A DNA stretch of 64,000 nucleotides from an uncultured Saprospiraceae bacterium (GTDB lineage: Bacteria; Bacteroidota; Bacteroidia; Chitinophagales; Saprospiraceae), in contig CALGLU010000107.1 in the NCBI GenBank assembly GCA_937959275.1, positions 1 to 64,000 on the forward strand, in the 5' to 3' direction. Below the pieces are notes generated by a model. That model worked only from the letters and a program-made list of their open reading frames with translations. It did no database searches and had not been told where the DNA came from. Positions 1 through 64,000 of the stretch are shown piece by piece. How positions within the stretch are numbered: position 1 is the first letter of the stretch; each line of letters begins with the position of its first letter. The position numbers and the translations under genes are program-made.

Positions 1-171
1 ACTAGTGCTCTGTCAAGACATAACTGACTCGTGCTTTTGGCGTATTTTGCACATGTACGTCGTTACAGAACCGGCCTTGATAGCTAGGCTATCAGACCGA
101 ACCTGCGCCTAGTTCATGCACAAACTACACTCAAATTCAACAAGTCAATATATACTTGACAGAGCACTAGT
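1..171. mobile_element. 171-bp palindromic MITE-like element
   Basis: The first and last 17 bases (1-17 and 155-171) are perfect reverse complements (ACTAGTGCTCTGTCAAG). A perfect 7-bp hairpin, TGATAGC-TAG-GCTATCA at 78-94, sits at the exact centre (base 86). The arms between them pair imperfectly; with a one-base offset the stretch around 43-58 matches the complement of the right arm at about 12 of 16 positions. The whole unit is therefore one long degenerate palindrome. It codes for nothing and carries stop codons in the frame of the downstream GNAT remnant. It resembles a miniature inverted-repeat element moved by a transposase encoded elsewhere. The left flank is outside the window, so no target duplication can be judged and the left edge is provisional. 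Confidence 0.75.
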
Positions 172-567
172 ACTTGCAAAAATGACTATTCAAAAGAACA
201 AATTAAAGTATGGACATCCTCTGCTCAAAAAGATGAAAAATGGGAAAGCAAAATAAGAACCCAATATTTTATTGTTGCACAGTTAAATCAGGAAATAGTG
301 GGATTTGGGTCTCTAGAAAATGAAAACTACATAGACTTAATCTATGTTCACAAATACCATTTGCGAAAAGGGATAGCTAATCGAATCTTAGACTCATTGA
401 AGAATAAGGCTGAAGAATATGGAACCAAAAGTCTAAGCTCAGATGTAAGCAAAACAGCAGTTCCTTTCTTTAAAAGAAATGGATTTAGGCTTCTAAAGGA
501 GAACGAATTTGACTTGAGTGGAGTTCTAATTTCAAAATATCAAATGATATATAAAGCGATCACTTAA
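160..567 (+). pseudogene. GNAT N-acetyltransferase, 5' end removed by the palindromic element
   Basis: The frame stays open from just inside the right arm of the element to the stop at 567. Conceptual translation gives a GNAT fragment that begins around CKNDYSKEQIKVWTSS and runs through the acetyl-CoA-binding region (HKYHLRKGIANRILDSL) to PFFKRNGF near the C-terminus. In this family such text is preceded by roughly 25-30 residues with strand 1 and helix 1, which are missing here. Upstream, the element supplies in-frame stops at 25-27, 85-87 and 157-159. The first usual start is GTG at 298, which would make only 89 residues and lose half the fold. The gene is most likely dead. A start inside the fragment cannot be fully excluded. 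Confidence 0.75.
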
Positions 568-736
568 CAAGGCATACCCTCATTGGCATACTTTACTTCT
601 CTAATTCATACGAAAAAATATATTGAGAATATTCTGGATGGTAGGCCCTTATAGATAAAAATAAGTGACAGCTAATTCTAAGTAGCTAAAGTGTTGTTTG
701 AATTGAGTTGTCCAAGCGTAAGCGAATGGATTATAT

Positions 737-2536
737 TTATTCCAAAAAGCTCAATTCAACTTGATTTTTATATTTACCAGAAGGCACGTTCATGAGTTCT
801 TCATGTGAACCTGTCTCTATGATTTGGCCATCCTCTAATACATAAATGACATCAACATTTTTAATTGTACTGAGTCGGTGCGCAATAATAATAGATGTCC
901 GACCTTCCATCAAGGTATCTAATGCACTCTGGACAAGCCGCTCTGATTCTGTATCAAGTGCAGAAGTCGCTTCATCAAGAAGTAACACTGCAGGATCTTT
1001 AAGGATAGCCCTAGCAATTGAAATACGTTGACGTTGACCACCAGAGAGCTTAATGCCTCGATCCCCCACTAAGGTATCAAGGCCTTCTGGAAAGCTCTCA
1101 ATAAATTCCCAAGAATTAGATTGTTTTGCTGCTGCAATCACAGCTTCATCCGTCGCATCTAATTTGCCATACTTAATGTTATCTCGAATACTTCCTCCAA
1201 ACAGAATGGCGTCTTGTGGGACGATTGAAAAGTTACGTCGAAAAGCCTGCAGATCGTAATCGTTTATGTTTTTATCGTCAATGAAAATACCGCCACTGTT
1301 TAACTCATATAGCCTAAGAAGTAAAGCCATGATGGTTGATTTACCAGAACCGCTAACTCCCACAAGTGCTATACTTTTTTCTGGTTCTATGTGCAGACTT
1401 AGATCTTTGAGTACCTGAATATCATTTCTCGTGGGGTAATTGAAGTTGACATTTTTAAATTCTATTTTGCCATAGATTGGCTGGCGAACGCCGTTATCAA
1501 CATCTTGCAACTCTGACACTGAACCTATTATTTCTCTGATTCTCTCTGTCGCTCCGAGTGCTCCAATTAATTCAGTATAAAAATTTCCAATCCCTGCTAT
1601 AGCCGCCCCGATGATACCAGTTATAGACACAAAGCTTAATAATTCACCAGCAGAGAGCTCGTTTGTTTGTATCATTTTAGCACCAGACCAGATCACAAAA
1701 ACAATGGCACCTGAAAAAACGGTAACGATGAAGGCTGCAAAAATACCTCTTGATTTTGCATAGGACAACGAGATTTCAATCACTTTTTCGATGGCCGAAG
1801 AATAACGTTTTGATTCAAATTCCTCATTGGTAAACGATTTGACAGAACGAATATTGGTTACTGTCTCATTCATAATGACATTGGTATCTGCGAGTGCCTT
1901 TTGTCGTTTTTTTGAAAGAGATCGAATAAACCTCCCAAAAAATATAGCGCCGATAACCACGAATGGAAATGTGCCCAACATAATCAACGATAACTTAGGT
2001 GTGATGTAGGCGAGAAATATAATCCCCCCAATCAGCATAATGATCTGACGTAGAAATTCTGCCAATACGATTGAAAAGACGTTATACAGTCGCTCCACAT
2101 CAGAAGTGATTCGACTAATTAACTCTCCAACTCGAGAATTCTCAAAAAAGACGACAGGTAAGGTGATCATTTTAGAATAGAGATCAGTTCTGATGGCAGC
2201 AATTCCATTTTCACTAACGATAGCAAATAAGTAAATTCTAAAAAATGAGATTATGCCTTGCGCTAAAAAGGTGACGATAAGAACCAGGCCAATTGTGTTT
2301 AATGACCAAAACTCCTCACTCTCGCCAGAGGCTATATCAACCATTAATCCCGCTAGCCTAAGAACACCTAAAAAAATGACACTTGATATGGCTAGCAAGA
2401 CGAGTCCAATGATGAATTGCCATTTGTAAGGTTTGATATAAGAAAAAATCTTAGATCCCTCCGATAAGAGTTCTTTAGACATTTTGACCTTTGGTAGATC
2501 GTCGTCTTGGATACTATGTTTGGATCTACGAGACAT
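737..2536 (-). CDS. ABC exporter (TMD-NBD half transporter, MsbA-like)
   Basis: This 599-residue protein is a fused half-transporter that should work as a homodimer in the inner membrane. Residues about 35-330 form a six-helix ABC_membrane domain. The nucleotide-binding domain follows, with Walker A GVSGSGKST near residue 395, signature LSGGQRQR, Walker B VLLLDEAT and the switch histidine in IIAHRLST. The layout is that of MsbA/LmrA-type exporters; lipid, drug or peptide cannot be distinguished from sequence. The N-terminus is charged and has no leader. It stands alone on its strand, and a 10-bp inverted repeat (698-707/750-759) overlaps its stop and may help end transcription. Confidence 0.93.
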   Translation of the reverse strand: MSRRSKHSIQDDDLPKVKMSKELLSEGSKIFSYIKPYKWQFIIGLVLLAISSVIFLGVLRLAGLMVDIASGESEEFWSLNTIGLVLIVTFLAQGIISFFRIYLFAIVSENGIAAIRTDLYSKMITLPVVFFENSRVGELISRITSDVERLYNVFSIVLAEFLRQIIMLIGGIIFLAYITPKLSLIMLGTFPFVVIGAIFFGRFIRSLSKKRQKALADTNVIMNETVTNIRSVKSFTNEEFESKRYSSAIEKVIEISLSYAKSRGIFAAFIVTVFSGAIVFVIWSGAKMIQTNELSAGELLSFVSITGIIGAAIAGIGNFYTELIGALGATERIREIIGSVSELQDVDNGVRQPIYGKIEFKNVNFNYPTRNDIQVLKDLSLHIEPEKSIALVGVSGSGKSTIMALLLRLYELNSGGIFIDDKNINDYDLQAFRRNFSIVPQDAILFGGSIRDNIKYGKLDATDEAVIAAAKQSNSWEFIESFPEGLDTLVGDRGIKLSGGQRQRISIARAILKDPAVLLLDEATSALDTESERLVQSALDTLMEGRTSIIIAHRLSTIKNVDVIYVLEDGQIIETGSHEELMNVPSGKYKNQVELSFLE

Positions 2537-2830
2537 AGGCTTTTAAAACAAGAATATGAGTTGAATGGTTATCAAAAGAGGCGCAATATGGTCAGAAATT
2601 AGATGAAAAATGTCTCAAATCTGTAAAACTTACTGCGTTCATATGAGAAACGTTGTTTCGAATAAAATTTGTTCGTCACTATATTTTTCCAATTTAACTC
2701 CGTTTTAAGCCTATTTTAAGGCATTAAATCGGGTATTCTTAGAATATTCTTAAGATTTCTTCTGTAATACCGTTACAATTGAGTAAGTTTTACGACTAAA
2801 TATTAACTAAAATAATTAACCAACATCTAT

Positions 2831-5800
2831 ATGAAGTCCAGGAAATTTAAACGAGGGGAACAATTCTTTTTCCAGATCATGGATGACAATGACAATGTCA
2901 AAATGGAAAGTGAAGGGTTCAGCCAACAAGATGCACGTAATGATGCATTAAATGAAGCAATGAAGCCTTATGCCCCAAAAGGCGCGTCAGATGACTATAA
3001 ACCATTAGAGTTTTACGAAAAGAATACGAATGCCACATCTGGATTTGATTCGTTTAGCGCAGATGGTGAGCACTACTTCAGTTATAGTGTTGATGGGCAA
3101 GTATACCTGATCTCTGAAGGCTATTCCTCTGATAAAGGTCGGGATAACGGGATCAATAGTGTTGAGAAGAATATGAAGGATGAAGGACGATTCTCTGTCA
3201 ATCAACTTCCAAATGGAAAATGGTATTTGAATTTAAAAGCAGGAAACAACCAAGAAATTGCAACAAGCAGATGGTTTAACTCGGAAGGTGAAGCAAATGG
3301 CGCTTTAGCAAGGTTGACAGGTAAAGGCGGAGGCGCGGGTACTGGTCGAATTGCAAATATAGGTGTCGCCCCTCCTCCTCCTGCGACTGAAGATGCTGGA
3401 GTCGAGAAGAAAAAGAGAAAGAAAAGAACGAGTTCGAAGCCAAAAGCAGAGAAGATACCAGTATCAGATGGTACATATATTTATAATAACGTCAGCTATC
3501 ATATTCATAAGAGTAGTGGAAATGGTCAGCACTATTTCTCATACAAGAATCCTGCAGATGGGAAAACGATCTTGATGAATAGTGATGTCAGAGGCTATGA
3601 CAATCCTGCAGATGCAGAAGCGGCAATCAAACGTATTGAAGAGTTTGGCCCTAAGGAAGCAAACTATGAAGGGAAAGCGACTAAGAACGGTAAGTTCTGG
3701 TTCTACCTGAAAGATGATGACGGAAAAAATGTAGCAAAAAGTATATTCTTTGGATCAGAGGAAGACATGCAAAGAGCAGTTGGCTTATTGATCGGGACAG
3801 GAGATCCAAAAGCTGCAGGCGGAGGCGCTGCGCCAACTAAAGCAGCAGAAGGTCAAGATGAATACTTACCAGTACCATCCTACGCGGCACATAGCGGAAA
3901 TAAGGTTTCTGGAGATGAAGATTTTATCACATTTGATCAAGATGGCAAACACTATTTTGCTTGGATGGTAGATGGCAATGTCTATATGAGAAGCCAGGGC
4001 TATACATCCGAATCCGGTAGAGATAATGGTATAGAATCAGTTAAGAAGAACCGAGATCAGGAAGAGAGATATGCGAATCTAGAAGAAGGGGGCAATGAAT
4101 TTGTAATCCTAAAAGCAGGTAATAGTCAAGAAATTGCAAGATCAGGTCCTATCGGCGGACAAGGCTGGACAGGCTATAGAGCTGCAGGTATTGGCGCTGT
4201 TGGTGCTTTAGGTATACTAGCTAAGTCAAACGCAGATGCCCAGGCTAAAGCTCGAGCAGAGCGAGAAGCAGCCGAAGCGAAAGCTAAAGCTGATGCCGAG
4301 GCTAAAGCACAAGCTGAGCGAGAAGCTGCTGAAGCAAAAGCTGATGCTGAAGCAAAAGCTCAAGCAGAACGTGAAGCAGCAGAAGCGAAGGCTAAAGCTG
4401 ATGCCGAGGCTAAAGCTCAAGCAGAGCGAGAAGCTGCAGAAGCAAAGGCAAAAGCTGATGCTGAAGCAAAAGCTCAAGCAGAGCGTGAAGCTGCAGAAGC
4501 GAAGGCTAAGGCAGATGCCGAGGCTAAAGCTCAAGCAGAGCGTGAAGCTGCAGAAGCAAAGGCAAAAGCTGATGCCGAGGCTAAAGCTAGAGCAGAACAA
4601 GAAGCAGCGGAAGCGAAGGCTAAAGCTGATGCTGAAGCAAAAGCTCAAGCAGAACGAGAAGCTGCAGAAGCGAAGGCTAAAGCTGATGCTGAAGCAAAAG
4701 CTCAAGCAGAACGAGAAGCTGCAGAGGCGAAGGCTAAAGCAGATGCTGAGGCTAAAGCTCAAGCAGAGCGAGAAGCTGCAACAGCAGCGGCAGCGGCGGC
4801 AGCAGCAGCTGCTGCAGCGGCAGCAGCGAAAATTAAAGCAGATGCCGAGGCTACAGCTCAAGCAGAACGAGAAGCAGCAGAAGCAAAGGCAAAAGCAGAT
4901 GCTGAAGCTAAAGCTCAAGCAGAGCGAGAAGCCGCAGAAGCAAAGGCAAAAGCAGATGCCGAGGCTAAAGCACAAGCAGAACGAGAAGCCGCAGAAGCAA
5001 AGGCAAAGGCAGATGCCGAAGCCAAAGCAAAAGCAGAGCGAGAAGCCGCAGAAGCAAAGGCAAAAGCTGATGCCGAGGCTAAAGCTCGTGCAGAGCGAGA
5101 AGCCGCAGAAGCAAAAGCAAAGGCAGATGCCGAAGCCAAAGCAAAAGCAGAGCGAGAAGCTGCAGAAGCGAAGGCAAAAGCAGATGCTGAGATTAAGGCT
5201 CGTGCTGATGCCGAGGCTAAAGCTCGAGCAGATCAAGAAGCTGCCAGCAAAAAAGCTAAGATTGCCGCAGCTGCTGCCGCAGTAGGTGCAGGCGCCGTGG
5301 GTATGGCGGCATCCTCCAAAGGTTCAGGTGAATCATCAAAAACAGAATCTATGGGGACTACGAAAAAGCAAGGAGACGACGATGATTACATGGTGTGTAG
5401 TGTTTATGAAAGTCGGATTAAAGATTCACGTTCTTCAAAATATCCTGAATTCATCACGTTTAAGGCTGATAATGGAGAACATTATTTTGCTTTGATTAAA
5501 GACGGGAAAGTCTTTTTAAGAAGTGAAGGATATACTGAAGCGTCTTATCGAGATAATGGTATAGAGTCAGTCCTTAAAAACAAAGATAATCGCGATCGAT
5601 TCAGTGTTGAGAAGAAAAGAGGTTTAGAATATGTTGTTCTTAAATCATCAGGAGGCCATGAAATCGCAAGATCTTGTCCAATGAAAAGTGGAGCAGCGGC
5701 TTGGCTACCTGGTGCGGCAGTAGCAGCAAGCGCAGTAGCGGCAGCTCCAGTTGTTAAAGCAGTACAGAAGAAAAAGGAACCTAAAAAAGTTGTGGAAACC

Positions 5801-6136
5801 AAGAAGAAGGAACGTGTTGTTAAAGAGCCTGTACGCGAACGAGAAACTGCAGCGGCTGCTGTCGGAGGAGGTGGTGGAGAAGCTGCTGGATGTATGAGAT
5901 ACTGGCCATGGTTATTACTCTTATTATTAATTCCATTATTGTGGTGGTTAATTGGTAAAGGATGTAATACACCGACAGTTCCACCAGTAGCAGAAACAAT
6001 AACAAAAACTGCTGCAGATGTTGTAGAGAATGTTGTAGAGGAAGTCAAAGAGGTCGTCGAAGAAGTTAAGGAAGTTGTAGAGCCTAAATACGAGCCTCCA
6101 GTAAGTACTAAAGGGAATAAAGCTCTCGGTTACTAA
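2831..6136 (+). CDS. Giant DUF1508-repeat protein with Ala/Glu/Lys rod and C-terminal membrane anchor
   Basis: The 1101-residue product has four or five DUF1508 (YegP-like) modules: one half-module at about 9-47, full ones near 73-160, 215-325 and 355-440, and one after the rod near 875-950. They are recognised by the recurring HYFxxxxDGxVxxxSEGYxxxxxRDNGIESV pattern and by LKAGNxQEIA. Residues about 460-820 form a rod of 19-residue units rich in A, E, K and Q, broken once by about 15 consecutive alanines. Near the C-terminus a hydrophobic segment (WPWLLLLLLIPLLWWLIGKG) is followed by an EVKEVVEEV stretch. There is no signal peptide. The function is unknown; I infer a membrane-anchored protein with a stiff spacer between DUF1508 modules. 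A strong terminator follows at 6158. Confidence 0.85.
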   Translation: MKSRKFKRGEQFFFQIMDDNDNVKMESEGFSQQDARNDALNEAMKPYAPKGASDDYKPLEFYEKNTNATSGFDSFSADGEHYFSYSVDGQVYLISEGYSSDKGRDNGINSVEKNMKDEGRFSVNQLPNGKWYLNLKAGNNQEIATSRWFNSEGEANGALARLTGKGGGAGTGRIANIGVAPPPPATEDAGVEKKKRKKRTSSKPKAEKIPVSDGTYIYNNVSYHIHKSSGNGQHYFSYKNPADGKTILMNSDVRGYDNPADAEAAIKRIEEFGPKEANYEGKATKNGKFWFYLKDDDGKNVAKSIFFGSEEDMQRAVGLLIGTGDPKAAGGGAAPTKAAEGQDEYLPVPSYAAHSGNKVSGDEDFITFDQDGKHYFAWMVDGNVYMRSQGYTSESGRDNGIESVKKNRDQEERYANLEEGGNEFVILKAGNSQEIARSGPIGGQGWTGYRAAGIGAVGALGILAKSNADAQAKARAEREAAEAKAKADAEAKAQAEREAAEAKADAEAKAQAEREAAEAKAKADAEAKAQAEREAAEAKAKADAEAKAQAEREAAEAKAKADAEAKAQAEREAAEAKAKADAEAKARAEQEAAEAKAKADAEAKAQAEREAAEAKAKADAEAKAQAEREAAEAKAKADAEAKAQAEREAATAAAAAAAAAAAAAAAKIKADAEATAQAEREAAEAKAKADAEAKAQAEREAAEAKAKADAEAKAQAEREAAEAKAKADAEAKAKAEREAAEAKAKADAEAKARAEREAAEAKAKADAEAKAKAEREAAEAKAKADAEIKARADAEAKARADQEAASKKAKIAAAAAAVGAGAVGMAASSKGSGESSKTESMGTTKKQGDDDDYMVCSVYESRIKDSRSSKYPEFITFKADNGEHYFALIKDGKVFLRSEGYTEASYRDNGIESVLKNKDNRDRFSVEKKRGLEYVVLKSSGGHEIARSCPMKSGAAAWLPGAAVAASAVAAAPVVKAVQKKKEPKKVVETKKKERVVKEPVRERETAAAAVGGGGGEAAGCMRYWPWLLLLLLIPLLWWLIGKGCNTPTVPPVAETITKTAADVVENVVEEVKEVVEEVKEVVEPKYEPPVSTKGNKALGY
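4231..5235 (+). repeat. 57-bp coding tandem repeat (about 17 copies)
   Basis: Inside the DUF1508 gene the unit AEAKAQAEREAAEAKAKAD (19 codons, 57 bp) repeats about 17 times with synonymous and a few coding differences. One copy is two codons short. One is interrupted by a GCN run encoding polyalanine at about 4783-4830. Long open frames on the other strand and frames across this stretch are composition artefacts. Copy number may vary by recombination or slippage. Confidence 0.9.
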
Positions 6137-6157
6137 CAGTGTTTATTATAGAATAAT

Positions 6158-6192
6158 GGGTCGTGTTACATGAGTGACACGACCCTTTTTTT
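6158..6192 (+). terminator. Rho-independent terminator after the DUF1508 gene
   Basis: GGGTCGTG (6158-6165) pairs with CACGACCC (6178-6185), with further pairing inside, and is followed by seven T at 6186-6192. It lies 21 bases after the stop codon. The oppositely oriented GtrA gene ends at 6268, so it may also insulate that gene. Confidence 0.9.
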
Positions 6193-6267
6193 GTAGTTGT
6201 AATAGTTTTATTTGCTTTATTCTAAAAAGCAAGAGCTTTTAATTTTGATTCTAATCTTGATTTTCTA

Positions 6268-6657
6268 TTATTTGAAAACCCAATATTTCTGCAGCGTAAA
6301 ATTGAATCCAAATGCCACAAAGGCGTCAACAATGATTCTTGATATTTTATAATCTATCCCTAGAAATTCTGTGAATACATATGTCCCTCCTGACTTCAAA
6401 ACAATACTGCCAAAAGCAACGGCGATGTATTTCGGAATTTGTGTTTTTTTCGGTTCATCTGTAGAATTGAATGCCCAATATCGACTAATAGTATAATTAA
6501 CCACGGCACCTACCACCCCGCCAATTGCTATCGAGATGACATAGTGTATTCCAAAGAGCTCGGTGAGCAGGATCATAACGCCATAGTCTACAAGACCGCC
6601 AACAAATGCAGCGACTTGAGATCTGGCAAATACAGCGAGAAAGGAATCTTTCTTCAT
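6268..6657 (-). CDS. GtrA family membrane protein
   Basis: The 129-residue protein has four hydrophobic segments and the GtrA signature order: FAVFARSQVAAFVGGLVDYG, an inner loop, then VVGAVVNYTISRYWAFN and a second related half ending FGFNFTLQKYWVFK. GtrA proteins are small polytopic proteins linked to transfer of lipid-linked sugars or cell-wall precursors across the membrane. It starts 21 bases after the CDP-alcohol phosphatidyltransferase homologue on the same strand, so the two are probably cotranscribed and may act on the same lipid. The exact substrate is unknown. Confidence 0.85.
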   Translation of the reverse strand: MKKDSFLAVFARSQVAAFVGGLVDYGVMILLTELFGIHYVISIAIGGVVGAVVNYTISRYWAFNSTDEPKKTQIPKYIAVAFGSIVLKSGGTYVFTEFLGIDYKISRIIVDAFVAFGFNFTLQKYWVFK

Positions 6658-6678
6658 GAATCCATAAATATAAAGCTC

Positions 6679-7359
6679 TTAGTTCTTCTTCGATTTTCGT
6701 TCTCGAATGTCCCTCTCATCACCCAGCTTCATCACCTTAGTCGAATCCAGTAGATTAATAATCATTAAGAGTGCAGAACCTACAAGTCCAAAAATTTGAA
6801 GCACACCAGGAAAGAAGATTTCAGCAATCATAAAGATCGAAATAATAATTCTAAGTTCCGTAGGGCCTAAAAGACCTGCATCAATAACATAAACATTGGC
6901 AATTTTATACCGCATTAATGATACAATCATAGAGCCTCCATATGCCACAACAAAAATGAACGAAATGATTTTAAAATCAGGAAAATAAAAGTAAAAGCCA
7001 AGTCCAATGATACAAATACCTACCCAGTCTGCATTAATATCCAAAGACCAACCATACCACTTCCGAGGCGTATTTCTATAATAGGCCAAGCGGCCATCGA
7101 GAGAGTCGCCAAACCATTGTACAGCAAAACCAAATACAGATAGGAGTAACCACCAACGATCCTGTATCCCTAAGATCAGTCCGCCAAAAATGATAACACT
7201 GCCAAAAAGGCCAACAGCAGTTAGTAGGTCCGGAAAAACCCAAGAAGGCATTTTGGAGCATAATATCTCAATGGTCTTAAATTCTAGTTCTTTTAAGATG
7301 TTCTTTCGTTCGCGACTAGATCGAATGCGCTCTCCAGGTGTAGATTGTTTTGATTCCAT
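6679..7359 (-). CDS. CDP-alcohol phosphatidyltransferase family protein
   Basis: The protein is 226 residues long with about five membrane segments. Near residue 85 it has the metal-binding motif of this family, D-x2-DG-x2-A-x8-G-x3-D-x3-D, read here as GDSLDGRLAYY then GWSLDINAD. The usual Arg after Ala is Tyr. The family moves a phospho-alcohol between CDP and a hydroxyl acceptor and makes phosphatidylglycerol phosphate, phosphatidylserine, phosphatidylcholine or inositol lipids. The acceptor cannot be told here. A hydrophilic, basic stretch of about 30 residues precedes the first helix. The gene is upstream of and close to the GtrA gene. Confidence 0.85.
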   Translation of the reverse strand: MESKQSTPGERIRSSRERKNILKELEFKTIEILCSKMPSWVFPDLLTAVGLFGSVIIFGGLILGIQDRWWLLLSVFGFAVQWFGDSLDGRLAYYRNTPRKWYGWSLDINADWVGICIIGLGFYFYFPDFKIISFIFVVAYGGSMIVSLMRYKIANVYVIDAGLLGPTELRIIISIFMIAEIFFPGVLQIFGLVGSALLMIINLLDSTKVMKLGDERDIRERKSKKN

Positions 7360-7469
7360 GTTGCGGTTTTAACTGAATTGTCTTTTGAAATGACTCATAC
7401 TCCATTAAAACGTTAAATAAGTACTGTTTAAATATAAAATGTGGCTGATAAATCTTAACTCCCTAACAA

Positions 7470-8330
7470 TCAGTTCTTTGAATTAGCTGATATCACGAAT
7501 AAGTCAAGTAAATCCTCTATTCTCGACTTTAAGTTTTTTCGATTTACAATAAAATCGAGGAACCCATGATCTAAGAGGAATTCTGATGTTTGAAATCCAT
7601 CTGGTAAGTCTCGCTTAATCGTTTCCTTAATGACTCTAGGGCCTGCAAATCCAATGAGCGCTTTGGGTTCAGCAAAATTGACATCTCCTAGCATGGCAAA
7701 GGATGCAGTGACACCACCTGTTGTGGGATCAGTCATAAAAGAAAAATAGGGAAGTTTGGATCTAGAGAGCTGAGCTAACTTAGTCGAAGTTTTAGCCATT
7801 TGCATTAATGAGAATGCGGACTCCATCATACGTGCCCCTCCTGATTTTGAAATGATCATCAATGGAGATTTAATATCAAGGCAATGATCGACGGCTTTTG
7901 CTATTTTTTCTCCGACTACTGAGCCCATTGACCCACCGATAAAAGTAAAGTCCATAGCAGCAATCGTGATTGGTTTACCTTTTACTTTACCTGTAGCGAC
8001 AGATATCGCATCTGGTAACTCAGTACGCTCGTATGCACTTTCTAAGCGCTCCTTGTAGGTTTTTAAATCACTAAAATTCAGAAAATCTTTGGAGCGGATA
8101 TTTTCGTGAAGCAGCTCGTATTTACCATCAAAGATGAGATCAAAGTAATCATGAGACCCAATACGAGTATGATAATCACATTTAGGGCAAATAAAGTAAT
8201 TTTCACTCAATTCCTTAAATGTATTAGCATTGCCACAATCTTTGCACTTATGCCATAAACCATCCGGGGCTTCCCGTTTGGACTTAGTTTTCGTCTGTAT
8301 TCCGTCTTTCAATCTCTTGAACCATCCCAT
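7470..8330 (-). CDS. accD: Acetyl-CoA carboxylase carboxyltransferase subunit beta
   Basis: The 286-residue length is typical for AccD. The N-terminus carries the four-cysteine zinc ribbon (CKDCGNAN...CPKCDYH) found only in the beta subunit. The carboxyltransferase fold follows, with MDFTFIGGSMGSVVGEKI, KSGGARMMESAFSLMQMAKT and DPTTGGVTASFAMLGDV. With AccA it transfers the carboxyl group from carboxybiotin to acetyl-CoA to make malonyl-CoA for fatty acid synthesis in the cytoplasm. It lies on the same strand as the two lipid-related genes downstream but 110 bases away from them. Confidence 0.96.
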   Translation of the reverse strand: MGWFKRLKDGIQTKTKSKREAPDGLWHKCKDCGNANTFKELSENYFICPKCDYHTRIGSHDYFDLIFDGKYELLHENIRSKDFLNFSDLKTYKERLESAYERTELPDAISVATGKVKGKPITIAAMDFTFIGGSMGSVVGEKIAKAVDHCLDIKSPLMIISKSGGARMMESAFSLMQMAKTSTKLAQLSRSKLPYFSFMTDPTTGGVTASFAMLGDVNFAEPKALIGFAGPRVIKETIKRDLPDGFQTSEFLLDHGFLDFIVNRKNLKSRIEDLLDLFVISANSKN

Positions 8331-8440
8331 TTATTACAGCATTTGATGAATAATTGGAGCGTAGCTCTTGGGGTTTCGATGATAAATGTATGTAAATAAG
8401 GCTATACTTAGAGTTCAATAACGACTTGATTTTAAAATTT

Positions 8441-9421
8441 TTAATTCAGGTAGGATATCTTTAAATTTCGTATAAGGAGATCATAGTTGTCCTCGAGCCG
8501 ACCTGCGCTATTAGCAGCAAATGTCGTCATATTTGTACCGCTAAAGTTCACAAAATCAGCCCAATAGATGAATTCTTCATTGATAAAAAAGTAATACAGA
8601 TCATCTATTTTTCTAATTGTTAATTTATTAGAAATAGGATTTAAAAGATCCAATTCTTCAAAATTCAGCAATAAACCATCATTCGAAAAACCAGTGGAAT
8701 ATTGAAAACTTTTCGCTTGACTGACCAATATGTGCATAGAATTGTTCAGATTTTGACCACCCCATGTAAATCCTGCTCTCGCCAATCCGTTATTGTCTAA
8801 ATCAAATTCAATTTGAAAATGACGGCCAACATCGATAAACTTAGTTTCATTTAACTCAGCTGACTCTTCGACAGTCAAAATCGTGTCTATTGGTTGATCT
8901 TCATCATAATTCCTGGAGATGCTCGTCCAATCAGGAAATGGCGTCGTCTCATCAAACAACTCATTGATATAATACTCTTTACGCTGACCACTATAATTCA
9001 CAGCAACTCCCCTATCTTCTGGAATGGGGCTACCTCTCATAATACTACCCCATTCATTATTTGGCAAGATGACATTTCGATGACGTCTATCAAGCACACA
9101 ATGGCCTAGTTCATGAAAAATTAACTGCTCTCTGCCTGCCTCACTCAAATTGTCCCAGACTGTCACCTCTATTTCAATACTTCGATCGCTAAATCGACAA
9201 ACTCCTGCCGCATTATCTACCCGTGTCGGTCCCAACAAAATTTCTAATCCCGTCTCCTCAAAATCAAAAGCAATCCCCCGTTTTGCTGCTTCTGCTTCAA
9301 AGGATCTAACAAATGGTCTAAACTCTGGAGAGACCTCAATATTACTTTCAGGCTCATCTGCAGAACAGCTCATTATTAAGCTTAGGCTTAAAGCACTTAT
9401 GAAGACTAAAATCTGTTTCAT
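8441..9421 (-). CDS. Putative zinc metalloprotease lipoprotein
   Basis: I start at the ATG at 9421. It gives a clean lipoprotein signal (MKQILVFISALSLSLIMSC), whereas a longer open frame to 9544 adds 41 residues without leader character and overlaps folC. The mature part contains FHELGHCVLDRRH near residue 105, a zincin HExxH-type site with a further H that could be the third ligand. The C-terminal half looks beta-rich and may be a binding domain. A lipid-anchored peptidase at the cell surface is likely; the substrate is unknown. Only 69 bases separate its start from folC on the opposite strand, so the two promoters share that gap. Confidence 0.75.
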   Translation of the reverse strand: MKQILVFISALSLSLIMSCSADEPESNIEVSPEFRPFVRSFEAEAAKRGIAFDFEETGLEILLGPTRVDNAAGVCRFSDRSIEIEVTVWDNLSEAGREQLIFHELGHCVLDRRHRNVILPNNEWGSIMRGSPIPEDRGVAVNYSGQRKEYYINELFDETTPFPDWTSISRNYDEDQPIDTILTVEESAELNETKFIDVGRHFQIEFDLDNNGLARAGFTWGGQNLNNSMHILVSQAKSFQYSTGFSNDGLLLNFEELDLLNPISNKLTIRKIDDLYYFFINEEFIYWADFVNFSGTNMTTFAANSAGRLEDNYDLLIRNLKISYLN

Positions 9422-9490
9422 ATATGTTAAACGAAATAGACTGAATAGTGATATATAAAAGTTACTAAATTGCAGTTCAGATGACATATT

Positions 9491-10774
9491 ATGAGGTATC
9501 CTGAAGCCATTGATTTTCTCTATACGCAACTCCCGATGTACCAAAAAGTAGGGAAATCTGCTATTAAAAAAGATTTAGACAACATAAAAGCACTAACAAC
9601 TGTGCTTGGCAATCCCGAGAAAAAATTTAAGTCTATTCACATCGCCGGCACAAATGGAAAAGGAACAACATCTCACATTCTCAGTAGCCTATTTCAAGCG
9701 GAAGGATTAAAAGTAGGTCTCTATACATCCCCTCATTATAAAGATTTCAGAGAGCGAATTAAGATAAATGGCCGCTTCATTTCTAAGAAAGATGTGATCG
9801 ACTTTGTCAATCTAATACAACCAAGCCTCGCTACCATACAAGCTTCGTTTTTTGAAATTACAGTAGCTATGGCATTTCATTATTTTGCCAGAGAAAAAGT
9901 AGATATCGCTATTATTGAAACCGGCCTAGGTGGTCGATTAGATTCGACTAACATTATTCGACCAGAGCTTTGTGTCATTACTAATATTAGTCTAGATCAT
10001 CAAAATATGCTCGGGGATACTTTAGCTCTAATTGCTCACGAAAAAGCAGGGATTATAAAATCGGGTGTCCCCATAGTGATTGGCGAGAAGCAGCGTGGCA
10101 TCCAACACGTATTCAAAACAAAAGCCAAAGATGTCGGAGCAAAATTGCAATATGCGGAAGCCATTTGCCAAGTAACATTACTCAATTCAACGCACTTAAC
10201 CAGCAGATATAAGATCTCTATTGATGAATTAACAACCACCATTAATACTGAATTGTCAGGGCCCTTTCAAGCCTATAACTTGAGGACTGCTTTGAGTGCT
10301 TATGCGATTTATAAAAAGATCAACAAGTTCCCCATTTTGAAAGGCCAACTAAGAATGGCCTTGCAGAACATCAAAGAATTAACGAAGTATACTGGGCGTT
10401 GGCATGTTAAAAGAACAGCCCCGTTAACGATACTTGATAGTGGACATAATGAGGCAGGGATTGCCTACGCAGCCGCTCTTCTTAAGACAGTACCTACTGA
10501 TAAACTGCATATCGTGCTCGGATTTGTAAAGGATAAAAAATGGCAGGATTTACTGGTCATGTTTCCCCAGCAAGCCACATTTTATTTTTGTAAACCAAGT
10601 ATTATCCGCGGCTTAGACCAAGGTGAATTAAAGCTATCAGCAAAATCCTTGGGCTATAGAGGTAAAGCATACACATCAGTAAAAGGCGCAGAAAGAGCTG
10701 CCTTGCGAAGTGCAAAAAAAGATCATACCATCTTTATTGGAGGTAGTACATTTGTTGTTGCTGAAGCTTTGTGA
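9491..10774 (+). CDS. folC: Folylpolyglutamate synthase / dihydrofolate synthase
   Basis: The 427-residue protein is of Mur-ligase type with the P-loop HIAGTNGKGTTSH near residue 53. Other FolC landmarks are GLYTSPHYKDFRERI, ETGLGGRLDSTN, the second metal site ITNISLDHQNMLG and, in the C-terminal domain, LDSGHNEAGI. It adds glutamate to dihydropteroate and extends the glutamate tail of folates using ATP. Whether it is bifunctional cannot be decided by eye, but most bacteria of this phylum have one enzyme for both steps. folD is in this window but in a different operon. Confidence 0.95.
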   Translation: MRYPEAIDFLYTQLPMYQKVGKSAIKKDLDNIKALTTVLGNPEKKFKSIHIAGTNGKGTTSHILSSLFQAEGLKVGLYTSPHYKDFRERIKINGRFISKKDVIDFVNLIQPSLATIQASFFEITVAMAFHYFAREKVDIAIIETGLGGRLDSTNIIRPELCVITNISLDHQNMLGDTLALIAHEKAGIIKSGVPIVIGEKQRGIQHVFKTKAKDVGAKLQYAEAICQVTLLNSTHLTSRYKISIDELTTTINTELSGPFQAYNLRTALSAYAIYKKINKFPILKGQLRMALQNIKELTKYTGRWHVKRTAPLTILDSGHNEAGIAYAAALLKTVPTDKLHIVLGFVKDKKWQDLLVMFPQQATFYFCKPSIIRGLDQGELKLSAKSLGYRGKAYTSVKGAERAALRSAKKDHTIFIGGSTFVVAEAL

Positions 10775-10861
10775 TTTCATATTGTGGTTATCATTTTTGA
10801 GTATAACTGAATTCAATCTATTTGAAATAGGCCATTCATTACCCATTTGAGAAAAGATAAA

Positions 10862-12028
10862 TCAAGATTTCAATTCATCACCACTCTTTGGCATTCTTAA
10901 AAACAGAGCGATTGCAAAAATAATAGATGCGACAAAAGAGACTCGAAGCATCCAAGATAAAGCTGCCCAATCTGCGGCATGTTCACTCCCAAACGGGTAT
11001 GCCAATACAACCAATACAATTGCAAAACTCAAGCGAAATGCCAAACTCTGAATAGAGAAATAGGTTGCCCTTTGGTTTGAATTCACGATAGGTGCTATGA
11101 TGGCGTTTATTGGTGCAGTTGTAAGCATCATTGAGAAATTTCGAAATAAAACAACAGAGACTAAGACTAGACTGAGTGTAATACTAAGTAATCCTATAAT
11201 AAGAGCTTGAATAATAACTGCAAAAAATAAAATCTTGTAGATCCCAAAACGTTCTGTCCAAGTGACACTCATTTTTGCAGCATATGCCGCAGCAAAGCGA
11301 GTACCAGCGTATAGAATTCCTGATGCGATTGGTGCATTTGTAAAAACCAAGTCTCCCCTATCTTCCAGCAGTTGTAAATAGGGCTGATAAAATTCATATG
11401 GTATATGTGTCATGGCATACATCAACACAGAAAAGATAAACAACCACCTGAGTTGTGGAATTTTCAAATAAGATAAACACAAGCTCAACTGTTTGATAAG
11501 CGGTGTGCTTTCCTTTTTACTCAAGCCCGGCTCTTTAAAAAATAAGCAAATGATCAAAGCTGGAATAACTAGAATGACTGAAAGATAATAGGGTAATTCC
11601 AGTCTAACCGCACCTAAAAAACCACCAGCCAATACAGCAAGAGCGCTACTGATTTGAATCCAACTTTGTACACTAGCCTCCCGTTGTCCGTACTCGTCTT
11701 CCATACCCGCTTCTACTAATGATTCATAATAAAATGACGTATCGGTTCCCGAACGAAAGGAAATAGCTGCTGCCAATAATACTTGAGCAATGGCTAATGT
11801 CTTAAAATCGTATGACAATCCAAATACCAAGTAGGAGATGATAAAGAAGATCGTTGAGATGATGAGAGTTTTCTTTCGACCAATCCGATCAGAGAAATAG
11901 CCAGAGGGAACTTCAATACCAACGACACTGATGTAATAGATAGATTCGAGTAGCAGGACCTCACGTAGACTGACAATCTCACTAAAGAATAAGAAGAAAA
12001 TAGGTAGATAGGCCATTGCTGATGTCAA
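10862..12028 (-). CDS. Major facilitator superfamily permease
   Basis: About twelve hydrophobic segments, with the MFS loop signature in the form SGYFSDRIGRKKTLI between helices 2 and 3. The marked start is TTG at 12028. In-frame translation above it (KNNIRFYPWYRSLTSAMAYL) looks like the true N-terminus of this family, but no ATG, GTG or TTG occurs between there and the preceding gene's stop at 12077-12079. An ATC at 12065-12067 is the nearest start-like codon. Either the TTG start is used, a non-standard ATC start is used, or an ATG has been lost. The substrate is unknown; drug or sugar export is possible. Confidence 0.85.
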   Translation of the reverse strand: MTSAMAYLPIFFLFFSEIVSLREVLLLESIYYISVVGIEVPSGYFSDRIGRKKTLIISTIFFIISYLVFGLSYDFKTLAIAQVLLAAAISFRSGTDTSFYYESLVEAGMEDEYGQREASVQSWIQISSALAVLAGGFLGAVRLELPYYLSVILVIPALIICLFFKEPGLSKKESTPLIKQLSLCLSYLKIPQLRWLFIFSVLMYAMTHIPYEFYQPYLQLLEDRGDLVFTNAPIASGILYAGTRFAAAYAAKMSVTWTERFGIYKILFFAVIIQALIIGLLSITLSLVLVSVVLFRNFSMMLTTAPINAIIAPIVNSNQRATYFSIQSLAFRLSFAIVLVVLAYPFGSEHAADWAALSWMLRVSFVASIIFAIALFLRMPKSGDELKS

Positions 12029-12076
12029 TGACCGGTACCATGGATAAAACCGGATATTGTTTTTGATGGTTAAAGA

Positions 12077-12622
12077 TTAAGCATTTTGGTAAGATTCTTT
12101 CAACCAGGCAATTAACTCTTTATCTATTTCTGAACTATTGCTTATCCTCACCCGATGACTAACCATGGCATTAAAGCTACCAGATGCTTCTAGTCTCTCT
12201 GTCGGTTGCTTGCCTTTTAAATTAATACCCACATCAAGCCTTGATTTTGTACTTGGCTGCACCAATCCAAATTGTTTATTTCTACGCAAACTAACGTATG
12301 TGTTTTTAGGTGCGATTTCAACATCTGATCCAAATGTCAAAACCTGCTTGATCAAGCTGTCATAGATAGGTCTAAGAGCTTCTTTGCCTTTGCTATATTG
12401 ACTGGCGACTAGATCTACAGTTTGTGCTTTTGATGCTGAGTCGGACTCCCTTGCTTTGTGTGCCACCAAGTTGGCAAAGCCATGAGTGAATCCATGTTCC
12501 TTTTTCAACAAGTTGATCATTTGGCCATGTTTCTCTAGGCCCGAGCTTCGCAGTAGATCTATCCAGTGTTGGAAGGGTTTTCCATACTTCTCTTCAATAG
12601 ATGTGATCATTGTCTCTACCAT
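12077..12622 (-). CDS. DUF4287 and DUF5655 domain protein
   Basis: The 181-residue protein has two recognisable parts. Residues about 5-60 (ITSIEEKYGKPFQHW...LKKEHGFTHGFANLVAHK) match DUF4287. The remainder (IYDSLIKQV...YVSLRRNKQFGLVQPSTKSRLDVGINLKG) matches DUF5655, thought to bind or transport something unknown. It lies between the MFS permease and the uncharacterised gene upstream; the gap to the latter is 15 bases, so these are probably one transcript. Its TAA stop is in the same frame as the downstream MFS gene. I know of no established biochemical role. Confidence 0.8.
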   Translation of the reverse strand: MVETMITSIEEKYGKPFQHWIDLLRSSGLEKHGQMINLLKKEHGFTHGFANLVAHKARESDSASKAQTVDLVASQYSKGKEALRPIYDSLIKQVLTFGSDVEIAPKNTYVSLRRNKQFGLVQPSTKSRLDVGINLKGKQPTERLEASGSFNAMVSHRVRISNSSEIDKELIAWLKESYQNA

Positions 12623-12637
12623 GCTTCAAATTATAAC

Positions 12638-13423
12638 TTAGAAAGAGGATTGCCTTTGATAAATAACAGGTAATTCTGTTTGTTGCGAAAGAGGATTCAT
12701 TTTCTGATAGTTATCCAGAAGTTCAATGATGCGCCTGGCTTCTTCCTCAGTCCATTTCGTGATATCCCGTTTTATAAGTTCGTTTCCTTGAATCGTGTTC
12801 TTTTCTAACCTGAACTGTATAAAGCGCTTATAGCTATCAATCGTTTCTTGTTGACCCTGATTTGCAAGTGAAAATAGAAACCGATTTGCATTATATTGAC
12901 TTTTATCTTCTTGTATATCTTCGAGATCATCAGTGATTGACCTAAGTAAATCTAAATTTGCCCAGTCACTAGCTCCACTTCCTTTCAATACGTCAAGTTT
13001 GTGATAGATAATGGCCCTAATAAGTTTGATTCGACTTGATTTATAGTAATAGAAATAATTCAACTCGAATGAATCTGGATGTATATGCTCCCGCAGCTGC
13101 CCTTCTAGCTTCATGTATTTTATAACATTAGATACATAACGATCTAATAATAAAGGTTTTATGTATAGGCCCTTAATGGCCTTCCTAATATTTTTCTGAA
13201 ATACATGAAGTGCATCATCCTCTAAAATCTCCTTTGATTCGGTATACGCATCAAGCTCGAAAAGGATCTGGACAAGCCTCTTTAATCTGATCTTCAATGA
13301 CTTTTTTATGAGTCGATCAGAAGTGTCCAATGACAATAGATAATCAATTTTTGATTCTTCAAGAAGCTGGTTAATTTTTTGATCTAAATTCATAAATAGT
13401 AGAGAATCTGCGTCAATCGACAT
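12638..13423 (-). CDS. Uncharacterised helical protein
   Basis: I do not recognise the family. The product of up to 261 residues is predicted to be mostly helical and soluble, rich in Leu, Lys, Asp and Tyr, with no signal peptide or membrane segment. A start at 13393 (MNLDQKINQLLEE) removes ten residues of poor quality and is equally plausible. A repeated ILDNYQ/ELDAYT-like pattern is not regular enough to call a TPR. The gene leads a short operon with the DUF4287 protein and possibly the MFS permease. Confidence 0.6.
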   Translation of the reverse strand: MSIDADSLLFMNLDQKINQLLEESKIDYLLSLDTSDRLIKKSLKIRLKRLVQILFELDAYTESKEILEDDALHVFQKNIRKAIKGLYIKPLLLDRYVSNVIKYMKLEGQLREHIHPDSFELNYFYYYKSSRIKLIRAIIYHKLDVLKGSGASDWANLDLLRSITDDLEDIQEDKSQYNANRFLFSLANQGQQETIDSYKRFIQFRLEKNTIQGNELIKRDITKWTEEEARRIIELLDNYQKMNPLSQQTELPVIYQRQSSF

Positions 13424-13467
13424 TCTTAGCTGAATTTATTTTATTTTTACGTAAACATTCAATTTAA

Positions 13468-14049
13468 ATGCAAGTATCTTCAAATAGCTGGAAATTTACA
13501 ATAGTTATATCTCTAATGGTTCTTTCAGTGATATATCGACTCTTTCCTCATCCTTATAACTTTGCACCTATTACTGGTATGGCACTATTGGCCGGGTCAT
13601 ATTTAAAAAGCAAAAAGGTATTTGCTATACTGATTCCATTGATAGCCTTATATGCATCTGATGTTATCTTAAACAATACCCTCTACAGGGGTTTTTATGA
13701 TGTACAAGGGATTATATTATTCAGACCGTATATGTTAGCTACTTATTTTAGTTTGATTTGCATTGTACTCGTCGGTACCTCCGTAAACAAACTAAAATTC
13801 TTTCATATTTTGGGTGCTTCCTTGTTTTCATCGATCCTGTTTTTCTTAGTTACTAATTTTTCTTCTTGGATTGAAATACCAATCTACACAAAGAATTTAG
13901 TTGGTTTGACAGAATGCTTTATCGCAGGATTACCCTTTTTTCCTTTTACAGTGTTAGGTGATTTAGTCTTTTCACTTACCCTTTTTGGAATAGCAGCACT
14001 TGCAACTAGACAGTTTTACAGACCACAAGAGGTAGTAAAGGCATCTTAA
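13468..14049 (+). CDS. DUF6580 family membrane protein
   Basis: The 193-residue protein has five or six hydrophobic segments and begins with the family hallmark FPHPYNFAPITGMALLAGSYL. It ends with FFPFTVLGDLVFSLTLFG. Members look like the substrate-binding subunits of ECF vitamin transporters and often lie near vitamin or metal genes, but no such neighbour is here. It is transcribed divergently from the uncharacterised gene at 13423, sharing a 44-base spacer. Confidence 0.75.
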   Translation: MQVSSNSWKFTIVISLMVLSVIYRLFPHPYNFAPITGMALLAGSYLKSKKVFAILIPLIALYASDVILNNTLYRGFYDVQGIILFRPYMLATYFSLICIVLVGTSVNKLKFFHILGASLFSSILFFLVTNFSSWIEIPIYTKNLVGLTECFIAGLPFFPFTVLGDLVFSLTLFGIAALATRQFYRPQEVVKAS

Positions 14050-14141
14050 AAGATCTTACAAATGGGATCTCTGGAGCTTTAACTTCAGAAGCAAAAGAGT
14101 ATTTAGTATCCGAAGTACTTCAAGTAAATGCCTCGGATAAG

Positions 14142-16775
14142 CTAAGTCGCACGCGAAAACCCAATCGTTGATTTTTTAAAGACCTGATCAGATTTGTTTT
14201 TAATCGCTTTTTGGATATCCACAATTTGGATTTCACCGATATCATGCTTCACTTCTTCAGTCCGATTCGCAGCCAATCTCAGATTTTGAAAGCGAATGAT
14301 ATCAGAGACTAATGCTCTAACAGTTCTAGCATTACCAAAATACTTGTCTTTACCTATGTGCATATTTTCTAACTCCTCGAATAGAGTCGTTTTGGCATCA
14401 CTAGTCAAAGCAAGCGTTTCATCGGTCAGCATCTTTTCAGCTATTTCTCCTAACTCAGCTGTCGAGTAATCTTCGAACTTTAAAATTTTATCAAATCGAG
14501 AACTAAGACCTGGATTGATCTTCAAAAAGTTTTCCATGTTATCAGGATAGCCCGCTGCAAATACAAAAAACTCGCCTCGGTGATCCTCCATTCTTTTTAA
14601 AATAGTCTGGATGGCTTCATTCCCAAAATCTCCTCTTGCTCCTCCACTTGCACCTGAAAGCGAATAGGCTTCATCTATAAACAAAACTCCACCAAGCGCT
14701 TCATCTATTAACTTTGCCGTTTTCATAGCAGTCTGCCCGACATATCCAGCCACTAAGCCTTGCCTGTCCGTTTCGACCATATGGCCTCGCTCGAGTATGC
14801 CTAGCGCTTTATACACTTTTGTCAATATCCTAGCCACTGTCGTTTTTCCGGTGCCTGGATTACCAATAAATACGGTATGTAGATAAAACTTATTCAGCAC
14901 CTCTTTCCCCGTCTCTCGATAATATTTAACAATATCAACTAACTCGTTAATTTGCTTTTTGACTTCTTCAATGCCGATCAATTCATTCAGTTCACGCATC
15001 GCTGCATCAAGCAATTCGTAATCAACAGGAATCCGCGGTAGAATAACTTTTCTTTTTATTTGAAGATTTTCGACATCCTCCAAAATAATTTCCTTTAACG
15101 AGTTATGCTCTAACTGATGAGGGCTCTCTTGGTTCATTGTTCGTAGACCAAGACTGATTTTAGATTTCTCGATTAAGTCAAATATAAACCGAGCATTACC
15201 AAACGCTTTATCTCTATTTCTAAACGCCTCAATTATGATCTCATCAATTTTACCCATTGCATCTGGTGTAAAGCTGACTTCCATGTCTTCAGAAGCATAC
15301 TCTGCAATTTTTGAGAGCTCCTGCGGCATGTAATCGGGAAAATGATAAAAGAGTTTAAATCTGGATTTAAGACCTGGATTGGATTCAATAAAATGATCCA
15401 TTTCATTGGGATAGCCCGCTACAATCACAGCAAAATCATTTTCCTTATTCGACATCTCTTTTACAAGAATCTCGATCACTTCTCTTCCAAAATCTTTGCT
15501 ATCATCATTGGCTCTTGCTAATGCGTAAGCTTCATCTATAAACAAGACCCCACCTTTCGCCTTTTCAATCGCTTCCTTAACCTTAGGCGCTGTTTGGCCA
15601 ATGTATTCTCCGACCAGATCCACACGATCTACCTCATGGACATGTCCTTTGGATAATAAGCCCATTTTCTTATACAGGCGTCCCATCATCTTTGCGACAG
15701 TCGTCTTCCCTGTACCAGGATTACCTGTAAACACGGAGTGGATGTTGATCTCTTCTTTTTCATCAAAGCCCTTATCCTTCCTTAGCTGTAAGAACTGAAT
15801 GTATTTAGCATGATCTAAAACTTGCTGTTTAATATCTGTTAAGCCAATCAACGCATTTAAGCTCGCCATGACCTCTTCAAAGGATTGATTAACCGTTTCG
15901 TCCTGTGCCAATTGTAAGGGCATCATACCGTTGGGTAACTGGACTGGTACAATACCTTCGACAAACTCATCACCGACTTCGAATGGAACGACAGCAAGTA
16001 GCTTGTCCATGAAAATAATCTCGACAGTATATGTTCCAAAACGCCAGCTCCCTTTAACATTCGTCCCCCATCCTGCAGTGATCTTGACAAATTCGTCATC
16101 AACCTTGACATTATGCAATTTGATGACCTGCCCCTTCAATTCTCTTGCTTGGTTATGAAATTTTATGAAAAGTTCACAATGCCAATTCGTATGAACCACT
16201 AAGTTCTTCAATGCAATTTCGAGATAGATGTACCTTGTTTCTTCACAACTAAACATGGAATGGTAAATCCGCTCAGCTTCAATCACATCGTCATATTGAC
16301 CCTCGTAGAGCTTTAGTGATGATATCTCTACATATGGATTGTCGTGCTTGTCATAATTTGATCCAGCATCTTCAATGTAAAAGTATTTAGTCGCTACCTT
16401 TTTACCATCAATCCATGCCTCCCAATAGTATGTTCCGCTTTTCCAAAACGCCCCTTCTTTTTTATTTCCCCAGCCTTCTCTAACATACACTATGCTGTCA
16501 AACTTGGAAACTTGCTTTTGAATATTTAGGGAACAAAGCTTTTTACGGTTCTTTTTGAGTTCATAACACCGTAGGTCGATATCGACAGTCCAATTCTCAC
16601 GATCAAACAATTTATTGTAAAATGAAAGCTCAGCATAGATGTATGTGACTTCAAAGCGATCAAAAACTTGACGATATTTTTTTTTATTCTCTGCTAGCCA
16701 CTCTGTTGAAGAGTAAACCTTTAGTTCTTTGAACTTTAGTGGCTTTTGATCGGTGTGCTCGTTTATCTGGGACAT
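14142..16775 (-). CDS. Double AAA+ ATPase of the CbxX/CfxQ (EccA-like) family with duplicated N-terminal beta domains
   Basis: The 877-residue protein has two AAA+ modules. The first has Walker A GNPGTGKTTVAKMMG near residue 351 and Walker B GGVLFIDEAYALA; the second has GNPGTGKTTVARIL near 641 and GGVLFIDEAYSLSG. Both show the CbxX/CfxQ pore-side signatures (VGEYIGQTAPK and VAGYVGQTAMK) and arginine fingers in NPGL-SRF. The N-terminal 290 residues are two copies of a beta-rich domain, each ending in a GW-G-x-GTY/GxW pattern followed by VA-x-FxVE/DAG. Such ATPases remodel protein complexes (Rubisco activases, type VII secretion EccA). The N-domains presumably select a client that is unknown here. 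It is monocistronic. Confidence 0.88.
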   Translation of the reverse strand: MSQINEHTDQKPLKFKELKVYSSTEWLAENKKKYRQVFDRFEVTYIYAELSFYNKLFDRENWTVDIDLRCYELKKNRKKLCSLNIQKQVSKFDSIVYVREGWGNKKEGAFWKSGTYYWEAWIDGKKVATKYFYIEDAGSNYDKHDNPYVEISSLKLYEGQYDDVIEAERIYHSMFSCEETRYIYLEIALKNLVVHTNWHCELFIKFHNQARELKGQVIKLHNVKVDDEFVKITAGWGTNVKGSWRFGTYTVEIIFMDKLLAVVPFEVGDEFVEGIVPVQLPNGMMPLQLAQDETVNQSFEEVMASLNALIGLTDIKQQVLDHAKYIQFLQLRKDKGFDEKEEINIHSVFTGNPGTGKTTVAKMMGRLYKKMGLLSKGHVHEVDRVDLVGEYIGQTAPKVKEAIEKAKGGVLFIDEAYALARANDDSKDFGREVIEILVKEMSNKENDFAVIVAGYPNEMDHFIESNPGLKSRFKLFYHFPDYMPQELSKIAEYASEDMEVSFTPDAMGKIDEIIIEAFRNRDKAFGNARFIFDLIEKSKISLGLRTMNQESPHQLEHNSLKEIILEDVENLQIKRKVILPRIPVDYELLDAAMRELNELIGIEEVKKQINELVDIVKYYRETGKEVLNKFYLHTVFIGNPGTGKTTVARILTKVYKALGILERGHMVETDRQGLVAGYVGQTAMKTAKLIDEALGGVLFIDEAYSLSGASGGARGDFGNEAIQTILKRMEDHRGEFFVFAAGYPDNMENFLKINPGLSSRFDKILKFEDYSTAELGEIAEKMLTDETLALTSDAKTTLFEELENMHIGKDKYFGNARTVRALVSDIIRFQNLRLAANRTEEVKHDIGEIQIVDIQKAIKNKSDQVFKKSTIGFSRAT

Positions 16776-16895
16776 TTCTACAGAATTCTTTAAACTGTTA
16801 CAACGTCAATCTACAGTATTTTAAGGTTTAAATCCACTTTTTAGGCCTCAAAAATCAATCAAATAGCCTAAGATGGAACAATAGAGCAAAAACGA

Positions 16896-16925
16896 TTGTT
16901 TTATTGGGTCAATGGGTTACTTTTG
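16896..16925 (+). promoter_or_regulatory. Bacteroidetes-type promoter for the ferredoxin operon
   Basis: A TACTTTTG -7 box (16918-16925) fits the Bacteroidetes consensus TAnnTTTG. A TTG at 16896-16898 is at the usual -33 distance (19 bases). Transcription would start near 16932, about 70 bases before the ferredoxin ATG. Confidence 0.7.
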
Positions 16926-17002
16926 TAGCTCAATTTATTAATGAATTGATTTAAGATTTAACACACACATTCTTAATTCACTTCAATGACCTCAATCTAT
17001 CA

Positions 17003-17344
17003 ATGGCTCGAATAAAATTTAAATTTGAAGATCCCAAGTTGGAAGAAAAAGTCGTCGAAAATGTGGAAAAAGGATTTTCCATATTAGAGGTGACAGAAGA
17101 CAATGATATCCATCTGAATCACAATTGTGGGGAGGTTTGTGCTTGCAGCACATGTCACATCTATGTCGAGACAGGCAATGATTTTTTACAAGAGATTTCG
17201 GATAAAGAAGAAGATTTTATAGATAGGGCGACGAATCCAAGGATTGAATCTCGACTTGGTTGTCAATGTGTTATTTTAGATGAAAATGCTGATTTGGAAG
17301 TCACTATACCCGACCAATCAGGAATTATTGGTCACGAACATTAA
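17003..17344 (+). CDS. fdx: 2Fe-2S ferredoxin, ISC type
   Basis: The 113-residue protein has the adrenodoxin-like cluster motif CGEVCACSTCH near residues 42-52 and the fourth ligand in LGCQC near residue 87. That is the C-x5-C-x2-C spacing of ISC ferredoxins rather than plant-type ones. It supplies electrons for Fe-S cluster assembly on IscU. The next gene is iscX, which supports the ISC assignment; the other isc genes are not adjacent, though a cysteine desulfurase lies at 24005. The start has a good promoter upstream. Confidence 0.93.
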   Translation: MARIKFKFEDPKLEEKVVENVEKGFSILEVTEDNDIHLNHNCGEVCACSTCHIYVETGNDFLQEISDKEEDFIDRATNPRIESRLGCQCVILDENADLEVTIPDQSGIIGHEH

Positions 17345-17353
17345 AATATAACT

Positions 17354-17599
17354 ATGAGTTTTAAAGATTTTGATGATTTACCAATTGAATGGAAGGATCA
17401 CGAGGATGTAGCGATTAAATTGTACGATAAATTTGGTGACGAATTCACTGAAGGTAAAATATACCGGATTCGATTTACAGAGCTGATTGACTGGGTTTTA
17501 GAACTGCCTAATTTTGAAGGAACACGAGAAAATTGTAGTGAAGGACACCTAGAACAGATCCAAGCGAAGTGGGTACATGAATGGCGCGATAATCAATAA
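17354..17599 (+). CDS. iscX: Fe-S assembly protein IscX
   Basis: The 81-residue acidic protein shows the IscX pattern: an early W with acid residues (PIEWKDHEDVAIKLYDKFGDEF), then VRFT-like IRFTELIDWVLELPNFEG and the ending EQIQAKWVHEWRDN. IscX binds IscS and Fe2+ and tunes cluster synthesis. It is about 15 residues longer than the E. coli protein, mainly at the N-terminus and one loop. It lies nine bases after the ferredoxin and its stop overlaps the start of the next gene (TAATG), so it is co-translated. Confidence 0.88.
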   Translation: MSFKDFDDLPIEWKDHEDVAIKLYDKFGDEFTEGKIYRIRFTELIDWVLELPNFEGTRENCSEGHLEQIQAKWVHEWRDNQ

Positions 17600-18477
17600 T
17601 GAAGTTGCTGAGAGCTATCCGGCTTCCTAATCTATTCATCGTAGCGCTTTCTCAAGTTATCTTTAAATACGTACTCATAAATCCATATTATATTGATAGT
17701 GAAACATCAGTGTTTTCTGATTTTCACTTCATATTGTTGGTACTTGCAACTCTTGCCTTGACCACATTTGGTTACCTAATCAACGACTATTTTGATTTTG
17801 AACTTGATGAAAAGTCAGGTCATAAAGTAAAATCTGGACTGAGCAAGCAGGCATTGCTAGTTTGGTCGATGATTGCAATCGCCCTTGGATTTGGCTTAAG
17901 TCTTCTAATTAGTATTCAAACTGGACTCCTTCATTTATTATGGATTTATCCATTTGCAGCTTCCCTTCTGTTAGTCTATTCCAAAACACTCAAATCTCGC
18001 GGCTTACCGGGCAACATCTTAGTTGCTCTATTTACTGCAGCCGTCATGTATATTGTCATTTTAGCTGAGCAACACATTGCTTTAGAAGATCATGCTTATA
18101 TTCAGTCGGTCCTGTATTCCTTTATGATATTCGCTTTCTTGATTAATTTTTATCGTGAGATTATAAAAGACATAGAAGATATAGATGCGGATCAAGACTT
18201 CGGATTAAGCACACTACCCATTACTATAGGTCCTGTGAAAGCAGGGATAACCGCTTTTTTCATCGGCATCCTAGTATTAATCTTAATCGTACTCTTTGCT
18301 ATGACACTAACAGAAAACCGTATTCAGCAGATGTATGTTCTTGGATTATTAGCACTGCCTATGACATATATTTTATATTTAAACCATCATGCGGATGTGG
18401 CCGATGATTATCATCGCATTAGTCAGATGGTAAAAGGCATTATGCTATTTGGATTAGTTTATTTATTTATCGTTTAA
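17599..18477 (+). CDS. UbiA-family prenyltransferase
   Basis: The 292-residue integral membrane protein has about eight or nine helices. The two Asp-rich motifs of the UbiA superfamily are present: NDYFDFELDEKSG near residue 61 and DIEDIDADQDFGLSTLP near 190. These bind Mg-prenyl diphosphate. Bacteroidetes homologues are usually annotated as geranylgeranylglycerol-phosphate transferase-like or menaquinone/heme side-chain enzymes; which acceptor is used here cannot be seen. Start and stop overlap the flanking genes by one base each (TAATG), implying tight translational coupling. Confidence 0.88.
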   Translation: MKLLRAIRLPNLFIVALSQVIFKYVLINPYYIDSETSVFSDFHFILLVLATLALTTFGYLINDYFDFELDEKSGHKVKSGLSKQALLVWSMIAIALGFGLSLLISIQTGLLHLLWIYPFAASLLLVYSKTLKSRGLPGNILVALFTAAVMYIVILAEQHIALEDHAYIQSVLYSFMIFAFLINFYREIIKDIEDIDADQDFGLSTLPITIGPVKAGITAFFIGILVLILIVLFAMTLTENRIQQMYVLGLLALPMTYILYLNHHADVADDYHRISQMVKGIMLFGLVYLFIV

Positions 18478-19046
18478 TGAAACACAAACACATTATTTTA
18501 GCTTCGAATTCGCCTCGAAGAAAATTCCTGTTAGAGCAAGGCGCTTTTCAATTCACAATCAATGCTTCAGATATTCCTGAGATCGTCCCTGATGACTTAG
18601 CGATCAGAGAGGCGCCAGAATATTTAGCTATTGAAAAGGCAAAGGCTTGTACTCATATCTGCAGGGGGTATGACGAGTTAATCTTAGCCGCAGACACCTC
18701 AGTGTTTTTGAATGACATCATTTTAAATAAACCTCAGGATCGAGCAGAGGCAGTCGAGATGATCCACCAATTGAAAAGCACAAAGCATGAGGTAATTACA
18801 GGTGTAGCCTTGCGTGATGCGAATAAGCTTCATAGTTTCTCCACTTCATCATTTGTCGTTTTTGATGACTTTAGTGATGAAGAAATCAGTTATTATGTCG
18901 ATACCTATAGCCCTTATGATAAAGCTGGTGGCTATGGAATTCAGGACTGGATTGGCTGGTGTAAAATACAAACGATTGAAGGGTCATACTCTAATATTCT
19001 AGGCTTGCCTATGCGAGATGTGTATAATGCGATTCGGGATTTTTGA
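18477..19046 (+). CDS. maf: Maf-like nucleoside triphosphate pyrophosphatase
   Basis: The 189-residue Maf protein opens with IILASNSPRRKFLLEQ and has AADTSVFLND near residue 71, HEVITGVAL and YDKAGGYGIQDW. Maf proteins hydrolyse dTTP, UTP or modified NTPs to the monophosphate and pyrophosphate and are tied to septum arrest in Bacillus. The GIQDW ending resembles the YhdE/dTTP-UTP type. It is the last gene of the ferredoxin operon; no clear terminator is visible after it. Confidence 0.93.
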   Translation: MKHKHIILASNSPRRKFLLEQGAFQFTINASDIPEIVPDDLAIREAPEYLAIEKAKACTHICRGYDELILAADTSVFLNDIILNKPQDRAEAVEMIHQLKSTKHEVITGVALRDANKLHSFSTSSFVVFDDFSDEEISYYVDTYSPYDKAGGYGIQDWIGWCKIQTIEGSYSNILGLPMRDVYNAIRDF

Positions 19047-19152
19047 TGGGTAATGATTCGTTGTCTTTTTAGGTGATTCATTAAAAAAGTTTATTTTTCA
19101 TTAACCTCAGATTATTAATGAAATCACTTTGTAATTAGCTTTGCGCGTAGAT

Positions 19153-19700
19153 ATTCCCCTTTGAGGGGATTAAGGGGTGGAATTCACTTTTGCATTTACC
19201 CACTCAATAATTATCGTTGAGACATCATTTATCCTATTTAATACTTCCCAGCTAGAAAATCGCAGAACAGTAAATCCCACCTCATTTAAGTTTTCATCTC
19301 TCAATTGATCCTTTTTTAAAGCTTCTTCGCTTTGATGAGTTATACCATCTACTTCAATAATTAGCATTAATTCCAAACATACAAAATCAGCAATGTAATT
19401 TAGGATAGGCCTTTCTCGTCTAAACTGGTAGCCCAACATTTGTTTTCGACTCAAAACATATTTCCAAATGCAAACAGCTGATTTTGTAAGTTCCTTTTTA
19501 TTCTTTTTTGCTAACTGATTTAATGATTTGTTGTAATGATAATTGTTAGCTCTTGTAGCTTTTTCCATAAAATTGTTGTAGTTCTTGCAATTCTAATTTA
19601 CAATAATATTTGTAAAATACCAGAAGCTATTATGGTCTATTCCACCTCCAAACCTCCTCAAGGAGGATATGCTCCTGGTTCGAATTCATTCCACCCTTCA
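19153..19700. repeat. Imperfect inverted flanks around the DUF559 gene
   Basis: To the left a CCCCTTTGAGGGG palindrome is followed by ATTAAGGGGTGGAATTC (19153-19184). To the right CCTCCTCAAGGAGG (another palindrome, about 19654-19667) is followed by GAATTCATTCCACCC at 19682-19697. The GGGTGGAAT/ATTCCACCC pair is inverted. The arrangement suggests a unit of nuclease gene plus flanks, but the repeats are short and degenerate. Confidence 0.45.
19170..19568 (-). CDS. DUF559 (Vsr-like) endonuclease-fold protein
   Basis: The 132-residue protein matches the DUF559 family, a very short patch repair/restriction-like nuclease fold. The signs are an N-terminal helix with LRKxQ-like LSRKQMLGYQFRRERPI, then NYIADFVCLELMLIIEVDG, an acidic catalytic motif (D in IADF, E in IEVDG) and LRDENLNEVGFTVLRFSSWEV. 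The role is unproven; such genes often travel alone between housekeeping genes. It is flanked by related repeat sequences on both sides (19153-19186 and 19640-19700). Confidence 0.85.
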   Translation of the reverse strand: MEKATRANNYHYNKSLNQLAKKNKKELTKSAVCIWKYVLSRKQMLGYQFRRERPILNYIADFVCLELMLIIEVDGITHQSEEALKKDQLRDENLNEVGFTVLRFSSWEVLNRINDVSTIIIEWVNAKVNSTP

Positions 19701-19702
19701 GC

Positions 19703-20530
19703 CTACTTCTTCTCCAACTGCACCAAGCACCACTCCCCTTTCTGACGCACATTCTTTTTAACAAGAATGTCATCAAAGGTATATTGCTTAAGCACTGATG
19801 CAAGTTGAGATTCTAATATGCCGGATAAGATCACAGTACCACCTGCTGCGGTGACGAGTTTGATGATCGGAGCATACTCAAACAATACATTCATATTGAT
19901 ATTCGCCAAGACGATATCAGCCTGGTTAGTATCTAGTGGGTAGTTATGATCCTCGATTTGGACTCGATGGCAATCATTTACGCCTATGTTTTCATGGGCA
20001 TTTATGATCGCTTTGCTATCGTTCTCAGTTGCAAGAATATCTTTAGCACCTAATTTTTCAGCTAGAATGGCCAAAATGCCTGTCCCTGTTCCGATATCAT
20101 AAACTGATTTATCTTTTAAGTCTAACTGCCTCATTTGTTGAATCATCATAAAGGTCGTTTCATGATGCCCTGTCCCAAAAGATTGTTTGGGATTGATGGT
20201 TATGGTATGTTCTACATTGACTGTTGTCTTATGAAAATCTGCGCGAATTAAACAAAAATCATCTACAATAATCGGTTCAAAATTCGATTCCCAGACTTCA
20301 TTCCAATTCTTATCTGGGAGGGTATCAAATGTATATTGAATTGATTCTGGTACACGCGTCAAACTATCTGTCAATGCAGGTTTATTAAATTCGTCCTCTG
20401 CTATATAGGCTGTTAATTCTCCATCAACAGATTCATTAAAGCCCTCAAAATTCACTTGCTGAAGAAAGGCGATTAAAATGTCACGATGGACATGACAGCC
20501 AGTAAATTTAAATTCTAAGTAGTTAGTCAA
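19703..20530 (-). CDS. prmA: Ribosomal protein L11 methyltransferase
   Basis: The protein is 275 residues. The N-terminal domain that binds L11 is followed by the SAM methyltransferase core, with the PrmA motif NPKQSFGTGHHETT, motif I VYDIGTGTGILAILAEKLGA and post-I TENDSKAIINAHENI, then DIVLANINMNVLFEYAP (the NI-N variant of the catalytic loop). It methylates the N-terminus and lysines of L11 using SAM. Its start overlaps the stop of the DinB-like gene by four bases (ATGA). Confidence 0.93.
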   Translation of the reverse strand: MTNYLEFKFTGCHVHRDILIAFLQQVNFEGFNESVDGELTAYIAEDEFNKPALTDSLTRVPESIQYTFDTLPDKNWNEVWESNFEPIIVDDFCLIRADFHKTTVNVEHTITINPKQSFGTGHHETTFMMIQQMRQLDLKDKSVYDIGTGTGILAILAEKLGAKDILATENDSKAIINAHENIGVNDCHRVQIEDHNYPLDTNQADIVLANINMNVLFEYAPIIKLVTAAGGTVILSGILESQLASVLKQYTFDDILVKKNVRQKGEWCLVQLEKK

Positions 20531-21042
20531 TGTTGTGAAGCTTCGTGCATGATCGTTGATGGCGCAACTCCAATTGTTTCGTCTACTCCTTCGTATGTGA
20601 AATTTTCACGAATGCCAATTTTGATAATCGCTAGATGATGAACGGCATGATCGTAAGCATACATGAGTTCTCGACCTACTGAAGAATCGACGATGACATC
20701 AATTTGATTTTGATTCGCGTGAAAGTCTGTATGGACCTTCAATTGGGTAGTATCTGCTAATAGCACAATATCCTGTTGCAACTGATGAAAGGATGCTTTT
20801 GCCATATCAGTGTTGTGTTCAATCGATGGACTTCGTTCTCGATTTGAATAATTCAATTCTCCATGACGAGCACCAATAAGGACACAATTATAAAAATCTA
20901 GAATATGTCTGAAGTGCTGCCCGATTGTAGAACCATTGAAAATAGCAAGTGGCATTCTGTAATCATCATCAGATAGTAGATCTAATAATGTGATGACTTG
21001 ACTAAAAATAGTCTGTGAGCTAGAGGCGCATGTTTTGTTCAT
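20527..21042 (-). CDS. DinB-like four-helix protein
   Basis: The 171-residue protein is of the DinB/YfiT-like metalloenzyme fold. Candidate metal-binding histidines lie in TIGQHFRHILDFYN and in YDHAVHHLAIIKIG. The family includes thiol-dependent transferases, but many members have no known function. It is translationally coupled to prmA (4-base overlap) and 11 bases after folD, so folD, this gene and prmA form one transcript. Confidence 0.82.
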   Translation of the reverse strand: MNKTCASSSQTIFSQVITLLDLLSDDDYRMPLAIFNGSTIGQHFRHILDFYNCVLIGARHGELNYSNRERSPSIEHNTDMAKASFHQLQQDIVLLADTTQLKVHTDFHANQNQIDVIVDSSVGRELMYAYDHAVHHLAIIKIGIRENFTYEGVDETIGVAPSTIMHEASQH

Positions 21043-21053
21043 ACTTTATAAAC

Positions 21054-21935
21054 TTAAGTATAAATTTCCTTTTTCGAGGCACGAAGTGTGTTCAATAATA
21101 ACGATGTGACGGTCATCGGACCAACTCCACCTGGAACGGGCGTAATAAAGGAGGCTTTTGGCATCACAGAGTCATAATCGACGTCACCAACCAATCTATA
21201 TCCACGCCTCTTAGATGAATCTTCTACTCGATTGATACCAACATCAATGACTACTACCCCTTCCTTTACCATATCACCTGATACAAAATTGGGAATACCA
21301 ATGGCGGCAATAATGATATCTGCGCGGAGAGTTTCGGCGGTTAGGTCTTTTGTTCGACTATGAGCAAGAGTGACTGTACAGTTTCCAGGATAAGCTTTTC
21401 TGCTTAATAGGATACTCATCGGCGAACCCACAATGTTACTCCGTCCTAAGACTAAGCAATGTTTGCCCTCTGTCTCAATCTTGTGTCTCTCAAGCATTGT
21501 CATAATACCAAATGGCGTTGCAGGCAGATAGCAAGGCAGGCCTTGAGCCATTCTCCCAAAATTCACAGGATGAAAGCCATCAACATCTTTTTTAGGATCA
21601 ATCGCTAGTGTGATTTTAGAATCATCAATATGGTCTGGAAGAGGTAGCTGAACAATAAACCCATCTATATCTTCTTCCTCATTCAGATCTTTTACAATAT
21701 CTAAGAGTTCTTCTTCAGTAATAGAATCATCTTTTCGTATCAAGGTAGACTCATAACCAACATGCTCGCATGAGCGCACTTTACTCTTAACATAGGATTC
21801 ACTCGCAGGGTTATTCCCAATGAGTACTGCTGCTAGATGTGGTATATTTTGTTTTGCTTCTTTCAGTCGTAAGACTTCTTCTCGAATTTCAAGCTTTATA
21901 ATTTCGGCTAAAGCTTTGCCATCAATAATTGCCAT
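21054..21935 (-). CDS. folD: Methylenetetrahydrofolate dehydrogenase / cyclohydrolase
   Basis: The 293-residue length is typical. FolD signatures are ESYVKSKVRSCEHVGYES (catalytic Lys and Tyr region), DGFIVQLPLPDHID, KDVDGFHPVNFGRM, the NADP loop VLGRSNIVGSPMSILLSR and the C-terminal FITPVPGGVGPMTVTSLL. It interconverts 5,10-methylene-, methenyl- and 10-formyl-tetrahydrofolate in the cytosol. Confidence 0.97.
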   Translation of the reverse strand: MAIIDGKALAEIIKLEIREEVLRLKEAKQNIPHLAAVLIGNNPASESYVKSKVRSCEHVGYESTLIRKDDSITEEELLDIVKDLNEEEDIDGFIVQLPLPDHIDDSKITLAIDPKKDVDGFHPVNFGRMAQGLPCYLPATPFGIMTMLERHKIETEGKHCLVLGRSNIVGSPMSILLSRKAYPGNCTVTLAHSRTKDLTAETLRADIIIAAIGIPNFVSGDMVKEGVVVIDVGINRVEDSSKRRGYRLVGDVDYDSVMPKASFITPVPGGVGPMTVTSLLLNTLRASKKEIYT

Positions 21936-21962
21936 ATTTCTAATTAACGCATATGAAAAACA

Positions 21963-22541
21963 CTAATATAATGGATTATGCTGTAGAATTATATTTTTAT
22001 AAAGTCTCCAGACAGAGAAAGCGATCAGACTGCCAAGTACTGCACCTCCAATACTATCTGCGGGATAATGAAGCCCAACATAGACTTGGGCTATAGCGAT
22101 CAATGTTGCCCATAAGAGCAAAGGAAACTTAATCCAACGATATATAGATCCAAAAGAGAATAGTAAGAAGACAGCTAATCCAAAATGATTGGCTGCATGA
22201 GACGATGGAAAACTATATCCTCCGCCACAAGGAGCTAATTCATGAATCTTAGTTGAAAAAGAATTGACTTGACAGGGTCTGGGCCTATCTACAGCTTTTT
22301 TAATCAATTGACTACTTACAAAATCAGTTATACCAACAGTGATGAATAAAGCGATGATTAAAAGAGAGGCAGACTTTAGCTTGAATCGCCAAAACGAGAA
22401 TCCGATGATAAACAGATACAAAGGTATCCAAGTCGTCTTTTCTCTCAGTATTGGCATGAGCCAATCAAAAAATGAATTTGACCATTGAAAGTGGATGACT
22501 TCAAAAGCCTGAGAATCGACTTGCAATATTTGCTCTAGCAT
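21963..22541 (-). CDS. PAP2 superfamily phosphatase
   Basis: The 192-residue polytopic membrane protein has the three PAP2 phosphatase motifs: KKAVDRPRP, FPSSHAANHFG and GLHYPADSIGG. The phosphoryl-accepting histidine is in the last motif and the acid-base histidine in the middle one. Likely substrates are undecaprenyl pyrophosphate or phosphatidylglycerol phosphate on the outer face of the inner membrane; the sequence does not decide. It is on the same strand as folD, 27 bases upstream. Confidence 0.9.
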   Translation of the reverse strand: MLEQILQVDSQAFEVIHFQWSNSFFDWLMPILREKTTWIPLYLFIIGFSFWRFKLKSASLLIIALFITVGITDFVSSQLIKKAVDRPRPCQVNSFSTKIHELAPCGGGYSFPSSHAANHFGLAVFLLFSFGSIYRWIKFPLLLWATLIAIAQVYVGLHYPADSIGGAVLGSLIAFSVWRLYKNIILQHNPLY

Positions 22542-22596
22542 GAATGATAATCTACATAAACTTAAGATTTAACTCTAACTAATTGGGTATAATCAA

Positions 22597-22604
22597 TAGC
22601 TTTG
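22597..22604 (+). promoter_or_regulatory. Candidate -7 box for the glmM operon
   Basis: TAGCTTTG (22597-22604) fits TAnnTTTG and lies 18 bases before the mutase ATG. I see no TTG at the ideal -33 distance, so this is a one-box call. Confidence 0.4.
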
Positions 22605-22622
22605 CGGCTTTAAAATAAGTAC

Positions 22623-24008
22623 ATGGCATTAATCAAGTCTATATCAGGAATTCGTGGAACTATAGGTGGTGGGATTGGTGAAAATTTAACTCCTATTGAC
22701 ATTGTAGAGTGTACAATGGCTTATGGACATTTCGTCAGGCAGAACGCTAAAGACTCAGCTCAGACTAAAGTGGTGATTGGTCGAGATGGCAGGATCACTG
22801 GTCTTCAGGTCTCTAATTTAGTCGTGAATACCCTACAAATGATGGGCATAGATGTCATCGATTTAGGCTTGTCGACGACGCCAACAGTTGAAATGGCTGT
22901 CTCTCTTGAAAAGGCCTCGGGAGGGATTATCCTCACTGCAAGTCATAATCCAAGAGAATGGAATGCCCTCAAGTTTTTAAATCATAAAGGAGAATTTATT
23001 TCCGCCGAAGAAGGGCTACAAATATTATCTTACATAGACGATAAAGTTGTTGAGTTTGCCACAGTCGATAAGCAAGGCAAGTACGCTGAGCATCAAGGTT
23101 ATATTGATTTACATGTCCAAGAGATATTAAAACTGCCCTACATCGATGTGGAACTGATAAAGCAAAAAGGGTTTTGTGTTGTCGTAGATTGTATCAATTC
23201 GACAGGAGCAATCTCAATCCCACCATTGCTAGATGCATTATCTGTTTCATATTCATTAATCAATGAAGAGATGACAGGTGAATTCGCTCATAATCCAGAG
23301 CCGCTACCTAAACACATGTCTCAGTTGTGTGAAGCTGTCTTAGAAAAAAAGGCAGACGTAGGTATTTGTGTTGATCCAGATGTCGACAGATTAGCATTCG
23401 TTAGTGAAGATGGAGTAGCCTTTGGAGAAGAGTACACATTGGTCGCAGTTGCAGACTTCATCCTTTCAAAAAAGCCTGGGAATACAGTCTCTAATTTGTC
23501 ATCGACACGGGCATTAGCAGATGTAACAAAACGATATGGCGGTGACTATTTTGCATCGGCGGTCGGTGAAGTCAATGTCGTTAATCTCATGAAATCCCAA
23601 CATGCTGTGATTGGAGGAGAAGGAAATGGAGGTGTGATTCTACCAGATTTACATTACGGCAGAGACGCATTAGTTGGTATTGCGCTGATGCTTAATTTAC
23701 TGGCAGAACGACAAGTGTCAATGACAGCCTTGCGCTCTAGCTATCCTGCGTATCATATCGTTAAAAATAAAATCCAATTGACAGCGGAGATGGATATCGA
23801 TCACATCTTGAATGTGGTAGCTGAGACCTATGCAGACGAAAAATTAAATACGGTTGATGGCTTGAAAATTGACTTTGAAGATGGCTGGGTGCACCTGCGC
23901 AAGTCGAATACAGAGCCAATTATTCGGGTCTATGCAGAGAGCACAAGTAAAGAAAGCGCCAATCAAAAAGTGAATCTAGTGATGGAGACTATAAATACCT
24001 TAATATGA
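22623..24008 (+). CDS. glmM: Phosphoglucosamine mutase-type phosphohexomutase
   Basis: The 461-residue enzyme is of the alpha-D-phosphohexomutase superfamily. The phosphoserine loop is LTASHNPREWNALKF near residue 104, the metal loop is DPDVDRLAF, the sugar-binding loop is GEGNGGVILPDLHYGRD and the phosphate loop is RKSNTEPIIRVYAE. The GEGNGG and N-REWNALKF variants are typical of the Bacteroidetes enzymes annotated as phosphoglucosamine mutase. It converts glucosamine-6-P to glucosamine-1-P for peptidoglycan, though phosphomannomutase activity is possible. Its stop overlaps the desulfurase start by four bases. Confidence 0.88.
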   Translation: MALIKSISGIRGTIGGGIGENLTPIDIVECTMAYGHFVRQNAKDSAQTKVVIGRDGRITGLQVSNLVVNTLQMMGIDVIDLGLSTTPTVEMAVSLEKASGGIILTASHNPREWNALKFLNHKGEFISAEEGLQILSYIDDKVVEFATVDKQGKYAEHQGYIDLHVQEILKLPYIDVELIKQKGFCVVVDCINSTGAISIPPLLDALSVSYSLINEEMTGEFAHNPEPLPKHMSQLCEAVLEKKADVGICVDPDVDRLAFVSEDGVAFGEEYTLVAVADFILSKKPGNTVSNLSSTRALADVTKRYGGDYFASAVGEVNVVNLMKSQHAVIGGEGNGGVILPDLHYGRDALVGIALMLNLLAERQVSMTALRSSYPAYHIVKNKIQLTAEMDIDHILNVVAETYADEKLNTVDGLKIDFEDGWVHLRKSNTEPIIRVYAESTSKESANQKVNLVMETINTLI

Positions 24009-25129
24009 GAATCTACCTTGACAATGCAGCCACGACTCCACTTGATCCAAGAGTGCTAGAGTTTATGCTGCCTATGATGACAGAGAATTATGGAAATCCA
24101 TCCTCGATCCATCATCATGGCAGACAATGTAAAGCTGTCGTAGAAGAATCTAGAAAAAAAATAGCCAATAGTCTGAAAGCCAGTATTGGTGAAATCTTCT
24201 TTACCTCAAGTGCAACAGAAGCCAATAATTTGGCCATACTTGCAGCGGTTCGTGATTTAGGTGTGACAAAGATCATTAGTACACCAATCGAGCACCACTG
24301 TGTGCTTCATACGATCGAACATGTCATTGCTCAAGATAAGGGGGTTGAGTCAAGCTTTTTATCAGTCGATGAGAATGGCAATATCAATTTAGAAGATTTA
24401 GATCAAGAATTAGCCGCGTCGAATGGCAAATGCTTGGTTTGTGTCATGTATGTTAATAATGAAATCGGGACAATTGCTGATATCAAATCGATTAGCGAAA
24501 TCTGTCAAAAACATGAAGCACTTTTTCAATGCGATGCCGTACAAGCGATGGGTAAATATCCAATCGATGTGAGTGAAACAGCTATCTCATTTTTAAGTGG
24601 ATCAGCTCATAAGTTTTATGGACCTAAAGGCGTTGGCTTTATTTATATCAATAGTAACAATCAAGTCAAACCACTCATCCATGGCGGCTCTCAAGAACGG
24701 AATATGAGGGCTGGAACAGAAAATACTTATGGAATAGCGGGAATTGGTAAAGCCTTGGAGTTGTGCATAGAGGAAATGGAAGCGCACAGAGCTCATATAG
24801 AGTCCATCCGCTCTCATTTGATTCAAGAATTGAAAGCTCAGATACCAAATGTAAAAATTATTAGCCCTGAAGATGGCGGACATTACTGTTTGTTGAATGT
24901 AGCTTTTCCAAAGTCAGAGAAGACAGATATGATCATGTTCAACTTAGACATATTGGGAATTAGTGCTTCAGCAGGAAGTGCATGCAGTTCAGGGGTTGAG
25001 CAGGCCTCACATGTCTTGCGAGCGATTGGTTTGACTGCAGAGCATCAGGCCATTCGATTTTCCTTTTCGCATCATAATACGATTGAAGAAATTGATTTCT
25101 TGGTGGAAAAATTAAAGGGAATACTTTAG
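24005..25129 (+). CDS. Cysteine desulfurase (IscS/NifS class I)
   Basis: The 374-residue PLP enzyme begins YLDNAATTPLDPRVLEFM and NPSSIHHHGR. It has the PLP lysine in SAHKFYGPKGVGF near residue 202 and the catalytic-cysteine loop SASAGSACSSGVEQASHVL near 320-330. It withdraws sulfur from cysteine for Fe-S clusters or tRNA thiolation. It may supply the fdx/iscX system at 17003, but a SUF-linked or tRNA role is equally possible. Start overlaps glmM by four bases (ATGA), so the two are coupled. Confidence 0.93.
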   Translation: MRIYLDNAATTPLDPRVLEFMLPMMTENYGNPSSIHHHGRQCKAVVEESRKKIANSLKASIGEIFFTSSATEANNLAILAAVRDLGVTKIISTPIEHHCVLHTIEHVIAQDKGVESSFLSVDENGNINLEDLDQELAASNGKCLVCVMYVNNEIGTIADIKSISEICQKHEALFQCDAVQAMGKYPIDVSETAISFLSGSAHKFYGPKGVGFIYINSNNQVKPLIHGGSQERNMRAGTENTYGIAGIGKALELCIEEMEAHRAHIESIRSHLIQELKAQIPNVKIISPEDGGHYCLLNVAFPKSEKTDMIMFNLDILGISASAGSACSSGVEQASHVLRAIGLTAEHQAIRFSFSHHNTIEEIDFLVEKLKGIL

Positions 25130-25138
25130 CTTCACAGG

Positions 25139-26179
25139 ATGAATGATGCTCATTCTACTTACATCAATCGTTGTTTTGAGCTTGCAAGACGCGGCGGCAA
25201 GCATGTCAAATCAAACCCACATGTCGGCGCTTTATTGGTGTTTAACAATCGTATTATTGGCGAAGGTTGGCATCAACAAATTGGAGGAGCACATGCAGAA
25301 GTGAATGCAGTAAATAATGTCAAACAGGAAGACCAACATCTTATAGAAAAAGCCATTTTGTATGTCAGTTTAGAACCCTGTAATCGTCATGGGAGAACAG
25401 GACCTTGCTCTGAATTTATTTTAAAACACGGGATTAAGCATGTCATCATCAGTCAACTGGACCCTACGATTGGTGGAGAAAGTCTTACTTATTTGAAATC
25501 CAAGGGAGTAGAAGTGAGAGAAGGCATTTGTGCAAAAGAAGGGCGTCATTTAATCAGACCCTTTACCATTGGTACTGCACAAAAAAGGCCTTATGTCATT
25601 TTAAAATATGCTCAAAGTCAGGACTTTTTTATGGCTAAGCCTGATGAACAATTTTGGATTAGCAACGCGTTTAGCAAAGTGCAAGCTCACAAGTGGAGAG
25701 CTCAAGTAGACGGCATTTTGATTGGTGTCAATACACTGTTAGTTGATAATCCCCAATTGAATACACGATTATATCCTGGAGATAATCCAAGACCAATCGT
25801 CATCGATCCTCAGTTGCGATCCAATCCAGATAGTGAACTGTTTAATCAGGTGAATCCACCGATTGTGTTTACAGGAATTGACACAAAAAGCAACGTTTTG
25901 GGGAATGCAGAAATCATTCATATTAACTTTGAGGAAGATGCTGAACAACAGATTCTAAATGCTCTTTTTGCAGACTTCAATATTTGTCGCTTACTCATCG
26001 AGGGCGGCGCTAAAACTCTAAAGTCATTTATCAAAGCAGGCTTGTGGGATGAAGCAAGAATAATAACCAGTCAAACTAAAATCGAATTAGGCATCCAAGC
26101 ACCTTGCGTACAAGGAGTTATGATTGACCATTATGAGTTAGACGGTGACAAAATCACAATTTTACATGCTCCAGGTTGA
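25139..26179 (+). CDS. ribD: Riboflavin biosynthesis deaminase-reductase
   Basis: The 346-residue RibD has an N-terminal cytidine-deaminase-like domain with the zinc site AHAEVNAV near residue 50 and EPCNRHGRTGPCSEFI around 82-97. The reductase domain follows from about residue 150 (PYVILKYAQSQD, GVNTLLVDNPQLNTR, LLIEGGAKTLKSF). It performs deamination and ribosyl reduction of the pyrimidine intermediate. It follows the desulfurase by nine bases. Confidence 0.95.
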   Translation: MNDAHSTYINRCFELARRGGKHVKSNPHVGALLVFNNRIIGEGWHQQIGGAHAEVNAVNNVKQEDQHLIEKAILYVSLEPCNRHGRTGPCSEFILKHGIKHVIISQLDPTIGGESLTYLKSKGVEVREGICAKEGRHLIRPFTIGTAQKRPYVILKYAQSQDFFMAKPDEQFWISNAFSKVQAHKWRAQVDGILIGVNTLLVDNPQLNTRLYPGDNPRPIVIDPQLRSNPDSELFNQVNPPIVFTGIDTKSNVLGNAEIIHINFEEDAEQQILNALFADFNICRLLIEGGAKTLKSFIKAGLWDEARIITSQTKIELGIQAPCVQGVMIDHYELDGDKITILHAPG

Positions 26180-26295
26180 GTCTTAAGGTCTTAGTTGATT
26201 AAACGTTAAAAATTGATTAAACACCGAACCTTATAGAGAATGAACAGTCAAAATATTGTTGTTTTATATGTCGTAGCGTTGTCAAAGTAAAATAT

Positions 26296-26871
26296 ATGAT
26301 GAATTTGAATAATACAAAGGTAATTGGCTCTAAGCTCAGCTGTATCTGCTTGTTCATGTTCTTATTTGGCCAAATCTCAACTGGGCAGGTAAACTGGATT
26401 ACATTCGAAGAGGCAGAGACAAAGTTTCAAACAGAAAAACGTAAGATATTTGTCGACGTCTATACAGATTGGTGTGGTTGGTGTAAAAAAATGGATGCAA
26501 GTACATTTCAGGAAGACTTGATCGGCGAATACTTAAACGACCACTACTACTCAATAAAATTTAATGCAGAGCAAAAAGAGGATATCACCTTTAATGGTAG
26601 AACTTACAAGTATGTAAAGTATGGCAAACGAGGCTATCATGAATTAGCTTTGGAGATTCTTAAAGGTAAACTCAGTTATCCTTCTATTGTATTTATGGAT
26701 GAAGAGCTTACTGTCATTCAGCCTATCGAGGGCTATAAAGGTCCTGAACGATTTAAGAAGATCATGACTTACTTTGCGAGAGATCTGCATAAATCTGTAC
26801 CTTGGAAAAGCTATTTGCAATCATATGATCCTGTAAAAGCTTTGGATTCGGCGATGGTTGTTAAGTATTAA
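26296..26871 (+). CDS. Secreted thioredoxin-fold protein
   Basis: The 191-residue protein has an N-terminal signal peptide ending near STGQ. The thioredoxin-like domain has the active site TDWCGWCKKMDASTF near residue 58, the DUF255/thioredoxin_7 type. The segment YKYVKYGKRGYHELALEILK and a cis-proline-like SYPSIVFMD complete the fold. It probably works in periplasmic disulphide reduction or cytochrome maturation. The ATG at 26299 directly follows the first and is equally possible. Confidence 0.83.
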   Translation: MMNLNNTKVIGSKLSCICLFMFLFGQISTGQVNWITFEEAETKFQTEKRKIFVDVYTDWCGWCKKMDASTFQEDLIGEYLNDHYYSIKFNAEQKEDITFNGRTYKYVKYGKRGYHELALEILKGKLSYPSIVFMDEELTVIQPIEGYKGPERFKKIMTYFARDLHKSVPWKSYLQSYDPVKALDSAMVVKY

Positions 26872-27065
26872 GAATTTACGTCTATCTGTCTTATTCTAAT
26901 CTGGTCAATAATCTAAAGCAGTAGTATTTCAACCAACATAGCTCATCCAATCCTACCTGCGCGTTCTATTTCAATTCAGACAGTTTCGAAGATAGCATCT
27001 AAACGGATCTCAGAGATTAAGGTACATCAGACATTACTGCCTGAATAACATTATTATTTAAGTTT
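26872..27065. other. Spacer with no recognisable gene
   Basis: Between the thioredoxin stop and the hairpin structure at 27066 I find no coding frame of good quality, no repeat and no RNA motif. Short open frames here have poor composition. Confidence 0.5.
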
Positions 27066-27141
27066 AAAAAAAAACAGCATCGTGCATTTGCTCTTCCAAG
27101 ACGGTTTTTGGGATGGCCTTGGGCTTATTTACACGATGCTG
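27066..27141 (-). terminator. Long structured terminator after the DUF853 gene
   Basis: On the minus strand CAGCATCGTG (27141-27132) pairs perfectly with CACGATGCTG (27084-27075) and is followed by nine T (27074-27066). The 47-base loop holds a second stem, CCAAG/CTTGG (27122-27118 with 27100-27096). It ends transcripts from the DUF853 gene about 128 bases after the stop codon. The loop is larger than usual for a terminator and could be an RNA element. Confidence 0.75.
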
Positions 27142-27268
27142 AGTTATAGAATTCAAATCTCGTTGATATCTGATTTATTCCTTCCTAGCTATATGGCAGT
27201 GTTATTTATTTCTTCGATGTCTGCGGCTTTTTTTCAGACAAAAAGCCTGAACAACTATTTACCTGAGC

Positions 27269-28885
27269 CTAGAAAAACTTTCTCCTTCTTGTCTTGACAC
27301 CTGCTGCTCGCAGTCCAAAGCCAATAGCCGCATTGAGGAATCCTTTCCCTACTTCTTTTCCAACTTTACCTAAGACCTCTCCTTTTTCATCTGCTTCTTT
27401 TGCTTCTTCTTTAGCAAGCTTTTCTTCTTCCTTGGCGCGCTTAGCTTCTATTTTCTCTTGCTCCTTTTTGAGTTTCTCCATTTCCTTTTCTTCTTCAGCT
27501 TCATTGGCCTTCGCTTCGTAAGCGTCCATTTTTGCCTTTAGCTTTTCAGCAGCACTTTCAGGATCTACATCATTGATGTATTTCCCGATTAGTCCAGAAA
27601 TATCTTCGTTAATAAACATGTCAATCTCACTTTGTTCTAAAGTACCCATTCGAGATTTAGGCGCTCTCATATAGGTATGAGCTAATGGTGTTGGATTACC
27701 TTTTTCACTAAGCGCGGTGACAAATGCCTCACCGATACCTAACTCCGTGATTAATTGCTCAACATCATAAAAATCTGTTTCAGGGTAATTTTGTGCTGCT
27801 GCTTTTATAGCCTTTCGATCCTTAGCGGTAAAGGCCCTTAAAGCATGTTGGATCTTTAGACCTAATTGTCCTAATACATCATCATCAATATCTGCAGGAT
27901 TTTGAGTGATGAAAAATATGCCGACTCCCTTTGATCGAATCAATCGAACCATCACCTCTAATTGTTCGGCTAATACTTTAGGCGTATCATCTGAAAATAT
28001 TAAGTGTGCTTCATCAATAAACATAACAAACTTAGGTTTGTCAAGATCGCCTTCTTCTGGGAGTGTCTCATATAGCTCTGCTAACAACTGTAGCATGAAC
28101 GTCGAGAAGAACTTTGGTTTACTCTGTATATCGGTTACTCTTAGAATATTCACAACGCCCTTCCCTCCTCTAGTCTTCATCAGGTCCATCACTTCAAATG
28201 ATGGTTCTCCAAAGAATGACTGTGCGCCTTGCTCTTCTAACGCCGCTATCTGTCTCAAAATAACACCTATCGAGTTAGATGAAATTTTTCCATATTCTTT
28301 CTCAATCTCAGCATTCCCTTCATCTGACATCGCATACTTGAGTGCTTGTTTGACATCACTGAAGTCTAGTAATTGCAAATCATTATCAGTACAATATTTG
28401 AAAATCACAGAAAAGATACCTGTCTGTGTATCATTCAATCCAAGAATTTTAGAGAATAACACAGGGCCAAATTCATGGACTGTGGCTCTCATCTTAACAC
28501 CTGGCTCTGAGGATATTGTCAAAAACTCAATGGGCGAGCTGCCTGGTGCAAAATCTTCTATTCCTATTTTAGTATGTCTCTCACTTAATTTGGGATTAGC
28601 TTCTCCATCAATCGCGACTCCACTAAGATCACCCTTAATATCTACAAGCATAGACGGGATACCGAGTCCTGACAATTGCTCAGCTAAGATTTGGACTGTT
28701 TTAGTCTTACCTGTTCCAGTCGCACCAGCAATAAGTCCATGTCTGTTAAACATTTTGATGGGAAGTTTTACAATGGCACCGGTTTGCACTTCACCATCTA
28801 GCATTGCTGCACCAATATTGATGACGCCGCCATCAAAGGTGTAACCTTCCTTCATCTGCTGAATGAAATTCTCTGTTTTGCTCAT
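27269..28885 (-). CDS. HerA/YjgR-like ATPase (DUF853)
   Basis: The 538-residue cytoplasmic ATPase has an N-terminal HerA-type start (GVINIGAAMLDGEVQTGAIVKL) and Walker A AGATGTGKTKT at residues 54-63. Next come MLVDIKGDLSG, Walker B FVMFIDEAHLIF, and the family block GIFFITQNPADIDDDVLGQLGLKIQHALRAFT. The family DUF853 (E. coli YjgR) is widespread and of unknown function, related to HerA-FtsK DNA pumps. Residues about 455-510 form a charged coiled coil (KLKKEQEKIEAKRAKEEEKL) before a basic tail. Helicase activity is not established. Confidence 0.9.
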   Translation of the reverse strand: MSKTENFIQQMKEGYTFDGGVINIGAAMLDGEVQTGAIVKLPIKMFNRHGLIAGATGTGKTKTVQILAEQLSGLGIPSMLVDIKGDLSGVAIDGEANPKLSERHTKIGIEDFAPGSSPIEFLTISSEPGVKMRATVHEFGPVLFSKILGLNDTQTGIFSVIFKYCTDNDLQLLDFSDVKQALKYAMSDEGNAEIEKEYGKISSNSIGVILRQIAALEEQGAQSFFGEPSFEVMDLMKTRGGKGVVNILRVTDIQSKPKFFSTFMLQLLAELYETLPEEGDLDKPKFVMFIDEAHLIFSDDTPKVLAEQLEVMVRLIRSKGVGIFFITQNPADIDDDVLGQLGLKIQHALRAFTAKDRKAIKAAAQNYPETDFYDVEQLITELGIGEAFVTALSEKGNPTPLAHTYMRAPKSRMGTLEQSEIDMFINEDISGLIGKYINDVDPESAAEKLKAKMDAYEAKANEAEEEKEMEKLKKEQEKIEAKRAKEEEKLAKEEAKEADEKGEVLGKVGKEVGKGFLNAAIGFGLRAAGVKTRRRKFF

Positions 28886-28965
28886 AAACGTTTTAATAAT
28901 TAAGGGTTAGACATAACTAAATACAAAATTGATACTATTAAGACTTATTTAACGATAAGAAGTCA

Positions 28966-29892
28966 TCATTCATTATTCCATTTTTCTACACGTAGGCGAT
29001 ATCGCTTATTGTCAAAGTTCCATTTGTTGATATTAAACGACTCTTCAATAGCCTCTTCATCAGATTCTTCAAAATAATTATCGAAGAAATCTAAACCGGT
29101 TAGTCGTTCAATCTCATCAATACTGACTGCGTACTCTTGAAGTCTTTTATCAGACTTTGCGTGCGGAATGACAAAGCCTATCGCATCAGCAGTACGTCCC
29201 TCACCATCAACAAGAATTTTGTAAAAGGACTTTGGCACTCCAATATCATTCTTCCCAATACTTTCTTGGATACCTGACATGATCGGTCCACTAATGACGA
29301 TTAGATCATCTTTTTTATAAGCCCAATCTCGTGTTTGTTCTTCCAGTTCTTTCCAAATCCCATTATTATATTCTCGTATTTGTGGCGCCATATTACTCAT
29401 ATAGAATGTTTCTTTCATTGCCGTTTCGTTAAATGCCATGTCACCTGCTGGCGCCATATGCCCTCTTGTATAGCCAGAATGACTATAATCGCTATGTACA
29501 GCAGAGCGTGACTTCACCTGAGGATCTGAACTGAACCGTTTTGCTCGGGGCACATTCTTAGCCTCTAAGCTTTTGCGGGTTAATCGGTAGGCCACCCACT
29601 CTGGGATCTCATATTTCTCGTTATAAGACAAAGAATAATAACTGTGATTCACTAATTGATTCTTCCCAGAAACTGTAGGTAAAAATGTACGATCTTCATC
29701 TATAGGTGCATTAAAACTTTCATTAGCATATGAAGTTTGTCCTCCGCCTCCAGAGGAGCTCAATAGATCATCTAAGCTGATATAGCCAAAAAGTAATCCA
29801 CCGATTAGCAAAGCGGTGAAAACACCAATGCGTAGCATGAAATTATTACCACTTCTTTTCGCTTTCGTATGATTTTGTCTGAATTTAGTCAT
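28966..29892 (-). CDS. DNA/RNA non-specific endonuclease (NUC1 family)
   Basis: The 308-residue protein has an N-terminal membrane anchor (residues about 20-40), a Gly/Ser-rich linker and a beta-beta-alpha-Me nuclease domain. The catalytic motif is YTRGHMAPAGDMAFN near residue 146; the metal Asn lies in the NMAPQIREYNNGIWKELE region. It should cut nucleic acid in the periplasm or outside the cell. The last 30 residues (DEEAIEESFNINKWNFDNKR) are acidic then basic. Monocistronic. Confidence 0.92.
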   Translation of the reverse strand: MTKFRQNHTKAKRSGNNFMLRIGVFTALLIGGLLFGYISLDDLLSSSGGGGQTSYANESFNAPIDEDRTFLPTVSGKNQLVNHSYYSLSYNEKYEIPEWVAYRLTRKSLEAKNVPRAKRFSSDPQVKSRSAVHSDYSHSGYTRGHMAPAGDMAFNETAMKETFYMSNMAPQIREYNNGIWKELEEQTRDWAYKKDDLIVISGPIMSGIQESIGKNDIGVPKSFYKILVDGEGRTADAIGFVIPHAKSDKRLQEYAVSIDEIERLTGLDFFDNYFEESDEEAIEESFNINKWNFDNKRYRLRVEKWNNE

Positions 29893-30023
29893 GTCGTCAA
29901 TACCATTTTACTTAGGACGAAAATAATAGGAAATAGTCTTGTTATGCTAGTATACTGATATGGAATGGCCTTAATTACCAATAAATAAGTATCTCAATAC
30001 AGTATCCATACATTTTACAATCA

Positions 30024-30881
30024 ATGCGAGATAAGCATTTCAATGTTTATATTCGCCTTGTGAAAATTATTGATCAATCTGTATATCTGATCATCTGTTG
30101 TTTCTTGAGCGTTCAGCTTGGTGCACAACAGCATTCTGATATCTTTTTTACAGCTTCATCGATTGGTAGAGGTTTTGTGAATACCACTGATGTCGGGGTG
30201 ATGGCAATACAAGGCAATCCTGCAGGCATGAACACTCTAGGTAATATTGGCGTTGTATTGTCGTCTGAGCAGCGATTTGGATTGAGTGAATTACAGGTCG
30301 TTTCCTTAGCTGCCGCTAAACGGATAGATGCATCTAGCGTTGTTGGGCTGACAGTGGGATCGTTTGGCTTGTCTAAACTCAAGCAACAAACAATCGCCTT
30401 GAGTTATGCAAGGACACTGTCATCAAAACTAAGTCTAGCAGTTGCCTTTGATGTCTTTAGAATCGATGTCGCAGAATTTGGCTCATCTAATCGGTTTAGT
30501 TTTCAATTAGGCGGACAGTATGATATTTCTGAATCAATTAAGATTGGTGTACTCATTAAGAATCCTGTTTCTTCTGAATTGAATGAAACAACTCAATATG
30601 GATCTGTCTATAGTCTTGGCTTTCACTATCGGATAGATGACAAAGTTCAATTTTATAGTCAGTTGAGCAAGTTAGAAGGCACTCCACTAGATTTTAGGAA
30701 TGGGCTAGCCTATGCTGCACATGAGTCCTTTGATATCAAAGTTGGCTTCTCTTCGAGCCCATCAACTATTCATTTTGGTCTTGGTATTCGCTTAGGTCAA
30801 TCAGTTAGGATGGATGCTGCTTTTTATCGGCATGAGACGCTAGGATTGACGCCCGCACTATCTTTGGTGTTTGAAGAGTAA
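30024..30881 (+). CDS. PorV/UPF0164-like outer membrane protein
   Basis: The 285-residue protein has an N-terminal signal (VYLIICCFLSVQLGAQQ) and the NPAGMNTL motif near residue 68 that PorV/PorQ-like outer-membrane barrels share. Alternating hydrophobic strands follow to the C-terminus, ending in a PALSLVFEE strand. PorV-like proteins are barrels linked to type IX secretion and sorting in this phylum, but this one is short and no por gene is near. The start is uncertain; an internal start nearer the signal sequence is possible. A short inverted repeat (GAAGAGT/ACTCTTC) spans its stop and that of the facing gene. Confidence 0.65.
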   Translation: MRDKHFNVYIRLVKIIDQSVYLIICCFLSVQLGAQQHSDIFFTASSIGRGFVNTTDVGVMAIQGNPAGMNTLGNIGVVLSSEQRFGLSELQVVSLAAAKRIDASSVVGLTVGSFGLSKLKQQTIALSYARTLSSKLSLAVAFDVFRIDVAEFGSSNRFSFQLGGQYDISESIKIGVLIKNPVSSELNETTQYGSVYSLGFHYRIDDKVQFYSQLSKLEGTPLDFRNGLAYAAHESFDIKVGFSSSPSTIHFGLGIRLGQSVRMDAAFYRHETLGLTPALSLVFEE

Positions 30882-30886
30882 TGAGC

Positions 30887-31132
30887 TCACTCTTCCTCAT
30901 CCATATCCAATTGATCCACGAGCGACAATACCCAATGAATCACTTTAGGACTCAAAAACTTAGCAATACCAGCCTTTCGCTGTGCCGTTTTTAAGATGTT
31001 CATATTTTTATAACCAAGTTGTCTCTCTTCAGCGATATCAATATACTCTTGCCAGTCATCTGCAGAGTACATATTGAACTGACCTCTCATAATATCCAAG
31101 TCAGTGGGGTCATTTAAATCATACTTACTCAC
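30887..31132 (-). CDS. Small conserved-looking cytosolic protein
   Basis: The 81-residue product is acidic, with no leader or membrane segment. It starts SKYDLNDPTDLDIMRGQFNMYSADDW and ends in a DMDEEE tail. I do not recognise the family. It faces the PorV-like gene across five bases and is followed on the other side by the transaldolase-like gene 48 bases away on the same strand, so they may be cotranscribed. Confidence 0.55.
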   Translation of the reverse strand: MSKYDLNDPTDLDIMRGQFNMYSADDWQEYIDIAEERQLGYKNMNILKTAQRKAGIAKFLSPKVIHWVLSLVDQLDMDEEE

Positions 31133-31180
31133 TTCGTTCTGTCATTATGTTAAAATATAAGTGGCATGTTGTCCTAAAGT

Positions 31181-31837
31181 CTAGCTATTCCCTTTCTCAT
31201 AATCAGCTAAAAACTTAGCTAATCCAATATCAGTCAAGGGATGCTTCAATAAGCCTAAAATAGAACTTAACGGACAGGTACAGATATCGGCACCAGCTTT
31301 AGCTGCCTTTACGATATGAAGAGAATTTCTAATCGATGCTGCAAGGATTTCAGTTTCATAGCCTTGAATCGCATAAATCTCTGCAATCTCCTGAATCAAA
31401 CTGATGCCATCCCAGGTGATATCATCCACTCTGCCGAGGAATGGTGAAATATATGTTGCTCCAGCTTTAGCTGCTAGTATAGCCTGCCCTGCCGAGAAGA
31501 CTAGTGTGCAATTCGTTTTAATTCCATTATCAGTAAACCAGCGAATCGCTTTGATCCCATCTTTAATCATGGGGACTTTGACAACAATATTAGGAGCTAA
31601 GTTTGATAAATGCTGACCTTCTTTTATAATCCCTTCTACATCTGTTGAAATCACTTCAGCACTAACATCGCCATCTACGATTTCACAAATCTTCTTGTAG
31701 TGATTTTCAATATTCTCTGTTCCTGTAATCCCCTCCTTGGCCATTAAGGAAGGATTCGTCGTTACACCATCTAAAATACCTAAATCTTTTGCTTCCTTGA
31801 TTTGATCTAATGAAGCTGTATCAATAAAAAACCGCAT
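31181..31837 (-). CDS. fsa: Fructose-6-phosphate aldolase / short transaldolase
   Basis: The 218-residue protein belongs to the TalC/FSA class of short transaldolases. It opens [20 protein letters not shown] with the family NPSLMAKEG loop. The Schiff-base lysine is in IVVKVPM near residue 86, and the end is [28 protein letters not shown]. The FSA-type versus transaldolase reaction cannot be separated by eye; most Bacteroidetes members act as transaldolase in the pentose phosphate pathway. Confidence 0.9.
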
Positions 31838-31901
31838 ATAAGCCTAAGTTTACTGGTTAAGAAGTAGTGTAGAATTCTATAAAGTGAGAGAGAAAAAAAG
31901 A

Positions 31902-31990
31902 TGAGGAACTGCACCTAACCGCTCAACCTCCTACCCTTGCTGTGTTTCCACCCTGGGGGAGTTCAGAAGGAGCTGGCAGTACAGCCCTCA
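31902..31990 (-). ncRNA. ffs: Signal recognition particle RNA (4.5S-type)
   Basis: The minus strand holds the conserved SRP domain IV as CCCAGGGTGGAAACACAGCAAGGG. It has the GGAA tetraloop, the AGG opposite ACAGCA internal loop and flanking CCC/GGG pairing. The rest closes into one long hairpin with complementary ends (TGAGG at the 5' end, CCTCA at the 3' end). A TAnnTTTG -7 box lies just upstream (31998-32005), so transcription should begin at about 31990. The RNA binds Ffh and directs membrane protein targeting. No coding frame overlaps it. Confidence 0.88.
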
Positions 31991-31997
31991 CCAGCTG

Positions 31998-32005
31998 CAA
32001 AAGTA
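31998..32005 (-). promoter_or_regulatory. -7 box for the SRP RNA
   Basis: TACTTTTG on the minus strand (32005 to 31998) fits TAnnTTTG. It sits eight bases before the 5' end of the SRP RNA inferred from base pairing. No clear TTG is seen at the -33 position. Confidence 0.6.
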
Positions 32006-32020
32006 GATAAGTTTATGAAA

Positions 32021-32165
32021 GAAAGGAAATAGTGGATAGTTAATTAGTGGATAGTAGATAGTTTTTTTTCAAGTCAATAGTCTATGGTCGATTGTCGATT
32101 GAAAATATGTATTCCCGACAAGCATCTATCGTCCATGGACTTCGGACTATTGACTAGCTTGCTAC
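32021..32165. repeat. GTGGATAG/TAGATAG heptamer-like spacer
   Basis: Degenerate copies of GTGGATA and TAGATAG are at 32029-32060, followed by a T-rich run and by TTGACTAGC-type fragments. It matches in reverse the CTATCCA unit at 49139-49269. No coding frame or RNA motif was seen beyond the SRP RNA promoter. Confidence 0.55.
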
Positions 32166-32846
32166 CTACCTAATATTTTTCCAAAGTTGGGTATTGGGAT
32201 AAGCTGCCTTGATAGCGACTGGTTCCTTCTTAACTGGGTGAACAAAGTGTAATTCTCTGCAATGAAGATAGATGAAATCTAACTTATCAGTCGATCTATA
32301 GCCGTATTTGCCATCACCGACAATGGGGTGTCCGATTGTTGATAGCTGAACTCTGATTTGATGTGGTCTGCCAGTCTCCAGCTGTATGTTTAAGACACCT
32401 AAGATGTCAATCGTATGTATCAATTGATAGGACAAAATTGCTTCTTTCGATTTTGGATGATCTTGTTTTGTCTTTTTAACCGTATTGGTCTTTTCGTCTT
32501 TTATCAGGAAATGGCGAAGAGTGGCTTCAGTTTCCTTTGGGATGCCTGAGACAATTGCGGTATAGCTTTTTTTAATCTGACGCTGCTTAATCAAATCATT
32601 CATGCGAGTCAAGGCTTTGCTTGTCCTAGCTAAAATGATCGCACCACTCACAGGACGATCTAGTCTACTGACAGGGTGAAGGAAAACTGCACCAGGCTTA
32701 TCATATTTTTCTTTTATGTAGGCCTTACCCATATCAAGAATCGTTTTGTCACGCGTTTGGTCTCCCTGCGATAGAACGCCATTAGGCTTATTAACAACGA
32801 GTAAGTGATTATCCTCATATAGGATTTGTGCTGACAGTAACTTCAT
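32166..32846 (-). CDS. RluA-family pseudouridine synthase
   Basis: The 226-residue protein has the catalytic Asp in SRLDRPVSGAIILART near residue 60, the RluA signature. QIKKSYTAIV follows, and then HQIRVQLSTIGHPIVGDGKYG. No S4 domain is present, so it resembles the short RluA/RluE-like or TruC-like forms that modify 23S rRNA or tRNA. The target cannot be assigned. The gene is on the minus strand, facing away from mutS. Confidence 0.88.
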   Translation of the reverse strand: MKLLSAQILYEDNHLLVVNKPNGVLSQGDQTRDKTILDMGKAYIKEKYDKPGAVFLHPVSRLDRPVSGAIILARTSKALTRMNDLIKQRQIKKSYTAIVSGIPKETEATLRHFLIKDEKTNTVKKTKQDHPKSKEAILSYQLIHTIDILGVLNIQLETGRPHQIRVQLSTIGHPIVGDGKYGYRSTDKLDFIYLHCRELHFVHPVKKEPVAIKAAYPNTQLWKNIR

Positions 32847-32967
32847 GCTTCAAATTTACAGAATCTATAAGGCTTCAGTATAAAATTGAACCAGAACTCT
32901 TTATAAATTCAAAAATAAAAATATGATTATTAGTCATTTACATATTACGTTTTACTGTAATATGTTT

Positions 32968-32975
32968 TATATTTG
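32968..32975 (+). promoter_or_regulatory. Orphan -7 box upstream of a free terminator
   Basis: TATATTTG fits TAnnTTTG. Transcription would start near 32982 and run to the terminator at 33041, producing an RNA of about 60 bases with no coding frame. Confidence 0.4.
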
Positions 32976-32981
32976 AAGTGT

Positions 32982-33041
32982 GTAAGTTTTAGTTATTAAT
33001 TGTAAAATTCGATTGCCCAGAAAAGTCTGGGCATTTTTTTT
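32982..33041 (+). ncRNA. Candidate short RNA ending in a terminator hairpin
   Basis: This is a short stretch between divergent genes. It has a -7 box at 32968 and ends in a strong terminator hairpin (33014-33041). No protein gene precedes the hairpin on this strand, so the terminator needs its own transcript. The family is unknown; the call rests only on these two signals. Confidence 0.35.
33014..33041 (+). terminator. Rho-independent terminator with no upstream gene
   Basis: TGCCCAGA (33014-33021) pairs with TCTGGGCA (33026-33033) around an AAAG loop, followed by eight T at 33034-33041. It points toward mutS and lies 270 bases before it. Confidence 0.85.
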
Positions 33042-33099
33042 GTAGTTCTTATCTCCAAACCATAGATCACTTACATTTCCCACCATCCTTTTCCTCCAT

Positions 33100-33177
33100 T
33101 CCCATATCTCCCATCTCCCATCTCCCATCTCCCATCTTCCCTCTTCCCTCTTCCTTCCCTCCTTCCCTCCTTCCTTT
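33100..33177. repeat. Period-7 TCCCATC / TTCCCTC microsatellite
   Basis: Repeats of TCCCATC turn into TTCCCTC and then CTTCC-rich copies. It lies about 135-212 bases before the mutS start. An 85-residue minus-strand open frame across it is an artefact of the repeat. Confidence 0.8.
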
Positions 33178-33311
33178 TAATATTATAATTCTCATTGCTA
33201 TTGCTATTGACATTGAGATTGACATGGCTCTAGATATTGTCACTGTTTTTAATTTTGATTTCCAGATCAAAAAATTACCTTTATAGTCTACCATCTTGAG
33301 ATAAATCTCCA

Positions 33312-35954
33312 TTGAAAAAAGCAAACAAAAAGACCACTAAATCAACGAAGGTTACGCCGTTAATGCAACAATACTTTCAGTTGAAAGCCAAGCATCCTGA
33401 TGCCTTAATGTTATTCAGAGTTGGTGATTTCTATGAGACCTTTGCAGAGGATGCTGAAATCACAGCTGCAGTGTTAGGTATTGTTTTGACCAGTCGGAAT
33501 AATGGTGGTTCTGATATTGCCTTGGCTGGATTTCCATATCATTCCAAGGATGTTTATTTACCAAAATTAGTCAAAGCTGGATATCGAGTAGCCGTCTGTG
33601 AGCAACTCGAGAAGCCATCCAAAGAAAAGAAGATTGTCAAGCGCGGCGTCACGGATATTGTGACGCCTGGATTAACACTGGATGATAACCTACTCGATCA
33701 CAAATCGAATAACTACCTGGCCGCCATACACTTCAATAAATCTGGGGCCATTGGAATTGCGCTCTTGGATATTTCTACAGGAGAGTTCATTGTGAGTCAA
33801 GGTAATCTTTCGCATATCGAAAAAATTATTCAAAGTTTTTTACCTGCTGAAATCATATTTTCAAAAACACACCAAAAACAATTTGAAGAGTTATTTGGGA
33901 CAGCATTTTATACCTACCATATTCCAGAATGGGTATTCACCGAAGATCAAGCAGAGGAACTATTGCTAAATCAATTCAACGTTCATAGTTTAAAAGGCTT
34001 TGGTATTGACCATTTATCGCAAGCACAAATAGCTGCTGGTGCCTGCCTACATTATGTAGCGACAACTGAAAAAGGAAAAGTCGAACACATAAGAAATATC
34101 ATCCGACTTCAAGATGATCAGTATGTGTGGCTCGATCGATTTACCGTTCGTAATCTTGAATTAGTCCGTAGTAATCACGAATCTGGTGTAGCCTTGATTG
34201 ATATTCTAGATCAGACGATATCGCCAATGGGTGCACGTAGACTGAAGCAATGGATGGTGTTGCCATTAAAGCATGTCCAAGCCATTCACAAAAGACATGA
34301 AGTTGTAGATTATTTTCTGGGCCATATTGATGAGGAATATGTACTCATTGACCACTTAAAGAAGATAGGAGATCTGGAAAGAATTATATCAAAGCTCTCC
34401 CTTTCTCGAATCAATCCTCGTGAGATACGCCAACTTCACAAAGCAATCACAGCGACACAACCTATACATGATTTACTTGCCAAATCGCCGGTTGAGAGCA
34501 TGAATCAAATGGCTGATCAATTGTCTCTTTGCCCAACAATGAAACAACGCATCGAAGAAACGATCGTTGAAGATCCACCAGTCCTCTTACATAAAGGCAA
34601 TGTGATTGCCGCAGGTGTCAATGAAGTCTTGGATGATTTGCGAAACACGATTTCTAATGCCAAAGCTTTGCTTGTCGATATACAGCAAGTAGAAATTGAG
34701 AAAACGGGCATACTGAATCTGAAAATTGGATTTAATAACGTGTTTGGCTATTATCTAGAAGTCACCAATAAATATAAAAATCAAGGCTTAATACCAGATA
34801 ATTGGGTGCGCAAGCAAACGCTAACGAGTGCTGAGCGCTATATCACAGATGAGCTAAAGCAACTTGAAACAAAAATATTAGGGGCCGAAGAGAAAATAAA
34901 AGCACTTGAAGAAGAGCTATACGAGGCCTTGGTTGAAGATTTAAAAGAATACATCACGCCACTTCAGTTAAATGCACAAGTATTGTCGAAGTTAGACTGC
35001 TTGCGATCCTTTGCTACGACAGCCAGAGACAAACGTTATTGCAAGCCTCTCGTGAATGACTCACTGATTATTGATATCAAAGATGGCAGGCATCCCGTGA
35101 TCGAAACACAACTGAGTGTAGACGAAGACTACATCCCAAATGATGTCTATCTCGACAATGATGATCAGCAATTAATGATGATTACAGGTCCGAACATGTC
35201 GGGTAAATCTGCGATCCTAAGGCAGACAGCCTTGATTACCCTGATGGCTCAGATGGGTTCGTTTGTACCAGCTTCAGCAGCTACGATCGGCTATATCGAC
35301 AAGTTATTTACGCGGGTTGGAGCCTCTGATAATATATCTAGTGGTGAGTCAACGTTTATGGTAGAAATGAATGAGACTGCCAGTATTATCAACAATGTCT
35401 CTGAGCGGAGTTTGATTCTTCTTGACGAAATCGGTAGAGGGACGAGCACATATGATGGTATTTCAATCGCGTGGTCTTTAGCAGAGTTTTTGCATAATAA
35501 CCCTGCCGCGCATCCAAAAACACTCTTTGCGACACATTATCATGAGCTCAATGAATTAGCAAAGTCTTACCCTCGTATTAGAAATTTTCATGTCTCGACT
35601 AAAGAGTTAGCGAACAAGGTCCTATTTCTGAGAAAACTAGTTGAAGGCGGAAGTCATCATAGTTTTGGTATTCATGTCGCACAGATGGCAGGCATGCCTA
35701 AAGCCATTATCCTAAGAGCCGCTGAGATTTTAAAACAACTAGAAAGCAAGTCAATAGAGGACAAATCGAAGGAAATAGGCTCAAGTATAGAAGCTCCAGC
35801 ATCGACAGAACAAATGCAATTAAGCATATTTGAAGTCTCTGACCCGTCAATTGGCAAAATAAAGGAGATGTTAGGAAAGATGGACATAAATACGATGACG
35901 CCTATAGAATGTATGATGAAGTTGAATGAGTTGGTGCGGATTCTAGAAGAATGA
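33312..35954 (+). CDS. mutS: DNA mismatch repair protein MutS
   Basis: The 880-residue protein has the MutS1 mismatch-recognition motif LFRVGDFYETFAEDAE near residue 38 (Phe and Glu read the mismatch). Connector, lever and clamp domains follow, then the ATPase with MITGPNMSGKS near residue 626, the DEIGRGTSTYDG Walker B and THYHELNELAKSYPR. The annotated start is TTG at 33312; an ATG at 33363 would skip a Lys/Thr-rich head of 17 residues and is a fair alternative. MutS binds mispairs and recruits MutL. It is apparently monocistronic. Confidence 0.97.
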   Translation: MKKANKKTTKSTKVTPLMQQYFQLKAKHPDALMLFRVGDFYETFAEDAEITAAVLGIVLTSRNNGGSDIALAGFPYHSKDVYLPKLVKAGYRVAVCEQLEKPSKEKKIVKRGVTDIVTPGLTLDDNLLDHKSNNYLAAIHFNKSGAIGIALLDISTGEFIVSQGNLSHIEKIIQSFLPAEIIFSKTHQKQFEELFGTAFYTYHIPEWVFTEDQAEELLLNQFNVHSLKGFGIDHLSQAQIAAGACLHYVATTEKGKVEHIRNIIRLQDDQYVWLDRFTVRNLELVRSNHESGVALIDILDQTISPMGARRLKQWMVLPLKHVQAIHKRHEVVDYFLGHIDEEYVLIDHLKKIGDLERIISKLSLSRINPREIRQLHKAITATQPIHDLLAKSPVESMNQMADQLSLCPTMKQRIEETIVEDPPVLLHKGNVIAAGVNEVLDDLRNTISNAKALLVDIQQVEIEKTGILNLKIGFNNVFGYYLEVTNKYKNQGLIPDNWVRKQTLTSAERYITDELKQLETKILGAEEKIKALEEELYEALVEDLKEYITPLQLNAQVLSKLDCLRSFATTARDKRYCKPLVNDSLIIDIKDGRHPVIETQLSVDEDYIPNDVYLDNDDQQLMMITGPNMSGKSAILRQTALITLMAQMGSFVPASAATIGYIDKLFTRVGASDNISSGESTFMVEMNETASIINNVSERSLILLDEIGRGTSTYDGISIAWSLAEFLHNNPAAHPKTLFATHYHELNELAKSYPRIRNFHVSTKELANKVLFLRKLVEGGSHHSFGIHVAQMAGMPKAIILRAAEILKQLESKSIEDKSKEIGSSIEAPASTEQMQLSIFEVSDPSIGKIKEMLGKMDINTMTPIECMMKLNELVRILEE

Positions 35955-35997
35955 TGGTTTTTAACTAAAATTGATATTTAAAATAACTAGTCAGTTT

Positions 35998-36028
35998 TTT
36001 GAATTCATCAATTAAGAATATACATTTG
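35998..36028 (+). promoter_or_regulatory. Promoter of tRNA-Ser
   Basis: TTTG at 35998-36001 and TACATTTG at 36021-36028, 19 bases apart, are a textbook Bacteroidetes -33/-7 pair. The tRNA starts 11 bases after the -7 box. Confidence 0.85.
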
Positions 36029-36038
36029 CAGTCCTTTA

Positions 36039-36126
36039 GGAAGAGTGGCAGAGCTGGTTTAATGCACCGGTCTTGAAAACCGACGTGCGTGAAAGCGCAC
36101 CGGGGGTTCGAATCCCTCCTCTTCCG
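36039..36126 (+). tRNA. tRNA-Ser (anticodon TGA)
   Basis: The 88-base sequence has acceptor GGAAGAG (36039-36045) paired with CTCTTCC (36119-36125) and discriminator G. The anticodon loop CTTGAAA carries TGA at 36074-36076. A long variable arm (GTGCG-TGAAA-GCGCAC) makes it a class II serine tRNA, and TTCGAATC is the T loop. The encoded CCA is not complete. No other tRNA is next to it. Confidence 0.96.
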
Positions 36127-36132
36127 CATCCT

Positions 36133-36257
36133 ATTTTGATCAAAGCCTCACGCAAGTGAGGCTTTTTTTATGTAAGTCAGTTTTTACAGCAAAGCTCGCT
36201 TTGATGAAAAAAATGGCTTACATAAAAATGCCAGCCATAGGCTGGCTTGATCAAAAT
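36133..36257. repeat. Nested palindrome downstream of tRNA-Ser
   Basis: An 11-bp inverted repeat ATTTTGATCAA/TTGATCAAAAT (36133-36143 and 36247-36257) encloses several hairpins. They are the tRNA terminator, CAAAG-CTCG-CTTTG, and GCCAGCC-ATA-GGCTGGC (36230-36246). ATGTAAG and CTTACAT also pair across. Such a nest may be a remnant of a small element at a tRNA 3' end. Confidence 0.55.
36143..36169 (+). terminator. Terminator after tRNA-Ser
   Basis: AAGCCTCAC (36143-36151) pairs with GTGAGGCTT (36156-36164) around a GCAA loop, ending in a T run to 36169. It is 17 bases downstream of the tRNA. Confidence 0.88.
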
Positions 36258-36302
36258 TGGATGGCCAGGATACCCCACTTAGGGATCGACAACGTCAATC
36301 CA

Positions 36303-36745
36303 TTCTTTTGTCTTGAACAGGATTTATAGGATTTCAAGATGGTCAGGATTCCTTTTGTCTTTGAAAGGATTTATAGGATTTCAAGATAGTCATGATTCTT
36401 TTGTTTTGAACAGGATTTATAGGATTTCAAGATAGTCATGATTCCTTTTGTCTTGAACAGGATTTATAGGATTTCAGGATGGTCAGGATTCCTTTTGTCT
36501 TGAACAGGATTTATAGGATTTCAAGATGGTCAGGATTTACTATTGTCTGAATCAGGATTTTCAGGATTTTTGGATTACTGGGATTTCCTTTTTGTCTTGA
36601 AAAGGATTTATAGGCTTTCTGGATAGTCATGATTCTCTTTTGTTTCGAAAAGGATTTATCGGATTTCTGGATAGTCATGATTTTCTTTTGTTTCGAAAAG
36701 GATTTATCGGATTTCTGGATAGTCATGATTTTTTGTCTCAACACG
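36303..36745. repeat. 46-49 bp degenerate tandem repeat, about nine copies
   Basis: The core GATTTATAGGATTTCAAGAT recurs at about 36321, 36368, 36414, 36461, 36508, 36556, 36605, 36653 and 36701, separated by TGATT-CTTTTGTCTTGAA-type spacers. The unit is contiguous with no unique spacer. Copies differ at scattered positions. Apparent reading frames across it are repeat artefacts. I recall similar repeats in intergenic gaps of other Bacteroidetes genomes but cannot verify that here. Confidence 0.85.
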
Positions 36746-37263
36746 TTTTTTAGGATATACATCATTTATTTGACTGAACACATTCAATAATCGAGCAAAG
36801 GGAGCACATCATGTCCATCATCCTAATCATAAGAATCCTGTTCAGACAAACCATGATTCACATATTCTCTGGCTTCGCCTCGCAGATGTTCCACCAGAGG
36901 ATTAAGAGGGTGGAATTACATATCTCAACTGTCTGAACTAGGATTCCTAGGATTAAATGATGATTAGGATTTCGTTTAGAGTGAAAGTTGTATGCTTTTA
37001 AAAATCACACAATCCCACCATTCAATCACTTTCACAGAGGGATGTCCACTCCGCTCTAATACCCAATACTTAACACCCAACATCGAGACCAAAGGGAATC
37101 CCTCTGTCTGAATCATGATCCGTCAGTACTAGGACAGTTTCCAAGTATGCATATCAGCACACTTTATTGACTATAACCCACTGTATATGAGCTTATTGCA
37201 TTTTAGATACACTTGCTTTATAGTATTTCACCTCAAAATACGTTATGTAATAAACGTATAACT
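36746..37263. other. Non-coding spacer with residual repeat pieces
   Basis: This stretch holds loose fragments related to the repeat to its left (TCTGAACTAGGATTCCTAGGATT near 36937, GATTAGGATTTCG near 36961). It also has the promoter region of the Tat-DinB gene. I find no credible open reading frame or structured RNA. Confidence 0.5.
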
Positions 37264-37905
37264 ATGAAACACGCTGTCAACAGAAGATCCTTCTTTAGTC
37301 AAGGAGCCACATTAGCAATTGGCACAACTGGCTTAGTCGCCGCTGCACAACCTACTTACGCCGCTCAGCTAAGGCAAACGACTGACAATCAAAATGAAAT
37401 TGGCCCTAAGAAAGGCTATACGCCTCAAGTCGGCACACTTGTATCTATGATGAACTGGATGCGAGATGTCGTCTTGTCTCCGGTTAGAGGCATGTCAATT
37501 AAAGAGTTAGATTACATCCACGATGAAAACTCTAACTCTATCGGAGCAATGCTCTTGCATTTGGCGGCAACTGAAAAGTACTATCAACTGAATACCTTCG
37601 ACAATATGAGATGGGGGTCTTGGGATGCGAAGATATCTGCAGAATGGGATACGCCGATGGATCTGGGTGAGCGAGGGAGGCAAATGATAAAGGGTAATCC
37701 TCTAGATTATTATCTAGAAAAGTTAGAACAAGTTAGATCACATTCGTTACAGGAATTAGCTAAGCGAGATGATGAATGGCTTTTATCTGTCGATGAAGGA
37801 TGGGGCTGGGGTCCTACAAATAATTACTGTAAGTGGTTTCATGTTGTTGAGCATGAATCTAATCACAACGGGCAGATAAAATATATTAGTAGTCGGATTT
37901 CGTGA
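37264..37905 (+). CDS. Tat-exported DinB/DUF664-like protein
   Basis: Starting at the ATG at 37264 gives a 213-residue protein with a Tat signal: NRRSFFSQGATLAIGTTGLV followed by a hydrophobic stretch and an AAQPTYAAQ cleavage region. A longer open frame from 37213 adds 17 residues with no leader value. The mature part has a DinB-like four-helix fold with HVVEHESNHNGQIKYI at the end, the metal-binding His cluster of the family. Export of a folded metal protein is consistent with the Tat signal. Function is unknown. Confidence 0.82.
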   Translation: MKHAVNRRSFFSQGATLAIGTTGLVAAAQPTYAAQLRQTTDNQNEIGPKKGYTPQVGTLVSMMNWMRDVVLSPVRGMSIKELDYIHDENSNSIGAMLLHLAATEKYYQLNTFDNMRWGSWDAKISAEWDTPMDLGERGRQMIKGNPLDYYLEKLEQVRSHSLQELAKRDDEWLLSVDEGWGWGPTNNYCKWFHVVEHESNHNGQIKYISSRIS

Positions 37906-37910
37906 TTTAT

Positions 37911-38000
37911 GATTGGTGAATTTGTGATTTGTGATTGGTGATTGGTCAATTAGTGATTGGTGAATTGGTGATTGGTGAATTGGTGAATTTGTGATTGGTT
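37911..38000. repeat. GTGATTGGTGAATTG degenerate array
   Basis: Runs of GTGATTG and GTGAATTG copies fill about 90 bases right after the Tat-DinB stop. An open frame on the minus strand across it (about 37783-38034) is an artefact. Confidence 0.75.
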
Positions 38001-38107
38001 GACGAGTTTGGTTCCTTGGAATAATGGAGGCCAAGTTTGATACTATTAGTTGGACTAGTCAAATAGACACATTCCATTTAATCACCAATTATCTAATTAC
38101 TGATCCA

Positions 38108-39526
38108 CTAACTCTCCTCTGAAAGGTACATTCGATGTTCTATCGTCTCTGGAATTTCATGAATGAAATGCGAGATAAAAATTAAACTGTGGTGATTGGT
38201 TAATATAGTTTCTAATAGTAGTTTGGCTCTAGCGACTTGTAGCGGATCGAGACATTGGAATGGCTCATCTAAAAGAAGTAATGACGGATTCTTGATGAGC
38301 GCGCGAAGGAATAGAATCAGCCTTTGTTCGCCAGTTGAGCAGTGTTGAAATTTTCGATGAGACAAGTGTTCAATCTCAAAATATTGAAACAAGGATTCAA
38401 TTGTTTGTTCTTGTTGATGAGTGACTGTCTTTCGGTTGTAGATTGTTATAAATAGTCCTTCACGTACAATGGATTTGCAAGTCATTTCAGGATCATGGAA
38501 GTAGGCATGTAACTCTGAGCTGCTGAATCCAACGTGCTTTTTAATGTCCCAAATGCTGTCTCGGGGCGTCCTCTGTTTATCGAAAAGCTTGACTGTATTC
38601 TTGTACACCTGTGGATGGTCTGCAGCGATTAAACCAATCAGAGTAGATTTTCCTGAACCATTGTCACCAATGACAGCCCACTTCTCCCCTCTTTTTACCT
38701 GCCAATTAAGAGACTTTAGGATAGTCTTATCATGATAAGCTATTGTACTATTTTGTACGTTCAGCGCATCTCTAAACGCTGGCCAATGATTTATTTGTGC
38801 ATAGTAATCAGTTAAGGATTGAGGAACCTGAATACCACGATCAAGGCCTTCATGTCTATCGAGACAAATTTGCTTAGCGATTGATTTTGGTAAATCAGTA
38901 TGTTGGCCTGCTAATATAAATTGAATCCTGCCATCCTGACTCAAGTCATCAATTAAGTCATTTAAAGATTTTCTGTGCAGGGCATCTAATCCCACATACG
39001 GATTATCTAGTAACAAGATTTTGGGTTGCTTGAGCAAAGCCTTAGCAATAAGATATTTACGTGTTTGTCCACTCGATAATTTTATGCGATTGACCTTAAG
39101 CAAAGAACCGATTCCACATTTTTCAATAATTGCTTGATGACCAGGATCTATAGGGTTATAATTTTCTTTGACTAGATATTCTTCCACTGTAAAATCATCT
39201 GAGTCAAAGGCATGAAATCGTTGTTGATAATACCGTTCAGTATTAAGAAAATCCCGATTGGAATCATCAAAACTAACAAAGGCAACAAATTTTCTCTTCC
39301 AATCAAATATAGATGTCTGATCACTGACGTCTCTTTGAAATGAGATGCTACCGGTTCTAAGCGGCAATATTCCTTTTAAGGCCTTAAGTAAGCTAGTTTT
39401 TCCTGAGCCGTTTTGTCCAGTTATGATATAATTTAGACCGGCTTCTAGGCGTGTTGAAAACGGGCCTAAAACTTTCTGTTGAAAGCGAAAAATGACGGCG
39501 TCTTTGATATGAATGGTAACACTCAA
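38108..39526 (-). CDS. Double ABC ATPase, ModF-like
   Basis: The 472-residue cytoplasmic protein has two ABC ATPase domains and no membrane part. The first has GQNGSGKTSLLKALKG near residue 38, LSSGQTRKYLIAKALL and ILLLDNPYVGLDA. The second has GDNGSGKSTLIGLIAADH near 285, CSTGEQRLILFLRALI and LLLLDEPFQCLDP. The arrangement and lengths match ModF, linked to molybdate genes in other bacteria. No mod or moa gene is near here, so the function is open. Its stop-side neighbour is the repeat at 37911. Confidence 0.86.
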   Translation of the reverse strand: MSVTIHIKDAVIFRFQQKVLGPFSTRLEAGLNYIITGQNGSGKTSLLKALKGILPLRTGSISFQRDVSDQTSIFDWKRKFVAFVSFDDSNRDFLNTERYYQQRFHAFDSDDFTVEEYLVKENYNPIDPGHQAIIEKCGIGSLLKVNRIKLSSGQTRKYLIAKALLKQPKILLLDNPYVGLDALHRKSLNDLIDDLSQDGRIQFILAGQHTDLPKSIAKQICLDRHEGLDRGIQVPQSLTDYYAQINHWPAFRDALNVQNSTIAYHDKTILKSLNWQVKRGEKWAVIGDNGSGKSTLIGLIAADHPQVYKNTVKLFDKQRTPRDSIWDIKKHVGFSSSELHAYFHDPEMTCKSIVREGLFITIYNRKTVTHQQEQTIESLFQYFEIEHLSHRKFQHCSTGEQRLILFLRALIKNPSLLLLDEPFQCLDPLQVARAKLLLETILTNHHSLIFISHFIHEIPETIEHRMYLSEES

Positions 39527-39529
39527 TGC

Positions 39530-39817
39530 TTAATGAGCTAAATGCGTGGTTACTAAATCTGTCCATTCTTCTTCTAAGGAGTGTTGAGGTCTATGGGCGT
39601 TAGCTCTTTGATACCAATAGTCAGCATTCCAGCTATCTCCTTCTTTGCGATGTAAATAGGCATGTATACGTGCAGCTTCTTCGCCCGGTTGAGGATCGAT
39701 AAGATCATGTGCTTTGTTCCAATCTCCTTTACCATCATACCACAAAGCGATTAAATAGGAATTCAGTTCAGGAGGTGTTTCATTTTTAAGAGAGCTTACA
39801 AATTCATCTATAGACAT
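39530..39817 (-). CDS. Small conserved hypothetical protein
   Basis: The 95-residue protein is acidic and soluble with a Trp-rich pattern (LIALWYDGKGDWNKAHDLID, NADYWYQRANAHRPQ) reminiscent of a TPR fragment. I do not know a function. It ends three bases before the double ABC ATPase starts, so the two form one operon, with this gene first. Confidence 0.7.
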   Translation of the reverse strand: MSIDEFVSSLKNETPPELNSYLIALWYDGKGDWNKAHDLIDPQPGEEAARIHAYLHRKEGDSWNADYWYQRANAHRPQHSLEEEWTDLVTTHLAH

Positions 39818-39903
39818 ATTAAGCAGTATTATAATGGCAAATTACGATTTATGTGAGTTTGAAGACCTAAGGATGTTGAGATATTCCTTAACTTTCATAA
39901 AAT

Positions 39904-40737
39904 TTGAATATTATGAAATACACTTTTTATCTACTGGCCCTAGTTTTTTTGATCTCTGCATGTAAAGATGCTGCGAAGACAGTAGATACTGCTACAGAGA
40001 CTGCTAAAGAAGTTGTCAAGGAAGTAGCAGCTGATATGTCTAAAGAGCAAAGCTTAGGAGGCGGAATAACGATGAAGCCGTTTACCTCATCTGTTCAATT
40101 TCCCGATGCGGCTATTTCTACGATGAACTATACCAATGGAGTCTTCACATTTGGGATTAGAGGCGAATCGTATTCGTTAGGACAGCAATCAACTGACGTA
40201 GAGTCTAAGATGTGTGCTAATTCTGGGAAAGGACAACATATTCATCTCATCGTGGATAATGCACCGTATGCGGCTAAGTATGTCAATCAGTTTACCCATG
40301 ATGTGTCTGATGGTGATCACCATGTACTTGCCTTCCTATCAAGATCTTATCATGAAAGCATCAAAACTGAGAATGCACATATTGCCGTCAAAGTCAATGT
40401 AAAAGATAAGTCTATCACAAGCACAGAACGGATAACAGAACCAATGTTGTTCTATAGTCGTCCAAAGGGGACTTATGTGGGTAATGATACTAAAAACCTG
40501 ATGTTAGATTTCTTTATTAAAAATGTAGATTTATCTGCTAATGGCTATAAAGTAAAAGCCAATATTAATGGTACTGAAACAATCATCAGCAAATGGCAGC
40601 CTTACTATTTAAATGGCTTACCAATGGGAGAAAACACAATTGAGTTGACCTTGATTGATAAAGATGGTAATGTAGTGGCTACGCCTCTTAATCCTGTGTC
40701 TAGAACGTTTACGTTGAAGGCTGATCCTTTGGGTTAA
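39904..40737 (+). CDS. Lipoprotein of unknown function
   Basis: The 277-residue protein has a lipoprotein signal (YTFYLLALVFLISACKD). The start may be the first ATG or the ATG three codons in. Residues about 25-45 are a low-complexity Thr/Val/Lys helix. The rest looks beta-rich (HIHLIVDNAPYAAKYVNQF, HVLAFLSRSYHESIK, ANINGTETIISKWQPYYL), ending with an immunoglobulin-like strand pattern. No family recognised. It is opposite in strand to the 95-residue gene, with 86 bases between them. Confidence 0.7.
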   Translation: MNIMKYTFYLLALVFLISACKDAAKTVDTATETAKEVVKEVAADMSKEQSLGGGITMKPFTSSVQFPDAAISTMNYTNGVFTFGIRGESYSLGQQSTDVESKMCANSGKGQHIHLIVDNAPYAAKYVNQFTHDVSDGDHHVLAFLSRSYHESIKTENAHIAVKVNVKDKSITSTERITEPMLFYSRPKGTYVGNDTKNLMLDFFIKNVDLSANGYKVKANINGTETIISKWQPYYLNGLPMGENTIELTLIDKDGNVVATPLNPVSRTFTLKADPLG

Positions 40738-40775
40738 AAGAAGAACGGTCTATCAGCTCCAAATAAATTGTAAAT

Positions 40776-40814
40776 AAATAAGGTCGACATTTTCGTAAAA
40801 CGTCGACCTTATTT
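40776..40814. terminator. Bidirectional terminator between convergent genes
   Basis: AAATAAGGTCGAC (40776-40788) pairs perfectly with GTCGACCTTATTT (40802-40814). Both sides carry A/T runs, so it can end the lipoprotein transcript and the TlpA-like gene's transcript facing it. Confidence 0.88.
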
Positions 40815-40926
40815 GGTTTAGTTTTATTCTCTTTTCTTGAGCTCCACTCTGATCTCTCAATGCTAAACTTCTATAGAGTCAAAGTCAATATCATTCTGAT
40901 ATCTAAATGACATCTTATTTGACATC

Positions 40927-42351
40927 TTATTCTCCAGATCTAGTCGCAGCTCTCGCAAGCATCTCGTCCATCACCTCATCAAGCTGAGCAGCACCGATCC
41001 CTTTCATGATGATTGTATCATCACGATCTATAATAAAGAATTTAGGTGTTTGGACAGCATTGTAATTCTTCAGAATTTTAGAGCGTTGGTATTGGTCTCC
41101 CAAGTTGATGAATTCTCCCATGCCCTTCTCTTCAATACCTTCCCAACACTTGTTATAGTCCTTGCCTAGTTTAGTACAGATTGAAACAATCTCGACACCT
41201 TTGTCTTTGTAGTTTTTATAAAATTCTTTGACAATTGGTACGGCCTTAGTGCAAAAGCTACAGTCTGGCTTCCAAAAGAAAAGGACTCTATAATCAGCGT
41301 CTATGCTTGCTAATGATATTGTATCTCCATCATAGTTGTAAGCTGTAAAATCAGGCGCTGGCATGCCAATGAGTGTTGGCTTCAACTTTAGTGCATCACC
41401 AACTATTTTATTGACGTTCACTGAGTCTACCCAAGGCGCTTTACCCGCTCCGTAATAATTTTCAGCAATATGAACATAAACAGCATCATGGCCTACTATT
41501 TTTGACGCAGCATATTCGTTGATCATTTGGCTAAGATAGTACTGGTATGTTTTTTCAGCTGGCATCATTGATTCTAATAAATGGTCAATAGACTTATTAA
41601 TTGAATCAGGTACTTGATAGGTCAATTTCTTGAGAAAGTAGTCAATCCTATCATTGAAGAATGGAGTTCGCACTGATATTGGATTCTCGATTTCTATATT
41701 ATCAAAGTAGTGCGCTCTATAGTGTAGATATTTTTGTTGATGTACTTCTTCTTCCGTCCCTTCAAATTCTGGGGTGTCAATTGGTTTATTCGCTTTAATC
41801 ATTAAAGATGTAATACTGCTAGGATTTTCTACAATGATTCTATCCTGCTCAGTAGAAACTTGCTGATCAAGCTCTTCAATTTTATAGCTTAATGCTTCTT
41901 TTTCAGATTCTGGAGTCGCTTCATTATCCCTTTGCTCTATTAAAGGTTGGCGCAGTTCTCTTTTCTCGCGCAAGAACTTCATATAATCATTGAATAAGGT
42001 ATTCTCGGAAGAACCTTCGATATCAACATCGATTAAATTTGTTGCATCAAAAGAAATAGAAAATTGTTGCTCTTTATCGTCCACCAAAAATTGAACAAAT
42101 TGATTGTCTGGCTTTAGTAATAATAAATACACGCCTGCATCTAGAGATTCATCATCTTCAAGCATGAATCCTCCCTCATCATTCTTGAGCAGTGTGTCAA
42201 GTACCAAGGTTTGCTTTCCAAAGTAATATCCTGCAACTAATGTGTCTTGATCGTAATTATCTACCTGAATGTCAATGCGGTAGCCATCGGTAGCCGATGC
42301 GAAGGAAAAACAAAAGAGAATAAGGCTAAGGAGTAATAAAGGCTTTTTCAT
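40927..42351 (-). CDS. TlpA-like thioredoxin with N-terminal DUF4369-type domain
   Basis: The start at 42351 gives a signal peptide (KKPLLLLSLILFCFSFASA); the open frame to 42411 adds 20 residues with no leader. Length is 474 residues. An N-terminal DUF4369-like domain is followed by a helical DUF5106-like middle and a C-terminal thioredoxin domain with FFWKPDCSFCTKAVP near residue 362. The active site CSFC is unusual; TlpA-type CxxC usually reads CPPC or CxPC. It should be a periplasmic thiol reductase. It follows pyrB on the same strand after 105 bases. Confidence 0.84.
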   Translation of the reverse strand: MKKPLLLLSLILFCFSFASATDGYRIDIQVDNYDQDTLVAGYYFGKQTLVLDTLLKNDEGGFMLEDDESLDAGVYLLLLKPDNQFVQFLVDDKEQQFSISFDATNLIDVDIEGSSENTLFNDYMKFLREKRELRQPLIEQRDNEATPESEKEALSYKIEELDQQVSTEQDRIIVENPSSITSLMIKANKPIDTPEFEGTEEEVHQQKYLHYRAHYFDNIEIENPISVRTPFFNDRIDYFLKKLTYQVPDSINKSIDHLLESMMPAEKTYQYYLSQMINEYAASKIVGHDAVYVHIAENYYGAGKAPWVDSVNVNKIVGDALKLKPTLIGMPAPDFTAYNYDGDTISLASIDADYRVLFFWKPDCSFCTKAVPIVKEFYKNYKDKGVEIVSICTKLGKDYNKCWEGIEEKGMGEFINLGDQYQRSKILKNYNAVQTPKFFIIDRDDTIIMKGIGAAQLDEVMDEMLARAATRSGE

Positions 42352-42456
42352 AGTTAGTCTAGATATATAAATTCTAACCCTAAAGGTATTCTGAAAATTC
42401 ATAACACCCATACCTTTAATAATAGTTTAACGCGATAAATAAAGCTTTTTAGCGTA

Positions 42457-43392
42457 TTAAGACACTTGACCAGCCAATAAGTAAAGCACAGCCATTCGAA
42501 TAGCGACTCCATTTTCAACTTGATCTAAAATAATCGATTGCTCTGAATCAGCCACATCACTACTAATTTCTACGCCTCGGTTGATTGGACCTGGGTGCAT
42601 AATCGTTATTTTCTTAGACAATGACTCCAAAATATCTCGATTCACACCATAGTACATCGCGTATTCTCGGAGAGACGGGATGAATTTGATGTCTTGTCTT
42701 TCTAACTGGATCCGAAGCACATTCGCAATATCGCACCATTCCAAAGCCTTCTTTAAGTTGTAGAAGACTTGTACGCCTAAAGACTCTATATGCTTAGGGA
42801 TTAGAGTGGCCGGACCACAGACAGCTACTTGTGCACCTAATTTCTTAAGACAAAATATATTACTCAAGGCGACTCTCGAATGTTTTATATCTCCAACAAT
42901 CACAATCTTTTTGTCTTTTACTTCACCGTGCTTTTCACGTATCGAGTAGGCATCTAGCAACGCCTGAGTCGGATGTTCATGCGTGCCATCACCTGCATTG
43001 ATGATACTGGCATCTATGTTTTGAGACAAGTAAAATGGTGTACCAGGCGCAGGATGTCGCATCACAATCATATCCACCTTCATGGAGAGGATATTGTTGA
43101 CCGTATCCAATAGGGTTTCACCTTTCTTGACGGACGATGAAGAAGCTGAAAAGTTAATAACGTCTGCCGAGAGCCTTTTTTCTGCTAACTCAAATGACAT
43201 CTTCGTTCGGGTGGAATTTTCAAAAAAGAGATTGGCAATGGTTACATCCCTTAGCGAAGGGACTTTTTTAACTGGCCGACTTAGGACTTCTTTGAAATTA
43301 TCTGCGGTTCTAAAAATGGTCTCAATGTCATCTTTCTGAATATACTTAATGCCTAGAAGATGCTTTGTAGATAATGAAGAGACAATGGCCAT
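42457..43392 (-). CDS. pyrB: Aspartate carbamoyltransferase
   Basis: The 311-residue length matches the catalytic chain. Signatures are the carbamoyl-phosphate loop FFENSTRTKMSFELAEKRL near residue 55, RHPAPGTPF, DGTHEHPTQALLDAYSI and the C-terminal HPGPINRGVEISS. It makes carbamoyl-aspartate in pyrimidine synthesis. Two bases separate it from pyrR upstream, so pyrR and pyrB are coexpressed. No pyrI is beside it. Confidence 0.96.
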   Translation of the reverse strand: MAIVSSLSTKHLLGIKYIQKDDIETIFRTADNFKEVLSRPVKKVPSLRDVTIANLFFENSTRTKMSFELAEKRLSADVINFSASSSSVKKGETLLDTVNNILSMKVDMIVMRHPAPGTPFYLSQNIDASIINAGDGTHEHPTQALLDAYSIREKHGEVKDKKIVIVGDIKHSRVALSNIFCLKKLGAQVAVCGPATLIPKHIESLGVQVFYNLKKALEWCDIANVLRIQLERQDIKFIPSLREYAMYYGVNRDILESLSKKITIMHPGPINRGVEISSDVADSEQSIILDQVENGVAIRMAVLYLLAGQVS

Positions 43393-43394
43393 AA

Positions 43395-43946
43395 TCAGCT
43401 TTTCTTAAACGGGTATAATATGATTTTATCGTTGCCATCAATTTCGTCCCATTCTACTTTGACATAGGCCTCATCAATAGCGTCAATTGTAATTCCTGTA
43501 TAGTTAGGTTGTATAGGCAGATCACGATTAAACCGTCGATCCACTAAATTCAGTAGCTCTACTTTGCTAGGACGACCATAATGACCAAGAGCAATTAAGC
43601 CAGCCTGTATCGTTCGACCTGAATACAAAACATCATCGATCAAGATCACCTTCGCTCCTTCTACATTAAAGTCCATTTCTGTATTGCTGGCAACCAAAGG
43701 TGTTTCACGGCGCCTGAAATCATCCCGGTAAAATGTGATGTCTATTTTACCATAGGGAATCTTTAATTTTTTGTCGATTCGTTTAAGTGAACTCACAATC
43801 CTATCTGACAGCAACACGCCTCTCTCCTGAATACCGATGATACAGGTATTCGTAAAGTCTTGATATTCTTCAATGAGTTGATGACATAACCTGTCAATGG
43901 TTAATTTAAATTGGACATTTTCTAATATGACTCGTGGTCTGGCCAT
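43395..43946 (-). CDS. pyrR: Bifunctional pyrimidine regulator / uracil phosphoribosyltransferase
   Basis: The 183-residue protein has a phosphoribosyltransferase loop VILIDDVLYSGRTIQA near residue 95 and the PyrR pattern ITFYRDDFRRRETPLVASN. PyrR either attenuates pyr mRNA by binding it or simply acts as a UPRT. Here it precedes pyrB directly, which fits the regulator role. I see no obvious attenuator leader in front, since glnS ends one base into it (TAATG). Confidence 0.92.
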   Translation of the reverse strand: MARPRVILENVQFKLTIDRLCHQLIEEYQDFTNTCIIGIQERGVLLSDRIVSSLKRIDKKLKIPYGKIDITFYRDDFRRRETPLVASNTEMDFNVEGAKVILIDDVLYSGRTIQAGLIALGHYGRPSKVELLNLVDRRFNRDLPIQPNYTGITIDAIDEAYVKVEWDEIDGNDKIILYPFKKS

Positions 43947-45625
43947 TATTTTTTTGCTTGTTTTTTTGCCCAGCTATCTCTCATGGCTACGGTTCTATTA
44001 AAAACAGGATTATCTTTTGTTGATGTTTCGTCCACTGCAAAATACCCCGTCCTCATAAACTGAAATTGAGTACCAGGCGCTCTGTCTTGAAGTGATGCTT
44101 CAGCAAGAGCTTTTGTATTGATTTCTAATGAATCTGGATTTATAAATTCAGTATAATCTTTGTCGTCATGACCATCCGGTGTCGGATCATTAAACAGGCG
44201 ATCATAAATGTTGACTTGGATTGGTATCGCGTCTTGAGCGTTGACCCAGTGCAAGGTGCCCTTTGCCTTAATCCCAGAAGTATCTTCACCACTTTTACTG
44301 TCTGGATAGTAGGTGCAATGGATTTCCTCCACTCTCCCATCTTCTCCTTTTTTAAAGTCGGTACAATTCAATATATAAGCAAACTTCAATCGCACATTAC
44401 GACCTGGCCCCATCCTAAAATATTTCTTAGGAGGATCTTCCATAAAATCTTTGCGGTCTATATAAATCTCACGACTAAAGCTCAATTCTCTATGGACAGG
44501 TGTCTCTGCTTCAGGATTATTTAATGCACGTAATTGTTCTGTCTGGTTTTCAGGATAATTCGTGATAATGACCTTGACAGGATCTAATACAACATTGACT
44601 CGATCTGTCGTTTTATTCAATTCTTCTCTGACACAAAATTCCAACAAACTCAAGTCGATCAAATTCTCTCTTTTCGTCATCCCAACTTTATCACAAAAAT
44701 TGCGAATCGCAGCAGCCGGATAGCCTCTTCTTCGCATACCTGATAAGGTCGGCATTCTTGGATCATCCCATCCTGAGACATGTCCTTCAGTCACTAGCTT
44801 GAGTAATTTTCGTTTACTTGTAATTAGATAGGCGACATTCATTCGACTAAACTCTCGTTGCATCGAGGGAAAAATCTCTAATTTGTCTATCAACCAATCG
44901 TATAAATCTCTGTGATGTCTAAACTCTAATGAGCACAATGAATGTGTGATCTCCTCGATAGAATCTGATTGTCCATGAGCGAAATCATACATCGGGTAGA
45001 TGCACCACTCATCGCCTGTTCGATGATGTGTCTGTCGTTTAATCCGATAGAGTATTGGATCTCGCATCAACATATTGGGTGACGCCATATCTACTTTTGC
45101 TCTAAGGACAAGCGATCCATCTGGATGTTTGCCTTCACGCATCTCTGTGAATAAAGCTTTATTTTCTTCAATTGCTCTGTCCCTGTTTGGACTATTTTGT
45201 CCGGGTTCAGTAGGCGTACCTTTTTGAGCAGCCATTTCATCAGGAGATAGATCATCCACATACGCTAAGCCAGAGTCTATCAATTGATGAGCGAATTGAT
45301 ACAGCTGAGGAAAGTAATCCGAAGCATAGTATTCTGTTTCTCCCCAATCGTAGCCTAGCCATTTGATATCTTTTTTAATGGCCTCTACATATTCTGTTTC
45401 CTCCGTTGCAGGATTGGTATCATCAAATCTAAGGTTCGTTGTACCATTATATTTCTTGGCTAATCCAAAGTTGAGGCATATAGCTTTAGCATGTCCAATA
45501 TGGAGATAGCCATTTGGTTCAGGTGGAAAACGGGTATGTACTCGACCGTCGTTTTTGCCATTACGTATATCCTCTTCTATCAGTTCTTCTATAAAATTCT
45601 TTGACTCGTATTCGGTGTTTTCCAT
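43946..45625 (-). CDS. glnS: Glutaminyl-tRNA synthetase
   Basis: The 559-residue class I synthetase has HIGH in RFPPEPNGYLHIGHAKAI near residue 40 and the KMSKS equivalent in ITSKRKLLKLV near 268. NLRFDDTNPATEETEYVEAI and the C-terminal beta-barrels follow. The lack of glutamate-specific features and the PPEPNGYLH text identify GlnRS. It charges tRNA-Gln directly. It sits between argS and pyrR with one-base overlap to pyrR and three bases after argS. Confidence 0.95.
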   Translation of the reverse strand: MENTEYESKNFIEELIEEDIRNGKNDGRVHTRFPPEPNGYLHIGHAKAICLNFGLAKKYNGTTNLRFDDTNPATEETEYVEAIKKDIKWLGYDWGETEYYASDYFPQLYQFAHQLIDSGLAYVDDLSPDEMAAQKGTPTEPGQNSPNRDRAIEENKALFTEMREGKHPDGSLVLRAKVDMASPNMLMRDPILYRIKRQTHHRTGDEWCIYPMYDFAHGQSDSIEEITHSLCSLEFRHHRDLYDWLIDKLEIFPSMQREFSRMNVAYLITSKRKLLKLVTEGHVSGWDDPRMPTLSGMRRRGYPAAAIRNFCDKVGMTKRENLIDLSLLEFCVREELNKTTDRVNVVLDPVKVIITNYPENQTEQLRALNNPEAETPVHRELSFSREIYIDRKDFMEDPPKKYFRMGPGRNVRLKFAYILNCTDFKKGEDGRVEEIHCTYYPDSKSGEDTSGIKAKGTLHWVNAQDAIPIQVNIYDRLFNDPTPDGHDDKDYTEFINPDSLEINTKALAEASLQDRAPGTQFQFMRTGYFAVDETSTKDNPVFNRTVAMRDSWAKKQAKK

Positions 45626-45628
45626 ATG

Positions 45629-47473
45629 CTACATTCTGTCTGGCACATTGATGCCTAATAAATTTAGTGAAGATTTTAGTATACTACCTACAGTTTTGCT
45701 CAAGTGTAATCTAAATGTCTTTGCTAGCTCTGTCTCAGCCGTCAAAATACGAACATCATGATACATTTTGTGATACTGCTTAGCCAGCGTATAGCTATAA
45801 CTTGCAATGATTGATGGATCATATTGCAGAGCAGCTTGCTCAATAACAACAGGATAATTCACCAAGGTTTTTATTAAATCTTTCTCCACCTCTACCATCT
45901 GATAATCTTCAAAAGCTGCAGCTGGCAAAGCCTCCTCAGATTTTCTAAAGATGGATTGTATACGGACAAACGCATTTTGAATATAGGGCCCTGTTTGCCC
46001 TTGCATGTCCACAGAGTCTGCAGGATTAAAGATCATACGTTTTTTAGGATTTACCTTAAGTATAAAAAACTTTAAAGCTGCTAATCCAATATTATTAAAA
46101 ATCGCTGTCTGCTCTTCAGAAGGTAGCTGTGTCACATCGCCTCGCTCTTTTGCTCCCTCCCTAGCTTCTTGTATGACCTCTTCGATCAGATCATCCGCAT
46201 CCACCACTGTCCCCTCTCTAGATTTCATTTTACCTGTGGGTAGATCAATCATCCCGTAGGACAAATGATACAAACCTTTGGAATAGGGTCGCTTGAGTTT
46301 TTTCATGATTTCGAAAAGGACTTTGAAATGATAGTCCTGCTCATCACCAACGACATAGATCATTTTTTCGGTACCGAGCTCTTCATAGCGAATATCGGCT
46401 GTACCCAAATCTTGTGTTAAATAAACCGATGTACCGTCACTGCGTAGCAATATTTTTTTATCCAAGCCTACATCCTCAAGATCTACCCATATACTCCCAT
46501 CATCAGCTTTATAGAAGGTCTCATCTTTTAATCCTTCTAAGACGATTTCCTTTCCTGTTAAATACGTCTCTGATTCGTAGTATGCTTTGTCAAAGTGAAT
46601 ACCTAATTTCTCATACGTGACATCGTGCCCGTCATAGACCCATTGATTCATGGTCTTCCACAGCGTTTTGACTTCTTCGTCTCCTTGCTCCCACTTGATC
46701 AACATTGCTTTAACCTCACTCCCAAGGGCACTATGCTCATTGAAGTATTTATTTTTAAAGCCTTTGAAGAAAGACTCTATTGTGTCATCTGCTTTTTTTA
46801 GCTTTTCATAGGTTGATGCGCCCTCATCTGAGTTTTGCCACGCCGTATATTCTTTGGCTAGCTCTTGATCAAACTTGACGTAATATTCACCAACTAAGAA
46901 ATCGCCCTTAGTCCCTGTTGAAGCTGGTGTTTTATTATCACCAAACTTTAGCCAAGACAACATGCTCTTACAAATGGCAATACCTCTATCGTTTACGATA
47001 AGCGTTTTAGTGACTTGGTATCCAGCTTTCTCTAGGATTTGAGCCATCGACCAACCAAGTAGAATGGTTCGGATATGTCCAAGGTGAAGAGGCTTATTCG
47101 TATTGGGTGACGAATATTCAACCAGTACTTTATCTGATCGCTGCGGCAAGCTCCCGTAATTCTCTACAGTGCTAATCACGGCCAACTTATCTAGCCAAAA
47201 TGAATTAGAGAGAGAAACATTTAAAAAGCCTTTGACGATGTTAAAGCAAGAGACCATATTGGTGTTCTCTTCTAAATGTGTTCCTAAGATTTGACCAAGT
47301 TTGTCTGGACTCGCCTTTGCCCGTTTTAGAAAGGGGAATAAGACGACGGTATAATCACCTTCAAATTCTTGTTTTGTCGTATTGATCAGTACTGAATCTG
47401 AATCGACATCACATTCAAAGTGTATCAATAAAGCATTCGCGACTTCTTCTTGTATAGTAGCAATAAAGTTCAT
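45629..47473 (-). CDS. argS: Arginyl-tRNA synthetase
   Basis: The 614-residue class I synthetase has SSPNTNKPLHLGHIR near residue 126, GMIDLPTGKMKSREG near 410 (the GKMKSREG form replaces KMSKS, as is usual in ArgRS) and an N-terminal Add-1 domain (VVLFPFLKRAKASP). A -7 box TACCTTTG lies before it. It is first in the apparent argS-glnS-pyrR-pyrB operon. Confidence 0.95.
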   Translation of the reverse strand: MNFIATIQEEVANALLIHFECDVDSDSVLINTTKQEFEGDYTVVLFPFLKRAKASPDKLGQILGTHLEENTNMVSCFNIVKGFLNVSLSNSFWLDKLAVISTVENYGSLPQRSDKVLVEYSSPNTNKPLHLGHIRTILLGWSMAQILEKAGYQVTKTLIVNDRGIAICKSMLSWLKFGDNKTPASTGTKGDFLVGEYYVKFDQELAKEYTAWQNSDEGASTYEKLKKADDTIESFFKGFKNKYFNEHSALGSEVKAMLIKWEQGDEEVKTLWKTMNQWVYDGHDVTYEKLGIHFDKAYYESETYLTGKEIVLEGLKDETFYKADDGSIWVDLEDVGLDKKILLRSDGTSVYLTQDLGTADIRYEELGTEKMIYVVGDEQDYHFKVLFEIMKKLKRPYSKGLYHLSYGMIDLPTGKMKSREGTVVDADDLIEEVIQEAREGAKERGDVTQLPSEEQTAIFNNIGLAALKFFILKVNPKKRMIFNPADSVDMQGQTGPYIQNAFVRIQSIFRKSEEALPAAAFEDYQMVEVEKDLIKTLVNYPVVIEQAALQYDPSIIASYSYTLAKQYHKMYHDVRILTAETELAKTFRLHLSKTVGSILKSSLNLLGINVPDRM

Positions 47474-47489
47474 AGAGTAATAAGACGAG

Positions 47490-47497
47490 CAAAGGTA
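47490..47497 (-). promoter_or_regulatory. -7 box for the argS operon
   Basis: TACCTTTG on the minus strand (47497 to 47490) fits TAnnTTTG and lies about 17 bases before the argS start. A clear -33 TTG is not seen. Confidence 0.5.
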
Positions 47498-47550
47498 GAT
47501 AATATACGGAGAAGAAAATGGGTTATTAAGGAAGGAATTTACATCAACAC

Positions 47551-48966
47551 ATGGATTTAAAGCGCATCGTTATTTGTTGTTTTGCCTTACTACAAGCCTA
47601 TTTGCTTAGTGGACAGGAGTCACTTGGTCTGACTTTGGACAAGTATTCAGGTGTAAATCTGATCGATTTGAATCCTGCAGCGAGTAGTCGATCTCCCTAC
47701 AACTCGGACGTATTATTGGGTTCTGCTCACGGATTTGGATTTACGGACTATGGTCATTTAAAGACAGCCTCCCTTTTAAACTTACAAGGAAGGTTAGCAG
47801 ATGCCTTCGTCATCGAGGCACAATCGACGATTCCAGATCCCGCTGAAATAACTCCACCTTTAATCATATTTGACGAGGATGGCGGTGATAAAAAACTCTC
47901 TAGTCATCTTGAGATTATTGGACCTGGGGTGATTTTTTCTATCCATCCGACTATCAAAATTGGCCTATTCACGAAAGCAAAGGCGAATATATCGTCATTT
48001 AGTGTACCAGAAGCACTTGGCTTTTATGAATTGAATGAGGCGCGCTTTGCTGATTTTCAGTTAGACCTTGAGCCAGCCAAGATGTCAGCCATGTATTGGC
48101 ATGAAATAGGTCTACATGCTTCTAAGCAACTTGGATCGTTAAGCTTTGGTGTTAATGTGAAATATTTGCTTGGAGGAGAAGGCGCTTTTATTGAAAATAA
48201 TGAATTTATCTCCGTCCCCTTTGATTCTATGGAGCTTAATCCAATAGGAGTCCCACTAGATTTGCAATTTGGGCTTACGAATTCTACCTTGAATACTGGC
48301 AGTTTTAATCCTTTCTCAGATATGGATTCTGGTGTAGGTTTGGGATTTGATATTGGTGTGACATACGAAAGTGAAGGTCTGTATCTTGGTGCCTCTATCT
48401 TAGACATAGGCAGAGTTAGCTTTACACAGAGTACGGAGATCTACCGGTTTGGAGACCAATCAAATATTGTTGACATAACACCTTATGATGCATTAACGTC
48501 CACAAGAGAATTTCTAGATCGAATTGTTAACGACTTTGATGTTCAAGTCGATAATGCCAGTGCTTTTAAAATAGGCTTGCCCATGGCTTTAAGCCTTCAA
48601 GGCGATCTCCACATTCAGGATAATTACTTTGTCTCGGCAACGCTGACTAATCGATTAAAAGTATTTCCTAATTCGCTCAGCAGAGATAATACATTGAGTA
48701 TCATACCCCGATATGAGTCAAAATGGATCAGTGCTTTCTTACCGATTACTGTCTATGAGTATAGCCGTGTCCGTGTTGGTGCTGCTGCTCGGTTTGGATT
48801 TTTAACGATTGGTTCTGATCATATTCTAAGTGTATTTACCAATTCTGATTTTAGAGGAAGCGATATTTACCTTAGACTCGCACTCTTCCCCTTTGGCAAC
48901 CAAAGTGAACGATCTTTAAAAGGCAAATCCAAGGGTAAATCTGGGCTTGGCTGTTATGATTTTTAA
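47551..48966 (+). CDS. DUF5723 family outer membrane protein
   Basis: The 471-residue protein has a signal peptide (RIVICCFALLQAYLLSGQ) and the DUF5723 text LGLTLDKYSGVNLIDLNPAAS then GHLKTASLLNLQ. Alternating strands indicate a barrel related to PorP/OmpA-less outer membrane proteins of Bacteroidetes. The C-terminal 18 residues are basic (RSLKGKSKGKSGLGCYDF). Function is unknown; a role in gliding or surface display is a guess. Confidence 0.83.
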   Translation: MDLKRIVICCFALLQAYLLSGQESLGLTLDKYSGVNLIDLNPAASSRSPYNSDVLLGSAHGFGFTDYGHLKTASLLNLQGRLADAFVIEAQSTIPDPAEITPPLIIFDEDGGDKKLSSHLEIIGPGVIFSIHPTIKIGLFTKAKANISSFSVPEALGFYELNEARFADFQLDLEPAKMSAMYWHEIGLHASKQLGSLSFGVNVKYLLGGEGAFIENNEFISVPFDSMELNPIGVPLDLQFGLTNSTLNTGSFNPFSDMDSGVGLGFDIGVTYESEGLYLGASILDIGRVSFTQSTEIYRFGDQSNIVDITPYDALTSTREFLDRIVNDFDVQVDNASAFKIGLPMALSLQGDLHIQDNYFVSATLTNRLKVFPNSLSRDNTLSIIPRYESKWISAFLPITVYEYSRVRVGAAARFGFLTIGSDHILSVFTNSDFRGSDIYLRLALFPFGNQSERSLKGKSKGKSGLGCYDF

Positions 48967-49138
48967 TCTAAGTATATAGATATTACTACTCTTGGTTGCA
49001 AGGCACTAAAGTACCTAGGAGTTTGTATTTGTATTTGTTTTTTTTATCCCAACGTGAACTTCGCACTATTAACTAGCTCTCCCGACGCTCGCTTTGTTCG
49101 GTGCGAGAATTTCCACGTTGCTCCAACTATCTTCCACC
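48967..49138. other. Spacer with no gene
   Basis: Between the DUF5723 stop and the microsatellite I find no gene, promoter of good quality or RNA motif. A T-rich run lies at about 49030-49050. Confidence 0.5.
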
Positions 49139-49253
<115 letters not shown>

Positions 49254-49269
<16 letters not shown>

Positions 49270-49817
49270 GTTCCTGTCTTATGCCGAAAAAAGCTAAAAA
49301 TGGTTTGACTGTAATTACGTTCTTCTACATAGCCTTCATGATCCTTAAAGCTATGATTCGGATTATGCTCAAGGACAAACAATCCATCCTCTGCTAAAAG
49401 CCCATATTTAAAGATCATATCCGGTATTTGATCTAGCCATTTGAGAGGGTAAGGTGGTCCAGCAAAAATGTAATCGTATTGAATTTTATTCAGTTTTATA
49501 AATCGTAGCACATCCATTTGTAGAATGTGGATTTCGTCAAGAATATCTAATTCTTCAGACACTTGCTTTACAAATTTGACAGCTTCTCTAAACTTGTCAA
49601 CATAGGTGACATCGAGGCATCCTCTAGAGATGGCTTCGTAACACTGATTACCAGTCCCTCCAAATAAATCTAACATTTTAGTCGACTCAAAATCAATTCT
49701 ATTTTGTAGAATATTGAATAAGCCTTCCTTTGCAAAATCTGTCGTTGGTCTAGTTGGCCAGTGCTTGGCTGGTGGATAAAATTTCCTGCCTTTAAATTGA
49801 CCACCTATGATGCGCAT
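49254..49817 (-). CDS. rsmD: 16S rRNA m2G966 methyltransferase RsmD-like
   Basis: The 187-residue protein starts MRIIGGQFKGRKFYPPAK with the family RPTTDFAKEGLFNIL and motif I DLFGGTGNQCYEAISRG. Motif IV reads DYIFAGPPYPL instead of the usual DPPY, with Gly for the catalytic Asp/Asn. The last residues (HKTGTVDSR) and the stop come from heptamer-repeat sequence, so the natural 3' end may have been overwritten. It overlaps the DUF3822 gene by 13 bases, the usual order in this phylum. Confidence 0.88.
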
Positions 49818-50569
49818 AAAGCCAATTTCTCAATTTGATAGACCTGCTCGTCGCTAAGTGGAGAATCTGACACCACAGTCAAGGAAGACTTTAAGGTGTT
49901 GACCTGCTTTATATAAGTCTTAAGCTCTGCCAGATTGTTAGTTTTCTCCCGAGTTGTATACAGGGGCAGTGTCATGGCATCTTTCTTATGTAAGTGATAT
50001 GGGAGTAAACTAAAGTACAACCGGCTAAGTGTTGATGTACTGCTGACTAAATTGCCATATTGGGTTTTATGATCGTCAACGAGTTGTACAAATTGAAATC
50101 CATTAATAGGATATGAATAAACTCCATTTTGCTTTTGATCTCCATTCAGATTTGTGGCCATGATATGATGTATTGTCGAATGAGGCAATGAGCTTCTGAG
50201 GATCTCTTCTAAGGTCTTTGGGACATGATAAGCTACTTTCAAACCAGGAACCTGATCGATGTGATAATTCTGAGAATCATCATGGTTATGTGTCACCCAA
50301 TGAATAGAATCCTCATCTGACACTATATCTGGAACTAAACTGTAATTCGTATTTGCAATAGCGACATGGGTAGATGTCACTGATGCCATATTGAATGATC
50401 TCGCTAAAAAATCAATAATAACCTGAGGTGAACGAAAAAAGTTAAAATCTGAATTGATACGGATACCATCTGCCTGAACGATGTGTGTATCTCTTACTAA
50501 ACCATAATAAAATACTTGTTCTTCTATAATACAATGAAGGATTACAGATTCAGGTGTAGGTACAGCCAT
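49805..50569 (-). CDS. DUF3822 family protein
   Basis: The 254-residue protein is identified as DUF3822 by its context with rsmD and its mixed beta-alpha pattern, which resembles an actin/ASKHA-like fold (VILHCIIEEQVFYYGLVRD, DGIRINSDFNFFRSPQVIIDFL). The function is unknown. It overlaps rsmD by 13 bases and lies 18 bases downstream of the next gene, so the three form one transcript. Confidence 0.8.
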   Translation of the reverse strand: MAVPTPESVILHCIIEEQVFYYGLVRDTHIVQADGIRINSDFNFFRSPQVIIDFLARSFNMASVTSTHVAIANTNYSLVPDIVSDEDSIHWVTHNHDDSQNYHIDQVPGLKVAYHVPKTLEEILRSSLPHSTIHHIMATNLNGDQKQNGVYSYPINGFQFVQLVDDHKTQYGNLVSSTSTLSRLYFSLLPYHLHKKDAMTLPLYTTREKTNNLAELKTYIKQVNTLKSSLTVVSDSPLSDEQVYQIEKLALCAS

Positions 50570-50587
50570 ATGTTATTTGAGGAAATC

Positions 50588-51169
50588 TTATTCCCAATTC
50601 CCAGATAAGTTAGGAGAGTTTTGATCACCAAATTTGATGATTGCATTAGGCTCATAGCGGTCATCATATTTTTGAAAACGAGCATCTGCATACTTTCCCA
50701 TAAATGTTTTCCATCGTGTGCCAACCTCTGTCACTGATACTAATGTTTTTTGGTAAGTCATTGTATCTGCATAAATATCAAACTTGGTTTTACCTGCATA
50801 AGGCACATAAGATATTGAATCAAGATTAATACCTAGGTTCGTTATAGAATCTAAAGCATTGGTATAGATCGTTTTATAGATATATTTTTCTTCATTCGTA
50901 GGATCTTCAGGGTCTTCAAAAACTTGGACAAAAGGAATCGAATCAGTCTTTAAAACCATGATAAGTGTATCAAAATCAGGTGCAAATTCTCCAGTAATGG
51001 TTCTGTAAATCTCTTGACACTCCCGTATTTTAGTTAATCGACTAGAAACGACATCCTGACGAGCCTGCTGCTCAGCCTTAAATGCTATTGGTTCGTTAAT
51101 TCCACCATATAAGAGATAACCAAATCCTATGATAGCTGCGACAAGAATTAAATTGATAAGATATTTCAT
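50588..51169 (-). CDS. Membrane-anchored protein of unknown function
   Basis: The 193-residue protein has one N-terminal membrane helix (LINLILVAAIIGFGYLLYGG) followed by a soluble domain (QEIYRTITGEFAPDFDTLIMVLKTDSIP). The shape resembles a type IV pilin-like or T2SS pseudopilin protein without the usual leader. No family is certain. It is the first gene of the DUF3822-rsmD operon. Confidence 0.68.
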   Translation of the reverse strand: MKYLINLILVAAIIGFGYLLYGGINEPIAFKAEQQARQDVVSSRLTKIRECQEIYRTITGEFAPDFDTLIMVLKTDSIPFVQVFEDPEDPTNEEKYIYKTIYTNALDSITNLGINLDSISYVPYAGKTKFDIYADTMTYQKTLVSVTEVGTRWKTFMGKYADARFQKYDDRYEPNAIIKFGDQNSPNLSGNWE

Positions 51170-51266
51170 TTTGATTTCAAATGTTTTTGAATTGTTACAA
51201 TATTACTAATTTTCGCTGAAATCACACGTTAGAGTTATCCATTATTCACTCAAACCGTAAAAAACT

Positions 51267-52268
51267 TTGTCAAATACAATTTTAGCCATAGAATCCTCTT
51301 GTGATGACACCTCAATTGCCATCATACATAATGATGCCATTTTGGTCAATAAGGTTGCATCTCAATCAATTCACGAGAAATATGGCGGAATTGTGCCAGA
51401 AGTAGCTTCTAGACAGCATTTAGTCAATATTGTCCCTGTACTGGATGTTGCGCTTAAAGAAGCCAATCTCATGATGCGCGATCTAGATGCGATAGCTGTC
51501 ACTAGAGGTCCGGGATTACTAGGTAGCCTATTAGTTGGGGTGAGTTTTGCCAAAGCCTTAGCATTAAGTCTCAAAATCCCATTAATAGAGGTCAATCATA
51601 TGCAGGCGCACGTTTTAGCGCACTTTATTGACTCACCTTCACCATCGCTTCCCTTCTTATGTTTAACCGTCTCTGGAGGCCATACACAGATTGTTTTGAT
51701 CAAGGATTCCCTTGAGATGGAAGTCATCGGACAAACGCGGGATGATGCAGCTGGTGAAGCGTATGACAAATCTGGAAAAATGTTAGGTCTACCCTATCCT
51801 GCTGGCCCACTGATTGATAAAAAGGCACAACTGGGTAAGCCCATTTTTCAGTTTCCTGAACCACAAGTTGAAGGCTTAGATTTTAGTTTTAGTGGTCTAA
51901 AAACTGCCATTCGATACTTTCTGAGAGATGCGATCAAGGTAAATCCTAATTTTGTAGATGAAAATCTCAATGATATCTGTGCCTCTATTCAAGATCGGAT
52001 TAATACGATTCTCGTCAATAAAATCATATCAGCTGCCAAGAAGACAGGCATTTCAGAAATTGCCATTGCGGGTGGTGTATCAGCCAATTCTGGGCTAAGG
52101 TCACTTATGAAGTCAACAGCACATGAGCTTGGCTGGAATTTATATATCCCACAATTTCAGTATTGTACAGACAATGCTGCTATGATTGCGCAGGCCGCAC
52201 TCTTTAAATTTCAGAAAGGCGAATTTGCGGGACTGGATATTAAGCCTGAAGCTCGGCTTGTGATTTAG
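51267..52268 (+). CDS. tsaD: tRNA N6-threonylcarbamoyladenosine transferase TsaD
   Basis: The 333-residue ASKHA-fold protein starts at a TTG (51267). Motifs are AIESSCDDTSIAIIH, the metal-binding histidines in EVNHMQAHVLAHF near residue 110, LTVSGGHTQIVLI and GEAYDKSGKMLGLPYPAGP. With TsaB/E it attaches the threonylcarbamoyl group to A37 of tRNAs. The divergent gene at 51169 shares a 97-base spacer. Confidence 0.95.
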   Translation: MSNTILAIESSCDDTSIAIIHNDAILVNKVASQSIHEKYGGIVPEVASRQHLVNIVPVLDVALKEANLMMRDLDAIAVTRGPGLLGSLLVGVSFAKALALSLKIPLIEVNHMQAHVLAHFIDSPSPSLPFLCLTVSGGHTQIVLIKDSLEMEVIGQTRDDAAGEAYDKSGKMLGLPYPAGPLIDKKAQLGKPIFQFPEPQVEGLDFSFSGLKTAIRYFLRDAIKVNPNFVDENLNDICASIQDRINTILVNKIISAAKKTGISEIAIAGGVSANSGLRSLMKSTAHELGWNLYIPQFQYCTDNAAMIAQAALFKFQKGEFAGLDIKPEARLVI

Positions 52269-52419
52269 ATCCCTTTGGTCGGGGATGTGTTTGTGGCTAA
52301 TTGATGTTAGCCCTACGGGCTTCGCTAGGTGTAGTTTATTATACACACTGTGCATTCTATATTTGAGACATTTAATTAAAAAACACTTTCGTTAACAACT
52401 ACCATTCACAAAATGACAC
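52269..52419. other. Short spacer with no gene
   Basis: This is the spacer between the tsaD stop and the DTW-domain gene. No terminator hairpin of good quality, repeat or reading frame is visible. Confidence 0.5.
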
Positions 52420-53136
52420 CTAAGCTTCTTGTTCAAAAACAATACTTCGTTGTGGATTTATCTTATACATGGTCTTAGGCATAATCTCTCGGTTCGCAGT
52501 TAAACGCGAGTTTTTATTATTTGGGTCTAGAATATAATCGAGTTGATACTCAATCATTTTTTCAAAAGGAATAAGGAAATCTCTAGTCTCGCAGTCTTCT
52601 AAGTCGCCTTCCTTCAGTAAATTTAAGACAGTATAGACTGACTCAATAGTACTCAGACAAAGAGATGCTGGCTGCTGCTTGAGAATAAATTTTGATTTTA
52701 TTTTATTATCAAAACTCACTCTTTTTAGTTTTTGTAAGTTCTTACTAAGTTTAAGCATTTTGCGGGCGCAGGGCCATGTGCCATCGAGAAGAAACAGGTA
52801 TGGATTATTACCCATACATGAATTTATTTCTGGACCTTTTCTTGTTGATAAATTGAAATTATCTTTTCCCGGATACAGTAAAAAAGAAGAACTTTTTTCT
52901 TCATTCAGAATTTCATTTACACGGTTATTATTGGTAAAGTCGATACCAACTATAATTTCTGAATTTTCAAGTTGAAGCTTAGTCATATGCCCCGTTCCGT
53001 TTCTTTCTTTTTTGTACTCCTTCGGGTGCATGAGTATAATAAAACGAGTCTTAGTCTGGACAGGACTGATGTGTTTACAAATACAGATGATTGAAGGCCT
53101 CATGCATTTGTAACATTTGATTCTTGGGTTTTTCAT
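52420..53136 (-). CDS. DTW-domain tRNA aminocarboxypropyltransferase (TapT-like)
   Basis: The 238-residue protein has the DTW hallmarks: a Cys-rich head (CYKCMRPSIICIC), ILMHPKEYKKERNGTGHM, and the DTW-position motif FLLDGTWPCARKM near residue 117. DTW proteins of the TapT/YfiP type add an aminocarboxypropyl group to a tRNA uridine from SAM. Here DTW reads DGTW. It is the last core-like gene before the accessory stretch. Confidence 0.87.
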   Translation of the reverse strand: MKNPRIKCYKCMRPSIICICKHISPVQTKTRFIILMHPKEYKKERNGTGHMTKLQLENSEIIVGIDFTNNNRVNEILNEEKSSSFLLYPGKDNFNLSTRKGPEINSCMGNNPYLFLLDGTWPCARKMLKLSKNLQKLKRVSFDNKIKSKFILKQQPASLCLSTIESVYTVLNLLKEGDLEDCETRDFLIPFEKMIEYQLDYILDPNNKNSRLTANREIMPKTMYKINPQRSIVFEQEA

Positions 53137-53205
53137 TTGTACTTGTACGGTGACTATCTCTTTTTCCTAATTGACATTTGTTGCTAATTGTTATAGCCCA
53201 GCACT

Positions 53206-53619
53206 TTACTTTTTATATTTAACTAAAAATTCCTTAGGGGTTAATGTTGACAATTTGCTGTACTTAAAGTCTTTTATGTTCCTTGTGATGATAATTTCCA
53301 TATTTGAATTCAATGCACTGAAATTTTGAATACCATCTTCAAAGTCTCTAAATTTTGAGCTTATCGAGCTCCTTATTTCTCTCTCACCAACATTTAAAAC
53401 CTTCATGAAACTAAGCAGCTTGTCCACCTTATCAAATGCGTGAGTTGTATTTAATGTCTTAGATATAAGAAAATGAATATTAGCAATAATTAATGATGAT
53501 GTATACAATTTGTATTTATTGTTCAAGGACAATTCAAGAATCCATTTTATGTCTTCAAGAAATGGCTCTCTGCCCAACAATAGATCAAGTAGCACATCTG
53601 AATCAAGAAATATTTTCAT
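53206..53619 (-). CDS. PIN-domain toxin (VapC-like)
   Basis: The 137-residue protein starts IFLDSDVLLDLLLGREP with the PIN Asp, then KFRDFEDGIQNFSAL (second acidic site) and IITRNIKDFKYS near the C-terminus. PIN toxins cleave RNA, often tRNA. The stop of the upstream antitoxin overlaps its start by one base, so the pair is co-translated. Confidence 0.85.
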   Translation of the reverse strand: MKIFLDSDVLLDLLLGREPFLEDIKWILELSLNNKYKLYTSSLIIANIHFLISKTLNTTHAFDKVDKLLSFMKVLNVGEREIRSSISSKFRDFEDGIQNFSALNSNMEIIITRNIKDFKYSKLSTLTPKEFLVKYKK

Positions 53620-53873
53620 TACTTCAAATATTTTTCAACAAGTGCTTCTGTCAAAACATCATCATATGTTTTATTTGCAGGAAGTTTAACTGACCCACTA
53701 AGTTCCTCTATTAACGAATTAAACTTATGCTCTTTCTCTTTACTTTTCTTTTTTGTTAGCGATTTCAAATACTCTTCAATTACATTTGATAGACTTCGTC
53801 CTTGGGACTTTGCATATTCTTTTGCAGCATCTATTACTTCTTTTTCAATTGATAGTGTCAATTTGGTATTCAT
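53619..53873 (-). CDS. DUF6364 antitoxin
   Basis: The 84-residue protein has a ribbon-helix-helix-like start (KLTLSIEKEVIDAAKEYAKSQGRSLSNVIEEYL) and a Lys-rich linker, the DUF6364 pattern. The C-terminal part (SVKLPANKTYDDVLTEALVEKYL) would bind the PIN toxin. It is first in the pair. Confidence 0.85.
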   Translation of the reverse strand: MNTKLTLSIEKEVIDAAKEYAKSQGRSLSNVIEEYLKSLTKKKSKEKEHKFNSLIEELSGSVKLPANKTYDDVLTEALVEKYLK

Positions 53874-53940
53874 ACGTATTTATCATTTAGACAAATATAC
53901 GTACTTATTGTACTGGTTACAACTTTTATTTTGCTTGGCT

Positions 53941-53974
53941 ATAAATTTAGGCAATGACTAACGTGTGAGACCTG
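53941..53974 (+). repeat. Left 34-bp inverted repeat
   Basis: This is the exact reverse complement of 57087-57120. It lies just below the stop of the small gene at 53980. Confidence 0.9.
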
Positions 53975-53979
53975 AAATA

Positions 53980-54330
53980 CTAAAATATATTTTCGTCATT
54001 TGGGTCTGGGTAAAATCTATAATTGTTATTAAAAGGTATTGTTGTTGTGTCACTCCAAATTTGATATAGTTTGCTTAATTTCTTCATTGACTTCATTTCG
54101 TCTTCACAACAAACCTCTACTGTGTCTGTCACCAAGTTCATAGTAAATGATTCGCTAACTCTAACAGGATATTTTTTTACAGTATTAAGTATGAGCATGT
54201 TGATTCTTCCATTTTCTATAGCATCCAAATAGAAAACATGTTCATAATCACTATACAGATCAGTAAGGATTATGATGTCATTCCTGCTAATTTCGTTAGT
54301 GTAGATGTCGTTAGGTAGATTCAGTTCTTT
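53980..54330 (-). CDS. Second half of a candidate -1 frameshift product
   Basis: In-frame translation opens just after the A9 tract at 54328-54336 and reads sensibly (ELNLPNDIYTNEISRNDIII...) to the stop at 53980. No ATG occurs until far inside; the first usual start is TTG at 54228, giving 82 residues and discarding a well-composed head. It looks like a C-terminal extension of the preceding gene reached by a -1 shift at A-AAA-AAG. Family unknown; no membrane segment. Confidence 0.5.
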   Translation of the reverse strand, partial: KELNLPNDIYTNEISRNDIIILTDLYSDYEHVFYLDAIENGRINMLILNTVKKYPVRVSESFTMNLVTDTVEVCCEDEMKSMKKLSKLYQIWSDTTTIPFNNNYRFYPDPNDENIF

Positions 54331-54683
54331 TTTTTTACGTTCTTAATTTCGACAACTTCAAAATTATCTTCAATTACACTTGCAAATCTATGTGCATCAA
54401 ATAAATCTCCAAATGAAGAAGAATATAACACTAAAGTATTTCCTTTTATCTCATAATTTGAAATATCTATATTACCTCTCTCTATTTCTCTCTTTAGCAC
54501 TTCAGCAAGTAGAATTTCCCTCTGAGTAAATTCCTCATTAGTGTTGTTTCCTTCAATCAATGATTGGAACTCATTTTCTATTAATTCTATTTCAGATTTA
54601 ATACCATTAATCCCTATGCCGTGATAGATTGTCGAACCTAAAACAGATAAGCCTAATAGATATATAATTAATGAGGTTTTCAT
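54321..54683 (-). CDS. Small secreted or membrane-anchored protein
   Basis: The 120-residue protein starts with a hydrophobic segment (SLIIYLLGLSVLGSTIYHG) and then an acidic helical stretch. It ends VKKKN at a TGA right after the poly-A slip site. No family known. It follows the next gene upstream by one base, so they are cotranscribed. Confidence 0.6.
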   Translation of the reverse strand: MKTSLIIYLLGLSVLGSTIYHGIGINGIKSEIELIENEFQSLIEGNNTNEEFTQREILLAEVLKREIERGNIDISNYEIKGNTLVLYSSSFGDLFDAHRFASVIEDNFEVVEIKNVKKKN

Positions 54684-54684
54684 A

Positions 54685-55032
54685 TCATTGGTACGAATCT
54701 ACACAATCAAAAATATTCTGCCTGTCAATCTCTGAGAGTCTATCCGTTATCAAAGATAAGCATTCTTCTGATGTTATAAAACCCTTACCATTCAAACAGT
54801 CTCTCCATTTCGAATCTATCATCATTTTCTCATCCAAACAAGAAGAATAATTCACTTTATAAGTATAAAGTTCAGTACGAACTCTTGAAAGCTCATCTTT
54901 GCAGTCATTCAAACAGCCATTAAAAAACACAAAAGTTCCAATTAAAAACGCAAAACTAAATAGATTTCCGCATCCGTTATTTTCGTAATGATCATAAATT
55001 TTCCTGTCTAAGGGTTTCCTATCTGCATTCAT
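54685..55032 (-). CDS. Small Cys-rich membrane protein
   Basis: The 115-residue protein has one membrane segment (LFSFAFLIGTFVFFNGCLND) and a Cys-rich coiled C-terminal part (CKDELSRVRTELYTYKVNYSSC). Family unknown. The pattern of a membrane helix with a coiled tail is seen in many small envelope proteins. It is the first of the three minus-strand genes and is divergent to the transposase. Confidence 0.6.
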   Translation of the reverse strand: MNADRKPLDRKIYDHYENNGCGNLFSFAFLIGTFVFFNGCLNDCKDELSRVRTELYTYKVNYSSCLDEKMMIDSKWRDCLNGKGFITSEECLSLITDRLSEIDRQNIFDCVDSYQ

Positions 55033-55120
55033 AGTTCTTAAATTTAGTAAAAAGTGTTAAAACTAAAGGCAATTGCCTATTTTATTTGCAATTACATGTG
55101 CATATGCCTATATTTGCATT

Positions 55121-56068
55121 ATGAAGCAATTCGATACAATACGCAACTTTGATAGTCTATACGAATTAATCATACATTTTGACAGCGAAGCAAAATGCGA
55201 AGAACACTTAGCAACTTTAAGATGGAACGGACAACCACAATGCCCTTCATGCGAATCTAAAAGAATTGGATTATTACAAGGCAAAAGAAAGCAGTACAAA
55301 TGCTATGGATGCAAAAGAAAGTTCAGTGTTAAAACAGGTTCAATTTTCCAAGATTCAAAGCTTCCATTGTTGAAATGGTTTGTAGCTATCTACTTATTCA
55401 CTTCACACAAAAGAGGCGTTAGCAGTCACCAAATGGCAAAGGACGTAAAGGTAAGTCAAAAGACTGCTTGGTTCATGCTTCATAGAATCAGAGTAATATT
55501 TGAGCAAGAAACACCAAGCTTTGACAAGCCTGTTGAGATTGACGAGACGTATGTTGGTGGTAAGGAAAAGAATAAGCACTCGAATAAAAGAACTGCAAAT
55601 TCTCAAGGTAGATCAACTAAAACAAAGACTCCTGTATTAGGTATAATTGAGCGTCACGGGAAAGTATTTGCTATTCCAGTAAAGAATACAAGCAGTGCAA
55701 CTTTAAAGCCTATAATCGAATCAGCAGTTGAAAAAGGAACTACGGTTTACACGGACGAGTGGGTTTCTTATGGTTCTTTAGATAAGATTTACGAACGCTA
55801 TGTAATTAAGCATTCAGCAGGTGAATATGTGAACGGTCACATTCACACGAACGGAATAGAAAACTTCTGGTCTCACTTCAAAAGAACTATTGTAGGCACT
55901 TACTTTCACATGTCTGACTGGCACTTAGACGCTTATGTAGATGAGTCTGCATTCAGATATAATCAAAGAAATTTAAGCGAAGGTTCACGATTCGACGTAA
56001 CTTTGGCTAACTCAAATAAAACATTAAGTTGGAATGAACTTGTCCAAAAAAGAAAGAATCGCGCTTGA
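55121..56068 (+). CDS. IS1595-family (ISXO2-like) transposase
   Basis: Starting at the ATG at 55121 (an open frame to 55073 adds 16 residues) gives 315 residues. The N-terminal zinc ribbon is CPSCES...CYGCKRKF; the DDE domain has PVEIDETYVGGKEKN, VYTDEWVSYGSLD and GIENFWSHFKR (D, D, E). The last block HMSDWHLDAYVDESAFRYNQR matches ISXO2-like proteins. It looks intact. I could not find convincing terminal inverted repeats adjacent to it, other than the 34-bp outer repeats. Confidence 0.9.
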   Translation: MKQFDTIRNFDSLYELIIHFDSEAKCEEHLATLRWNGQPQCPSCESKRIGLLQGKRKQYKCYGCKRKFSVKTGSIFQDSKLPLLKWFVAIYLFTSHKRGVSSHQMAKDVKVSQKTAWFMLHRIRVIFEQETPSFDKPVEIDETYVGGKEKNKHSNKRTANSQGRSTKTKTPVLGIIERHGKVFAIPVKNTSSATLKPIIESAVEKGTTVYTDEWVSYGSLDKIYERYVIKHSAGEYVNGHIHTNGIENFWSHFKRTIVGTYFHMSDWHLDAYVDESAFRYNQRNLSEGSRFDVTLANSNKTLSWNELVQKRKNRA

Positions 56069-56327
56069 AAAAAAGAGTGGTATTAGGATTCCAGAAAAGG
56101 ATGTCAGATTGGAAGGTGGTATCAACGACCATCTTCGAAAAGCCATAAACCACGAGCACGAAGTAAAGCCTCTCAAGCAGATTAAAAAAGAGCTAGGTAT
56201 AAAGGATGCCGACATAGCAACTATGTTTGGTTATGCGAATGCAAACAGCTTTAGGACTTCAAAGGCTAAGAAGAAAATGCAGACGGGTTTGGAGTTGTTT
56301 TATCATATGGTTACTCATAAAGAGTAA
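56034..56327 (+). CDS. HTH passenger protein overlapping the transposase
   Basis: The 97-residue ORF starts inside the last 35 bases of the transposase. Its C-terminal part (ELGIKDADIATMFGYANANS) looks like a helix-turn-helix of a type common in Bacteroidetes accessory elements. The overlap suggests translational coupling, so it may regulate transposition. No experimental role is known to me. Confidence 0.6.
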   Translation: MNLSKKERIALEKKSGIRIPEKDVRLEGGINDHLRKAINHEHEVKPLKQIKKELGIKDADIATMFGYANANSFRTSKAKKKMQTGLELFYHMVTHKE

Positions 56328-56422
56328 AACCCTACAAACTCACTACATAAAGCACTACAGATAACATATATATGAGTACTAATTGTAATGTTTATCAATT
56401 TACCATACATTTGTAAATGACA

Positions 56423-56460
56423 GAAGCCAAACACAATGTGTTTGGCTTCATAATTTTTTT
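56423..56460 (+). terminator. Terminator after the transposase-HTH pair
   Basis: GAAGCCAAACACA (56423-56435) pairs with TGTGTTTGGCTTC (56437-56449), followed by ATAATTTTTTT to 56460. It is 96 bases after the HTH stop. Confidence 0.85.
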
Positions 56461-56541
56461 AAACTGCCGATGTCTTTACACGGAGCGAGACTTCTGTGTC
56501 TCAATTTATGTTAGGACAAAGGTACATAATTTTATTTTAAC

Positions 56542-56663
56542 ATGACAGGTTCAACTGGTCAGAAATGCCAATTAAGTGGCATTTACAAGTGTAGGACACA
56601 TCCTACAAACACAATCCCTTTAGCAAAAGGGAATATTTTTCCACCATGTAGCCGTAATGGTGG
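56542..56663. other. String of four to five short hairpins
   Basis: Within 122 bases are AAATGCCA/TGGCATTT (56563-56570 with 56577-56584), TGTAGGA/TCCTACA (56590-56596 with 56601-56607), TCCCTTT/AAAGGGA (56615-56621 with 56626-56632) and CCACCAT/ATGGTGG (56641-56647 with 56657-56663). A weaker TGAC...GTCA stem lies at about 56543-56561. Each main stem is 7-8 bp and perfect. They lie between the terminator and the facing ORF. This looks like a structured RNA or DNA-recognition array. Confidence 0.65.
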
Positions 56664-56696
56664 TCATGGTACTACTTGGGTTTTGGTTCAGGAAGC

Positions 56697-57041
56697 TTAA
56701 CCATAATCTACACAAACCAATCTGCCTTTTAATAACCCAAATGAATCTCTTTTTATTTCAGATGGGACTTTGAAAGCACCACTATTGCAGAATTGCTGAC
56801 ATGAGACGAAATCAAATGTTTGCAGTTCTGCACATTTTGGCATAACCAAAACTATACCCATAGGGAGGTAAAATAGAATAGGGCATAATCTCTTATCATT
56901 GCAATATTTGAACCTAAATAATTCGTTGTGATTTGCCATCAAGCCATTAAGAAAGGAAGTGTAAGATTCAGGTGATGGAATTTTTATTGCATAATTCCAA
57001 ATTAAAAAAACTTTCCTGCTTGATCCGTTCTTAATAGTCAC
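56697..57041 (-). CDS. Small protein with a kinase-like phrase, function unknown
   Basis: The 114-residue ORF begins KNGSSRKVFLIWNYAIKIP (Lys in an AIKIP context reminiscent of a kinase strand) and ends DSFGLLKGRLVCVDYG. It reads like a small conserved protein I recall from mobile elements but cannot place; I do not claim a kinase. It is convergent with the transposase unit and lies just inside the right 34-bp repeat. Confidence 0.5.
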   Translation of the reverse strand: MTIKNGSSRKVFLIWNYAIKIPSPESYTSFLNGLMANHNELFRFKYCNDKRLCPILFYLPMGIVLVMPKCAELQTFDFVSCQQFCNSGAFKVPSEIKRDSFGLLKGRLVCVDYG

Positions 57042-57086
57042 AGCGCAAAGAAAAGATAATGATGAAAGTACTTTTTTGTGTTATTA

Positions 57087-57120
57087 CAGGTCTCACACGT
57101 TAGTCATTGCCTAAATTTAT
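57087..57120 (-). repeat. Right 34-bp inverted repeat
   Basis: This is the exact reverse complement of 53941-53974. It lies ten bases before the stop of the SEC-C gene that faces it. Confidence 0.9.
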
Positions 57121-57130
57121 TATCAGCCTA

Positions 57131-58708
57131 TCATTTATTCAGGCAACACTTTTTGTATTTTTTACCACTTCCACATGGGCATTTTTCATTTCGGCCTATT
57201 TTACGTTCAGCTATGATTGGTTTTAAAGGTGAATCAAATGTATCGCTAAAATCCATGTTCGAATAATTATTTTCTTCATTATATCCAGCCCATGTTGAAG
57301 TGATGTTCTTATATCGATCGAATATTGAGAGTATATCATTTCTATTGTCGAAATTGTCATGTAGAGCAATTGCATTCTTAACATCAATCCAAGTTCCACA
57401 TATTCCTTTAGAAACAATTCCTTTTTCAAATAACTGTTTAATTAGTGGTAGTAACTCATCTCCTTTTAAATCGATCACATTACAAATCAGTAAACCAATT
57501 AGATCACTATCGATTACATTGTCATCAGTGCTACTCTTAAGGAAAAACTTTATAATATCACCAAACCAATTTATGATTTCATTAAATCTTTCTGGATGAT
57601 GTAACGCGATTTGCTCTGCCATTTCAGGAATATTAATTCGGGCATATGTGTCAATTCCCGATCTAAAAATAAATTCCTTACACGCCTGTAAATTGGTTGC
57701 AGCTATTTTATATAATGGCTCCCATAGCATTCCAGTAATAAAATCACCCAAGTAAAGCTCAAAGTATTCTTCAGATTGACTCAAGACATCAAATATGGAA
57801 TCTAAGCTTTCAGAGGCTTGAAGTTCTCCTAAGATATAGATTGCATGAATTACAAAATTCATTGTTTCTTCATTCCATCCATTTTTATCCAACAATTTTT
57901 GGAAATGATCAAAACGTTTAATACTATCCTTAAGAATTAATTCAAGGTCTTGTAGAAGAGACTCTCTTGGAAGGGACAGGATAGTTTGTAACTTTTCTTT
58001 ATCAATGTAAAGGCCATTACTATACAGCTCTTTAATTTCTTGATGAACAAATATGGGTTCTTTACTGTCGCCATAAATTTTCTGAGGATTTGTGACCACG
58101 GATATTTTATTTTTTTGTTCTTCTTCATAACGCTTTTGACCTGCTTTCATTCTCGCTGTAAAAATATAATGAGATATCATTTCGGTATCAGGAGAATCAG
58201 GAGCAATTTGTTTCATTAAATCATAACGCCTTTCTGCTTTCTCAATATCTTCAATTGCAGTATAATAACGAATTGTACTCTTCAAGAACGATGTGACTTC
58301 ATTTAAATGAAATGTTTCACGATTCGGATAAAGACTTTTTAGTTCCATTTCATAACCAAGCACGTCAGGTATTTTGTTATACTCTTCTTTTAAGTAATAT
58401 TCATTTGCCAGATTCAGTTTGCCAAACAAATAATTTGGATGTTCGGCAATTATCCATTTATTGACATCATACATTTTTTGAGTCATGTTAAGCTGGCGAT
58501 AAAGCACAGATAAATAATTTTTCAATTGAGGGTTATTAGGATACTTTTCTATGGCAGAAAGTAGTTTTGGTATACTTGACTTTTTTCCTTCTAATGCCAT
58601 TTGATGATATCGTTCAAGTTTACGTGATAGATGAGGGGTAATGGCATTTTGATCGTCCAAAAATTGTGGATCAGTCGTTATCTTATAGCTTAATTTTATG
58701 GATGTCAT
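57131..58708 (-). CDS. TPR-type protein with C-terminal SEC-C motif
   Basis: The 525-residue protein has TPR-like helices over roughly residues 25-190 ([22 protein letters not shown]) and a larger helical middle. It ends in a SEC-C zinc motif, [20 protein letters not shown] is found in SecA and many uncharacterised proteins and binds zinc or a partner protein. No membrane segment or leader. The role is unknown, but such proteins are common in accessory regions. Confidence 0.82.
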
Positions 58709-58814
58709 TTTAAAATTTCAGGATATTTAATTCTATGCTCATTTTTCAAATTACCGAAAACGGTTCTGCGATATGGAGCTGACGACCGAAGGAAGTCTGA
58801 CCTCCTCATCACTT

Positions 58815-59676
58815 GTGTTTGCCTAGCATGGGCAGCTACCCTGAAAGGTAGCTATATATTCTAGAGTGTGCAAATCCCCTTCGACTCCGCTCAGGGCAGG
58901 CCCTTGCATGCGAGTTTGACAACTCGAAGTGTTAGTAAGCTGCAAGGGCGTATAGGTGACCCATGGTCTGACGTCTGCCCGCCCGCTGGCGGGAAGCAGG
59001 ACTACAAAAGTCGGTTCTAACCCATCGACTTCTCTCAGGGCGGGCTAGGAATTTGATACTGAGGCCATTAGAGTTGGGTAAGCAAGAACGACCTGTGTAA
59101 AGCCCAAAGAATACCAACGGCTCTATTGGTAGATCAAGTAGATATCGACGAAAAGAATTTGCCCTTACCTGGAAGACTGAACGATTTCAGCATGAGTCGA
59201 GCGTAGCTCGAAGTGAAGGAACCGCGAAGCGGATGGGTAGCACTTTCTTGTGATCATTCTGAGAAGTCAGCCGAAGTCATAGTACCAAGAATGATAGAAT
59301 GGTTTTACAAAGTAAAAATCAATAGACTAAATGTCTATTGGTAATGAAAGAACCGAAAGATCACTTTCGGGTGAGCGCGCTAAACCATACCCCTTGAAGG
59401 TCTCACAACCCCGCTATAAATGCGGGGTAGGCATTGGGAAGGACTGAACGAGACCCGTTTTTAAATTCAATATGGAATCTTTGGATAGCCATTTTTTAAA
59501 CTAGAGACTACTCTCAAGTGGTGTAAAGAGCACTTGGGATTATGGGTACTCGAACCGCCTTACTGCCTGCCCGATAGTATCATCAGGGGCACTCGTACTT
59601 ATAGTTGTGTGCCTGTCGGACTCTGGTTGGAGAGGCGCATCCCATCAGCGACCGCTGGTGGGATCGTCTACTCGAT
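58815..59676 (+). mobile_element. Group II intron lacking its maturase ORF
   Basis: The plus-strand sequence starts GTGTTTGCCTAGCATGGGC (5' end; a second GTGTG occurs at 58866) and ends CTACTCGAT at 59676. GAAGTCAGCCGAAGTCATAGTA, the phrase found just before the ORF in many bacterial introns, is at 59265-59286, written here in two parts: GAAGTCAGCC and GAAGTCATAGTA. CTCGAACCGCC at about 59549 opens domain V, and CCCATCAGCG/CGCTGGTGGG is the domain VI hairpin just before the end. Only about 270 bases separate the pre-ORF phrase and domain V, leaving no room for a reverse transcriptase. Domain V seems expanded by about 50 bases and may be damaged. Boundaries are by recognition of motifs only. 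Confidence 0.7.
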
Positions 59677-59691
59677 TAGAGAGCGTTTCAT

Positions 59692-60240
59692 TTAATTTTC
59701 AATATAAACTCTTTTGGTGTATTTGTTGCTATTCCTTGTGAATACTGTATGGAACTCAAAACCGATAAAACCACTATATCTTTCATATGCCTCCAATTCT
59801 TGGGAACAACATTCACTTTTTTCAGGCATTTCAATTTTATTACTTTGTTTTTCCAATATACTAACAGAAATTTTATCGTTTAAGAGATGTGCTTGATATA
59901 ATTTTGTTTTCGTTTCTAAATTCATCCAACTACCACCGACTACTGCTTTGGACTGAATTGACTCAGTAATAAGAAATTTGTCTTCGTTTGATATGTCAAC
60001 CTCGGATATTAATTTATCGAATTGTATCTTTCGTACATAAAATAGATATTTGATTTCAGACTTAAAATGCGCTGTTTTATCCTTAGAATTGCAGCATAAC
60101 TCTAGTTCATTTATGCTTTTTACTTTCCAGTCAGTGAAGAATGCATCATTTACGAGCAAAGTTGCAGAATCATTGCAAGTACTTGATACAAGACAAACTA
60201 TAGATAGAAATAGAAGTAAATATTTTGATTGAGCAAGCAT
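59692..60240 (-). CDS. Secreted protein of unknown function
   Basis: The 182-residue protein has a signal segment (SKYLLLFLSIVCLVSSTC) that could be a lipoprotein signal. It carries a CC pair (LELCCNSK) and another (SECCSQELEAYERYS). No family recognised. It is the only gene between the intron and the long spacer to 60807. Confidence 0.65.
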   Translation of the reverse strand: MLAQSKYLLLFLSIVCLVSSTCNDSATLLVNDAFFTDWKVKSINELELCCNSKDKTAHFKSEIKYLFYVRKIQFDKLISEVDISNEDKFLITESIQSKAVVGGSWMNLETKTKLYQAHLLNDKISVSILEKQSNKIEMPEKSECCSQELEAYERYSGFIGFEFHTVFTRNSNKYTKRVYIEN

Positions 60241-60806
60241 TAAAAATTATGTGTTTTCATTTTGTGTATTAGTTCTATCGAAAATTATTATTTGAATCTC
60301 ACATAATTAGTTCTTTAAGCATAAGGTGCTGGGGATTTTGAATAATGCTCTTTAACGTATCCGGTGTACAAAGCGTATAGGTTTCCACCCAAACCTTTTT
60401 AAAGATACTAATAATTTCCAGTCACAAATCACAAAATCAATCTCCAATGACCCTATATGATCTGGTACACTTTGTTACATCATGGCTCCTGTAGTTTTGC
60501 AGATGCTGTCTTGGCTGGACGTTGTTCATGAGCGCTTGCAAACGCGAAGTCATTGTCAAGCAATAGCGCGGATTTTGTGCGCCGGCTTTTGCTAGGATGT
60601 AACACATCTATATACACACCCTAAACGTTTTTAACCGTTCCGATACGGCTATGCGCAGAGACATTACATGTATATCGCCTAAGCTTTTATGTTCATTAAC
60701 CGAGTTTAATGTTTTGTTTCATTGTTCTGCGCTGAAAGCAAGACATATTTAATCATTCACCTTGTAAGTGACAACACCAACAATGGCTTAAGAAACCTCC
60801 GCTTGT
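60241..60806. other. 566-base spacer with one long-range inverted repeat
   Basis: No gene is seen. TGTTACATC (60473-60481) and GATGTAACA (60596-60604) are perfect 9-bp inverted repeats 114 bases apart, enclosing GC-richer sequence with GCGCTTGC- and GCGCCGGC-like segments. The structure could be a recombination site remnant, but neither a conserved core nor an adjacent integrase is present. Confidence 0.45.
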
Positions 60807-62327
60807 CTACATCGGCAACAACCTAAACACCAATCCAGGCTCCTCTACACCAACATAAATATATCCGTCAGGTCCAACTTCCACGACACGTAGTCGGCCA
60901 ATATTCTCCAAAATCTTTTCGGTGTGTACGATTTTATTGCCTCTGACAACTGCCCTTTCCAAGTATTTAAATCTGAGCGATCCCGATAGTAGATTATTTT
61001 CCCAATTGGGATACTTATCTGATTTGACGAAAGTCATTCCACATGCTCCAATCGAAGGCAACCAATACATCACTGGCTGCTCCATGCCTTCCTTTTCTGT
61101 TTCTTCAGTGAAGATGGTACCGTTATAATTGATCCCATAGGAAATCACTGGCCAGCCGTAATTAATGCCTTTCTGTACGATATTAATTTCATCTCCACCA
61201 CGTGGGCCATGTTCATGTTCCCAGATAGATCCATCTACAGGATTCATAGCGAGACCTTGTGCATTACGGTTGCCATACGTATAAATTGACCCCATTGCTC
61301 CGGCTCGACCGACAAATGGATTGTCCTCAGGGATAGATCCATCATCATTGATTCTATGAATCTTACCGCAGTGATTGTCTAAAGCTTGAGGATTGTCATC
61401 TCGATTTCCGCGATCGCCAACTGATATAAACAAATACCCCTCTCGATCAAACTCAAGTCTGCACCCAAAATGAAACCGCTTTGTAGAATATGGTAGCGCC
61501 TCGAAGAGTTCTTCTTTATCAACAAGTGTATGGTTATTGAGTCGCGCTCTCATAACGGCGCTTGTCAACATTGTCTCATCGTCAACATGAGGTTTAGTAT
61601 ATGAGAAATATATCAATCCATTTTCTGCATAGTTTGGATGGAGCTCTAAATCCATCAGGCCACCCTGCCCAAATTCTTTGATTGTAGGTAAGCCCTTGAT
61701 TTGAATGAGTTCACCTTCGCTCGTTCGCTCATACAATTTACCATTACGATCACCGATTAATATATTGCCATTCTTTAGGAAAGTAATCCCCCAAGGTCTT
61801 TCCAGTCCAGAAGCGATCGTATCCAATTTTATGGTGAATTCTTCAGACGTAAATTGACCATCAACAATTTTCTTTTCATCAAAATTGTATTGATCGACAT
61901 TCAGGATGCCCTCCTTAATATAGATGACAAGCTCATTTATTTCTGAATCAGACAACGCTTCTCCATACGCCGGCATACCATCATCCTCATATCCAAACTT
62001 AATCGCTTTGAATAAGTCGGATTCACCTTGTCCATATTGCCATTTTCGATCGACAAAAGCATCCATCTTGGCTCCATGACAAGAAGCACAAAACTCAGCG
62101 TAATTATGCTCAGGAGAATTCATCGCTTCCGACATCACAGAAGAATCTTCATGCACTGCAACACCATCTTTTACATCTTCCATATGCTGCTTTGTGCTTT
62201 CAGTCGAAGATGCCTCAGCTTTTGTAGCAGAGCTATCAGTATCAGGAGTTGGGGATGTCACCACTGACCGATTACAGCAGATAAACACCATTGAGATTGC
62301 AAAAAGGTATATTGTACATTTTTTCAT
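60807..62327 (-). CDS. Cytochrome c fused to a glucose/sorbosone dehydrogenase-type propeller, lipoprotein
   Basis: The start at 62327 gives a lipoprotein signal (KKCTIYLFAISMVFICC) of a 506-residue protein; the open frame to 62405 adds 26 residues. A Thr/Ser/Glu-rich linker precedes a small cytochrome c domain with the heme motif CASCHG near residue 80 and a Met ligand in DDGMPAYGEAL. The C-terminal propeller has GDRNGKLYERTSEG, FGQGGLMDLELHPNY, GDRGNRDDNPQALDNHCGKI and HEHGPRGGDEINIV, typical of the PQQ GSDH-like family. It would oxidise a sugar outside the cell and pass electrons to its own heme. PQQ use is not proven by sequence. Confidence 0.9.
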   Translation of the reverse strand: MKKCTIYLFAISMVFICCNRSVVTSPTPDTDSSATKAEASSTESTKQHMEDVKDGVAVHEDSSVMSEAMNSPEHNYAEFCASCHGAKMDAFVDRKWQYGQGESDLFKAIKFGYEDDGMPAYGEALSDSEINELVIYIKEGILNVDQYNFDEKKIVDGQFTSEEFTIKLDTIASGLERPWGITFLKNGNILIGDRNGKLYERTSEGELIQIKGLPTIKEFGQGGLMDLELHPNYAENGLIYFSYTKPHVDDETMLTSAVMRARLNNHTLVDKEELFEALPYSTKRFHFGCRLEFDREGYLFISVGDRGNRDDNPQALDNHCGKIHRINDDGSIPEDNPFVGRAGAMGSIYTYGNRNAQGLAMNPVDGSIWEHEHGPRGGDEINIVQKGINYGWPVISYGINYNGTIFTEETEKEGMEQPVMYWLPSIGACGMTFVKSDKYPNWENNLLSGSLRFKYLERAVVRGNKIVHTEKILENIGRLRVVEVGPDGYIYVGVEEPGLVFRLLPM

Positions 62328-62403
62328 GCGTCTAAAATACAGATAATATAAAAACAAAGTATACCTAAACGAATCATTATCTTGTGAGAATAAAGTTAAG
62401 ATC

Positions 62404-62856
62404 ATGAAAATCAGATACCTATATTCAATGTTATGCTTGATCTGTGTTCTGGCATCAACAACGATAACTGCTCAAAAAGGCAGTAAGGACTTTAACAAAA
62501 TCAAATCACTGCTGCTTCAGCAACAGGACGATTGGAATCGTGGAGATATTGATGCTTTTATGACAGTCTATTGGAATTCAGACGACTTACAGTTTGGTGG
62601 TGCGACAGGTATAACCAAAGGTTGGACGAATACACTCAATGGATATAAAACACGATATCCAGACAAAGCTGCCATGGGAACATTGACATTTGACATTAAG
62701 GATATGACTAAACATAGTCGGAAAGTCGTAAGCTTGACAGGTAGCTGGGATTTAGCAAGGGCGTCTGGTGACATTGGAGGCCACTTCTTACTGATCTGGC
62801 GGAAAATTAAGGGTAAATGGATGATAGTTGTTGATCACACAAGTGCTCGCCCGTGA
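62404..62856 (+). CDS. Secreted SnoaL/DUF4440-like protein
   Basis: The 150-residue protein has a signal peptide (IRYLYSMLCLICVLASTTITAQ) and a cystatin-like NTF2 fold: LLQQQDDWNRGDIDAFMTVYW, LNGYKTRYPDKAAMGTLTF, FLLIWRKIKGKWMIVVDHTSA. DUF4440 proteins are often small enzymes or binding proteins without known ligand. It is divergent from the cytochrome-dehydrogenase gene; the 76-base spacer contains both promoters. Confidence 0.85.
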   Translation: MKIRYLYSMLCLICVLASTTITAQKGSKDFNKIKSLLLQQQDDWNRGDIDAFMTVYWNSDDLQFGGATGITKGWTNTLNGYKTRYPDKAAMGTLTFDIKDMTKHSRKVVSLTGSWDLARASGDIGGHFLLIWRKIKGKWMIVVDHTSARP

Positions 62857-62886
62857 TCCTCTTCTTTGGGCTTCTTAATCCAGTCT

Positions 62887-62973
62887 CTATGTAAAAACGA
62901 AAAACAGGATAATTAACAGAACAACGACTTCAGTAATCAACCAATAGGTCATTTTCTTTTTGAAATTAAACAT
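62887..62973 (-). CDS. 28-residue single-helix membrane peptide
   Basis: This short ORF starts at an ATG four bases after the DUF697-SHOCT stop. It encodes a basic head (FNFKKKMTYW) and one hydrophobic helix (LITEVVVLLIILFFVF). The arrangement and spacing suggest a real cotranscribed peptide. The peptide is too short to infer function. Confidence 0.5.
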   Translation of the reverse strand: MFNFKKKMTYWLITEVVVLLIILFFVFT

Positions 62974-62977
62974 GGGC

Positions 62978-63607
62978 TTACATTAAATTATCAATGACTT
63001 TTTGTTTCATAATTTGAAATTCTTCCTCTGTAATAATCCCGTCTTCTTTCAATTTTAATAGACCGTTTATTTGAGCTGCAGGATCTTTAACTTTTGGACC
63101 TTCTTTAGCTTCTTTAACAATTGTCTCTACTTCTTCTTGTTCCTTCTTTAGATCCTTCGCCATTTCTTTCCCTTTCTCAAACTTCTCGTTATAATATTTC
63201 TTCAGGCGATCTGGGTCGAAATCAAGAAATGTGCCACCAGTCTCAAAGTGGGTCTTGAAGACTTCTCCCAAAGCATAGGTAGATCCACCAGACAAAATCG
63301 CAAGGCTTAATCCTCCTAATACTGAGCCTACACCTGGAATGATTTTTATTGCTCGCGCACCTAATCTAGCTAGACCTGATCCTGTCAAGGCAGTGATGAT
63401 GGCTTTACCTTCTGTTTCTTTAAAATCAATCTCATACAGCTTGCACATCTGCCGAATCATATCCAATTGAATCGCACTAACGGCGAAGAAATCAGCAATT
63501 GGTACTGGAATGAATCCTGCGCCCATCGACCAAATCATATGATTTTTGATAATGGAATTTGCGCTTTGCTTTGTATCCGTATCTTTCTTTTTTGACATAA
63601 TGTCCAA
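62978..63607 (-). CDS. DUF697 membrane protein with C-terminal SHOCT domain
   Basis: The 209-residue protein has a DUF697 domain (MIWSMGAGFIPVPIADFFAV, ALTGSGLARLGARAIKIIPG) with two or three membrane helices. A coiled Lys/Glu linker follows, and then a SHOCT domain (INGLLKLKEDGIITEEEFQIMK). DUF697 occurs in predicted GTPase-linked membrane proteins; SHOCT is a small oligomerisation domain. Function is unknown. The next gene downstream is a 28-residue membrane peptide. Confidence 0.85.
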   Translation of the reverse strand: MDIMSKKKDTDTKQSANSIIKNHMIWSMGAGFIPVPIADFFAVSAIQLDMIRQMCKLYEIDFKETEGKAIITALTGSGLARLGARAIKIIPGVGSVLGGLSLAILSGGSTYALGEVFKTHFETGGTFLDFDPDRLKKYYNEKFEKGKEMAKDLKKEQEEVETIVKEAKEGPKVKDPAAQINGLLKLKEDGIITEEEFQIMKQKVIDNLM

Positions 63608-63845
63608 TTTAAGGTTAAAATAAAGATAACGCTAGTTTTAGTTTCTTTAAGCTTAAATTTTTCGATCAGCAGGCTGTATTTATAGATGAAAATTTTAAAA
63701 AACAACTATCCAATTTAGATAGTAGCTATTGTAAATGAGTACTCACTCAATTCCTGATATTCAATCAGATAGCTAAATTAAGTATGGATTACTGAATGGT
63801 AAATCAGATTTTCTTGGCCAGAAGATATCGAATAGGCTCACTAAT

Positions 63846-64000
63846 TTGCAGCACGTGCTATCGAATAACAAATATATAGGTGTAACAGTTGCTCTACTTG
63901 GAGCAGTCTTATTTTCAATCAAACCAGTGCTGATAAAACTAATCTATCAGGTTGAATCCATTAGCACTCTTCAATTATTAACGCTTAGGATGTTGATCTC
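63846..64000 (+). CDS. EamA/DMT-family permease, start only
   Basis: The frame runs from TTG 63846 (or GTG 63855) to the window end without a stop. It reads NKYIGVTVALLGAVLFSIKP then STLQLLTLRMLI, the first helix and beginning of the second in the drug/metabolite transporter family. The product is cut by the window edge; the start is not certain because no promoter or ATG is seen. Confidence 0.7.
   Translation, partial: MQHVLSNNKYIGVTVALLGAVLFSIKPVLIKLIYQVESISTLQLLTLRMLI

Follow-up and report, generated by a model that had tools for sequence, protein, structure and literature searches.

The window analysed here, 64,000 nucleotides of DNA from an uncultured Saprospiraceae bacterium, contains a segment of just over 3 kb enclosed by a long and exact inverted repeat. 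What kind of element is it, and by which route could it have moved? The preliminary description left the choice between a transposon with passenger genes and an invertible or recombinase-moved cassette. Our analysis indicates that positions 53950-57111 are almost certainly a DDE transposon of the IS1595 family with passenger genes, that is a transporter IS (tIS), whose terminal repeat was lengthened to 34 bp by the duplicated sequence TAAATTTA. The ends, the duplication, the transposase family, the same build in relatives and the differing cargo round a conserved core can all be read directly from the DNA.

Ends of the element and the duplicated target

The 34-bp repeat is exact, as first described, positions 53941-53974 and 57087-57120 being reverse complements. 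An inverted-repeat search reports 39-nt arms that are 97% complementary and contain it. With the flanks set side by side, the 34 bp separate into a 25-bp terminal inverted repeat (GGCAATGACTAACGTGTGAGACCTG, exact at both ends), an 8-bp target duplication and one chance A/T pair. The duplication, TAAATTTA, directly adjoins both ends in the same orientation and is its own reverse complement. Because it is palindromic, it makes the 25-bp inverted repeat appear 33 bp long, to which the A/T pair adds one, and it was therefore mistaken for more inverted repeat and missed; the initial statement that no target duplication is present was wrong. The puzzling repeat is thus resolved as belonging to a known kind of transposon, and the trap is that a palindromic target duplication conceals itself within the inverted repeat. 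The element proper measures 3,162 bp (Table 1).

Table 1. Features of the element and its borders (window coordinates)
Feature	Position	Strand	Basis or remark
Left target duplication TAAATTTA, palindromic	53942..53949	.	Flanks set side by side
Left terminal inverted repeat GGCAATGACTAACGTGTGAGACCTG, 25 bp	53950..53974	+	Similar ends in L017, L019 and L004
Passenger gene, read as two ORFs	53980..54683	-	No convincing Pfam or NCBIfam family
Passenger ORF, 115 aa	54685..55032	-	No convincing family
Palindrome AGGCAATTGCCT, candidate operator	55067..55078	.	Upstream of transposase
IS1595-family transposase, 315 aa, zinc ribbon and DDE domain	55121..56068	+	Pfam, NCBIfam
Accessory ORF, 97 aa, HTH-like second half	56034..56327	+	Overlaps transposase end; kept with transposase in close relatives
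Strong hairpin followed by T run, terminator-like	56423..56449	+	After transposase and accessory ORFs
Structured non-coding stretch, 93 nt	56449..56541	+	z -3.8
Passenger ORF, 52 aa	56542..56700	+	Homologues in two other genomes
Passenger ORF, 114 aa	56697..57041	-	Phage family phrog_4301 (unknown function), E 5e-22
Right terminal inverted repeat, 25 bp	57087..57111	-	
Right target duplication TAAATTTA	57112..57119	.	

A chance inverted repeat around unrelated genes is refuted for practical purposes. Among the matches listed for the surrounding 10 kb (25 of 27 pairs), the second-longest inverted repeat has 29 nt at 79%, and the ends are common to relatives of the element. A site-specifically recombined cassette, in which the 34-bp inverted repeats serve a recombinase as sites for inverting or excising the intervening DNA, would explain why the repeats are long and exact. 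However, two components make up the repeat, a terminus of 25 bp and a direct duplication of 8 bp such as a DDE transposase leaves. In relatives the ends adjoin different 8-bp direct repeats, and Pfam, NCBIfam, PHROGs and PADLOC gave no match to a site-specific recombinase among the element ORFs searched. A recombinase encoded elsewhere in the genome could still act, yet we consider this explanation highly improbable and the cassette of the first reading unsupported.

In the genome of origin (6.79 Mb, 144 contigs) a 29-bp core of the repeat occurs at these two places only, allowing up to 3 mismatches, and its reversed control at none. The repeat is thus not a common sequence found singly at many sites of this genome without cargo. 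The element is present as one copy, which gives no sign of recent movement. An immobile remnant, a tIS no longer able to move and fixed with its cargo, would fit that single copy and is compatible with the favoured explanation. Against it, the transposase ORF is intact, both ends and the duplication are exact, and a near-identical core lies in another genome (locus L017). We consider loss of mobility a real but lesser possibility; the element probably is, or was, active. A search of 60 genomes with the right flank found no empty site: 26 match some part of it, mostly in short pieces, and the longest match outside the genome of origin (66% over part of the flank) is in G149.

Transposase, family and relatives

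The IS1595 family was reportedly defined in a 2009 paper by Siguier, Gagnevin and Chandler. As the preliminary description proposed, the transposase belongs to it. The protein matches the Pfam profiles DDE_Tnp_IS1595 (PF12762; 6.6e-42, 143.5 bits, cut-off 27) and Zn_ribbon_IS1595 (PF12760; 1.2e-9, 38.4 bits, cut-off 25.4) and the NCBIfam profile transpos_IS1595 (NF033547; 1.1e-60, 205.2 bits, cut-off 75). An N-terminal zinc ribbon thus precedes a DDE transposase, and exact 25-bp terminal inverted repeats and the 8-bp duplication TAAATTTA complete the characters of the family.

IS1595 transposases are described as acting on the ends of the element and inserting it at A+T-rich sites with 8-bp duplications (PMC12561309, PMC5704250, PMC3129680); the duplications are often A+T-rich themselves and measure 7-9 bp in the IS1016 subgroup (PMC12561309, PMC5704250). 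A transporter IS is defined as an IS with passenger genes unrelated to transposition between its ends (PMC3129680). By analogy, the transposase of the window element would act on the 25-bp ends, and the element would have inserted at an A+T-rich site, here TAAATTTA, leaving the 8-bp duplication whose palindromic sequence extends the apparent repeat. Besides the transposase and accessory ORF, the element holds four or five ORFs presumed to be unrelated to transposition. Its intact internal transposase sets it apart from a mobile insertion cassette (MIC), which has no transposase of its own.

The closest known systems are tISCpe8 and MTnSag1 (tISSag10), which share with the window element the IS1595 transposase, 25-bp ends, 8-bp duplications, A+T-rich targets and a passenger between the ends. 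As described, both encode only the transposase and a lincosamide-resistance gene (PMC5704250), whereas the window element has several passengers of no assigned function, plus an HTH-like accessory ORF coupled to the transposase. ISApl4, of the IS1016 subgroup, likewise shares the family, a transposase motif with IENFW and A/T-rich 8-bp duplications, but it is an element of 712 bp with 14-bp ends starting GGGGCTGT and little room beyond its 654-bp transposase gene (PMC12561309). The window element joins an established type of transposon, the IS1595-family transporter IS, as a new member.

Further transposase copies occur in the genome of origin (71, 68 and 67% identical, with weaker ones), 43 transposase loci were found in public genomes, and 16 of the 298 genomes belonging to the host's family, counting the genome of origin, gave a transposase match at E <= 1e-60. 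Of 66 loci taken as distinct, 41 have paired ends, the window element among them; the other 25 showed no pair, some since a contig ends nearby. The pairs are flanked by exact 8-bp duplications in 36 cases, the remaining five being L017, L026, L037, L043 and L050. A resampling control (13 loci, 40 times each) covers the pairs with exact flanks and excludes these five; none of its 520 draws reached at least 15/22 with exact flanks and one reached 14/22. The weakest real pairs with exact flanks, L047 and L119, stand at 16/24.

Ends closely similar to those of the window element occur at L017, L019 and L004. The last of these, the 71% copy in the genome of origin, has its own ends and the exact duplication ATTATTAA, and L019 has the exact duplication TTTATTCT. 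The L017 element, from another uncultured Saprospiraceae (CALLFA010000029.1), resembles the window element in its transposase (98%), accessory ORF (90%) and nearly identical ends. It differs in the cargo on both sides of this core and in its duplication, 7 bp when judged by eye. Its DNA matches the window only at 55040-56320 (90%) and at the ends; its cargo is a single 249-aa ORF on the left and, on the right, a structured region whose ORFs do not exceed 44 aa. At L019 the left side holds only a 56-aa ORF and the right side a 140-aa ORF. Thus, promoter, transposase and accessory ORF travel together with different cargo. The family assignment, the ends, the exact duplication and these relatives all agree with the first of the two initial readings, that of a transposon with passengers.

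Accessory ORF and passenger genes

The helix-turn-helix passenger proposed at the outset corresponds to the small ORF that follows the transposase. It is called HTH-like from predicted helices and by eye, and has no family match in Pfam or NCBIfam. The AlphaFold2 model is helical and best in its second half, but mediocre overall (mean pLDDT 75, pTM 0.49), and a fold search against the PDB gave no solved-fold match, only three matches at E 8.0 to 8.5. Upstream, the intact palindrome AGGCAATTGCCT begins 54 bases before the transposase start codon. Promoters were compared over 57 loci, leaving out duplicates, loci whose match to the transposase begins beyond residue 14 and those with fewer than 35 bases upstream. 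A search with the window protein (tblastn, E <= 0.01, at which distant versions may be missed) found the accessory ORF in 14 of them. Palindromes are longer in these 14 promoters (mean score 7.1) than in the other 43 (mean 4.3; Mann-Whitney p 2.3e-6, a value too small as the loci are related). A test against each promoter's own shuffles at 0.02 was passed by 4 of the 14 and by 3 of the 43, one of the latter being a run of N. The palindromes vary by subgroup, being of the AGGCAATTGCCT type, TATATGCAATTGCATATA, GTAAGATATATCTTAC or AAGTATATACTT. A palindrome in the promoter of the transposase thus tends to accompany the HTH-like ORF, and the 97-aa protein may bind this palindrome and repress the transposase, as a repressor made by the element itself.

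Among the passengers, searches of Pfam, NCBIfam, PHROGs and PADLOC assigned a family convincingly only to the 114-aa ORF. The sole PADLOC match for six window ORFs, to AbiEi (E 0.0085, 13.5 bits), was taken as chance. On the left lie three minus-strand ORFs, two of which probably form one gene. The 120-aa frame at 54321-54683 terminates immediately after an A9 tract (AAA AAA AAG AAC TGA). A stop codon lies immediately before the open part of the -1 frame, which starts shortly ahead of the tract and reaches 53980, 120 codons in all. The tract may mark a -1 frameshift gene or an indel. The small envelope genes originally suggested come down to two minus-strand ORFs in which a hydrophobic segment was noted by eye close to the N-terminus. 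We infer that the passengers do something for the host or for the element.

The right side was initially described as a hairpin array, which is only partly right. Strong structure is indeed found over 56328-56700 (z -5.5 on the plus strand, -5.6 on the minus strand), but what lies there is a terminator-like hairpin, a structured stretch and the 52-aa ORF. Selection on RNA hairpins inside that ORF is weakly indicated and was set aside: on the plus strand the fold shows a mild excess, 13 of 500 synonymous recodings and 3 of 500 permutations of its own codons being as stable, and on the minus strand there is none (111 of 500 recodings). Homologues of the ORF occur in 2 of 198 other genomes searched; around them, no transposase was noticed by eye in the parts inspected (L081 whole, L082:800-2400). 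A scan of 53000-58500 against Rfam gave three matches at up to E 5, the best at E 2.1, all far below the gathering score.

tRNA genes inside related elements

No tRNA was found in the window element. By contrast, ARAGORN places tRNAs inside 6 of the 41 elements with paired ends: Thr-UGU in L037, L044 and L116, Cys in L075, Ile-UAU in L117 and Asp in L118. Rfam adds a tRNA in L066 (39.9 bits), making 7 of 41, and backs those of L075 (62.5), L117 (58.1) and L044 (43.6). The L116 tRNA scored 38.5 in one Rfam scan and is absent from the listing of another, and those of L037 and L118 come from ARAGORN alone. At two further loci, L018 (Ala-CGC, 49.1 bits) and L060 (Thr-UGU, 53.6 bits), a tRNA lies next to the transposase, judged by eye, with a single element end visible. 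Such tRNA cargo in IS1595 elements may well have been described in print already.

After tRNAs had been seen in L037, L044 and L060, the class to which L037 belongs was searched (383 genomes). Four new loci were found, three with an ARAGORN tRNA inside the ends, of which two (L116 and L117) are backed by Rfam; the matched transposase frame of L116 contains one TAG. These are tRNA-dense small genomes, with 38-45 tRNAs in 0.6-0.7 Mb. Our own estimate, which ignores relatedness, is that the cargo of L037, L044 and L116-L119 would contain about 0.6 tRNAs, against 5 found by ARAGORN, 3 of them backed by Rfam. Genome G610 has 38 tRNA stretches, including an ordinary 74-nt tRNA-Thr(UGU) as well as the 87-nt element-borne one, which is therefore extra.

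Different cargo on one transposase core, and the tRNA genes that several relatives carry between their ends, would make these small transposons a route by which tRNA genes spread. The tRNA-bearing relatives would also provide a concrete set of elements for testing what such tRNAs do; they may act as missense tRNAs or decoys, or simply hitch-hike. A wider proposal, which we regard as unlikely, is that this IS1595 branch carries small structured RNA genes: the repeated tRNAs of the relatives (some pairing a Thr UGU anticodon with a Leu- or Arg-like body, next to a long hairpin and, in the one host checked, extra to its set) and 56449-56541 of the window would be the same kind of cargo, exchanged whilst an element-borne repressor controls the core. 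A link between the window hairpins and this RNA cargo is only a possibility.

The tRNAs of L116, L037 and L060 have long variable arms (87, 88 and 84 nt in total), and a tRNA-Leu is matched by L060 (87% over 31 nt) and L037 (86% over 21 nt). The L044 tRNA is 71% identical to a tRNA-Arg over 76 columns, its best match being the L066 tRNA (79% over 38). Provisionally, some element tRNAs thus appear to combine the Thr(UGU) anticodon with a body resembling tRNA-Leu or tRNA-Arg. A strongly folded stretch precedes the tRNA in L060, L037, L116 and L044 (z -4.8 to -6.4 for stretches picked by eye that take in the tRNA), and the corresponding values for L117, L018, L066 and L075 are -2.6 to -3.8.

tRNA genes in relatives of the element

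Several loci with relatives of the window's IS1595 transposase (L-numbers) carry tRNA genes, some adjoined by a long hairpin (table). Of the four relatives newly found in the class of L037, three have a tRNA called by ARAGORN, with Rfam support for two. The tRNAs of L116, L037, L060 and L044 all have the anticodon Thr(UGU). Their bodies look Leu-like, with a long variable arm, or Arg-like, in contrast to the ordinary tRNA-Thr(UGU) present in one host genome (G610). The hairpin stretches of these four loci, tRNA included, gave fold-stability z scores of -4.8 to -6.4.

Features at loci with relatives of the transposase
Feature	Position	Strand	Basis
tRNA, within IS1595-family element	L075:1088-1163
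tRNA, within element	L066:1188-1260
tRNA, within element	L037:3342-3429	-	ARAGORN alone
tRNA, within element	L044:4205-4278
tRNA, within element	L116:4798-4884
tRNA, within element	L117:185-256	-
tRNA, within element	L118:3371-3446	-	ARAGORN alone
tRNA beside transposase, single element end in view	L018:1246-1318	-
tRNA beside transposase, single element end in view	L060:5586-5669	-
Long hairpin adjoining tRNA	about L060:5690-5815
Long hairpin adjoining tRNA	about L037:3435-3545
Long hairpin adjoining tRNA	about L116:4440-4790
Long hairpin adjoining tRNA	about L044:3820-4200
Small basic ORF directly after transposase	L037:5396-5539		by eye
Small basic ORF directly after transposase	about L044:5395-5560		by eye
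Small basic ORF directly after transposase	about L060:5419-5575		by eye

Small basic ORFs and structured stretches

By eye, the small basic ORFs of L037, L044 and L060 have an FxxxLxxAI-like stretch in common with the window's accessory ORF. L004 has a 35-aa basic peptide ORF with two similar tandem stretches, structured by eye, on its upstream side (960-1360), and an Rfam search of this locus gave no match up to E 1. A 26-aa basic peptide ORF occupies a comparable position in L075 (by eye).

Passengers and the window's left flank

Passengers at L076:610-1389, L068:2411-3412 and L072:2405-3346 match the phage-type domains Bro-N, P63C and KilA-N. The tRNA-bearing element of L117 has passenger ORFs (1469-2800) which by eye are DNA adenine methylase-like and restriction endonuclease-like. 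A passenger ORF in the window has an A9 tract within its terminal part (54321-54345), where 120 codons are open in the -1 frame; this may be either a frameshift gene or an indel. Just beyond the element's left end (53206-53873) lie a PIN-domain ORF and a DUF6364/ribbon-helix-helix-like ORF, which would form a toxin-antitoxin-like pair.
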